Source: Clostridia bacterium
GTDB taxonomy: Bacteria > Bacillota > Clostridia > Oscillospirales > Acutalibacteraceae
Direction: 5' to 3'
DNA: 41,802 bases
Assembly: GCA_017472225.1 (NCBI GenBank)
Contig: JAFUQS010000104.1
Span: 1 to 41,802 of the forward strand
Shown in pieces: positions 1 through 41,802 of the stretch; the stretch's first letter is position 1; each line of letters begins with the position of its first letter. Below the pieces are notes generated by a model. The model was not told where the DNA came from and made no database searches. It was given only the letters and a program-made list of their open reading frames with translations. A program made the position numbers and the translations under genes.

Positions 1-468
1 AAAAAGAGCTGTTCTGAAACCGAGCAGTGTTATGGCACAAAGTAGAAATCTGAAAATAACGTTAAGAAGAAATTTTGTTTTATTATACACGGTGAGCAGA
101 AAATAATACCGAGTAAATGGTAGAATAAGCCTTTATCGGTATTTTCAGATTGCTCCGTTGTGCCATACCACGGCTCGGTTGCCGAACAGCTCTGTTTAAA
201 ACAACGCTCAATAAAATGAGCCGCTTGGTTTAATTTGTTCCGTAAGGTCTGCTATTGTCTGATTTATTTGTGTGCCTTTCCACTGCCTGTAGTCCGACAG
301 TCGCCGCCGCTACAATCTGCTTTCTGAAAGAGAATTCCTTTTTACGCTGCTATTCTGATTTTTTTATGATTGTTTATTTTTTGCAGACTCCTTATTGTTT
401 TATCTTTTCCTAACTACTGTCTACTGACCCCTGTCTCCTGACTACTGTCTACTGACTACTGACTACTA
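1..468. repeat. Dispersed non-coding repeat, copy A (rearranged, head-to-head)
   Basis: Non-coding DNA related to 30422-30886 and 41326-41802. From about 132 to 468 it runs in the same direction as the second copy and ends in an ACTACTG-like heptamer tract (411-468). The left part (about 5-130) is the same element in the opposite direction, so 5-63 and 133-192 form a long imperfect inverted repeat (roughly 80% by eye). The switch falls at TCGGTATTTT (136-145). The element may extend left of the window. No plausible ORF is present. Confidence 0.85.
411..468. repeat. Degenerate heptamer tract (ACTACTG/CTGACTA type)
   Basis: The tract is built of imperfect 7-bp units such as TGACTAC and TGTCTAC in tandem. 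The same tract ends the other two copies of the dispersed element (30828-30885, and 41326-41383 in reverse), so it is part of the repeat family and not a chance microsatellite. It is too short and has no spacers, so it is not a CRISPR. Confidence 0.8.
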
Positions 469-585
469 AAAACGATTCACCTTCATTTTAAACTGTTGTT
501 CATTTTTTTACATCTGCTTTTTATGTCTAAATCCCCTTTTACAGAAATAGAATATACTGAATAACCACAAAAGGAGATTTGATAT

Positions 586-1197
586 ATGACCGATAATCTT
601 GACAAGCTCATTGAAGAATATTCCCAAAAGCTCATGACCTCTATCCCGAGGGATCAACTGCGAAAAAGCTCCATAAACACTTCCCCTGAGCCGCAAGAGC
701 CACCGACTCAGGAAGCACTGACTGGCAACGCTTCCCCGGCAGCAGAAAGCTCACCCGTTGAAGAAATCGGCAGCGATCAGGAAAAAGCCGTCACGGAAAA
801 CGAAACCGAAAAACAACCCGAAGAAATTCCGAAAAACACAAATGAGCCTCAACCGATACCCACTGACCCGGACAACTTTTCAACCTTTCTTGCCCGTGTT
901 TTCACCGGTGGCGGTGCTTTCGCCGTGCCTGAAGCAAAGGTTGTGATTTACCGTGGCGATGTTCTTCATTCCTTTCTCACAACCGATGAAAGCGGTGAAA
1001 CAAAACAGATAAAGCTTGAAGCTTATCCGGAAGAAAATTCACTTGAGCCGCTGAGTGATGAGCAGAGACTCAACTATTCCGCCGATGTTTTTGCCGATGG
1101 CTTCACTGCCCGCAAAGGACTTCTTGTTTCTGCCGTGGGCGGTGCAGATATAATTCTGAATGTTGAGCTGATTCCCGAAAGCGAGGGGATAAACTGA
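586..1197 (+). CDS. Hypothetical protein, acidic Pro/Glu linker plus beta-sandwich-like C-terminal domain
   Basis: 203 aa, not recognised as a named family. Residues 1-25 form a short helical start, and about 28-95 are rich in P, E, T and N, as in a disordered linker. About 100-200 alternate hydrophobic strands in a pattern like a transthyretin/carboxypeptidase-regulatory-like beta-sandwich (VVIYRGDVLHSFLTTDESG, then a late VELIPES strand). No signal peptide or membrane segment is seen. AAGGAG at 571-576 fits the ATG at 586. It ends 1 base before a SpoIID-like/peptidoglycan-binding gene, so the two are probably co-transcribed and translationally coupled. The context suggests a role at the spore or cell-wall peptidoglycan; that is inference only. 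Confidence 0.75.
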   Translation: MTDNLDKLIEEYSQKLMTSIPRDQLRKSSINTSPEPQEPPTQEALTGNASPAAESSPVEEIGSDQEKAVTENETEKQPEEIPKNTNEPQPIPTDPDNFSTFLARVFTGGGAFAVPEAKVVIYRGDVLHSFLTTDESGETKQIKLEAYPEENSLEPLSDEQRLNYSADVFADGFTARKGLLVSAVGGADIILNVELIPESEGIN

Positions 1198-1198
1198 A

Positions 1199-2605
1199 AT
1201 GCCGCCGACAATTCCGACAGATATTGTGGTTCACCTCGGTGCGCCCTCGTCAAATGCACAGAATGTGACGGTTCCCTTTGCCGATTACATTAAAAATGTG
1301 GCATCCTCCGAGATTTTTTCCACATGGAACGATGCTGCCATAAGAGCCAATGTTCTGGCTCAGATTTCCTTTGCCCTCAACAGAGTTTACACCGAATGGT
1401 ACCGTGCCATGGGCTATGATTTTGACATCACCAACAACACAGGCTTCGACCAGAGCTTTGTTCCCAACAGAAACATTTATGAAAACATCAGCCGGATTGT
1501 TGATGATATTTTCAATGATTATCTGCGCCGTGAGGGTACAATCAATCCGCTTTTCACACCCTACTGTGACGGTGTTGAGGTATCCTGTGACGGACTTTCC
1601 CAATGGGGCTCACAAAGTCTTGCCTCAACAGGATACTCAGATGTTGAAATTTTAAGATACTACTACGGTGACAATATTGAAGTTGTTGTCAATGCTCCCA
1701 TTGCCGAAAATGTACCATCCTTTCCCGACACTGCACTGCGCCTCGGCGACCTTAACGAAAATGTCCGCCGTATGCAATTATATCTCAACCGTATTTCTGC
1801 TAACTACCCCGCCATACCAAAAATTGTTAATGTTGTGGGCAGATTCGATGAAAATACGGAAAATGCCGTAAAGGCCTTTCAGCGTATATTTGGTCTTTCC
1901 CCCGACGGTATCATCGGCAGAGGAACATGGTACAGAATTGTGTACATCTTTGATGCGGTTACAAGACTTGCCGAGCTTGATGCAGAAGGAATAGGATATG
2001 AAAACCTGCCAAAGCAGTTTCAGGGTGCTCTTTCTGAGGGTGATACGGGAGGCGCTGTTGTGACGGTGCAGTATTTTCTCACACTCTTAGGCCGTTTTGT
2101 GGATTTTATACCTGTTATTGCCGTTGACGGTGTTTACGGCCCCGGCACAAGGAATGCAGTTCTTGCCTTTCAGAGATATAAGGGTCTGCCGCAGACAGGT
2201 GAAGTTGACGAACAGACATGGCTGAGCCTTTATGCCGCTTATGCAGGGGTGATTGACTATATAACAAGCAGAAATCCCGTGGCGAGTGTACCGACAGAGC
2301 CTTTCCCGGGTGTTACATTGCGACGGGGTGATGTCGGCCCTTCAGTGAGAACTGCACGAAGCTATCTCAGCTATATCGCAGATTATTTTTATGACCTTAC
2401 TCCCCTTTCCCAAAGCAATCTGTTTGACACAAGGATGCAGAACACCGTGAGGGAATTTCAGCGGATTTTCAACCTTAACCCCACAGGTATGATTGACGAA
2501 AGAACATGGAACACCATTGCCGATGTTTACAGCACTCTCAGAGAAGGTCAGCAGAGAATCGAGGGGCAATATCCGGGATACACACTAAGTCAGGAGGGAG
2601 CATAA
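1199..2605 (+). CDS. SpoIID-like domain protein with three peptidoglycan-binding repeats
   Basis: 468 aa. Residues 1-165 resemble the SpoIID/LytB domain that in sporulation cleaves peptidoglycan glycan strands: an early block VTVPFADYIKNVASSEI and a late block CDGLSQWGSQSLASTGYS followed by ILRYYYG, close to the SpoIID GMSQYGA...GYSYEEIL pattern. Three PG_binding_1 repeats follow at about 178-247, 270-340 and 365-445, each with a variant of DG.FG..T..AV.AFQ...GL...G..D..TW. No signal peptide is visible, which fits a protein made in a spore compartment or exported another way. Start ATG 1199 lies just after the upstream stop. A spore cortex or coat role is inferred from the domains. Confidence 0.82.
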   Translation: MPPTIPTDIVVHLGAPSSNAQNVTVPFADYIKNVASSEIFSTWNDAAIRANVLAQISFALNRVYTEWYRAMGYDFDITNNTGFDQSFVPNRNIYENISRIVDDIFNDYLRREGTINPLFTPYCDGVEVSCDGLSQWGSQSLASTGYSDVEILRYYYGDNIEVVVNAPIAENVPSFPDTALRLGDLNENVRRMQLYLNRISANYPAIPKIVNVVGRFDENTENAVKAFQRIFGLSPDGIIGRGTWYRIVYIFDAVTRLAELDAEGIGYENLPKQFQGALSEGDTGGAVVTVQYFLTLLGRFVDFIPVIAVDGVYGPGTRNAVLAFQRYKGLPQTGEVDEQTWLSLYAAYAGVIDYITSRNPVASVPTEPFPGVTLRRGDVGPSVRTARSYLSYIADYFYDLTPLSQSNLFDTRMQNTVREFQRIFNLNPTGMIDERTWNTIADVYSTLREGQQRIEGQYPGYTLSQEGA

Positions 2606-2606
2606 A

Positions 2607-3107
2607 ATGACCGAAAAAGAAAAAGCTGTTTCTGAGCTTCAGGGCTATCTGAGAAATATTTCAAGAGTGGACAGCGACATTCTTCGGGTTGTTCCTGACG
2701 GCATTTTCGGTGAAGAAACCACCGCTTCAGTGAAAAGCTTTCAAGGAAAATACGGCTTTGAGGAAAACGGCATTGTGGACTATGCCGTCTGGACCCGGAT
2801 TATCGAAGAAAACCGCAAGGCAGTTTTTCTTTTCAGTGAGCCAAGGCAAATTGCTCAGATTTCAAATGAAGACCTGCCCCTGAGCTACGGAACCCAAAGC
2901 AACGCAGTTTATCATTTAAAAACAATGCTTCTTTATTTGGGGCAAAAGCACTCAAATTTCAACGAGGTTACCGTGGGCAATGTTTTTGACAGCGAAACCG
3001 AAAGCAGTGTCCGTCAATGGCAAAGGGCATTGCGGATTCCCGACAACGGAATTGTTGATAAAACAACATGGAATCTGCTCACGGATTATTACCTTACGGG
3101 AAGCTGA
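2607..3107 (+). CDS. Small protein with two peptidoglycan-binding repeats
   Basis: 166 aa, made almost entirely of two PG_binding_1 repeats: about 5-70 (VPDGIFGEETTASVKSFQ, then GIVDYAVWTRI) and about 90-160 (GNVFDSETESSVRQWQRAL, then GIVDKTTWNLL). There is no catalytic domain and no signal peptide. It begins 1 base after the stop of the larger SpoIID-like gene and is preceded by GGAGGG, so it is the last gene of a three-gene unit that ends at a strong hairpin terminator. It probably binds the same peptidoglycan as its neighbour, as an accessory or adaptor (inference). Confidence 0.82.
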   Translation: MTEKEKAVSELQGYLRNISRVDSDILRVVPDGIFGEETTASVKSFQGKYGFEENGIVDYAVWTRIIEENRKAVFLFSEPRQIAQISNEDLPLSYGTQSNAVYHLKTMLLYLGQKHSNFNEVTVGNVFDSETESSVRQWQRALRIPDNGIVDKTTWNLLTDYYLTGS

Positions 3108-3142
3108 AAAATGAAGTGCAACAACGCCGGTAAATTCCGGAT

Positions 3143-3186
3143 AAAAAACATCTGCAAAAAAGCTAAGCTTTTTGCAGATGTTTTTT
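3143..3186. terminator. Bidirectional intrinsic terminator
   Basis: Inverted repeat AAAAACATCTGCAAAAA / TTTTTGCAGATGTTTTT with a short AGCTAAGC centre, flanked by A and T runs on the two sides. It lies between the convergent 2607-3107 (+) gene and the pyridoxal kinase gene (-) and can serve both. Confidence 0.85.
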
Positions 3187-4018
3187 ATTTACTGAGTCTT
3201 TCAACCAGCATCGGTATTGCCTGCTCAAAATTAACACCGTAGTCATTTCCGTCAGGGTCTTCAATTGTGAGCCTGATACATTCTGCGGTGTAATCTGCGG
3301 CAAGAACTGAGGCATCCTTCCATGAAAGTCCGTTCATTATTCCGCCGATACAGGTGCTTGAAAAAATGTCGCCGGTGCCGTGGTATGAGCGTGAGTGCTT
3401 TTTGTGGCAATAATGAAAATATTCATCCTTTTCACTGTCATAGCCCATAACACCGGTTTTCCCTTCCTCAAAGGATACTCCTGTGAGAATGCAGATTTTT
3501 GCACCGAGAGCTGCAAGCTTCTTGAGAAGTGCTTTGACATAAGCCTCATCATACTCTGTTCTGTATTCCGTGCCGGTCATAAAGCAGGCTTCAGTTATGT
3601 TCGGAACAATGATGTCTGCCACTGCACAAAGCGAAGCCATTTTTTTGGCAAAGGCTTCATCAAAGGCAGGGTAAAGCTTACCGTTATCAGCCATTGCAGG
3701 GTCAACAAAGGTAACGCTTCCTTCTGTTTTAAAATCAGAGAACAGCTTAATCATAAGGTCAATCTGCTCAAAGGAGCCGAGGTAGCCCGTATAAATTGCA
3801 TCAAAGCCGAGACCGGCTCTTTTCCAATGCTCTGTGATGGGAGTAATCTGGTCTGTCAGATCCTTGCAGGTGAATTCGCTGAACATGGTGTGAGTTGAAA
3901 GAACTGCAGTGGGAATGATTGCAGTTTCAACTCCCATTGCTGAAATAATCGGCAATGCCACCGTAAGTGAGCACTTACCTACACAAGATATATCCTGAAC
4001 CGTGACAATTCTTTTCAT
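3185..4018 (-). CDS. pdxY: Pyridoxal/pyridoxamine kinase
   Basis: 277 aa, ribokinase-fold PLP-salvage kinase that phosphorylates pyridoxal, pyridoxamine or pyridoxine with ATP. It opens with MKRIVTVQDISCVGKCSLTV, typical of the PdxK/PdxY branch. VDPAMADNG is at 105-113, PNITEA at about 139-144, and the anion-hole/catalytic HGTGD at 213-217 (Asp217). An in-frame ATG 12 bases upstream exists, but GGGTGG is placed correctly for the ATG at 4018. It is divergent from a MocR/PdxR-type regulator, the usual arrangement for vitamin B6 control, so PLP-dependent regulation through the shared 121-bp intergenic region is likely. The choice between pdxY and pdxK names is uncertain. Confidence 0.9.
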   Translation of the reverse strand: MKRIVTVQDISCVGKCSLTVALPIISAMGVETAIIPTAVLSTHTMFSEFTCKDLTDQITPITEHWKRAGLGFDAIYTGYLGSFEQIDLMIKLFSDFKTEGSVTFVDPAMADNGKLYPAFDEAFAKKMASLCAVADIIVPNITEACFMTGTEYRTEYDEAYVKALLKKLAALGAKICILTGVSFEEGKTGVMGYDSEKDEYFHYCHKKHSRSYHGTGDIFSSTCIGGIMNGLSWKDASVLAADYTAECIRLTIEDPDGNDYGVNFEQAIPMLVERLSK

Positions 4019-4065
4019 TTTGCATACCACCCGAAAAATTAGTCTTTACAAATTTCATGTTTACT

Positions 4066-4136
4066 ATTATACTTATAATTGACCATATTGAAATAACCAA
4101 ATTTCGAATAATTTATATGGTCAGATTGAAGGTTAT
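4066..4136. promoter_or_regulatory. Divergent promoter region with candidate PdxR operators
   Basis: Between the divergent kinase and MocR genes, TGACCATAT (4080-4088) and ATATGGTCA (4115-4123) form a perfect inverted repeat. ATAACC (4093-4098) and GGTTAT (4131-4136) form a second, interleaved pair. A minus-strand -10 TATAAT (4071-4066) fits the kinase promoter. MocR/PdxR regulators bind paired sites in such divergent spacers, so these are operator candidates. Confidence 0.6.
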
Positions 4137-4139
4137 AAT

Positions 4140-5537
4140 ATGCTCACTTACTCCTTTGAAGAAAAAGGAAAGGAAAGCCTTTATGAATTTCTTTATAAAA
4201 AAATCCGTGAGGATATCCTTTCCTTCCGCCTTTCCCCCGATGAAAAGCTGCCATCCAAAAGGGCTCTGGCAAAGAACCTTTCTGTCAGCACCATAACCGT
4301 TGAAAACGCTTACAGTCAGCTTATGGCAGAGGGATATATATACTCCGTGCCGAAAAGCGGCTTTTATGTGTCACATATAACCTCAAAGGCGGGAGCAAGA
4401 CGTTCGGATGCCGTACCGGCAGAGCAGCCTCAGACCAATGACACCGCTGAGCTTTTTGCCGATTTCACCGGAAACTCCGTTCCTGCCGGCTCATTTCCCT
4501 TTGTGACATGGACAAAGCTTATGCGTGAAACAATGTCAGATTCACCCGAAAAGCTCATGGCCAATTCGCCGTCACAGGGAATTTATGAGCTGCGAAGTGC
4601 AATTGCAGATTACCTTTTTCAATTCCGTGGAATGGATGTAAGCCCCGAGCAGATAATCATCGGTGCCGGCACGGAATACCTTTACGGCCTTATTATTCAG
4701 CTTCTGGGCAGAAGCAAAGCCTATGCCGTTGAAGAACCCGGATATCAGAAAATAAGCAAAATTTACCGTTCCAACGATGTGGAATGTGTACATATTCCCC
4801 TTGACGGAAACGGCATTGACATTTCAGCACTTGACTCCTCCCCGGCAGATGTTGTACACATTTCGCCGTCACATCATTTTCCCACAGGCATTGTGACTCC
4901 CATCAGCCGCAGATACGAGCTTCTTTCATGGGCATCAAAAAGCGTGGGCAGATATATTATTGAGGATGATTACGACAGCGAATTCCGACTTCTCGGAAAG
5001 CCCGTTCCTTCCCTTCAGAGCATAGATGTGCTTGAAAAGGTTATATACATAAACACCTTCTCCAAGTCTCTGACTTCAACAATACGTATAAGCTACATGG
5101 TTCTGCCGAAAAGTCTTATAAAGCTATATAAAAACAAGCTCAGCTTTTATTCCTGCACCGTTCCCAATTTTGAACAGTATACCCTTGCAAAGTTTATTGA
5201 AAGAGGCTTTTTTGAAAAGCACATTAACCGAATGAGGAACTATTACCGTTCCCGTCGGGATTGTGTGATGAAATGCATCGCAGCTCAGCCGGATTTTTCA
5301 AAAGTAAAAATAACCGAGGAAAACTCGGGACTGCATTTTCTTCTCACGATAAACACCTCACTTTCCGATGAGGAGCTGACAGAAAAAGCAAGGGAAAAGG
5401 GTGTGAAAATCTCATGCCTCAGTGAATACTGTTACGACAGAAAAAACGCTCAGCCTCACACTCTTATCATCAACTATTCGGGCTTACCGACAGAGAAAAC
5501 AGAAAGAGCAATCGGACTTCTGTTCAGCTGCTTTTGA
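4140..5537 (+). CDS. pdxR: MocR/PdxR-type regulator: GntR winged helix fused to class I aminotransferase
   Basis: 465 aa, typical MocR length. Residues 1-75 are a GntR winged-helix domain (LPSKRALAKNLSVSTITVENA). About 100-460 are a fold-type I PLP aminotransferase domain with SPSHHFPTG at 242-250, EDDYDSEFR at 275-283 and the PLP-Schiff-base lysine in TFSKSLTSTIR (Lys309). In this family the aminotransferase part senses PLP or a B6 precursor and controls PLP synthesis or salvage genes. It is divergent from a pyridoxal kinase gene. The ribosome binding site is modest (GAAGG, 7 bases before the ATG), consistent with low-level regulator expression. The pdxR symbol is assigned from context. Confidence 0.85.
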   Translation: MLTYSFEEKGKESLYEFLYKKIREDILSFRLSPDEKLPSKRALAKNLSVSTITVENAYSQLMAEGYIYSVPKSGFYVSHITSKAGARRSDAVPAEQPQTNDTAELFADFTGNSVPAGSFPFVTWTKLMRETMSDSPEKLMANSPSQGIYELRSAIADYLFQFRGMDVSPEQIIIGAGTEYLYGLIIQLLGRSKAYAVEEPGYQKISKIYRSNDVECVHIPLDGNGIDISALDSSPADVVHISPSHHFPTGIVTPISRRYELLSWASKSVGRYIIEDDYDSEFRLLGKPVPSLQSIDVLEKVIYINTFSKSLTSTIRISYMVLPKSLIKLYKNKLSFYSCTVPNFEQYTLAKFIERGFFEKHINRMRNYYRSRRDCVMKCIAAQPDFSKVKITEENSGLHFLLTINTSLSDEELTEKAREKGVKISCLSEYCYDRKNAQPHTLIINYSGLPTEKTERAIGLLFSCF

Positions 5538-5608
5538 AAAGTCTTTGGCAAAACCGAAGAAAATATGCAAAAATTCACCTGATACAGTGTATTTTTTCCC
5601 GTTAACTA

Positions 5609-5637
5609 TTGATATTTCTTGCAAAATTTGAGATAAT
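5609..5637 (+). promoter_or_regulatory. Candidate sigma-A promoter for gltX-glnS
   Basis: TTGATA (5609-5614), 17-bp spacer, GATAAT (5632-5637). It sits about 36 bases before the gltX start, too close for a T-box leader, and none is seen. Confidence 0.6.
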
Positions 5638-5673
5638 ATACTGAAATATACCCACATTGAAGGAGGATTTATT

Positions 5674-7323
5674 TTGAGTGACAACTTAAAGCTCGCTGAG
5701 CTTCTGTTTCCCGATATAACACAAACCCCTGCCGATATGGAAGAAAAGTTCCCGCCGAGAAGCCTCAAGGAGGGCGCAAGAGTTACAAGACTTGCTCCGA
5801 GTCCCACAGGCTTTCTCCACTTCGGTAATCTTTTCGCAGGTACGGTTGCATATAAAACCGCAAAGGTTACTGACGGTATCTTCTATGTAAGAGTTGAGGA
5901 TACAGACCAGAAAAGAAAGGTTGAAGGCGCAATCAAGGTTATGCTTGACGGCCTTAAGGCTTTCGATGTAACTGCTGACGAGGGCGTTATCGGTGAAGGT
6001 ATTGAAAAGGGTGACTACGGCCCTTATTACCAGAGTCAGAGAAAGGATATCTACCATGTTTTTGCAAAACAGCTTGTGCTTGACGGCCTTGCTTATCCTT
6101 GCTTCTGCTCTGCGGAGGAATTAGACGAAATCAGAGCAGCGCAGGAAAACGAGCCTATTAAGGGTTATTGGGGCTCCTATGCAAAATGCCGCAATCTTTC
6201 TTTTGAAGAAATTGAAAAAAATATCTCCGAAGCAAAGCCCTGGACTCTCCGCCTCAGGTCCCCCGGTGATATGGAGAAAAAATGCTTCTTTGACGACATG
6301 ATAAAGGGCAAAATCGAAATGCCCGAAAATGTGCAGGATGTTGTACTTCTCAAGTCCGACGGTATTCCTACATACCACTTTGCCCACGCAGTTGATGACC
6401 ATCTGATGCGCACAACCCATGTTGTAAGAGGCGACGAATGGATGTCAAGCTGTCCGATTCATCTTCAGCTTTTCAAGTGCCTCGGCTTCAAGGTGCCGAA
6501 GTACGCCCATGTTGCTCCCATTATGAAGGAGGAAAACGGAGGCAAGAGAAAGCTCTCAAAGCGCAAGGACCCGGAGGCTGCTGTTACCTTCTATGTTGAA
6601 AAGGGCTATCCGAAGGAAAGCGTTAACGAATACATTATGACGCTTATGAATTCCAATTTTGAGGATTGGAGAAAGACCAACAAGGATGCAGATATCAACT
6701 CCTTCCCCTTTAACCTTAAAAAGATGAGTGTTTCCGGTGCTTTGTTCGATATGGTAAAGCTCAACGACATTTCAAAAAATATAATCTCCCTGATGCCCGC
6801 AAAAAAGGTTTATGATTATGCCTCTGCCTGGGCAAAGGATTATGACAAGGACTTCTTTGAGCTTCTCACAAAAGACGAAGAATATTCCGTTAATATTCTC
6901 AACATTGACAGAGAAACTCCAAAGCCGAGAAAGGACATTGCATGCTTTGATGAAATCAAGGACTATGTCAGCTACTTCTTTGACGAAATATATGAAAAGA
7001 ATTATGAGCTGCCCGAAAATATAACTCCCGATATGGCAAAGGAAATTCTTGAAGCCTATATAAAGGAATACAACGGTGCAGATGACAAGCAGCAATGGTT
7101 TGACCGTATCAAAGCTCTTTGTGAGCCTCTCGGCTATACTCCCAATGTTAAGGAGTATAAGAAAACTCCCGAGCTTTTCAAGGGTCATGTAGGTGATGTT
7201 TCAACGGTTATCCGTATTGCCGTAACAGGCAGAAGAAACACCCCCGACCTTCATGCAATCATGAGTCTTCTTGGTGAGGACAAGGTAAAAGCAAGACTCA
7301 CTGATGCAATAGAATCTCTTTGA
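5674..7323 (+). CDS. gltX: Glutamate--tRNA ligase, divergent subtype
   Basis: 549 aa class I aminoacyl-tRNA synthetase that charges tRNA-Glu. The class I signature is PSPTGFLHFGN (the HIGH equivalent HFGN at 49-52), the KMSKS equivalent is KLSKR at 293-297, and RVEDTD follows the first motif. It starts at TTG 5674 with AGGAGG 7 bases upstream; no ATG is better placed. It is about 60-80 aa longer than common bacterial GltX, with an N-terminal extension of about 38 aa, and HFGN instead of the usual H(V/I)GG marks a divergent branch. glnS follows 13 bases later, so the cell need not depend on mischarging tRNA-Gln with this enzyme. Confidence 0.93.
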   Translation: MSDNLKLAELLFPDITQTPADMEEKFPPRSLKEGARVTRLAPSPTGFLHFGNLFAGTVAYKTAKVTDGIFYVRVEDTDQKRKVEGAIKVMLDGLKAFDVTADEGVIGEGIEKGDYGPYYQSQRKDIYHVFAKQLVLDGLAYPCFCSAEELDEIRAAQENEPIKGYWGSYAKCRNLSFEEIEKNISEAKPWTLRLRSPGDMEKKCFFDDMIKGKIEMPENVQDVVLLKSDGIPTYHFAHAVDDHLMRTTHVVRGDEWMSSCPIHLQLFKCLGFKVPKYAHVAPIMKEENGGKRKLSKRKDPEAAVTFYVEKGYPKESVNEYIMTLMNSNFEDWRKTNKDADINSFPFNLKKMSVSGALFDMVKLNDISKNIISLMPAKKVYDYASAWAKDYDKDFFELLTKDEEYSVNILNIDRETPKPRKDIACFDEIKDYVSYFFDEIYEKNYELPENITPDMAKEILEAYIKEYNGADDKQQWFDRIKALCEPLGYTPNVKEYKKTPELFKGHVGDVSTVIRIAVTGRRNTPDLHAIMSLLGEDKVKARLTDAIESL

Positions 7324-7336
7324 AAGGAGAATATCA

Positions 7337-8992
7337 ATGGAAGAAGTAACTAAAATTTCTAACTTTATCCATGACTTCATTGATGAGGACTTGGAAAAAG
7401 GCGTATATACTCATGTTCAGACCCGTTTCCCGCCTGAGCCTAACGGCTATCTGCACATCGGCCACGCCAAGGCTATTCAGATTGACTTTTCAACAGCGGA
7501 AAAATACGGCGGCACCTGTAACCTCCGCCTTGACGATACCAACCCTTCAAAGGAAGATGTTGAGTATGTTGACGCTATCAAGGAGGACATCGAATGGCTC
7601 GGCTATAAGTGGGACAAGGTGCTTTACGCTTCAAGCTATTTCGACTTCATTTATGAATGTGCAGTAAAGCTTATTGAAATGGGCAAGGCTTATGTGTGTG
7701 ACCTCACCGCTGATGAAATCCGTGAATACAGAGGTACACTCACAGAGCCGGGCAAAAACAGCCCCTACAGAGACCGCAGTATCGAAGAAAACCTTGAGCT
7801 TTTCAAAAGAATGACCGACGGTGAATTTCCCGACGGAGCAAGAGTTCTTCGTGCAAAAATTGATATGGCATCGCCTAACATCAATATGCGTGACCCCGTA
7901 ATTTACAGAATCGCCCATGTCAGCCATCATCAGACCGGTGACAAGTGGTGCGTTTATCCGATGTACGACTTCGCACACCCCATTTCAGACACAAAGGAAG
8001 GCGTAACACACTCCCTTTGCTCACTTGAATTTGAAAACCACAGACCTCTTTATGATTGGGTGCTTCGTGAGCTTGGCTTTGAAACTCCCTCTCGTCAGAT
8101 TGAGTTTGCAAGACTTAACCTTAATTACTGCCTCACAAGTAAGCGTAAATGCTTACAGCTTGTGAATGAAAACATCGTTGACGGCTGGAACGACCCGAGA
8201 ATGGTCACAATCAGCGGTATGAGAAGACGAGGCTATCCTGCCGAAGCAATCCGTGATTTCATAAACAGAGTAGGCGTTTCAAAGGCTTATTCGGTTGTTG
8301 ACTTCGGACTTCTTGAAGCCTGTGTAAGAGATAATCTCAATGTTAACGCTCCGAGATGTATGGCTGTTCTTCGTCCCTTGAAGGTTATTATCGATAACTA
8401 TCCCGAGGACCTTGTGGAAGAAATTGAGCTTCCCGTAAATCAGGACAGACCTGAAATGGGCACAAGAGTTATCCGCTTCTCAAAAGAGCTTTATGTTGAA
8501 AAAGAAGACTTCATGATTGAGCCGCCGAAAAAGTATTTCAGACTCTTCCCCGGCAACGAGGTACGTCTCAGAGGTGCTTATTTCGTAAAATGTGTCGGCT
8601 ATGACACAGACGAAAACGGCGAGGTCACTGCAGTTCATTGCACATATGACCCGGCAAGTAAGGGCGGCAACTCACCCGACGGCAGAAAGGTCAAGGGTAC
8701 ACTTCATTGGGTAAGCGCAAAGAACTCAATTGACTTTGAAGCAAGACTTTATGACAGGCTTTTTGTCAATCCCAACCCCTCTGATGAGTCCGCAGGCTCA
8801 TTCAAGGATAACCTTAACCCGGATTCATTGCTGATTCTTGAGGGCTGCAAGCTTGAAGACGGAATCGGTGAGCTTAAGGCAGGCGATACCTTCCAGTTTA
8901 TGCGCCAGGGTTATTTCTGCGTTGACACCACAACCACGGATGAAAAATTAGTGTTCAACAGAACTGTTGCACTTAATTCATCCTGGAAATAA
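7337..8992 (+). CDS. glnS: Glutamine--tRNA ligase
   Basis: 551 aa, close to the E. coli length of about 554. It attaches Gln to tRNA-Gln. FPPEPNGYLHIGHAKAI carries the HIGH motif at 40-43 with the GlnRS-specific PPEPNGYLHIGH pattern; LRLDDTNP and the KMSKS-like LTSKRK near residue 267 follow, then the two beta-barrel anticodon-binding domains. AAAGGAG precedes ATG 7337. It is co-transcribed with gltX. Most Firmicutes lack GlnRS and make Gln-tRNA with GatCAB, so its presence is a lineage feature, known in some Clostridia and usually explained by ancient gene transfer. Confidence 0.95.
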   Translation: MEEVTKISNFIHDFIDEDLEKGVYTHVQTRFPPEPNGYLHIGHAKAIQIDFSTAEKYGGTCNLRLDDTNPSKEDVEYVDAIKEDIEWLGYKWDKVLYASSYFDFIYECAVKLIEMGKAYVCDLTADEIREYRGTLTEPGKNSPYRDRSIEENLELFKRMTDGEFPDGARVLRAKIDMASPNINMRDPVIYRIAHVSHHQTGDKWCVYPMYDFAHPISDTKEGVTHSLCSLEFENHRPLYDWVLRELGFETPSRQIEFARLNLNYCLTSKRKCLQLVNENIVDGWNDPRMVTISGMRRRGYPAEAIRDFINRVGVSKAYSVVDFGLLEACVRDNLNVNAPRCMAVLRPLKVIIDNYPEDLVEEIELPVNQDRPEMGTRVIRFSKELYVEKEDFMIEPPKKYFRLFPGNEVRLRGAYFVKCVGYDTDENGEVTAVHCTYDPASKGGNSPDGRKVKGTLHWVSAKNSIDFEARLYDRLFVNPNPSDESAGSFKDNLNPDSLLILEGCKLEDGIGELKAGDTFQFMRQGYFCVDTTTTDEKLVFNRTVALNSSWK

Positions 8993-9008
8993 AAGGAGAA
9001 AGAAAATT

Positions 9009-9695
9009 ATGAAAATTGCATACCGTATTATCACACCTATTTTAGCTGTCGGTGCAATTGTAATGGGACTTTTATTAAAGCTGTTCTATTTTGCAATCGG
9101 CGGTGCATCCGAACAAATCACAAGCATTGTTCAGCTTCTTCAACAGTTCGGTGTTTCAACACAGTTTGAATATTCCGCAGTTGAGATTATTCAGCTTCTG
9201 ATGGGCATTGAGCCTGCTGCCGAAGAGGGTTCTGCAACCTTCCTCACTGTGGCAGAGCCTGTTCTCCCCCACATCATCGCTTTTGTTGTGTTCTTTGTTC
9301 TTGCGCTTGTAATGTTCCTTGTTGTGGGCGTTGTTGCAGCCGCAACCAACAACAGAAAAGCCGTTATCGGTCTTTCATGCGGCGGACTTGTTATCATGTT
9401 TATTGCCATCGTAATCAGCCGACTTGCATTTGACAAGATTATGGGCGGTGAAATTGAGCTTTCAGAGCTTGTGGGTGTTGTTTCCGACAGTGCCTGGGCG
9501 CAGATTCTTGCAACAGTAGTAACCGTTTCTCAGGCTACTCTTTCAGCCGGCTACTACGCTGTTTTCGGAATGTACATTCTTGTTATTCTCTGGACAATTC
9601 TTACCAATATGCTCATCAGCACTCCCATTCAGTTTGAAAAGAAGCACAGAAGAAAGAAGCCCCTCAGAAGACCTTCAGCTATGTTCCGCAAATAA
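9009..9695 (+). CDS. Conserved-looking membrane protein of unknown function
   Basis: 228 aa, not recognised. Four strongly hydrophobic stretches are visible: about 5-30 (ITPILAVGAIVMGLLLKLF), 93-118, 122-146 and 190-213, with a basic tail (KKHRRKKPLRR) suggesting a cytoplasmic C-terminus. ATG 9009 is preceded by AAAGGAG; an upstream in-frame ATG lies inside glnS and is rejected. It follows glnS by 16 bases and is probably the last gene of the gltX-glnS unit. No functional link to charging is evident. Confidence 0.75.
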   Translation: MKIAYRIITPILAVGAIVMGLLLKLFYFAIGGASEQITSIVQLLQQFGVSTQFEYSAVEIIQLLMGIEPAAEEGSATFLTVAEPVLPHIIAFVVFFVLALVMFLVVGVVAAATNNRKAVIGLSCGGLVIMFIAIVISRLAFDKIMGGEIELSELVGVVSDSAWAQILATVVTVSQATLSAGYYAVFGMYILVILWTILTNMLISTPIQFEKKHRRKKPLRRPSAMFRK

Positions 9696-9714
9696 AACAT
9701 AAAAAAGACAGCTT

Positions 9715-9742
9715 GAAGCACCTGCACTATAGCAGGTGCTTC
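9715..9742. other. Hairpin downstream of the glnS operon
   Basis: GAAGCACCTGC (9715-9725) and GCAGGTGCTTC (9732-9742) form a perfect 11-bp stem with loop ACTATA. The following bases are not T-rich, so it may be an mRNA-end stabilising hairpin more than a terminator. Confidence 0.65.
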
Positions 9743-9779
9743 AGTTATATCCGCCTGACATCAAGGTGTAAAAAAGCAA

Positions 9780-9810
9780 ATAAAAGCAGAGCGTCTTGCT
9801 CTGCTTTTAT
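9780..9810. terminator. Bidirectional intrinsic terminator
   Basis: ATAAAAGCAGAGC / GCTCTGCTTTTAT with loop GTCTT, T-rich on either strand, between the convergent glnS operon and lacZ. Confidence 0.8.
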
Positions 9811-9849
9811 TACTTTGAAGAAGGTCTTCCTTCAGTTGTCATTCTTTTG

Positions 9850-13072
<3,223 letters not shown>

Positions 13073-13350
13073 GGATTATACGACAAGTGATGACAATTAT
13101 ACATTTTTTGCCTTTCTGTTTATTCATTACATTTCTCCCAAAATCAGACTTTTGTGCAAAATTTACATTAAACACTGTTCTTTTTATACAAATCGACTGC
13201 AAAACTGAAAATAGTAACAAAATATCGTTAATTTGTTTGTTTAGTTTGGATATTGATAATTAAGGTGCAAAGTGGTAGAATATCAAGGCAATCAAAAAGA
13301 ACCTTCAGCAATTCGGTTTGCTTTTAAAAATGAGAAATAAATATGAAGAC
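13073..13350. other. AT-rich intergenic stretch without a recognised gene
   Basis: The 410-bp gap between lacZ and the zinc-ribbon gene holds the lacZ promoter at one end and a terminator at the other. Between them the sequence is AT-rich with no convincing ORF, RNA or repeat. Upstream activator or operator sites for lacZ could lie here, but no clear palindrome was found. Confidence 0.6.
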
Positions 13351-13351
13351 A

Positions 13352-13390
13352 AAAAGTAGCTGTAAAAATAAGTTTTTTACAGCTACTTTT
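13352..13390. terminator. Intrinsic terminator of the rimP-nusA-infB operon
   Basis: AAAAGTAGCTGTAAAA / TTTTTTACAGCTACTTTT with a 5-base loop and a T run on the minus strand just past the zinc-ribbon gene. Confidence 0.8.
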
Positions 13391-13400
13391 ATTTTTTTGT

Positions 13401-15275
13401 TTATTGAAGCTCAACTGCGAACAGACCCGGAATGTCAAAGGGAATAATAACATCGTGTGCGCAGCCGTCCTGACTGACAAAGCAGAACATATATCCGCCG
13501 TCACAGATAACACTTGCAGACTCATAAATTTTCATGCCGAGTCCGTCTTCATCCTCAGGAATTTCTTCTGCTTCATTATTTTCATAATCATCTTCAGAGG
13601 TGTCCGTCTCCACGCCCTGCTGCAGCTTCACGGCTATATCACTGTAATCGTATCCGCCGTAAATACGGTAAAGAAGCTCGGAAATCACAAGATAATCCTT
13701 GCCGATGATTGCATCCTTCGTGATAAAATCACCGGATTCAACATCAAAATTATAGCCCTCAACGGTTCTTTCAGGGAGCTTCACCGGCTGAGTCTCTTCA
13801 TTTTCAGCCTGCGTGGTTTCTTCCTGCTCACCGTTTTCATTTTGGGCTTCATTTTCGTCAACGGGCATTGAGGACGGCACATATTCTGCTGTATCCTCAA
13901 GAACGCTGATGTAGCCGTTATCCGTATAGGTCACTCTTGAAACAACATGGGTAAGAAGGGGTAATTCATCCTTGTTTCCGCCGTTTTTCAGGAATTTTTT
14001 ATAGTCGCTCTGTACCGAGTCCTCCTCCATTGAAAAGGCAGTAATCATGTCGCTGTAAAGCTGATTTGCCGTCTGTTCACCAAGGCTTCCACCTGTAAAC
14101 ACGGGGTATTCAATAATGTATTTGTGATATACCGTTCCGTCAGATGCCTTCTTTTCAATTATTTCAGTTTTCATTTCAAAGGAAATTCCGCTTTCATTTT
14201 CAATAAGAACTCCGCTTGAATTAAAAATAGGTTCATCGCTGAGCCTTGTGATTTTCCACTGAGTCTCAGAATCATCTTCACTGCTTACCTTTTCAACAAT
14301 TGCATATCTTTCCTTTGTTTCGGCTGAAAGATTGCTTTCCTGAAGAAAGCTGCATTCAATATAATAGCTTCCGTCCTGAATACGCTTACTTTCCTTAACA
14401 TCGGCTATATAGGAAATTTCAGGCTCATAATCAAGCTTATCCCTGAAATAATAATATCCGCCGTAATAATAGCAATCATCAGTGTTTGCAGTGTGATTGA
14501 CATTGAGTCCAAAAAGCTCAACTATAGCGTCTATTTTTTCTTCCTCTATTTTGTAATAGCTGTAATCACCGTTTTCATTTGCATAACGCTGTGCAGGGTC
14601 AGGAATGTTTGCTGTAATCTGAGTGTGGTCATATAAGGCACGGTAAAGCCCGTTTGCATCATAGGGCTTCACCATATCCAGAAGCTCATTCACGGTGGTG
14701 TGAGAAGCATCAAGGTCACTGTCGCAAACAGCAGACACACCGGAAAGCCACTTTTCAAGCTCACCCTTTTCTTCACCTGAAAGACCGCTCAACGCAACAG
14801 TTTTGACAGCCTGACTGTTACCCTTAAAAACATCACTTTTAACGCTCACAAATGTAAGCACCAGCATCATACAGGCAAGAATACAAACCACAGAAACAAT
14901 AAGTGCCGCCGCAGATTTATCTCCTACGCTTTCCTTATTGCTTTTCTTTTCAGCTTTATTCTTGTCAGCGGCTGATTTTCTTTGAATTTTTTTCACCTTC
15001 GGTAAAGGCTTTTCTTCCAATGACAGCTCATATTCAGGAGCAGTATATTGCTCCTCATTTTCCTTCACAGCTTCACCGTTTTCCTCACCGTCAGGCTCCT
15101 TTTCATTTTCGGCTTCTGCAGTGATTATGGCAGGCTTTTCAATTTCCTCATCGGGGATGTTCAGTGTGAAGGGCTTTTTTTCTGCCTCATTTTCTTGCAT
15201 AATTGCAGATGTTCCGCACTCGGGACAGCTTGACAGCGAATCGTCAAACATATTTGCACATTTTCTACAAATCAT
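13401..15275 (-). CDS. Zinc-ribbon membrane protein with extracytoplasmic DUF3298-like region
   Basis: 624 aa. The N-terminus has a CxxC...CxxC zinc ribbon (Cys3, 6, 17, 20). An acidic then basic low-complexity linker (about 30-120) follows, then one membrane helix (about 124-148, ALIVSVVCILACMMLVLTF) and a large outer part. The last 270 residues resemble DUF3298/RsiV-like proteins: an IIEYPVF strand, a YISVLEDTAEYV block and a VESGDFITKDAI block, split by a Glu/Gln-rich insert. This family includes lysozyme-binding anti-sigma factors, but no sigma factor is adjacent, so function is open. ATG 15275 is preceded by AAAGGAG. It is the last gene of the minus-strand run. Confidence 0.72.
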   Translation of the reverse strand: MICRKCANMFDDSLSSCPECGTSAIMQENEAEKKPFTLNIPDEEIEKPAIITAEAENEKEPDGEENGEAVKENEEQYTAPEYELSLEEKPLPKVKKIQRKSAADKNKAEKKSNKESVGDKSAAALIVSVVCILACMMLVLTFVSVKSDVFKGNSQAVKTVALSGLSGEEKGELEKWLSGVSAVCDSDLDASHTTVNELLDMVKPYDANGLYRALYDHTQITANIPDPAQRYANENGDYSYYKIEEEKIDAIVELFGLNVNHTANTDDCYYYGGYYYFRDKLDYEPEISYIADVKESKRIQDGSYYIECSFLQESNLSAETKERYAIVEKVSSEDDSETQWKITRLSDEPIFNSSGVLIENESGISFEMKTEIIEKKASDGTVYHKYIIEYPVFTGGSLGEQTANQLYSDMITAFSMEEDSVQSDYKKFLKNGGNKDELPLLTHVVSRVTYTDNGYISVLEDTAEYVPSSMPVDENEAQNENGEQEETTQAENEETQPVKLPERTVEGYNFDVESGDFITKDAIIGKDYLVISELLYRIYGGYDYSDIAVKLQQGVETDTSEDDYENNEAEEIPEDEDGLGMKIYESASVICDGGYMFCFVSQDGCAHDVIIPFDIPGLFAVELQ

Positions 15276-15313
15276 TATCTTTCTCCTTTGCCGTCCTTAT
15301 TTCTTTATAAACA

Positions 15314-15994
15314 TCAGATGTATTCGAGCAAATCGGTAATCTTTTCGATTTCGGCAGCAACGCCCGTATTTCCGAGACCCTTGCCCTTAAAATCACCGTA
15401 ATTCATTCTGATTGCCTTCATGTCGGCACCAAGTGCGCCCTGAATATCATTGACAGGGTGGTCACCGACGAAAAGAGCCTCCTCGTTTTTCACTCCTGCT
15501 CTTTTACAAGCCTCATCAAAAATGCCCCTTGCAGGCTTATAAATACCGATGTCGCCGGATACAATCACAACATCGAACATATCCCTGATGCCTGCAGTGT
15601 CAAGCTTGATATTCTGCAAAGAGGAAACACCGTTTGTGATGCAGCCGAGTATATAGCCTCTTTTCTTGATTTCCTTGAGCACATCAATTGCACCGTCAAG
15701 CATTACAATGTGTTTGCCAAAGTCAAAGTTAAAGGAATCATAAAGCTCCTGAAGGGGAGGATGGTTTTCCCACTGCCACAATTCAATCATTTCGGGAAAA
15801 TAAACCTCTCTGTCCTTATATCCGCCGTCAACGTGCTCCTCCATTTCGTCAAGCTTTATGAGTCTTTCTTCCTCGCTTATATCGGGGAAGTATTTTTTCA
15901 GAAACTCCTCGCAGTAAAGTCTGTACGCACCCTTTCTGCTCTGGAGAGTATCGTCAAAGTCAAAAAATATTGCTTTTACATTAAGCTTAGCCAT
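15314..15994 (-). CDS. HAD-family hydrolase (YjjG/phosphatase-like)
   Basis: 226 aa haloacid-dehalogenase subfamily IA phosphatase. Motif I is FFDFDDT (nucleophile Asp12, acid/base Asp14), a helical cap follows, motif II is ITNG near 119, the motif III lysine is in YKPARGIF, and motif IV is FVGDHPVNDIQGA. The substrate cannot be read from sequence; relatives act on nucleotides, phosphoglycolate or sugar phosphates. It overlaps the end of ribF by 8 bases, and an FMN or phospho-intermediate phosphatase role is a possible guess from that position only. Confidence 0.85.
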   Translation of the reverse strand: MAKLNVKAIFFDFDDTLQSRKGAYRLYCEEFLKKYFPDISEEERLIKLDEMEEHVDGGYKDREVYFPEMIELWQWENHPPLQELYDSFNFDFGKHIVMLDGAIDVLKEIKKRGYILGCITNGVSSLQNIKLDTAGIRDMFDVVIVSGDIGIYKPARGIFDEACKRAGVKNEEALFVGDHPVNDIQGALGADMKAIRMNYGDFKGKGLGNTGVAAEIEKITDLLEYI

Positions 15995-16907
15995 TATTTA
16001 TAACCTCACTATACAACCGTCTTGCGGTTTTAATATCCTTGGAAATTTGTTTTTTCAGTTCCTCGAGGCTTGAAAATTTAATTTCACCCCTCATGTATTT
16101 CAAAAGGCTGACCTCGATTTTTTTGCCGTAAAGGTCTCCGGAAAAGCCGAGAATACAGGTTTCACTTCTCATTGAATCCTTGTTCACGGTGGGTCTTATG
16201 CCCACATTTGTAACAGCCGGATAGTACCTTGAGCCGACTCTTGCTCTTGAAAGGTAAACTCCGTATTTTGGCACAATGAAATCCTGCGGGAAAAACTGAT
16301 TTATTGTCGGGAAGCCTAAGGTGTGGCCGAGACCGTCACCCTTTTTAACAACAAAGTCATAAGCAAAATACTTTCCGAGCATTGTGTTTGCTTTTTCAAT
16401 TTCACCCTCCATAATAAGCTGTCTTATTCTGGTTGAGCTGATAATTTCATCACCCAAAAGTATCGGTGAAAGGGAAAAGGATTCAATTCCTCGTTTGCTA
16501 AGCTGCTCATGAAGTGAAGCCGCATTTCCCTTGCCGCCCTTACCGTAATGATAATCATAACCACAGGTGACAACTCTTGCGTTAAGCTTTTCAACAATTA
16601 TTTTTTCAATAAATTCATCCGGGGAATAGTCCATAGCTTCCCTGAAATTAAAATTCACAACAGTGAAGCCCATTTCTTCAAGAATTTCCTTTTTTCTTTC
16701 CTCACTTGTCAGCATAGGAGGAACCTTGCCTGAAATCAGCTTTCTCGGGTGAATGTCAAAAAGCATAACAACAGGCACAAGATTTTCTTTTTCCGCCTTT
16801 TCCAAAGCCTTGTAAAGCACTGCCTGATGTCCTCTGTGGATACCGTCAAAATAGCCTAAGCCGATGGCTGTGCCCTGCTTTTTAATTTTTTCATCCAAAT
16901 GAAACAT
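15987..16907 (-). CDS. ribF: Bifunctional riboflavin kinase / FAD synthetase
   Basis: 306 aa. It converts riboflavin to FMN and FMN to FAD with ATP. The N-terminal nucleotidyltransferase domain has GYFDGIHRGHQ (about 18-28) and SSTRIRQLI; the C-terminal riboflavin-kinase barrel has HTLGFPTINQ, GVY, and NVGIRPTV. An upstream in-frame ATG overlapping the truB stop exists, but GGCAGGTG is better spaced for the ATG at 16907. The truB-ribF order is standard for this operon. Confidence 0.93.
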   Translation of the reverse strand: MFHLDEKIKKQGTAIGLGYFDGIHRGHQAVLYKALEKAEKENLVPVVMLFDIHPRKLISGKVPPMLTSEERKKEILEEMGFTVVNFNFREAMDYSPDEFIEKIIVEKLNARVVTCGYDYHYGKGGKGNAASLHEQLSKRGIESFSLSPILLGDEIISSTRIRQLIMEGEIEKANTMLGKYFAYDFVVKKGDGLGHTLGFPTINQFFPQDFIVPKYGVYLSRARVGSRYYPAVTNVGIRPTVNKDSMRSETCILGFSGDLYGKKIEVSLLKYMRGEIKFSSLEELKKQISKDIKTARRLYSEVINNG

Positions 16908-16924
16908 CCTGTCACCTGCCTTTT

Positions 16925-17815
16925 TCATTCAACATAAACCCTTTTAACAGAAAGCTTCTCTCTGTTTTCATCAATCTCACCCACACCGAGAAATTTTCCC
17001 ACGGGTGAATAAACACAGTATAAGCCGGGCTCTTTTTTTCCGCCGAAACGGTTGCAATCCAGCTCACCGCCGTTGGAAAATCGCCTTGACTGTGCTTCAC
17101 TTACCTTTATTTTATCATAGGAAATGAAGCTGTCAACACTGTTAAGGGCATCTGAAAGCTCATTTTTTTCTTTCATCTGTTCAAGCTGAGCCACCGTATA
17201 ACACTTATCAATTGTAACACCGTTAGCTTTAATTCTTCTTAAAGCTGTCATTGTGGCTCCGCAGCCGAGAGCCTCACCGATATCGGCAATGAGACTTCTT
17301 ATATACGTGCCTTTTGAACATTCCACCGTAATTTCATATTCATTTTTTTCCTCATCGCTGCCTGAAAGCGCAAGCGAATAAACGGTTATCAGCCTTTCCT
17401 CCCTTTCAACCTCTATGCCCTGCCGTGCAAGCTCATAAAGGCGCACTCCGTCTTTTTTTATGGCGGAGTACATAGGCGGAAGCTGTTTTATTTCACCACG
17501 AAAGCTATCAAGAGCTTTCTCCACCTGTTCAGCACTCACATCAACCTCACTTTGTGACAAAACCTCACCGGTAATGTCAAGCGTATCCGTGGTGAGACCA
17601 AGACGGAAGGAGGCTTTATATGCCTTGTCGTGGTCGGGAATAAGCTCAATAAATTTTGTGGCACCGCCTAAGGCAATGGGAAGAACTCCCGTTGCCATGG
17701 GGTCAAGTGTACCTGTGTGACCGATTTTTTTTGTGCCGAAAATTCTTCTGAGTCTTGATGCGGCAAAAAATGAGGTCATACCTTCACCTTTATCAAGAAA
17801 AACAAAACCTGTCAT
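16925..17815 (-). CDS. truB: tRNA pseudouridine-55 synthase
   Basis: 296 aa. It makes pseudouridine at position 55 in the T loop of tRNAs. Catalytic Asp38 is in HTGTLDPMATG, with ATKFIE and SAIKKDGVRLYELAR motifs and a C-terminal PUA-like part. The open frame continues 51 codons upstream through the hairpin element at 17921-17970, but the match to TruB begins at MTGFVFLDK and AGGGGTG lies before that ATG, so the start is 17815. Confidence 0.94.
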   Translation of the reverse strand: MTGFVFLDKGEGMTSFFAASRLRRIFGTKKIGHTGTLDPMATGVLPIALGGATKFIELIPDHDKAYKASFRLGLTTDTLDITGEVLSQSEVDVSAEQVEKALDSFRGEIKQLPPMYSAIKKDGVRLYELARQGIEVEREERLITVYSLALSGSDEEKNEYEITVECSKGTYIRSLIADIGEALGCGATMTALRRIKANGVTIDKCYTVAQLEQMKEKNELSDALNSVDSFISYDKIKVSEAQSRRFSNGGELDCNRFGGKKEPGLYCVYSPVGKFLGVGEIDENREKLSVKRVYVE

Positions 17816-17920
17816 ACATTTCACCCCTTTTTCCACAAATGAATATCCGCTTTTTTTCACGCCGGATTTGAAAATTCCGGCAGTAAAATAAGTTCTGCTG
17901 TGTGTACCTTCCAATAATTT

Positions 17921-17970
17921 CTTTGGTGCTCGCCGCAAGGCGTTACCTTCTTGTAAGAAAGTAACCAAAG
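17921..17970. repeat. Compact three-stem palindromic element
   Basis: CTTTGG (17921-17926) and CCAAAG (17965-17970) can close a junction holding two hairpins: CGCC-GCAA-GGCG (17931-17942, GNRA loop) and GTTACCTTCT-TGTA-AGAAAGTAAC (17942-17965). It lies between nrnA and truB and resembles the CTTACTTTTGTC/GACAAAAGTAAG hairpin inside the large dispersed repeat. It is a REP/MITE-like element candidate. Confidence 0.65.
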
Positions 17971-17981
17971 AACTTTATTTG

Positions 17982-18938
17982 TTACTTATTCAGGTATGTT
18001 ACTATATACTCTGTAACTTCCGTTTTTGCTTTTTCAATGCTCTTGCCGTAAATTTCACAGCCGGCAGCTCTGATGTGTCCGCCGCCGCCGAAATTTGCAC
18101 AGATTGCCGCTGCATCAACATCCTCATCGGTACGGACAGAAACGCTGATAACACCGTCTTCCTCCTCACGCAGAGTAACACCGACCTTCACACCCTCAAT
18201 CTGGCGTGTGATAGGCTTGATTGCATCAAGAGCAGACTTATCCGTTCCGCTTTCACGAAGCATGGCTTGTGTCACCGAAATCACAGCAATTGTGCCACCT
18301 GCAAAAAACTCAAGGGATGAAAGGCACATTCTTTCAAGCATAATATTGTTCATGCTTTTTGTGTCAAACATTCTCACATTTATTCTGCTATGGTCAGCAC
18401 CCGCTGCAATAAGCTCGGAAGCAATAAGATGTGTTCTTACGGTAACATTTGAATATTTGAAGCAGCCCGTATCCGTACTGCAGCCCGTATAAATACAGGA
18501 AGCAATATCGCTGTCCGTTTCCACACCGAGAGCCTTGATGATGAGATAGATAATCTCACAGCATGAAGCACTGTGGGGCTCACAGTAGGTCTTTTTTGCA
18601 AAACGGCGGGAGCTTTCGTGATGATCAATTGAAAGATCAACTCTGTCACCGTATTTTTCGCTGAGGGCATCGCCCAGAAGCTTTCTTTCGGCAACATCAA
18701 CACTGACAATGAATTCTTCATCGAATTCATCCTCTTCAAGATCTTCAAAAAGATAATTATATTTACTGTTGATTTTGTCACCGTTCAGGAGCCTTACTCT
18801 TTTGCCCATTTTGCGCAAAGCTCTTAAAAGAGCAAAGCCACTGCCTAAGGTATCGCCGTCAGGGTTGATGTGAGTGAGGATAAGGATTTTATCTGCATTT
18901 TTCAGCTCGTGAACTGCCTGAGAAAATTCAATTTTCAT
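17982..18938 (-). CDS. nrnA: DHH-family phosphoesterase, NrnA-type oligoribonuclease / pAp phosphatase
   Basis: 318 aa, typical of NrnA. It degrades 2-5 nt RNAs and dephosphorylates pAp. Metal-site motifs are visible: THINPDGDTLG (about 22-32), VSVDVAE (about 79-85), DHH at 105-107, and the DHHA1 signature GGGGHIRAAG near 285. The start MKIEFSQ at 18938 is one base past the rbfA stop (TGAGATG) with GAGGTG upstream; the longer frame lies inside rbfA. rbfA-nrnA-truB is a conserved order in Firmicutes. Confidence 0.92.
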   Translation of the reverse strand: MKIEFSQAVHELKNADKILILTHINPDGDTLGSGFALLRALRKMGKRVRLLNGDKINSKYNYLFEDLEEDEFDEEFIVSVDVAERKLLGDALSEKYGDRVDLSIDHHESSRRFAKKTYCEPHSASCCEIIYLIIKALGVETDSDIASCIYTGCSTDTGCFKYSNVTVRTHLIASELIAAGADHSRINVRMFDTKSMNNIMLERMCLSSLEFFAGGTIAVISVTQAMLRESGTDKSALDAIKPITRQIEGVKVGVTLREEEDGVISVSVRTDEDVDAAAICANFGGGGHIRAAGCEIYGKSIEKAKTEVTEYIVTYLNK

Positions 18939-18939
18939 C

Positions 18940-19287
18940 TCACTCACCTCTGTTTTCTTCCAGCTTTTTGAACATATTGAAGCCCTGCTCAATTGAGTCA
19001 TCGGCTATAAATTTGAGCTCGGGAGTCTTTCTCAGGTGAAGTCTGCCTCCAACCTCCCGTCTGATATAGCCTGTTGCCGCCGTGAGACCCTTGACGGCTT
19101 CCTTTGCAGAGTCAATGCCCTTAAGGTCACTGACATAAACCCTTGCAAAAGAAGCGTCTGAGCTTACCTCGACACGGACAACAGTTAACATTTTGCCCAT
19201 CACTCTCGGGTCCTTGAGCTCCCTTATGACGGCAATTATTTCACGTCGGATATCCTCCGACACACGGTTAATTCTGAATCCTGCCAT
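18940..19287 (-). CDS. rbfA: Ribosome-binding factor A
   Basis: 115 aa KH-like protein that matures the 30S subunit (16S 5' end). It begins with the characteristic FRINRVSEDIRREIIAVIRELKDPRV and has VYVS followed by the DLKG turn. GGAATAA precedes ATG 19287. It sits between infB and nrnA as expected. Confidence 0.94.
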   Translation of the reverse strand: MAGFRINRVSEDIRREIIAVIRELKDPRVMGKMLTVVRVEVSSDASFARVYVSDLKGIDSAKEAVKGLTAATGYIRREVGGRLHLRKTPELKFIADDSIEQGFNMFKKLEENRGE

Positions 19288-19333
19288 TATTTATTCCTTT
19301 CCTAAGGTGAGCTTTCACCTTATGCAAAGAATA

Positions 19334-21799
19334 TCAGTCACGATATTCCTCCATCATGAAGCATTCAAAAATGTCGCCTTCCTTGATATCGTTGAACTTT
19401 TCAAGACCGATACCACATTCGAAGCCGGTCTGAACCTCCTTAACGTCATCCTTGAAACGGCGCAGTGATGAAATTGCATCCTCTGCAATAACAATACCGT
19501 CACGGACAACACGGATAAGTGCGCTTCTTGTAACCTTACCTTCAAGAACATATGAGCCTGCAATCTTGCCGACTGAGGAAAGATTCATAACATTACGCAC
19601 TTCAATTCTGCCGAGTGCAACCTCTCTTGTCTTGGGTGCAAGCATACCCTTCATGGCTGCTTCAATTTCTTCGATGCAGTCATAAATAACTCTGTACATT
19701 CTCATTTCAACGCTGTCACGCTCTGCAAGTGACTGAGCATTTGTATCGGGGCGGACATTGAAGCCGACGATGATTGCATTTGAAACACCGGCAAGCTGAA
19801 CGTCTGATTCGTTGATTGCACCAACACCGCCGTGGATAACACGAACCTTGACTTCTTCATTTGTGAGCTTTTCAAGGTTCTGCTTAACAGCTTCAACTGA
19901 GCCCTGAACGTCAGCCTTGACGATAATGTTAAGCTCCTTCATTTCGCCCTCCTTGAGTGAGGAGAAGAGAGTATCAAGTGTAACCTTCTGCTGAGCATTG
20001 AATTCAGCCTGCTTAGCCTCATGCTTCTTCTTTTCAACAAGCTCTCTTGCAAGCTTTTCATCGGAAGCAACATCAAATGAGTCACCTGCATTGGGTGTTA
20101 CATCAAGGCCTGTGATTTCAACAGGTACGGAGGGACCTGCCTGCTTGATTTTCTGTCCTCTTTCATTGGACATAACTCTTACACGGCCGACAGACTGACC
20201 TGCAACAACAATGTCACCGGCATTAAGAGTACCGTTCTGAACAAGAAGTGTTGCAACGGGACCACGGCCCTTGTCAAGTCTTGCTTCGATAACAACACCC
20301 TTAGCAGCTCTGTTGGGGTTAGCCTTCAGCTCTGCCATTTCTGCAACAAGAAGGATTGATTCAAGAAGTGAGTCAATACCCATATGTGTTTTTGCTGAAA
20401 CGGGAACACAGATTGTTTCACCGCCCCATTCCTCGGGAACAAGGCTGTGCTCTGTGAGCTGCTGCTTGATTCTGTCGGGGTTTGCGCCTTCCTTATCCAT
20501 CTTGTTGATGGCAACAATAATCTGAACGCCCGCTGCCTTTGCATGATTGATAGCTTCAATTGTCTGAGGCATGATACCGTCATCAGCAGCAACAACAAGA
20601 ACTGCAATATCAGTTGCCATTGCGCCTCTTGCTCTCATTGATGTGAAGGCGGCATGGCCCGGAGTGTCAAGGAAGGTGATCATCTGACCGTCAAGGTCAA
20701 CTCTGTAAGCACCGATGTGCTGAGTGATACCGCCCGCCTCAGTTGAAGTTACGGATGCGTTACGGATTGCGTCAAGAATTGATGTTTTACCGTGGTCAAC
20801 ATGACCCATAACAACAACAACCGGATCTCTGGGAAGAAGATCGTCTGCTGAGTCCTCATGGTCGTCGATAATTCTTTCTTCAATTGAAACAACAACTTCC
20901 TTTTCAACCTTTGCACCAAGCTCTGTTGCAACGATTTCGGCTGTGTCGAAGTCGATTGTCTGATTCACGGTTGCCATTGTGCCGAGCTTGAACATTTCCT
21001 TGATAACCTCGGCGGCAGTTCTTCTGAGAAGTGCTGCAAGGTCGCCGACGGTAATTTCCTCGGGGATTTTGACCGTAAGAGTTTTCTTTGCTCTTTCGGC
21101 TGCAATTCTCTTAAGCTTTTCAGCTTCTGTTTCTCTTTTTGACGAGCGCATGCCCTGCTTTCTGTACTGCTGACTTTTCTGCTTTAACTTCTGCTTGTTT
21201 GAGCCCATGTCATGCATACGGTTTGCGGGTGCAATTTCCTCATATCTTTCGTTATACTTTTCAAGGTCAACATTGCTGCTTCTTGTGTCAACGTGTCTTT
21301 TTTCGCCCTTTGTGCGGGACTGCATTACCTTTTCCTGCTTTTCCTTTTTATTGGGCTGAGCATTCTGCTGTGCAGGTTGAGGCTTCTGGGTGCTCTGAGC
21401 CTTCTGAGGCTCCGGCTTCTTGTCGGTCTTGCTGTTTTCTGCCTTTTTCGGCTTTGCATCCTTAGAAGGCTTTCTGTCAGCTCCGGCTTCAGCCTTGACT
21501 TCCTTCTTTTCTTCCTTGGCCTCAGATTTCACTTCGGCTTTTTCTTCAGCCTTCGGGGCTGCCTTTGCTGCTTCCTTTTCTTCCTTCTGCTTTTCGCCTG
21601 CAGCAAAATATGCATCGAAGGATTCCACCTGATTATTCTGTGTTATTGTTTCAAAAACAAAATCAAGCTGTCTGTCATCAAGAACAGTTGTATGCTTTCT
21701 CGGTTCATCGGAAAGCTTTGCGAGAATTTCAATAACCGCCTTGCTGTTAAGACCGAAGTCCTTGGCGAGCTCATGAATTTTATATTTTTCTCTTGGCAT
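19334..21799 (-). CDS. infB: Translation initiation factor IF-2
   Basis: 821 aa. A GTPase that brings fMet-tRNA to the 30S subunit. IF2_N-like residues are at about 4-50 ([20 protein letters not shown]), followed by a long K/E/A/Q-rich linker (about 70-235), a second IF2_N (about 240-290), G1 GHVDHGKTS at 332-340, DTPGHAAF near 379, NKMD near 433, then the beta-barrel and C-terminal fMet-tRNA-binding domain. The first ATG touches the ribosome binding site AAAGGA; the ATG at 21799 has correct spacing. It ends just before rbfA. Confidence 0.95.
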
Positions 21800-21804
21800 G
21801 AATA

Positions 21805-22140
21805 TCATTCCTTTCTGCCTGTATTATCTGTATTTTCGTTATATCTTTGAATCAGTGCTTTCACAAAGCCTTCATCGTCAACGGTGATTACCGCCGCCTT
21901 TGAGCCGATAGCCGATGAAAGCCCGAGCGTTGTATACTCTGTGATAAGCAAGGGGATATTTTTATTTTCAAAAGTGCAGGCGTGCATCATTTCCTTTTGC
22001 AGTCTTTCGGAGCTCTCCTTTGACATAACACAAAGCTTTGCCCTGTTTTTCACAATTGAGGAAATTGCCGCATCATGACCGAGGCTGAGCTTTCCCGAGC
22101 GTCTTGCCATACCTAAAAGTGAAAGAAATTTATCATTCAT
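21805..22140 (-). CDS. rplGA: L7Ae-family ribosomal-like protein (YlxQ)
   Basis: 111 aa, L7Ae/L30e fold, a kink-turn RNA-binding protein. It has [18 protein letters not shown], typical of YlxQ, and [14 protein letters not shown]. Its start overlaps the rnpM end by 8 bases, and infB starts 5 bases later. It is non-essential in relatives, and its exact RNA target is not settled. Confidence 0.9.
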
Positions 22141-22432
22141 TTTCTTTCAGCTCCTTTTCCATCAGGTCATATATTTCTTCGGGAATTTCACAATTCAAGG
22201 CTCTCGGAAATCTTTTTGCCTTACGGGCCTTTTCAAAGCAATCGGACCTTTTGCAGATATAGGCACCTCTGCCATTCTTTTTGCCCACAAGGTCAAGACT
22301 TACGGTGAAACTTTCTTCAGCTTCTTCATTTTCGGGCTTGATTCTTGTTTTTACTACTCTCACAAGCTCCTTCTGAGGAAACATTTCACCGCAGCCAAGG
22401 CACTTTCTCATTGGTACTTTTTTCATTACCAT
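22133..22432 (-). CDS. rnpM: YlxR/RnpM family RNA-binding protein
   Basis: 99 aa. It has the YlxR signature MRKCLGCGEMFPQKELVRVV and later GRGAYIC, with CxxC and a third Cys near the end of the fold. In Bacillus this protein binds RNase P RNA and modulates its activity. AAGGTG is spaced for the ATG at 22432; an upstream GTG is possible but overlaps that site. The nusA-rnpM-rplGA-infB order is standard. Confidence 0.9.
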   Translation of the reverse strand: MVMKKVPMRKCLGCGEMFPQKELVRVVKTRIKPENEEAEESFTVSLDLVGKKNGRGAYICKRSDCFEKARKAKRFPRALNCEIPEEIYDLMEKELKENE

Positions 22433-22449
22433 AAGCTTCACCTTAATTC

Positions 22450-23496
22450 TTAATCGTTTGCCTGACTTAAGGGCTTGATGTCAATTTTCCAGCCTGTGAG
22501 CTTTGCGGCAAGGCGTACATTCTGACCCTTGTTACCGATTGCAAGTGAAAGCTGGCTGTCGGGAACGATTACTCTGCAAGCCTTTGCGCCGTTTTCGTCA
22601 ACCATAACCGAAAGCACCTCAGCCGGAGCAAGAGCTGCAGCAATATACTGCTCGGGTTCTTCACTGTAACGGACAATATCAATTTTTTCACCGCAGAGAA
22701 TTTCAACAACATTGCTTACTCTCTGACCTCTGGGACCGATACATGCGCCGACTGCATCAACATTTTCATCATGGCTGTTGACTGCAATTTTTGTTCTTGA
22801 GCCTGCTTCTCTTGAAACAGAAACAATTTCAACAATTCCGTCATAAATTTCGGGAACCTCTGTTTCAAAAAGTCTCTTTACAAGGCCGGGATGTCTTCTT
22901 GAAATATTTGCATAGCTTGTGCCGTTTTCTTCCTTGATTGAAGCAACATAAACCTTGATAAGCTGACCTGCTGTAAGCTTTTCACCGGGAATCTGGTCTG
23001 CCTTGGGAAGAATTGCATTTGCTCTGCCGATTTCGATTGAAGCGTCACCTGTTTCGGGATAAACAATGTTAACCTTTGCAGTAACAACCTCCTGATGTCT
23101 GTTCTGGAATTCCTTTGTTGCCAATTCTCTTTCAGCTTCTCTGATACCCTGACGGATAACGCTCTTTGCTGTCTGAGCAACGATTCTGCCGAACTTTTTG
23201 GGTTCAAGTGTAATTTCAACAAAAGAGCCGACCTGTGCATTCGGGTCGTAATTTCTTGCTTCATCAAGAGTCATTTCTGCTGCAGGCTCTTCAACCTCAT
23301 CAACAACAGCGATTCTTACATAAACATTCATTGTCTGACCTACGGGGTCAATTTCGCAAACAACATTATCTCTGTTGCCGTAGCTGTTTCTTGTGGCGGA
23401 AATAATAGCCGCCTTGATTTTGTCATAGATATACTCTGAGGAGATGCCCTTTTCTTCTTCAAGCATCTTCACTGCTTCAAAAAATTCCTTGTTCAT
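22450..23496 (-). CDS. nusA: Transcription termination/antitermination protein NusA
   Basis: 348 aa, the short Firmicute form without the C-terminal acidic repeats. The N-terminal RNAP-binding domain (MNKEFFEAVKMLEEEKGI) is followed by an S1 domain about 132-200 and two KH domains (ACIGPRGQRVSNVVEIL; LSLAIGNKGQNVRLAAKLTG). It modulates pausing and termination. The ribosome binding site AAAGGATG is a rather long 12 bases from this ATG. A nearby upstream ATG is out of frame. Confidence 0.95.
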   Translation of the reverse strand: MNKEFFEAVKMLEEEKGISSEYIYDKIKAAIISATRNSYGNRDNVVCEIDPVGQTMNVYVRIAVVDEVEEPAAEMTLDEARNYDPNAQVGSFVEITLEPKKFGRIVAQTAKSVIRQGIREAERELATKEFQNRHQEVVTAKVNIVYPETGDASIEIGRANAILPKADQIPGEKLTAGQLIKVYVASIKEENGTSYANISRRHPGLVKRLFETEVPEIYDGIVEIVSVSREAGSRTKIAVNSHDENVDAVGACIGPRGQRVSNVVEILCGEKIDIVRYSEEPEQYIAAALAPAEVLSVMVDENGAKACRVIVPDSQLSLAIGNKGQNVRLAAKLTGWKIDIKPLSQAND

Positions 23497-23541
23497 TTTT
23501 GATACTCATCCTTTCTGATTTATTTATATAAGCTTATCGAT

Positions 23542-24012
23542 TTACATTTCAAAGTCGTCCAACTTAATCCATGAGGCTTCTTTCTTTGTGAAGGTGAAGC
23601 CGCTTTCGTCGGCAAGTCGGATTGTTATATTACCGTCTGTAAAGTCCTCAAGAATTCCTGAAAATTCTCTTTTTCCTTCAACGGGTCTTATCATTTTAAC
23701 TTTAATTTTTTCACCTAAAAATTCGGTGAAATGCTCGTCACGAACAAGGTCCCTTTCAACTCCCGGTGAGGATACCTCAAGGAAATATGCCTGTTCGATG
23801 GGGTCTGCCTCGTCAAGAGGCTTGTTGATTGCATGGGTAAGGTCAACACAGTCGTCAATACTCACACCGCCGTCCTTGTCAATGAAAACACGAAGATACC
23901 ATGATGCCCCTTCCTTCTGGAAACGGACATCCCAGATGCGAAGTCCCAATTCCTCAGCTAAGGGTTCAACGATTTCCCAGACAGCTTTAACGGTGTTTCC
24001 GCCTTTTGCCAT
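23542..24012 (-). CDS. rimP: Ribosome maturation factor RimP
   Basis: 156 aa, needed for 30S maturation. Typical motifs: ELGLRIWDVRFQKEG..YLRVFIDKDGG, the D-rich DDCVDLTHAIN, and LEVSSPGVERDL. AGGAGTG is spaced for the ATG at 24012. It is the first gene of the operon, with a promoter and a structured leader upstream. Confidence 0.94.
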   Translation of the reverse strand: MAKGGNTVKAVWEIVEPLAEELGLRIWDVRFQKEGASWYLRVFIDKDGGVSIDDCVDLTHAINKPLDEADPIEQAYFLEVSSPGVERDLVRDEHFTEFLGEKIKVKMIRPVEGKREFSGILEDFTDGNITIRLADESGFTFTKKEASWIKLDDFEM

Positions 24013-24076
24013 TAAAATCACTCCTTAAATAATATTCAATTGTACAGCCCGTAAAATGCAAAAAAGCAACAAAGAA

Positions 24077-24100
24077 GAGCGGACTCATCAGAGCCCACTC
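24077..24100 (-). ncRNA. Hairpin in the rimP leader (candidate attenuator or regulatory leader)
   Basis: On the minus strand the 5' UTR folds as GAGTGGGCTC-TGAT-GAGTCCGCTC, a 10-bp stem with two G-U pairs, followed after 13 bases by a TTTTTT run. Its position between the promoter and rimP suggests control of the rimP-nusA operon; the run is a little far for a classic terminator. Confidence 0.55.
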
Positions 24101-24120
24101 AAGCATTACGGATTGTTAGT

Positions 24121-24149
24121 ATTTTACCACATATATATGAATTTATCAA
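24121..24149 (-). promoter_or_regulatory. Sigma-A promoter of the rimP-nusA-infB operon
   Basis: Minus strand TTGATA (24149-24144), 17-bp spacer, TAAAAT (24126-24121), about 110 bases ahead of the rimP start. Confidence 0.8.
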
Positions 24150-24174
24150 GGGTTTTTGAGAAAAAAATCAGAAA

Positions 24175-25269
24175 TTACTTCAACGCACCGCTTGAATTGA
24201 TAAGCAGGGTCGAATAAATGAAAAGAACATCCTGATTTTTGAAGGTAATATACTCCCCTACCAGCTCAGGCATAATGTATCTTGTATCAATAAGAGTCAC
24301 CTTTTCATAGCCGCTGAGAAGCAACGGTGCAAGACTGCTGCCGAAGGAATCACGGAAAATAACAAGCTCCCTGCCCGTTTTTGCAGTGGGGTTGCTGATT
24401 TCCATGAAGGACACTGCCCCCGAAAGAAAAACATCGTAGAGGTCCATGCTCTGAAGCTTTTCCATGTCATAAACCCTTGTGTTCTTCTGTGTTTCTGCAT
24501 TGAAAACAGTACACAGCTCAAGCTCCTCATTTGTGAGATATTTTATTTCATCAGCTTCAAGAGGCAATGCAGACTGCCCGTAATATACGCCGTAAAATTC
24601 GCCGACGCTTTTTTCTTCATAAGAGGCATCTGACTTCATACCCATTGCAGTACGGATTTTATGAGCTACATCGGTAATGCTTTCCTGCTTCCAATGGGTG
24701 TCGGTTGTGTAATAATCCTCAATTTCAATAAGCTCCGAAATATCAATTTTTGTCATAAAACGGAGATTTTTGTCAACCATTCCGAAAAGCTCAGCATAAT
24801 CGAAGGCGGGATAGCCGTTTTTTTCTGCAAGGAAATAATTTTTATCGGGTATAACGCTGTAATATACTTTGCAGTCCGTAGCGGCAAGATAGGTGTCATA
24901 AAGCTCTGTCACCTTATCAGTGAAGCCCTGCACAAGGTCATCATTCAGCACCGGATCCAATTTACCCGCATGACCTTCCGCAATATAAATTCCCGAATTG
25001 TCCTTCTGACCGAGAACATTGAAATGTATCCTTGCCTTGAGTCTTCGCAGGGAATCCCTCAGGGGGAATTGGTCTGAAAGGTAGCTTTCAAAATTCTTCA
25101 TGAAGTCGCCACTCTGAAGGCTGCTCCACGAAAGCTCCGGAAGCTGCTGAAGCCGTCTCCTTTCCCACGCCGATATTTCTTCATCACTCTTTGCAATACC
25201 GAGAAGCGATGTGCCGCCGATGAGAAGGCTGAAGACCAATATAATTGCAATGTATCGTATTTTTTTCAT
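24175..25269 (-). CDS. DHHW family protein (AlgJ/AlgX-like acetylation partner)
   Basis: 364 aa with an N-terminal signal or anchor helix (IAIILVFSLLIGGTSLLGI) and a large outer part. The DHHW-type motif appears as DTHW within YYTTDTHWKQESI, and FRDSFGSSLAPLL resembles the SGNH-type serine block of AlgJ/AlgX. Such proteins work with MBOAT membrane acyltransferases to O-acetylate exported polysaccharides. The MBOAT gene ends 12 bases upstream. AGGAGGTG is spaced for ATG 25269 (the earlier GTG lies inside it). The polymer acetylated here is unknown. Confidence 0.85.
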   Translation of the reverse strand: MKKIRYIAIILVFSLLIGGTSLLGIAKSDEEISAWERRRLQQLPELSWSSLQSGDFMKNFESYLSDQFPLRDSLRRLKARIHFNVLGQKDNSGIYIAEGHAGKLDPVLNDDLVQGFTDKVTELYDTYLAATDCKVYYSVIPDKNYFLAEKNGYPAFDYAELFGMVDKNLRFMTKIDISELIEIEDYYTTDTHWKQESITDVAHKIRTAMGMKSDASYEEKSVGEFYGVYYGQSALPLEADEIKYLTNEELELCTVFNAETQKNTRVYDMEKLQSMDLYDVFLSGAVSFMEISNPTAKTGRELVIFRDSFGSSLAPLLLSGYEKVTLIDTRYIMPELVGEYITFKNQDVLFIYSTLLINSSGALK

Positions 25270-25281
25270 CTCCGGCACCTC

Positions 25282-26673
25282 CTAAAATCTGAAATAGAGA
25301 AACGGATTGAATGAGCCGTCAACAAGATAAGCCGTACACACAATGAGAATCACCGCAAGAAGCACAGGCTCAATCACTGCAGTCAGCTTATATTCTTCAA
25401 GCTTTTTGCCAATGCTTCTGAATACGGGAGTTGCGGCAAAAAAGGCTGCAATCAGAATAACGGCATAGGATCTGAAATGGTAAACAGTATCATCCGTGAT
25501 AATCGGCAAGCCACCCATACCGAACATATTTTTAATGTCATTCCACGCCTCGGTAAATGTGGTTGCATTAAACAGCACAAAAGAAATCACAACGGCGAAA
25601 ATCACATAAAAATGGCGGATAAGCTTCGGTGCTTTTTCCAAAGCCTTGCCGAAAACATATTTTTCCAGAATGAGCAGAACACCGAAATAAACACCCCAGC
25701 TCATAAAGGTCCAGCCTGCGCCGTGCCATATACCTGTCAGTGCCCAGACGATGAGAATATTTATAATGTGCCTGAGCTTTGTTGTGCGGTTGCCGCCCAG
25801 GGGGATGTACACATAATCCCTGAACCATGTTCCGAGGGAGATATGCCATCTGCGCCAGAATTCGGTTATGCTTTTTGAAATATAGGGATAATCGAAGTTT
25901 TCAAGAAATCTGAAGCCTAACATTTTACCCATACCGATTGCCATATCGCTGTAAGCGGAAAAATCGAAATAAATCTGCAATGAAAAAGCCACGGCATACA
26001 TCCAGCTGAAAAGCACTGAGGGCTCTGCGCTTTCACGGTAAGCGGCAACAAGGGAGCCGAGAACATTTGCAATAAGCACCTTTTTACCGAGACCGAAAAC
26101 AAACCGGCGGATACCCTTTGCCGCCTTTTCCGGTGTGTGCGTTCTTTCCTCAAGGTCTTCAGCAACCGTGGTATAACGGACAATCGGTCCTGCGATAAGC
26201 TGAGGGAAAAGAACCACATATGCCGCAAGGTTTATCCAATTTTTCTGTGCAGGAGTATCCCCTCTGTAAACATCAACAACATAGCTGAGTGCCTGAAAGG
26301 TATAAAAGCTGATACCTATGGGAAGGGCGAGCTTCAGAAGCGGAATATCCGCACCGATAATGCCGTTGACGGTGCTGATGAGAAAATCCGCATACTTAAA
26401 AACGGCAAGAAACCCAAGGGGCACTGCCACTGAAAAAATCAGCAAGGGCTTTGTCCATCGGGTTTCACGAATCCTTTCGATAATACGTCCCGCAAAATAG
26501 CAAAAGGTTATGGTGACAAGCATCAGAACCGCATACTTCGGCTCACCCCACCAATAAAAGGCGAAGGAGAAAATAAGAAGTACAGTATTTTTAAGCTTCT
26601 TAGGTGCGATAAAATATACCGCTAAGGTAAGGGGTAAAAATACATATAAAAAAGGAAGGGACGAAAATACCAT
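25282..26673 (-). CDS. MBOAT-family membrane O-acyltransferase (AlgI/DltB-like)
   Basis: 463 aa with about 10-12 hydrophobic segments. It carries the family signatures WRRWHISLGTWFRDYVYIPLGG and LTGIWHGAGWTFMSWG (conserved His). It moves an acyl, usually acetyl, group across the membrane to a surface glycan. The start MVFSSLPFLY at 26673 lies 7 bases after the DUF4358 lipoprotein stop; the longer open frame upstream is out-of-frame shadow of that gene. The Shine-Dalgarno is weak (AAAGG, about 11 bases away), so translation may depend on coupling to the gene before. Confidence 0.92.
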   Translation of the reverse strand: MVFSSLPFLYVFLPLTLAVYFIAPKKLKNTVLLIFSFAFYWWGEPKYAVLMLVTITFCYFAGRIIERIRETRWTKPLLIFSVAVPLGFLAVFKYADFLISTVNGIIGADIPLLKLALPIGISFYTFQALSYVVDVYRGDTPAQKNWINLAAYVVLFPQLIAGPIVRYTTVAEDLEERTHTPEKAAKGIRRFVFGLGKKVLIANVLGSLVAAYRESAEPSVLFSWMYAVAFSLQIYFDFSAYSDMAIGMGKMLGFRFLENFDYPYISKSITEFWRRWHISLGTWFRDYVYIPLGGNRTTKLRHIINILIVWALTGIWHGAGWTFMSWGVYFGVLLILEKYVFGKALEKAPKLIRHFYVIFAVVISFVLFNATTFTEAWNDIKNMFGMGGLPIITDDTVYHFRSYAVILIAAFFAATPVFRSIGKKLEEYKLTAVIEPVLLAVILIVCTAYLVDGSFNPFLYFRF

Positions 26674-26680
26674 AATTAAA

Positions 26681-27223
26681 TCAGCCTTTTGAAAGTGTTT
26701 CGCCGGTAAGCTCACCAACATTTGTTTTGAAGGCTTCAACCATACCGTCGGCAATTGTTTCGCCAAAGGATGAATCAAGCATAATGAACATGATAAGGTC
26801 TGCACTTGAAGCAACACGGATCTGATTTGCCTCAACACAAATCCACTTTCTTGTGTTGACATTTTCAAGAATTGACTTCTTGATTTCTTCCACCTTTGCA
26901 GTGTCATTAACTCTTACAAGAACAAGAGAATAAGCCTGTGAGCCCATCATTGTTTCTGAGAAAATTGCTTCCTTGATGTCGGCAGTGTTTGTGATACCGA
27001 GGTAATATTCAAGGTTAGCCGGGTCTGAAAGGTCAATGTCTGCACCCTCTGTCATAACCATAAGCTCAACGGGGTTAGTTTCGTACATCTTTGTGCAAAG
27101 TGAAGAAAGTGTGCCCTCATACACTGCGGGAGCAGCGTTGCCGTTTGTTGCATTGTTTCCGCCGCAGGCTGCAAGTGTGAAAAGCATAAGAGCTGCGAGC
27201 ACGATTGCTGTGATTTTTTTCAT
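26681..27223 (-). CDS. DUF4358-type lipoprotein
   Basis: 180 aa. A signal peptide with a lipobox LAAC puts Cys20 as the lipid-modified residue. The mature part (MYETNPVELMVMTEG.DIDL, then EAIFSETMMGSQAYSLVLVRV) matches what is known of DUF4358, found beside MBOAT and DHHW genes in Clostridia. It is first in that three-gene set; GGAGGAC precedes ATG 27223. Its biochemical role is not known; a surface partner in glycan acetylation is inferred. Confidence 0.8.
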   Translation of the reverse strand: MKKITAIVLAALMLFTLAACGGNNATNGNAAPAVYEGTLSSLCTKMYETNPVELMVMTEGADIDLSDPANLEYYLGITNTADIKEAIFSETMMGSQAYSLVLVRVNDTAKVEEIKKSILENVNTRKWICVEANQIRVASSADLIMFIMLDSSFGETIADGMVEAFKTNVGELTGETLSKG

Positions 27224-27305
27224 TTTGTTTGTCCTCCGAAAATAATTTGATTCTCTGTGCAAAGCACGCACCATAAGTTTATACATTAAGATTGATACAC
27301 AGGTT

Positions 27306-27342
27306 AAAACAATGTGTTAACTTGCTGTTAACACATTGTTTT
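27306..27342. terminator. Perfect 16-bp hairpin, terminator after the flavoprotein gene
   Basis: AAAACAATGTGTTAAC (27306-27321), loop TTGCT, GTTAACACATTGTTTT (27327-27342). Just past the stop of the minus-strand flavoprotein gene and before the lipoprotein gene. Confidence 0.8.
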
Positions 27343-27347
27343 CAGTC

Positions 27348-28718
27348 TTATTCGTTTTCAGCTTTCATTTTTTCCGCAATTTTCTTTGCCTTATCAAGAG
27401 CTGATTTATAAGGCATAAGCATACCTTCATTCATTGCATTTGCGGGAATCTTTTTGGCAGGTAACGCCATAAGACCGCCCACAAGATACATGGCGAGCAT
27501 TCTCGGCCTTTGCTTTTGCGGGAAATCATATTGACCGTGTGCCTTATAGAACTTATGGTCAGCCTTCATGAGGCCCTGCATGATATAAATAAGGTCACGG
27601 AAAATCTTCATACCGCCCACACCGTAAAAATTGGCGGGTCTTGTGTATTTATGCTGAACTGCCCATGCAAGCGTTCTGGCAAGACGGTCAATTTCAGAAT
27701 CAGGATTCACTTCATCTGTTGCAACACCTGCAAGGAAATTGCCGCCGACCTCACTTCTTCCTTCAAGAATCATCTGAAGGTTTGCTTCCTTACTGTATTC
27801 ACCACTGACAAGATAACCGACGGGCATACCCATTGTAACGGTACGGTGACCGTTGCAGAACTGTCTGTCATCATACATTTTGAAGCGTGGACCCATTGAG
27901 TGATCCTTGATTGTGAATGCATAAACAATTGCAGAGCCGGACTGGATTTCGTTGCGAAGGAAGTCATCGAAGCCATCCTTATAAACACATTTACCCGTTA
28001 CGGCACATTTGAAGCAGCCGAGACATCCGCCTTTAATCGGATATTCGCCGATGTTCACAACCTTGGAGGAAATGGGAAGCACTGCACGGAAGCGATTGAT
28101 CATTGCCGAAAGCTGCTTGTTGTCCTTTTCACAGTCAGTAACAATCACAACCTGACCGCTGCCCTTTGCCACAACACCCGAAGCAGGATTTACCTTAACT
28201 GCCTTTTTAGGCTTTGCCGGTGCAACATAAGCTTCGTGGTAATCATTTTCGCATGACCATACGGTAAGCTTGAAAAACTCCTCGGCTTCCTTTTGTCCCT
28301 TTTCTGTTGTCAGGTCATCCATATCGGCTGAAAGGCCCTTAATAACCTTAAGACCCATATCATGGCAGTTATCCTCAACATACTTGTGTGCGGTAACATC
28401 ATAAAAATGCTTTGAGGTTGTAATCTGGGTTGCAAACTTTTCGCTCCAGTCAATGTCTGTCTTTTTCATAAGGTCAATGAAATAATGAAGCTGACAGGGA
28501 GCAATAAAAGTGTAGACAGGATAAGAGAAAATTATAAGCTCAGCTTCACGGAGCATTTCTTCGGCAGAAGAAAAATCACGCTGCAGCTTTTTAATCTGCT
28601 GACCTGCATGAAGCACCTTGAATTCATGCCCGGGATTGAGAAGCTCAAGATATCTGCAGGTCTGAAGAGTAATACTGTATTTTCCCTTCGGGCTGCCGTT
28701 GACGATTAAAATCTTCAT
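27348..28718 (-). CDS. Double flavodoxin-fold protein with an iron-sulfur flavoprotein cysteine motif
   Basis: 456 aa made of two flavodoxin-like (NADPH-dependent FMN reductase-like) domains. The first, about 1-170, starts ILIVNGSPKGKYS, an FMN phosphate loop, and has FSYPVYTF. The second, about 188-370, starts VVIVTD, with the compact cysteine motif Cys232-x2-Cys235-x2-Cys238-x5-Cys244 like iron-sulfur flavoproteins that hold a 4Fe-4S cluster and FMN. About 90 residues follow with no known fold. GGAAGG precedes ATG 28718. It probably carries out electron transfer or oxygen/peroxide handling in an anaerobe; the substrate is unknown. Confidence 0.82.
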   Translation of the reverse strand: MKILIVNGSPKGKYSITLQTCRYLELLNPGHEFKVLHAGQQIKKLQRDFSSAEEMLREAELIIFSYPVYTFIAPCQLHYFIDLMKKTDIDWSEKFATQITTSKHFYDVTAHKYVEDNCHDMGLKVIKGLSADMDDLTTEKGQKEAEEFFKLTVWSCENDYHEAYVAPAKPKKAVKVNPASGVVAKGSGQVVIVTDCEKDNKQLSAMINRFRAVLPISSKVVNIGEYPIKGGCLGCFKCAVTGKCVYKDGFDDFLRNEIQSGSAIVYAFTIKDHSMGPRFKMYDDRQFCNGHRTVTMGMPVGYLVSGEYSKEANLQMILEGRSEVGGNFLAGVATDEVNPDSEIDRLARTLAWAVQHKYTRPANFYGVGGMKIFRDLIYIMQGLMKADHKFYKAHGQYDFPQKQRPRMLAMYLVGGLMALPAKKIPANAMNEGMLMPYKSALDKAKKIAEKMKAENE

Positions 28719-28841
28719 ATTTTTTACCTTCCTTTTCATTGAATGAAAGTTATTTCCTTTAAATCTAATAATAACATTAAAAGCGGAAACTAAATTTCCG
28801 AAACAGCAAAATAATCACACTATTTCCTGTGTTTCGGAATC

Positions 28842-28870
28842 TTGACAAAAAGCCCTCTTTGGTGTATACT
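28842..28870 (+). promoter_or_regulatory. Strong sigma-A promoter for tRNA-Pro
   Basis: TTGACA (28842-28847), exactly 17 bp, TATACT (28865-28870). Transcription would start near 28877 and pass through two tRNA-like fragments, the hairpin insert and the intact tRNA-Pro. Confidence 0.85.
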
Positions 28871-28895
28871 GAGTTGGTATTTGTGTAACACTTAT

Positions 28896-28920
28896 CCCGG
28901 CGCAGCTCAGCTTGGCAAGT
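28896..28920 (+). pseudogene. Truncated tRNA-like 5' piece 1
   Basis: CGGCGCAGCTCAGCTTGG near 28899-28916 resembles the acceptor 5' strand and D arm of the intact tRNA-Pro (CGAGGCGTAGCTCAGTTTGG), more diverged than piece 2. No anticodon arm follows. Confidence 0.5.
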
Positions 28921-28939
28921 GCAATATAATATTTTTTAT

Positions 28940-28962
28940 CGAGGCGTAGCTCAGTTTGGTAG
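28940..28962 (+). pseudogene. Truncated tRNA-Pro 5' piece 2 (exact copy of nt 1-23)
   Basis: Nucleotides 28940-28962 equal the first 23 nt of the intact tRNA-Pro at 29136 and share flanking TTTAT upstream. The match stops in the D loop/stem and non-tRNA sequence follows. It forms a direct repeat with the true tRNA 5' end, 196 bp apart. Confidence 0.85.
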
Positions 28963-29135
28963 CTTTGAGCCTGAGCGCCGCCGGTGGCGGAAACAGCGAG
29001 GGCGAAAAGGCGCAGCGGTCAAAATCGCTCGGCGCACCAAGCCGAAATGCGATTTTGGGCACCGCAAGAGTAAGCCTGCTTTGGGCAAAGCAGGGGCAGA
29101 TAAACAGAAAAAGCCTAAAAATTTAATAATTTTAT
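28963..29135 (+). other. Structured insert between tRNA-Pro 5' copies
   Basis: 173 bp, GC-rich in its first half, with three hairpins: CCGCC-GGT-GGCGG (28978-28990), AAAATCGC-TCGGC...GCCGA-AAT-GCGATTTT (29021-29056), and CCTGCTTT-GGGC-AAAGCAGG (29075-29094). The last resembles the tRNA-Pro anticodon arm (CCTGCTTTGGGAGCAGG). A short frame through it looks like low-complexity arginine-rich junk and is not called. Confidence 0.7.
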
Positions 29136-29212
29136 CGAGGCGTAGCTCAGTTTGGTAGAGTGCCTGCTTTGGGAGCAGGATGCCGCAGGTTCAAGTCCTG
29201 TCGCCTCGACCA
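29136..29212 (+). tRNA. tRNA-Pro (anticodon TGG)
   Basis: 77 nt with encoded CCA. Acceptor CGAGGCG/CGCCTCG pairs fully, discriminator A, D arm GCTC...GAGT, anticodon stem CCTGC/GCAGG with loop TTTGGGA (anticodon TGG), T arm GCAGG-TTCAAGT-CCTGT. It reads CCN Pro codons, mostly CCA/CCG. Downstream of a strong promoter and two partial copies. Confidence 0.97.
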
Positions 29213-29246
29213 TATTTTTTTATATCCGCAGATGGGGAGGATAAAT

Positions 29247-30200
29247 ATGTCAATAAAAGTTTTTATCGACAAGTACGCAAATCAGATTCAGGCGATGAAC
29301 CCTAAATATGATGTTATTTATGAGGTATCAAAGGATAACCCCATTGTTTTTGAAAACAGTGCAGAGGTCAGGCTTTCAATGGCTGTTATTGCTGACACAC
29401 ATCTGCCCAACAGAGAAAGCGCAGAGCTGAATCTCGGAAACACCTTTGAAGACCTTGCAAATTCTCAGGAAAAGTTTGATGCCTTTCTCATGGCAGGCGA
29501 CATTGCCGATTACGGTACAAACAACGAATATGAAAGATTTTTCAGAGTGCTTGACAACCAGAAGGTTGTTGAAAACATTTTTGTCACCATGGGCAATCAC
29601 GATGCACGCTTCTTTTTCAAAAAGAACTGCAGAATCGTCATGAACAAGGTTGAAGAATATCTGAAAATCAAAACACAGGGAAAAAGCTATTATTCCTATG
29701 ACATAAAGGGCTACACCTTTATTGTTATCTGCACGGAAAAAAGAGTGCTTGAAAAGGCTTATATTTCCAAGGAGCAGATGGCTTTCCTTGACAAAGAGCT
29801 TGAAAGAGGTACCCGTGACGGTAAGCCTGTTTTTGTAATGTGTCATCAGCCCTTTGCAGAAACCCACGGACTTCCCGAGGTGTGGAAAACAGGTGACATG
29901 GGCGAGCAGAACGACGAGGTCAGAGCCATTATGGAAAAATACAGCAATGTATTTTTCATTAACGGACACCTTCACGGTGGTATTTTTGAAAAGCTTCCCG
30001 AAACCCTCAACGAAGAAAAAGGCGTTTATTCCATCAGTATACCCGGCTACAGAAAGCCTAACAACTTCGGCATAACAGATTGCGGTGTGGGCTACTACTG
30101 TGAGGTTTATGATGATAAGGTTGTTTTCAAAGCCAGAAACTTCCTCAAGGGCGAAAATATTGAAGGCGATTATACAAGACTTGAATATGCCATAAAATAA
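29247..30200 (+). CDS. Calcineurin-like metallophosphoesterase
   Basis: 317 aa, two-metal phosphoesterase. Motifs in order: IADTH (Asp50, His52), GDIAD (84-88), GNHD (116-119), CHQPF near 204, GHLHGG near 243. There is no signal peptide, so it is probably cytoplasmic. GGGGAGG (29234-29240) fixes the ATG at 29247; the longer frame begins inside the tRNA and is rejected. Relatives act on phosphodiesters or cyclic nucleotides; the substrate here is unknown. It may be read through from the tRNA-Pro promoter. Confidence 0.9.
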   Translation: MSIKVFIDKYANQIQAMNPKYDVIYEVSKDNPIVFENSAEVRLSMAVIADTHLPNRESAELNLGNTFEDLANSQEKFDAFLMAGDIADYGTNNEYERFFRVLDNQKVVENIFVTMGNHDARFFFKKNCRIVMNKVEEYLKIKTQGKSYYSYDIKGYTFIVICTEKRVLEKAYISKEQMAFLDKELERGTRDGKPVFVMCHQPFAETHGLPEVWKTGDMGEQNDEVRAIMEKYSNVFFINGHLHGGIFEKLPETLNEEKGVYSISIPGYRKPNNFGITDCGVGYYCEVYDDKVVFKARNFLKGENIEGDYTRLEYAIK

Positions 30201-30264
30201 AAAAACGGGGATGAAAAAGATACATCCCCTGTGTATGCAAAAAAAATCAGATAGTTAAACATAC

Positions 30265-30304
30265 AAAACCATTGTAGAAGCGAAATGCTTGATACAATGG
30301 TTTT
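30265..30304 (+). terminator. Intrinsic terminator after the metallophosphoesterase
   Basis: AAAACCATTGTA (30265-30276) and TACAATGGTTTT (30293-30304) with an inner AAGC/GCTT stem, followed by a T-rich tail. A weaker GGGGATG/CATCCCC hairpin lies at 30207-30229. Confidence 0.85.
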
Positions 30305-30421
30305 TATATTTTTCTGACTACTTTCTACTCAAAGTGTATTTACCTTCGCTTTTATGTGCCGTGGTGAAAACGGCAAGGTTTTATCTGTTCCTCTGACTCC
30401 GCTCGCTCAAGCCGCTTGGGC

Positions 30422-30886
30422 TCTTACTTTTGTCGGTTGTGACAAAAGTAAGCAAAAGCACGCTTTTTTGTGGATTAACCTCCGCAAGAACTAAAAATAC
30501 CGAGTAAGGCTTATTCTATCCTTTACTCGGTAGTCTTTTCTGCTCACCGTAGATAAGAAAACAAGGTTTCTTCTTATCGGTATTTTCAGATTGCTCCGTT
30601 GTGCCATACCACGGCTCGTTTGCCGAACAGCTCTATTTAAAACAACGCTCAATAAATTGAGCCGCTCGGTTTAATTTGTTCCGCAAGGTATGCTATTGTC
30701 TAATTTATTTGTGTGCCTTTCCACTGCGTGTAGTCCGACAGTCGCTCCCGCTACAATCTGCTTTCTGAAAGAGAATTCCTCTTTACGTTGTTTTTCTGAT
30801 TATTTAAATGATTGTTTGTTTTTTTCTGACTACTGTCTACTGTCTACTGATCCCTGACTACTGTCTACCGACTACTGACTACTATT
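30422..30886. repeat. Dispersed non-coding repeat, copy B
   Basis: Forward-direction full-looking copy. In order: hairpin CTTACTTTTGTC/GACAAAAGTAAG (30423-30452), hairpin TACCGAGTAA/TTACTCGGTA (30498-30532), hairpin GATAAGAA/TTCTTATC (30552-30578), a conserved block through about 30780 (about 90% to copy A by eye), then the heptamer tract (30828-30885). It lies between the convergent metallophosphoesterase and AraC genes. No ORF. Confidence 0.87.
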
Positions 30887-30934
30887 TGATTGGTCAGACA
30901 TTCAAAGAGGTTCTGTCTTTTTTGCAGTCCCTTT

Positions 30935-31657
30935 TCATTTTACCATCTTGAAATACTCTGTGGGGGTCATGTGATAATGCTTTTTGAAAGCCGTTATAAA
31001 ATGGGATTGTGATGAAAAGCCGAGAAGTGAACAGACCTCACGGCTGCTTTTATTTTCAGAAAGAAGATTTTTTGCTTTCTCAAGCTTTTTCCTTGTTATA
31101 TATGAGCTGAGATTTTCACCCATCTCCTCCTTGAATACCTGAGAAAGATAATCCGGTGAAATTCCGCAAAGCTCCGACAGACCGGCTACAGTTATTTTTT
31201 TGCCCATATTCTCATTTATATAACAAATGCATTTTCTGACATAAGGCGATTTCTTTATTCTTTCCTTGCTTTCTCTCACCATATCCGTAAGCCTTATTAT
31301 CTGACCGGCAGTGAAATTAAGAATATCAGCTTTTGTTTTCATTGTATCCACCGACATAATAACCCTGTCAGAAAATTCATATGCCGTGCTTTCATCAAGT
31401 CCGCCCTGAATTGCATACCTTGTGGCTAAGGTGACGGTGCTGACGGCAAGGTATTTATACTGCATTATTCCATCATTTGAAAGCTTGCCCGTTATTATTG
31501 ATGACTCAATGCTTTGCAATTCCGCCATCAGCTTTTCAATATCTCCGAGCTGAACACAGGAAAACATCCTCACCTCAGCACGGTATGGCGTATGCTTTTC
31601 CGTGAAGTCTTCTTCATCACCAAGGGTCTTTATGCTTATCAGTTCACCGATGTTCAT
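30935..31657 (-). CDS. AraC-family transcriptional regulator
   Basis: 240 aa. The C-terminal ~100 residues hold the AraC double helix-turn-helix: ITVAGLSELCGISPDYLSQVFKEEMG and the second helix pair SREVCSLLGFSSQSHFITAFKK, ending in the typical MTPTEYF. The N-terminal ~135 residues are helical and of unknown ligand. GAGGTG precedes ATG 31657. The targets cannot be named; no sugar or drug genes are adjacent except the ferredoxin-like gene upstream on the same strand. Confidence 0.9.
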   Translation of the reverse strand: MNIGELISIKTLGDEEDFTEKHTPYRAEVRMFSCVQLGDIEKLMAELQSIESSIITGKLSNDGIMQYKYLAVSTVTLATRYAIQGGLDESTAYEFSDRVIMSVDTMKTKADILNFTAGQIIRLTDMVRESKERIKKSPYVRKCICYINENMGKKITVAGLSELCGISPDYLSQVFKEEMGENLSSYITRKKLEKAKNLLSENKSSREVCSLLGFSSQSHFITAFKKHYHMTPTEYFKMVK

Positions 31658-31788
31658 ATTCTCACCTCAGCTTCATTTTAATACGAACCGTGTTAAATAT
31701 CAACCGTGCGACAGCTTTTTTATCCATGATCGGTGTAATTATATAAGAAAAACGATACCGGAAAATCCTTCAAGCCACATCAAATTAT

Positions 31789-32499
31789 TCAATCAAGAAT
31801 TCTTCCGTCTGTTGAAACAGTGACAACCTGCCAGGGGATAAACTTTCCGCTGTTCATGAGTGCCCTTTTAACTGCATTTTCAATTCCGCCGCAGCAAGGC
31901 ACCTCCATACGGACAACCTTCACGCTTCTGATGTTATTTCCGGCAATAATCTGTGTAAGCTTTTCGGCATAATCACCTTCATCAAGCTTCGGACAACCGA
32001 TGAGAGTGATGTGATTCCTTATAAATTCATTGTGGAAATTGCCGTAAGCAAAGGCAGTGCAATCAGCAGCAACAAGCAGATTTGCATTTTCAAAATAAGG
32101 TGCATTCACAGGAACAAGCTTAATCTGAACAGGCCACTGCCTGAGCTGACTTGCGCAAGGCGATGCCTGAACGGAAGGAACGGACACCTTTTCCCTTTCA
32201 ATAGCCTTTGCCATTTTACCCGGGCAGCCGCAGGGAAGCTTTGTCTTTGCTTCACTCTGCTTTTCAGCCTTCGATTTAAGAACTGCCGCTTCATCATAGG
32301 CAGGGGCTTCCCTTTCTTCAAAGCTGATGGCATTTGTGGGGCAAGCAGGCAGACAGTCACCAAGGCCGTCACAGTAATCCTCCCTTGTCAATTTCGCCTT
32401 GCCGTTTATCATTTCGATTGCACCTTCGTGGCAAGCAGCGGCACAAGCTCCGCAGCCGTTACATTTTTCCTCGTCTATTTTTATAATTTTTCTTATCAT
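31789..32499 (-). CDS. Ferredoxin-type protein with two 4Fe-4S motifs and a cysteine-rich C-terminal domain
   Basis: 236 aa. The first cluster motif is CNGCGACAAACHEGA, the second CDGLGDCLPACPTNA. The C-terminal ~150 residues include PCGCPG, LVAADCTAFAYGNFH, LIGCPKLD and PCCGG, giving further cysteines likely to bind metal. It acts in electron transfer in the cytoplasm; a specific partner is unknown. It is divergent from a Crp/Fnr regulator with a palindrome placed near -40 of its probable promoter, so it is probably that regulator's target. GGAGGAATTC precedes ATG 32499. Confidence 0.85.
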   Translation of the reverse strand: MIRKIIKIDEEKCNGCGACAAACHEGAIEMINGKAKLTREDYCDGLGDCLPACPTNAISFEEREAPAYDEAAVLKSKAEKQSEAKTKLPCGCPGKMAKAIEREKVSVPSVQASPCASQLRQWPVQIKLVPVNAPYFENANLLVAADCTAFAYGNFHNEFIRNHITLIGCPKLDEGDYAEKLTQIIAGNNIRSVKVVRMEVPCCGGIENAVKRALMNSGKFIPWQVVTVSTDGRILD

Positions 32500-32512
32500 T
32501 CTGAATTCCTCC

Positions 32513-32541
32513 TTGTTATTGTGTTTTTATTGTAGTATAAT
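32513..32541 (+). promoter_or_regulatory. Sigma-A promoter of the Crp/Fnr gene
   Basis: TTGTTA (32513-32518), 17 bp, TATAAT (32536-32541). A minus-strand -10 TATACT (32539-32534) for the divergent ferredoxin gene overlaps it. Confidence 0.7.
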
Positions 32542-32555
32542 CAGGGAAGAATGTA

Positions 32556-32571
32556 TGTTGAAAATTCAACA
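32556..32571. promoter_or_regulatory. Candidate Crp/Fnr operator (TGTTGAA-N2-TTCAACA)
   Basis: A 7+2+7 inverted repeat. It lies just after the crp/fnr promoter start (fitting autorepression) and about 36-41 bases upstream of the likely ferredoxin transcription start (fitting activation). TTGA...TCAA half-sites fit the Crp/Fnr family but with N4 spacing, not the usual N6. Confidence 0.65.
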
Positions 32572-32585
32572 AAAAGGAGAAAAAC

Positions 32586-33245
32586 ATGAAAAAATATATG
32601 GAAATTCTGAGAAGCTGCCCCTTGTTTGACGGTATCGGGAACGAAAATCTCACTTCCATGCTTGCTTGCCTCGGCGGAAGAACAGCCTTCTTCAGCAAAA
32701 AAGAAACAGTAATTGCCGAGGGCAGCGAAGCTGACTGCATCGGTATTGTGCTTTCAGGCACACTTCAGATTGAAATGAACGATTACTTCGGCAACCGTAC
32801 CATTTTAGGAACTGCCTCACCGTCGGAGCTTTTCGGTGAAGCCTTCGCCTGTGCCGATCTCAAGGCAATACCCGTCAATGTGGTTGCCGTCAGGGACAGT
32901 GAGGTGCTTTTCATTGAAAAGCAACGCATTGCACACCCATGCAGCAACGCCTGTGATTTTCACCGTCGGATAATTTATAACCTTCTTAAAATAGTTGCCG
33001 AAAAAAACCTTATGCTTCAGCAAAAGGCACAAATCACCGCCAAGCGCACAACAAGAGAAAAGCTTACGGCTTACCTGCTCAGTCAGGCAAAAAGGAACAA
33101 CAGCCACAGCTTTGACATACCCTTTAACCGTCAGGAGCTTGCCGATTTTTTGCAGGTTGACCGAAGCGGACTTTCGGCAGAAATAAGCAAAATGAAAAAG
33201 GAAGGCATTATCAACTGCAGAAAAAATCACTTTGAATTGCTTTGA
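32586..33245 (+). CDS. Crp/Fnr-family transcriptional regulator
   Basis: 219 aa. An N-terminal cyclic-nucleotide-binding-like barrel (about 15-120; EGSEADCIGIVLSGTLQIE) is followed by a dimer helix and a Crp-type helix-turn-helix near the end (NRQELADFLQVDRSGLSAEI). Several cysteines are spread through the barrel (for example PCSNAC), but there is no FNR-type N-terminal cysteine cluster, so a redox, heme or nitric-oxide ligand is open. Divergent from the ferredoxin-like gene. Confidence 0.9.
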   Translation: MKKYMEILRSCPLFDGIGNENLTSMLACLGGRTAFFSKKETVIAEGSEADCIGIVLSGTLQIEMNDYFGNRTILGTASPSELFGEAFACADLKAIPVNVVAVRDSEVLFIEKQRIAHPCSNACDFHRRIIYNLLKIVAEKNLMLQQKAQITAKRTTREKLTAYLLSQAKRNNSHSFDIPFNRQELADFLQVDRSGLSAEISKMKKEGIINCRKNHFELL

Positions 33246-33256
33246 AAAAAATAAGA

Positions 33257-33288
33257 ACAGCCGTGAAAACCTTTGTTTTTACGGCTGT
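33257..33288. terminator. Shared bidirectional terminator
   Basis: ACAGCCGTGAAAAC (33257-33270), loop CTTT, GTTTTTACGGCTGT (33275-33288). The stop codon and the last codons of the minus-strand SGNH gene are inside the right arm. Confidence 0.8.
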
Positions 33289-34328
33289 GTTATTGTAATG
33301 TAATCTGAATCCTCCTGTGTAATATAGCCGGAAATCAGAGAGTAATATTTTTCACTCGCTTCGTCCCAATCGGAATAAGTATCATTCCCCCGTTTATCCT
33401 CAAAGCCATAATTTTCAATAAGATATCGAGAAAGGTAATCGGTAAATTTGATTGAACCGTGAAGGTTGGTGTGCCTTGCATTATAGTAGTCGGTTTTACC
33501 GTCAAGACCGATTTCTTCAATGTGCCGACGCAAATCCAGAACATCAAAATTTCTTTCTTCAAGCATTTTAATCATTGTGTTCTGCTTACCGGCACGCTCA
33601 TCGTCAGCACCCTGAGGCACAACAACAAAAAGAACCTTAACATTTTCACGCTCACAATAATCCATCAGACGGATAAAGCTTTGCTCATTCTCCTGTCCGA
33701 GCTCTTCATAAGAAGAAAAATTGGTGTTCAGCTCATCCACATCAGCCTTACCGGTGAGAAAGCTGTTATAAGAATTTCCCGTCTTGTATTCATCTTCAGG
33801 CTCATAAAAGTCACCCAAGGAAAGCTCATTCCATCGGTCATGATAACGGATAATCGGCAGATAATACTCCATTCTTTGTGAAAAGCTGATGCCTGCCACA
33901 TCGCAAAGATAGTCGGTCATTCTGAGCTTATTAAGTGTAAGCGGATAATTATTGAGAAGCTTGTGAAGATAAGTGTCATACTGCCTGAGAAGGTGGGTAA
34001 TATTTATGATAAAAAGTGCATCGGGCTGAGTTTTTCTCGCATCCTCAATCATAAATTCAGCAGCGAACAATGGCTGGGCTGAATTTGAAAAAGGATAAAC
34101 CGATATGCCGTATTCAGCCCATGCCATCGGTGCAGACCAGAAGGAATAGGTTGCACTTGAGCCGAGAAACACCGCATCAAGAGAGCCTTCCTTTTCCTCA
34201 AAAAAGCCGTTGATTCTTTTGTAATCCCTTGTATCGGCATCGCCGGCAAGTACGCCCTGAACACCGAAAAAAGAAACAGCAAATATCAAAACAAAGGCTA
34301 TGCCCTTAAAAATCCTTTTCAATCTCAT
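33279..34328 (-). CDS. Secreted SGNH/GDSL-like protein (DltD-type fold)
   Basis: 349 aa. The N-terminal signal helix (GIAFVLIFAVSFFGVQGVLAG) is followed by an SGNH-hydrolase-like domain: block I DAVFLGSSATYSFW (Ser57/58), an INITHLLR strand, VKVLFVVVPQG, and a last block DYYNARHTNLHGS with the conserved His. It resembles proteins that acylate or deacylate surface polymers, related in fold to DltD and to the DHHW gene at 24175-25269. ATG 34328 is preceded by AAGGAG. A direct-repeat site like the one before the two-component operon lies upstream, so it may be its target. Confidence 0.75.
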   Translation of the reverse strand: MRLKRIFKGIAFVLIFAVSFFGVQGVLAGDADTRDYKRINGFFEEKEGSLDAVFLGSSATYSFWSAPMAWAEYGISVYPFSNSAQPLFAAEFMIEDARKTQPDALFIINITHLLRQYDTYLHKLLNNYPLTLNKLRMTDYLCDVAGISFSQRMEYYLPIIRYHDRWNELSLGDFYEPEDEYKTGNSYNSFLTGKADVDELNTNFSSYEELGQENEQSFIRLMDYCERENVKVLFVVVPQGADDERAGKQNTMIKMLEERNFDVLDLRRHIEEIGLDGKTDYYNARHTNLHGSIKFTDYLSRYLIENYGFEDKRGNDTYSDWDEASEKYYSLISGYITQEDSDYITITQP

Positions 34329-34387
34329 TTCTACTCCTTGTATTTTCCTGTCTTTTTATTTTCCGACAGAAAAGATACAACACGAGT

Positions 34388-34407
34388 GTGAAATATATGT
34401 GTTAAAT
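34388..34407 (-). promoter_or_regulatory. Candidate response-regulator site before the SGNH gene
   Basis: GTGAAATAT (34388) followed 11 bases on by GTGTTAAAT (34399), written on the + strand. The same GTGAAATAT and 11-bp period occur before the response regulator at 36560-36577. About 60-80 bases upstream of the SGNH start. Confidence 0.5.
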
Positions 34408-34419
34408 GAAAATAACAGT

Positions 34420-35814
34420 TTATTTGTTCAAGGGCAGCCACAAATAAAATGTATTTTTTCCTTTTTCGCTTTCAACACCGACATTGCCGCCGTGAAGCTC
34501 AGCAATTCTGTGCACCATTGAAAGTCCTATTCCGTAGCTTTTATCCCTTTTGCGGGCTTTATCCGTTTTATAAAAAAGCTCCCACAGAAGTGCTTTTTCT
34601 TCATCAGAAATGTGAGCACCGTCATTCGTAACGCTGAAAACATATCTGTCTTTTTCAGATATGCCCCGTATTCTGATTTCACTGTCCTTGTTGCCGTATT
34701 TCACAGCATTTTTAACAAAGTTTATAACTGCCCTCGAAATGAGAGTACTGTTACAGTGTATGACAGCAGAATCAAAGCCGATGTCAATTTTCTGGCTTCT
34801 GAATTCATTGTCAAGCTTGTTGTTTATAATTGCAGAAATTTCAAGGGCATTCACATCCTCCATGTCACAAACATAGCCGTCGCCCTCAAGACGGGACATT
34901 TCAAGCATTTCTTCAACCAATTCGTCAATTGCGTCACATTCCTCGGCAGCTATTTCGCAATATCTTTTCAGCTTTTTATCATCCTGAGTGAGAACCTGAA
35001 TGTTTTCGATATATCCCTTGACAGTGGTTATCGGGGTTTTCAGCTCATGTGAAATATCCCTGATGAGTCTTTTTCTTCTTTCAACATCATCCCTGAGTCC
35101 CTCGATGCTTGTTTTCAGCTCATCGGACAAAACATCAATCGAATTTGCAAGCGTACCGATTTCGTCGTTGCTTTTGTGATTGATTTTTTCATCAAAATTC
35201 AGCTCAGACATTTTCTGTGTGATTTCACTCATCTTCTTAATGTTATCCGTAAAGGACTTTGTAAAAATACTCCACACAGCAGTACCGAGAACAGCAACGG
35301 TAACGCCCATGATTATAATAAAAATCGAAACGATTCTGATATCCTGCTCAATACCCTTGATTGATTTGTTCATGATTATGAACTTCCCGTCGGTTGACTT
35401 GCCGACATAAATTATTTTCTTAATATTATCACTTTCGTCAAGGCGCTCTCTGAAATAATAATTTTCATCAATATCCTTTTCGTAATAAAAATTTATCCAT
35501 TTCCGATATTTACCCGACAAGGAATTGTTGATTTTTATTTTAGTATAGGAATGAAGTATTTTTCCGTTTTCATCGGTAACATGAGTGGTTATACCGTATG
35601 ACATATTGATTTCAGAAAGCAGAGAGCTGACATCGTCACTGTTATTCATCAGACACTTATCAATCTGAACGGCATAGCTTTCCATATTTTTCTTTGAATT
35701 GGAAATAAAAATAGGTCTGAGAAAAACACTTGACAGAAAGGTGAGAATAATCATTGAAAGCAGTGTGCCCACAAGAAAAACGGCAACAACCTTCAGCCTG
35801 AAGCTTTTTTTCAT
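34420..35814 (-). CDS. Two-component sensor histidine kinase
   Basis: 464 aa. TM1 is about 9-33, the outer sensor domain about 36-158, TM2 about 160-184, HAMP about 185-240. HisKA has the phospho-acceptor His256 in RDISHELKTP, and a C-terminal HATPase domain carries NFVKNAVKYG, a degenerate first G box and GIGLSMVHRIAELHGG. It overlaps the response regulator gene by 4 bases (ATGA), so it is co-translated. The signal sensed is unknown. Confidence 0.93.
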   Translation of the reverse strand: MKKSFRLKVVAVFLVGTLLSMIILTFLSSVFLRPIFISNSKKNMESYAVQIDKCLMNNSDDVSSLLSEINMSYGITTHVTDENGKILHSYTKIKINNSLSGKYRKWINFYYEKDIDENYYFRERLDESDNIKKIIYVGKSTDGKFIIMNKSIKGIEQDIRIVSIFIIIMGVTVAVLGTAVWSIFTKSFTDNIKKMSEITQKMSELNFDEKINHKSNDEIGTLANSIDVLSDELKTSIEGLRDDVERRKRLIRDISHELKTPITTVKGYIENIQVLTQDDKKLKRYCEIAAEECDAIDELVEEMLEMSRLEGDGYVCDMEDVNALEISAIINNKLDNEFRSQKIDIGFDSAVIHCNSTLISRAVINFVKNAVKYGNKDSEIRIRGISEKDRYVFSVTNDGAHISDEEKALLWELFYKTDKARKRDKSYGIGLSMVHRIAELHGGNVGVESEKGKNTFYLWLPLNK

Positions 35815-36494
35815 ATTTCAGTTACCTCACCTTCAAAGCTGTAGCCCGTGCCTCTTATGGTACGGATGCAGTCACCATAGGATAAAAGGGACTGCCTCAG
35901 CATTTTTACATGTGTGTCAATTGTTCTGTCACTGCCGTCATAATCAAAGCCCCACACCTTTTCAAGAATTGTATTACGGTCAAGAACATTGGGGCTGTTT
36001 TTCATAAGAAGAATCAGAAGCTGATATTCCTTGGCAGTAATTCTGATTTCCTCCTCGTCAATGAAAACCTTCATTTCCTTTTGCAGAACCCTGAGCCTTT
36101 CGTGCCTCAATTCACATGAGCGATTAACATTGGAGCTGTTGATAAGCCTTTTTGCCCGTTCAACCAAGGCAGCTCTTTTAAAGGGCTTGACAACATAATC
36201 GTCTGCCCCGCTTCTTATTCCCTTTGCCTCACTGTATTCATCGGAAAGTGCGGTGAGCATAATCACCTTGACATCAAAATACTGCTTTACATAAGAAAGC
36301 ACCTGCCAACCGTCAAACTCGGGAAGCATAATATCAAGAATCATCAAAGGAATATCTCTGTTTTCCTCAAGAATTTTTATTGCCTGCTCACCGTCATAGG
36401 CTGAAATAACCTCAAAGCCCTCAATTGTGAAAATATCCTGAAGAAGCTCATTTATTCTTTTATCATCATCAACAATAAGAACAGTATTATTCAT
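35811..36494 (-). CDS. OmpR/PhoB-family response regulator
   Basis: 227 aa. The receiver domain has the acidic pair IVDDD (Asp9-11), phospho-acceptor Asp54 in MILDIMLPEFDGW, and a switch Thr/Lys (LTALSDEY, VVKPFK). The C-terminal winged helix (about 130-225) has EYQLLILLMKN and RTIDTHVKMLRQSL. It precedes the kinase gene in one operon. A tandem GTGAAAT site upstream suggests autoregulation. Confidence 0.94.
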   Translation of the reverse strand: MNNTVLIVDDDKRINELLQDIFTIEGFEVISAYDGEQAIKILEENRDIPLMILDIMLPEFDGWQVLSYVKQYFDVKVIMLTALSDEYSEAKGIRSGADDYVVKPFKRAALVERAKRLINSSNVNRSCELRHERLRVLQKEMKVFIDEEEIRITAKEYQLLILLMKNSPNVLDRNTILEKVWGFDYDGSDRTIDTHVKMLRQSLLSYGDCIRTIRGTGYSFEGEVTEI

Positions 36495-36559
36495 AAAAAC
36501 ACCTCTTGAACGTCACCAATCCGACACAATAATTCAAAATATAACTTTATCCTCGGAAT

Positions 36560-36577
36560 GTGAAATATCCGTGAAAT
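36560..36577 (-). promoter_or_regulatory. Tandem direct repeat upstream of the two-component operon
   Basis: GTGAAAT at 36560-36566 and 36571-36577 (+ strand), 11-bp period, a common layout for OmpR-family dimers that bind head-to-tail. A related site lies upstream of the SGNH gene. Confidence 0.6.
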
Positions 36578-36582
36578 TGCTT

Positions 36583-37107
36583 TTATGCCTGAAACTGACC
36601 GTAAACAACGGTTTCGCTCATGTCCCTGAATTCATTGTGCAGCCCCATCGCAGCTGCATCATCTGCCGGCTCTCCCATAACAAGAAGTGCAACAGGCTCA
36701 ATGTTTTCGGGAATGTTGAACTGCTCACGCATTTTAAAGGGGTTAAAATGCATCACCCATGTTGTGCCGACACCGATTTCCCACGCCTCAAGCATCATAT
36801 GAGTTGTCACAATGGATGCATCTATGGGGCCGCTTGAGGCACCGTCATATTTTCTGTTCCAACATTCATCCTTGTTGAAGCAAACAAGCATTGCCGTCGG
36901 TGCTTCAAAATGGCAACGGGTACACTCCCTGAGCTTTTCAATTGCCTCATCTGTATTGAGAACAAGAATTCTCTGCGGCTGAGCGTTACAGCCTGTCGGA
37001 GCCAGATGTCCCGCCTGAAGTATTTTTTCAATTTTTTCCTGTGTCAGATGAATATTTTTGAATTTTCTCACCGAATATCTTTCGGCAGCAAGAGTCATAA
37101 AATCCAT
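36583..37107 (-). CDS. Nitroreductase-family flavoprotein
   Basis: 174 aa, FMN-dependent nitroreductase fold, NAD(P)H-linked reduction of nitro or quinone compounds in relatives. It opens RYSVRKFKNIHLTQEKIEKILQAGHLAPTGCNAQPQR, with the FMN-binding RYSVRKF and NAQP motifs, and ends with VALLVMGEPADD. There are two closely spaced cysteines (CTRCHF). The start MDFMTLAAERYS at 37107 has AAAGGCG upstream; the longer frame is not supported. The physiological substrate is unknown. Confidence 0.9.
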   Translation of the reverse strand: MDFMTLAAERYSVRKFKNIHLTQEKIEKILQAGHLAPTGCNAQPQRILVLNTDEAIEKLRECTRCHFEAPTAMLVCFNKDECWNRKYDGASSGPIDASIVTTHMMLEAWEIGVGTTWVMHFNPFKMREQFNIPENIEPVALLVMGEPADDAAAMGLHNEFRDMSETVVYGQFQA

Positions 37108-37214
37108 AATTTCAACGCCTTTCTTTAAATTTATAACAGACTTTATCCCAAACAAAGCCTTCCGGCTGCATCTTTTTTCTCCATACCCTTACGCTCAAAA
37201 AAGCTTTTTCAAGG

Positions 37215-37243
37215 TTGCTTTTGATTTTTCCCTGATGTATAAT
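37215..37243 (+). promoter_or_regulatory. Sigma-A promoter of the MATE gene
   Basis: TTGCTT (37215-37220), 17 bp, TATAAT (37238-37243), about 35 bases before the MATE start. Confidence 0.65.
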
Positions 37244-37279
37244 ACTAACAAAAAAATATCCCTAAGGACAGATAAAATA

Positions 37280-38650
37280 ATGCTTAAAAAAATCAAGTGG
37301 GGTATGTTCCCCACAATTATGGCACTCGCATGGCCGACTATGCTTGAACAGATGATGCAGACTGCCGTTCAGTATATTGACACGGCAATGGTCGGTTCAC
37401 TCGGCACTCAGGCAACAGCCGCCGTGGGTGCAACAAGCACCGTAAATTGGCTGATAAGCAGCTCAATCTCTGCTTTGGGCATCGGCTTTCTTGCCGTCAT
37501 ATCTCAGGCGTGCGGGGCAAAAAATAAGACTCTGGCAGTCAAGGCTGCTTCTCAGGCAGTGCTTGTAACCATTGTTTCAGGTGTATTTTTCACCGTTTTA
37601 ACCCTTTCACTGAGCGACCTTGTGCCTGTGTGGATGCAGGTTGATGAGACTATCCGTTCCCTTGCGGCAGATTACTTTTTCATTTTGTATCTGCCTATGC
37701 TTCCCCGTGCCGCAAGCATCATTTTCGGCTCAATTCTCCGTGCCGTGGGTGACAGCAAAACACCTATGCGGGTGGGACTCATAGTAAACATAATAAATGT
37801 AATTTTCAACTTTCTGTTGATCTATCCCACAAGAGAGATCAGCCTGTTCGGTGCCGATATTACCGTTTATGGTGCCGGTCACGGAGTTCTCGGCGCAGCG
37901 GCAGCAAGTGCTCTGGCTTATACAGTCGGCGGTGTTGTAATCACAGTCGCCTTGTGGAAACACAAGGAAATTTCTCCCCGCAAAATGTCACTGAAGCCTG
38001 ATTGGAAGGTGCTCAGACCCTGCCTTGAAATTGCCCTGCCGAATATGCTGCAGCGTTTCGGCACATCACTCGGATATGTTGCCTTTGCTTCAATGATCAA
38101 TGCTCTCGGAGAAGCCTCAACGGCAGCTCACACCATAGCCAACACTGTTGAATCAGCCTTCTATATTCCCGGCTACGGTATGCAGGCTGCGGCAGCAACA
38201 CTGACAGGCAACGCCCTTGGTGCAAAAGACCGACAGAGGATGCGTGACCTTGCCGTTCTGCTTGTTATAATTGAAGTTGCACTCATGGTGCTTTCAGGCG
38301 GACTCCTTTTCATTTTTGCCCCGGACATGATGGGCCTTTTCACAAAGGATTCCGAGGTTATCAGCCTTGGTGCAACCGTGCTTCGTATGGTTGCCTTATC
38401 CGAGCCGATTTACGGCGTTTCAATTATCATTGAGGGTATGCTTCAGGGTGAAGGCAACACAAAAACTCCCTTTGTGTTCAACATTATCGGTATGTGGGGC
38501 ATACGGATAGTGGGCACCTTCATCTGCACAAGCCTTCTTTCCATGGGGCTTATCAGTGCATGGGGCTGTATGATAGGTCACAATGTTCTGCTGTTTCTCA
38601 TGTTCACGGTCTACTATCTGAAAAAGCACTCAGGAGTCATCACACTCTGA
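37280..38650 (+). CDS. MATE-family multidrug/cation efflux transporter
   Basis: 456 aa, the usual MATE length, with about 12 membrane helices. Signatures: LAWPTMLEQMMQTAVQYIDTAMVGSLG in helix 1, GDSKTPMRVGLIVNIINVIFNFLLIY, and LQGEGNTKTPFVFNIIGMWGIRI in the second half. It exports drugs or organic cations with Na+ or H+. The open frame extends 74 codons upstream over the nitroreductase start, but the family start is MLKKIKWGMFP with AAGGA ahead. Its last 11 bases overlap the GNAT gene tail. Confidence 0.93.
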   Translation: MLKKIKWGMFPTIMALAWPTMLEQMMQTAVQYIDTAMVGSLGTQATAAVGATSTVNWLISSSISALGIGFLAVISQACGAKNKTLAVKAASQAVLVTIVSGVFFTVLTLSLSDLVPVWMQVDETIRSLAADYFFILYLPMLPRAASIIFGSILRAVGDSKTPMRVGLIVNIINVIFNFLLIYPTREISLFGADITVYGAGHGVLGAAAASALAYTVGGVVITVALWKHKEISPRKMSLKPDWKVLRPCLEIALPNMLQRFGTSLGYVAFASMINALGEASTAAHTIANTVESAFYIPGYGMQAAAATLTGNALGAKDRQRMRDLAVLLVIIEVALMVLSGGLLFIFAPDMMGLFTKDSEVISLGATVLRMVALSEPIYGVSIIIEGMLQGEGNTKTPFVFNIIGMWGIRIVGTFICTSLLSMGLISAWGCMIGHNVLLFLMFTVYYLKKHSGVITL

Positions 38651-39131
38651 GCTGATAATTTTCAATGTCGACATATCTGCCGAATTTCATACCGACTTCC
38701 CTGATGGTGCCGCAGAATTCAAAGCCAAGCTTTTCGTGAAGCCTTCTTGAAGCTTCGTTTCCGCTTGTGATAACCGATACAACCGTATGTATGCTTTCAT
38801 CCTTCACCGCCATCAGAAGAATCTCTTTCATAAGAGCAGTACCCACGCCCATTTTTCTGTGCTTCGGTGAAACATAAACCGAAAGCTCCACGGTGGATTT
38901 ATAGGCTTCCTTTTCACGGTAAGAGGAAAGCGTGGCATAACCCGCAATTTCCCCCTCAATTTCTGCAACGATGAGGGGATGATTTTCTATGTTGTGCCTG
39001 TCGTACCACTTTTCCCAATCAGAAAGGCTCTTTTTGTTTATATCAAGTGTTGCAACACCGTTTTCGACCTCGTAATTATAAATATCCAGAAGCGGGGCAA
39101 TATCCGCCCTTGTAGGTTTTCTGATTGTCAT
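38640..39131 (-). CDS. GNAT N-acetyltransferase, phosphinothricin-acetyltransferase-like
   Basis: 163 aa. Acetyl-CoA binding motif A is in VSPKHRKMGVGTALMKEI, and FEFCGTIREVGMKFGRYVDIENYQL is typical of the PAT/methionine-sulfoximine branch. It may acetylate an amine-bearing metabolite or toxin; the substrate is not certain. ATG 39131 follows AAAGGA. The longer frame upstream crosses a terminator hairpin and is rejected. Its 3' end overlaps the MATE gene by 11 bases tail-to-tail. Confidence 0.9.
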   Translation of the reverse strand: MTIRKPTRADIAPLLDIYNYEVENGVATLDINKKSLSDWEKWYDRHNIENHPLIVAEIEGEIAGYATLSSYREKEAYKSTVELSVYVSPKHRKMGVGTALMKEILLMAVKDESIHTVVSVITSGNEASRRLHEKLGFEFCGTIREVGMKFGRYVDIENYQLRV

Positions 39132-39152
39132 ATGCTTTTCCTTTGCTAAAAA

Positions 39153-39187
39153 ACAACTCCTCAACCACACAATGGTCGGGGAGTTGT
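39153..39187 (-). terminator. Intrinsic terminator after the CD1247-like gene
   Basis: Arms ACAACTCC...AACCA and TGGTCGGGGAGTTGT pair with one internal mismatch region; the minus strand ends in TTTTTT. Confidence 0.75.
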
Positions 39188-39204
39188 GATTTTTTCTTTT
39201 CAGA

Positions 39205-39633
39205 TTATTCTTCGGTTTCTTCTGCTTCTTCTTCGATTTCGAATTCAAGAACTGCACCGCAGCAAGGACATTCTACTTCACCGTTATCGTCGATTTCGTC
39301 AAAACCGATGCAAACATCCTCTTCACAAGCGGGGCATGTAACCTCGATGCAATCATCGTCGCAGCAGCAATCACAGTCGTCATCGTCACAGCAATCGCAA
39401 TCGTCGTCACAGCAATCATATACGAATTCTTCTACATCGCCGAGATCTTCGTCGATTTCTTCGATGTAATCCTGAACATCCTCAAGATCCTCTTCAAAAT
39501 CGCTGAGCTCTGATGCGATTTCATCAAGAGCGTCAATGATAGCGGCAAACATTTTGCCTTCCTTCTTATCGTCATCGATGTCAAGACCTTCCATAAGGCC
39601 TCTCAAATATGCAACTTTTTCTGATACTGACAT
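39205..39633 (-). CDS. CD1247-type acidic, cysteine-rich protein
   Basis: 142 aa. The N-terminal ~40 residues (VSEKVAYLRGLMEGLDIDDDKKEGKM) match the CD1247 N-terminal domain. A Glu/Asp-rich helical stretch follows, then an extraordinary Asp-Cys tract (about 75-95, with 11 Cys), then a zinc-ribbon-like CPACEEDVC...CPCC. It is soluble and likely metal binding. It lies 47 bases past the efp stop, as in many Clostridia, and its function is unknown. Confidence 0.85.
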   Translation of the reverse strand: MSVSEKVAYLRGLMEGLDIDDDKKEGKMFAAIIDALDEIASELSDFEEDLEDVQDYIEEIDEDLGDVEEFVYDCCDDDCDCCDDDDCDCCCDDDCIEVTCPACEEDVCIGFDEIDDNGEVECPCCGAVLEFEIEEEAEETEE

Positions 39634-39680
39634 TTTTAGTATCTCCTTTCTTGGTTGATTTTTAAGCTACAGACAGGCAA

Positions 39681-40238
39681 TTATGCACGACCCATGTACT
39701 CGCCTGTTCTTGTGTCGATCTGAATCATTTCACCCTCATCAATGAAAAGGGGAACCTTAACCTCTGCACCTGTTTCAAGGGTTGCGGGCTTTGTTGTGTT
39801 TGTTGCAGTGTTGCCTGCAAAGCCGGGATCAGTCTTTGTAACCTGAAGCTCAACAAAGTTCGGGGGTTCAACACCGAAAACATTGCCCTTATAGGAAAGA
39901 ACCTTACAAACCATGTTTTCCTTAACGAACTTGAAGTTGTCTGAAAGCTCACTTTCATTGATGGGGATAAGCTCGTAGCTTTCCGGATCCATGAAATAGT
40001 AAAGACCGCCGTCGCTGTATGAATATTCCATATCCTTTCTTTCAACGAAAGCTGTGGGGAACTTTTCACTGGGGTTGAAGGTACGTTCAACAACTGAACC
40101 TGTGATAACATTCTTAACCTTTGCACGAACAAAGGCAGCACCCTTACCGGGTTTTACGTGCTGAAATTCAACAATCTGAAGAACGTTGCCGTCCATTTCA
40201 AATGTAACGCCGTTTCTGAAATCGCCTGCTGATACCAT
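39681..40238 (-). CDS. efp: Translation elongation factor P
   Basis: 185 aa, rescues ribosomes stalled at polyproline. KOW-like domain I with the tip [10 protein letters not shown] (Lys32), two OB domains, ending in [13 protein letters not shown] lysine sits at the tip, so modification by a bacillus-type 5-aminopentanol or related pathway is possible but not shown here. GGAGGA precedes the ATG. Confidence 0.96.
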
Positions 40239-40283
40239 TTTTATATTCCTCCGAATAAAAAAGATTTATTTTTATACTCACTT

Positions 40284-40312
40284 ATTCTATACTAAAACTC
40301 CATATTTTTCAA
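40284..40312 (-). promoter_or_regulatory. Sigma-A promoter of efp and the CD1247-like gene
   Basis: Minus strand TTGAAA (40312-40307), 17 bp, TAGAAT (40289-40284), about 46 bases before the efp start. Confidence 0.75.
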
Positions 40313-40452
40313 GTCTTTTTTGAAAATCAACCCTCAATTCCTTCCCTTTATGTGTATTTTCTTACAAATTTCATAAATTATCCCTCTTTCACTTCAGTTT
40401 TCTTTTGTTTTATGTTACAATAGCCACGAAAGAAAAGGAAGTGATTAAAAAA

Positions 40453-41292
40453 ATGAAAAAGCTGACAGCCCTGCTTCTGACCCTGATTACATTATTTACG
40501 CTCACCGCCTGTTCAGGAAAATCACAGCCGGAACAGACCACAACCACCGCCGTCACCACCACAGAAAGCCTGACGGTCAGAGTCACCTTCCCCGAAGGCT
40601 TCACCGCAAAGCAGATTGCAGAACGGCTGGAGGAAAACGGAGTTTGTTCTGCCGATGATTTTATGGCTCTTTTGCAAGGTTCATACCATGCCTCTCTTTC
40701 CTACGGCTTTATTCCTGCCATTGAAAACACAGAAAACAAGGCCTTTGTTCTTGAGGGCTATATTTTTCCCGACACATATGAATTTTATAAAGGCGAAAGT
40801 GCCGAATCAGCTTTGGCACGCTTTCTCAGAAACACCGATTCAAAGCTTACTCAGGAATACACCCTGAGAGCAACAGAGCTCGGCTACACGATGGATGAGA
40901 TTATCACACTCGCTTCAATCATTCAGGAGGAAGCGGGCGACCCTGAGGAAATGCCCTTGGTGTCATCCGTGCTTCACAATCGTATTGAAAGTCCGGATTA
41001 CGGCAAGCTTCAGTGCGATGTTACAATCAACTATGTGAACGAATGTATAACCAACTCACCTTATCTCACAGGTGACACGGAAAAATATAAGGAGCTTTAT
41101 AACACCTATAAATGCGACGGTCTTCCCGCAGGGGCCATCTGCAACCCGGGACTTGCCGCAATTGAAGCGGCGCTCTACCCCGCCGACACAGACTATTTCT
41201 TCTTTGTTACAGACAAAGATTGGAACTATTATTATGCAGAAACTTATTCCGAGCATCAGCGGAACTGCAAAGCAGTCGGACTTGTGGGATAA
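40453..41292 (+). CDS. mltG: MltG-type endolytic transglycosylase, predicted lipoprotein
   Basis: 279 aa. MltG cuts nascent glycan strands to end peptidoglycan polymerisation. The N-terminus is a lipoprotein signal (LFTLTAC, Cys20), not the usual single membrane helix, then a short Thr-rich linker. A LysM-like subdomain (about 40-75, VTFPEGFTAKQIAERLEENG) is followed by the catalytic YceG fold: LEGYIFPDTYEF, ASIIQEEAGDPEE (probable catalytic Glu160), LQCDVTINY, YNTYKCDGLPAGAICNPG. GGAAGTG precedes ATG 40453, and the longer frame adds only unsupported residues. Confidence 0.9.
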   Translation: MKKLTALLLTLITLFTLTACSGKSQPEQTTTTAVTTTESLTVRVTFPEGFTAKQIAERLEENGVCSADDFMALLQGSYHASLSYGFIPAIENTENKAFVLEGYIFPDTYEFYKGESAESALARFLRNTDSKLTQEYTLRATELGYTMDEIITLASIIQEEAGDPEEMPLVSSVLHNRIESPDYGKLQCDVTINYVNECITNSPYLTGDTEKYKELYNTYKCDGLPAGAICNPGLAAIEAALYPADTDYFFFVTDKDWNYYYAETYSEHQRNCKAVGLVG

Positions 41293-41325
41293 GGACTTCG
41301 GATTTGAAGCGGCCGGGGGTGGGTT

Positions 41326-41802
41326 AGTAGTCAGTAGTCAGGGGACAGTAGGCAGTAGACAGTAGTCAGTAGTCAGTAGTCAGGAAAAGATAAAACAATA
41401 AGGAGTCTGCAAAGCAAATAACCCTTGAAAAAACGAGAGTGACAACATAAAAAGGAATTCTCTTTCAGAAAGCAGCTTGTAGCGGGAGCGACTGTCGGAC
41501 TACAGGTAATGGAAAGGCACACAAATAAATCAGACAATAGCAAACCTTACGGAACAAATTAAACCAAGCGGCTCATTTTATTGAGCGTTGTTTTAATTAG
41601 AGTTGTTCGGCAACCGAGCCGTGGTATTGCAGAACGGAGCAATCTGAAAATACCGATAAGAAGAAACCTTGTTTTCTTATCTACGGTGAGCAGAAATGAA
41701 TACCGAGTACAGGATAGAATAAACCTGACTCGGTATTTTTAGTTCTTGCGGAAGCTAATCCGCCAGCGTGCTTTTGCTTACTTTTGTCACGCTTGACAAA
41801 AG
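41326..41802. repeat. Dispersed non-coding repeat, copy C (reverse, cut by window end)
   Basis: Reverse-direction copy. It starts with the heptamer tract (41326-41383), shares GATAAAACAATAAGGAGTC with copy A (as complement), then the conserved block and hairpins. The TACCGAGT/ACTCGGTA hairpin is at 41701-41735, and the CTTTTGTC/GACAAAAG hairpin at 41781-41802 is cut by the window end. It follows mltG. No ORF. Confidence 0.87.

Follow-up and report, generated by a model that had tools for sequence, protein, structure and literature searches.

Sequence comparison indicates that the repeat at 30355-30800 of the window (the whole stretch of 41,802 nucleotides analysed here) is genuine: a dispersed, non-autonomous element of high copy number, with a conserved fold resolved in part and a triplex-like hairpin at one end. 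The unit is one discrete piece dispersed in tens of copies, and the flank in which it sits also occurs without it. Hairpins P0 and P form a block at one of its ends, and in at least two helices pairing persists although the letters change. We put the probability at roughly 0.65 that this is a non-autonomous mobile element of about 450 bp with a structured core, which would be moved by an enzyme supplied in trans.

Copies, layout and edges of the unit

The sequence-only reading of the window had described three gene-free, intergenic copies of an element, A at 1-468, B at 30422-30886 and C at 41326-41802, with long blocks in common. The blocks are confirmed, copies B and C (an inverted pair) having 351 nt in common at 90% and copies A and B 232 nt at 94%; there is no listed ORF of 100 aa or more inside copy B, which lies between convergent ORFs at 29160-30200 (plus) and 30935-31657 (minus). 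The repeat is genuine, and far more abundant than three copies. In the genome that holds the window (G000; 2.33 Mb in 111 contigs, 91% complete) the copy-B stretch matched at least 66 places with 40 of the 130 first-look candidates scored, far beyond chance, and the copies are mutually 84-93% alike. A degenerate-pattern scan for P gave 67 copies there, 34 and 33 on the two strands, of which 64 are mismatch-free to the pattern; the reversed-pattern control gave 0. Because 22 of these 67 lie less than 500 bases from the first base of a contig, the assembly is probably broken at the element and the copy number is uncertain; copy A, which is also at the end of a contig, may be an artefact of assembly.

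The bounds given to copy B need revision, since the real unit begins about 67 nt further left and stops about 86 nt earlier, and the tail at 30801-30886 is flanking repeat, as is the sequence left of 30355. The unit runs from a left hairpin through P0 and P to a core (C1-C2) with a conserved 3' box, and is followed by a T-rich tail and heptad arrays (Table 1). In the G000 alignment, which 26 of 30 loci entered, pairwise conservation is about 0.92 from P0 to the box, compared with 0.80 on the T side and 0.87 at the C2 end. No terminal inverted repeat was seen by eye in single units. There are two unit types, C and W, one of each standing tail to tail at loci L021 and L024. Inward-facing P+...P- pairs, 15 in all and spanning 496-812 bp, occur in 14 of the 46 genus loci with a P match (G000 not counted; 56 loci were searched, and six that repeat another locus, as well as matches below about 29 bits, were left out). 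The same-genus genome G021 appears to be the Clostridia bacterium RGIG895 MAG, from dairy cattle rectum: its locus L033 has the same sequence as L043 of that MAG over the stretch compared.

Table 1. Positions in the window of the unit, its parts and its flanking repeats
Feature	Position	Strand	Basis or remark
Putative mobile unit, copy B	30355-30800	+	Ends uncertain by a few nt; about 450 bp
Copy C	41434-41802	-	Cut inside P by the contig end
Copy A	11-358		Partial, fold-back: about 11-148 inverted, about 133-358 direct
N hairpin repeat (flank, outside the unit)	30265-30311	+	Repeat search
Target repeat K, left half	30330-30354	+	Flank comparison
Left subterminal hairpin TGCCGTGGTGAAAACGGCA	30357-30375	+	Terminator-like scan
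P0 hairpin	30405-30422	+	A2 helix 1: 89.3% of cells paired, two-sided changes in 1 of 4 pairs
P hairpin, 12-bp stem	30423-30452	+	A2 helix 2: 95.2% of cells paired, two-sided changes in 7 of 12 pairs
Third segment (CAAAAGCACGC), A-run matching that of P	30453-30463	+	String comparison
Stem S1	5' arm 30494-30502, 3' arm 30578-30586	+	Same position, different letters in several relatives
H1, TACCGAGT hairpin of the sequence-only reading	30498-30532	+	Pair counts, 26 copies
3' box CCGACA[GT]TCG...CCGCT	30735-30755	+	A3: core letters invariant or nearly so, 26 sequences
Target repeat K, right T-rich half	30801-30826	+	Flank comparison
Heptad array (CTGACTA)n	30827-30884	+	Copy comparison
Possible empty-type K, just after the copy A heptads	475-508	+	73.5% over 34 nt, E 0.084; chance-level by score

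The left edge, ...CTTCGCTTTTA/TGTGCCGTGG... with the slash at the boundary (...CTTCGCTTTTA/TGTGCC... or a close variant), is found in 26 of the 28 occupied copies and the T-rich right flank in 19 of the 28, and in 26 of the 28 G000 copies the unit stands at one and the same point of K; the left flank of L026 is a different one, and heptads are absent from L014. At L229 the two flank halves are joined without the unit, the match spanning the joint over 49 nt (79.6%, E 1.6e-6). Weaker candidates for the empty type follow heptads at L230 (41 nt, 73.2%, E 0.031) and at L226 and L213 (E 0.084 each); since L023 and L223, which do not follow heptads, also reach E 0.031, as L230 does, only L229 is strong by score. 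There is no clear target duplication, the only similarity being between T-rich CTTTTA and TTTTTA(A), and the copies of G059 were set aside for this purpose because their homologous flanks give no clean edge.

In the sister species G017, where seven of eight loci were compared on the left (L071 was left out) and five on the right, pairwise identity left of the unit is 0.22-0.32 (0.44 in one comparison window at -30) and climbs to 0.76 and 0.92 at P0, and on the right similarity fades over about 60 nt past the box. A flank without the unit at L229, taken with unrelated flanks in G017, argues that the unit disperses as a discrete piece; as evidence of a jump this is indirect. Nearly all G000 copies sit at the same spot of K, so that in this genome K and unit may have been amplified as a block, some of the copies perhaps having spread along with their flank.

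The flanking repeats are abundant in their own right. Degenerate heptad arrays (TGACTAC, TGTCTAC, TGACCCC and others) are present at 410-466, 30827-30884 and 41327-41382 and genome-wide, the pattern CTACTGNCTACTGNCT with 1 mismatch giving 304 overlapping matches in G000 (177 and 127) and 0 in the control; they occur in relatives too, L113 and L114 having no P match. The N repeat, a hairpin (AACCATTGTAAAAGCTGAA...TTGATACAATGGTT) with at least 47 matches in G000 (40 of 108 candidates scored), has many copies of the unit to its right but also stands alone, usually then followed by heptads, and is often found just past genes and ahead of heptads (loci L220-L231).

The end hairpins, the third segment and the interior fold

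Hairpin P covaries. Model R1, which spans P0 and P, matches copy B at 30402-30481 with 91.7 bits, and in alignment A2 (28 sequences from 15 genomes) 93.8% of cells are paired, against 39-50% in the slid controls. Two-sided cells number 48 in A2 against 12.5 in shuffles (0 of 500), as always with the proviso that the relatedness of the sequences inflates all of the shuffle tests; the number of pairs with a two-sided change, 8 against 6.6, is not above the shuffles (110/500). Within G000 alone the 67 copies divide at one P stem pair into 53 with G-C, 12 with A-T and 2 with A.C, which is a compensatory change inside one genome.

Directly after P come a C and then an A-run. Among 81 distinct strings from a pattern search, 78 have a third A-run that equals or exceeds the stem A-run in length: a stem run of 3 goes with a third run of 3 (20 strings) or 4 (8), a stem run of 4 with 4 (28), 5 (11), 6 (3) or 7 (1), and a stem run of 5 with 5 (5) or 6 (2), and the three strings with a third run of 1 look like chance. 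Compared with the mirror of the P purine strand, 78 distinct P-like strings give a mean match of 4.01 against 3.28 when shuffled (0 of 5000; the L017 and L196 matches were dropped as unrelated and two no-match strings kept), although both the mirror and the run tests overstate significance because of kinship among many of the strings and because some letters are dictated by the pattern. The inner G meets G in 19 of 21 strings. The inner C meets G in 22, A in 21, C in 10 and T in 2, being matched in only 10 of 55, so that only the purine part is mirrored; L148, L158 and L164 are among the cases in which the segment is a mirror rather than a direct repeat. The pyrimidine, purine, mirrored purine order of potential intrastrand triplex (PIT) elements and class II intrastrand triplexes is thus present, and, as far as letters can indicate it, the plus strand has the layout of a class II purine triplex and the minus strand that of a U.A-U/C+.G-C triplex.

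Stem S1 in the core has arms about 85 nt apart, whose letters vary by species and whose distance from P is similar. Its stem score was matched by no more than 2 of 200 shuffles in nine of 17 sequences (by no more than 1 in eight), and by genome it is strong in six of 11 (G000, G002, G014, G017, G021 and G031) and weak in two (G007, 20/200; G013, 6 and 10/200). Three of the 17 sequences have a weaker S1, four (L063, L067, L056 and L100, of genomes G004, G005 and G016) have none, and L062 has the short-loop form only. In alignment A4 (15 sequences, five genomes) S1 is 85.3% paired, with 9 two-sided cells against 3.2 shuffled (0 of 500), a result made favourable by selection, as A4 was taken from species with well-aligned S1; slid by -1, A4 is still 51.3% paired, and pairs with a two-sided change are not above shuffles (2 against 1.7, 343/500). 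Alignment A1, which misaligns S1 in about six rows, has S1 59.5% paired, with pairs showing a two-sided change again not above shuffles (72/500), and further pair types do not exceed shuffles in either A1 or A4 (500/500 each). S1 covaries in part of the genus. On the 32-sequence core in a plain MAFFT alignment (32 of 40 cores have the 3' motif and eight were dropped) RNAalifold found hardly any consensus pairs, and it found no consensus on A3, where there are no consensus pairs at the 3' box either. Of 32 cores, 24 have the lower predicted minimum free energy (MFE) on the minus strand, and mean z-scores are -2.67 for plus and -2.88 for minus (12 shuffles each), so that the modelled evidence on strand leans to minus.

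The case for a fold had earlier been made from another hairpin, H1, in which AAGG/CCTT of copy B is replaced by CAGG/CCTG in copy C. That difference is true of B and C, but pairing is not kept over 26 G000 copies (B included, A and C excluded), which divide evenly between A-T and a C.T mismatch at that pair (13 each). With the mismatch in 13 of 26 copies, H1 is no evidence of conserved pairing, and the supposed compensatory change fails as support for a fold; H1 moreover overlaps the 5' arm of S1, which makes the two alternatives. Covariation favours P and, in part of the genus, S1, but not H1, and the suggestion of a mobile non-autonomous element or a multi-copy structured RNA was largely right, with its fold backed instead by P, S1 and the third-strand mirror.

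Genomic context and distribution

ORFs (called by simple scripts) flank the element on each side at 24 of 30 G000 loci; 15 of these loci are convergent, 6 tandem plus, 2 tandem minus and 1 divergent, and the P-side gene points at the element in 23 of 27. Five G017 copies comprise two convergent, two tandem and one divergent, a mixed context which indicates that the preference for gene 3' ends is not general. An ortholog of the left gene was found in 15 relatives with 985-1503 bases downstream available, and the element adjoins it in one of the 15, on the other strand; this search used a G000 profile with E up to 1, and a one-species profile may miss diverged copies.

Searching the whole genome and relatives for copies, as the sequence-only reading had advised, gave matches in relatives besides the 67 P copies in G000. 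A search with the element of the window matches 16 of 33 other genomes of the same genus (G012 and G018 via heptads only) and 0 of 25 genomes outside the genus; between species BLAST matches mainly the P module and the heptads, the core being matched by profile only. R1 reaches further, to at least 45 of 394 genomes of the order and 32 of 169 genera, G000 included and with at most 11 candidates scored per genome. In a draw from the phylum it matches seven of 398 genomes (G000, one of the family, one of the order, one of the class and three elsewhere). For R2, the 3' box region, only G000 is convincing in the 394 genomes, with no other genome of the window's genus among the rows listed; three further matches have E 1.3e-4 to 8.3e-4, and the one of them that was read, L208, was rejected as a core outside the genus, lying inside apparent coding sequence. 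By these comparisons the core looks genus-specific.

The 11 copies in G059 (L176-L186), a genome from a different genus of the family, are nearly identical over P and the 70 nt or so after it but diverged in both flanks, a pattern that strong constraint on P alone, or conversion of it, might produce. Carriage by phages was considered and discarded, a pattern scan of viral contigs giving one contig with a GGTTAC variant, not the P of the window. Elsewhere in the window, a weak R1 match at 17923-17994 (21.8 bits, E 7.9e-4) overlaps ORF starts and is probably chance, and an exact 29-nt repeat at 28934-28962 and 29130-29158 lies over the start of a tRNA-Pro gene (29136-29212), with a third copy at 28890-28918 (72%) that is perhaps a truncated tRNA copy. 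L043 has a T-box leader match at 5948-6154, away from the element and slightly under the Rfam threshold (84.3 bits against a gathering score of 93, E 3.8e-17).

Nature of the element

The earlier view that the repeat belongs to no named family is borne out. At gathering score Rfam 15 finds only a tRNA in the window, and below it four chance-looking matches on 30250-30950 (E 0.016-2.7) and four on 12 relatives, none of them inside a unit; no published description of the repeat was found in the open-licence literature. At about 450 bp the unit differs from REPs, with their 20-40 bp unit and GTAG tag, and the P stem carries GTAA, GTAT or GGAA in most A2 rows; being A/T-rich, P also departs from the TM_ECO consensus CCCTCNCCC... 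The element appears to work in the manner of a hairpin-ended mobile element; we have not filed it as a MITE, a REP or a known RNA because the defining features of these are either absent or still open.

Several described systems nevertheless resemble parts of it. PIT, BoxC and TM_ECO elements (Holder et al. 2015; PMC4666352) have the same class II order, a hairpin followed by a third segment mirroring the purine strand, and occur in many copies per genome, sometimes as two inverted motifs; TM_ECO is, however, G/C-rich with 9-nt stems and a 3-nt second loop, whereas in P the core is an A-run of 3-6, with about 4-5 bp of additional outer stem and P0 ahead of it, and the whole stands near the end of a 450-bp unit. 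REP/RAYT and TIR-flanked TIRYT systems are likewise palindromic intergenic repeats thought to be mobilized in trans, although REPs are 20-40 bp with GTAG or CGTC tags (PMC3733652). Bacillus bcr1 and the stem-loop families are repeated and structured, most models being 31-200 bp and some larger, but bcr1 is 147-167 bp and found in Bacillus, and was compared with the unit by description only (PMC2267715). The intergenic 7-bp TAACTGA arrays of Beggiatoaceae resemble the flank heptads, but have another heptamer and stand before start codons (PMC4679880), and the heptads here are flank, not unit.

Two candidate movers were tried and rejected. The Y1 transposase/RAYT domain (PF01797) has 0 matches in the 91% complete G000 and no association in the genus, where it is present in 21 of 34 genomes (8 of 15 with P matches and 13 of 19 others), and the reverse transcriptase domain (PF00078) also has 0 matches in G000 and is found in 6 of 34 genomes of the genus.

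IS200/IS605-type enzymes recognize subterminal hairpins. By the same token, the mover of a non-autonomous element such as this one would recognize the folded P0-P end, probably single-stranded, and the unit would insert into T-rich DNA, in the G000 species mostly beside gene 3' ends. The third segment may fold onto P as a short triple helix that marks or stabilizes the end, and conservation of the interior fold may reflect either a need of single-stranded DNA to fold in order to be transferred or transcription of the minus strand into an RNA that has P close to its 3' end. The two-ended copies would arise where two units had inserted tail to tail. A more elaborate version, which we regard as speculative and rather improbable, is a mobile family whose moving form is a folded minus-strand RNA or single-stranded DNA of about 400 nt with a triple-helix cap, the cap being order-wide and the interiors particular to each genus; such a cap would be U.A-U with C+.G-C, or the A.A-T counterpart, covarying on all three strands.

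The fold could instead belong to a multi-copy structured non-coding RNA of the host, read from the minus strand with P and its U.A-U triple helix near the 3' end, spread by recombination and kept for its function. We hold this to be a tentative alternative, on the unlikely side: the lower minus-strand energies favour it, as do the rare A.C intermediate of P (2 of 67 on the plus strand), which on the minus strand would be a G.U wobble between the 53 G-C and 12 A-T copies, and the raised conservation from P0 to the box, but mean z-scores hardly differ by strand, promoters are at chance (1 found, 1.6 expected), copy position varies between species and the two-ended copies contain two units. That P0-P is a REP- or terminator-like DNA element, a terminator or nucleoid site between convergent genes with the rest as passenger, is unlikely in our estimation, even though 15 of the 24 G000 loci are convergent, terminator-like sites number 3 against 0.5 expected (one being P0 followed by T-rich DNA), and P turns up in many more genomes than does the 3' part of the core; within G000 the core is conserved as strongly as P, S1 covaries between species, and the five G017 copies have no convergent preference.

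Recombination between repeats might also have spread K, heptads and unit jointly with no transposition of the unit, which would account for the common insertion point in K and finds room in the arrangements around the 22 P copies near contig starts, these being unassembled; the unrelated left flanks in G017, the other left flank of L026 and the missing heptads of L014 make it improbable as the whole explanation. A decayed known IS or a group I/II intron remnant would fit the size and the gene-end location, but given that Rfam at gathering score finds only the tRNA in the window, with chance-looking matches below it, and that the element holds no ORF of 100 aa or more, we think it very improbable indeed.

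The non-autonomous mobile element that we favour is compact, is present in high copy number and has at least one visible empty site, which leaves its mover, its target and the strand that moves open to test. PIT elements in bacterial repeats have been proposed from sequence abundance; here, in several genera, the third segment changes in length and letters along with the stem, and this may provide an evolutionary handle on whether the triple strand matters.
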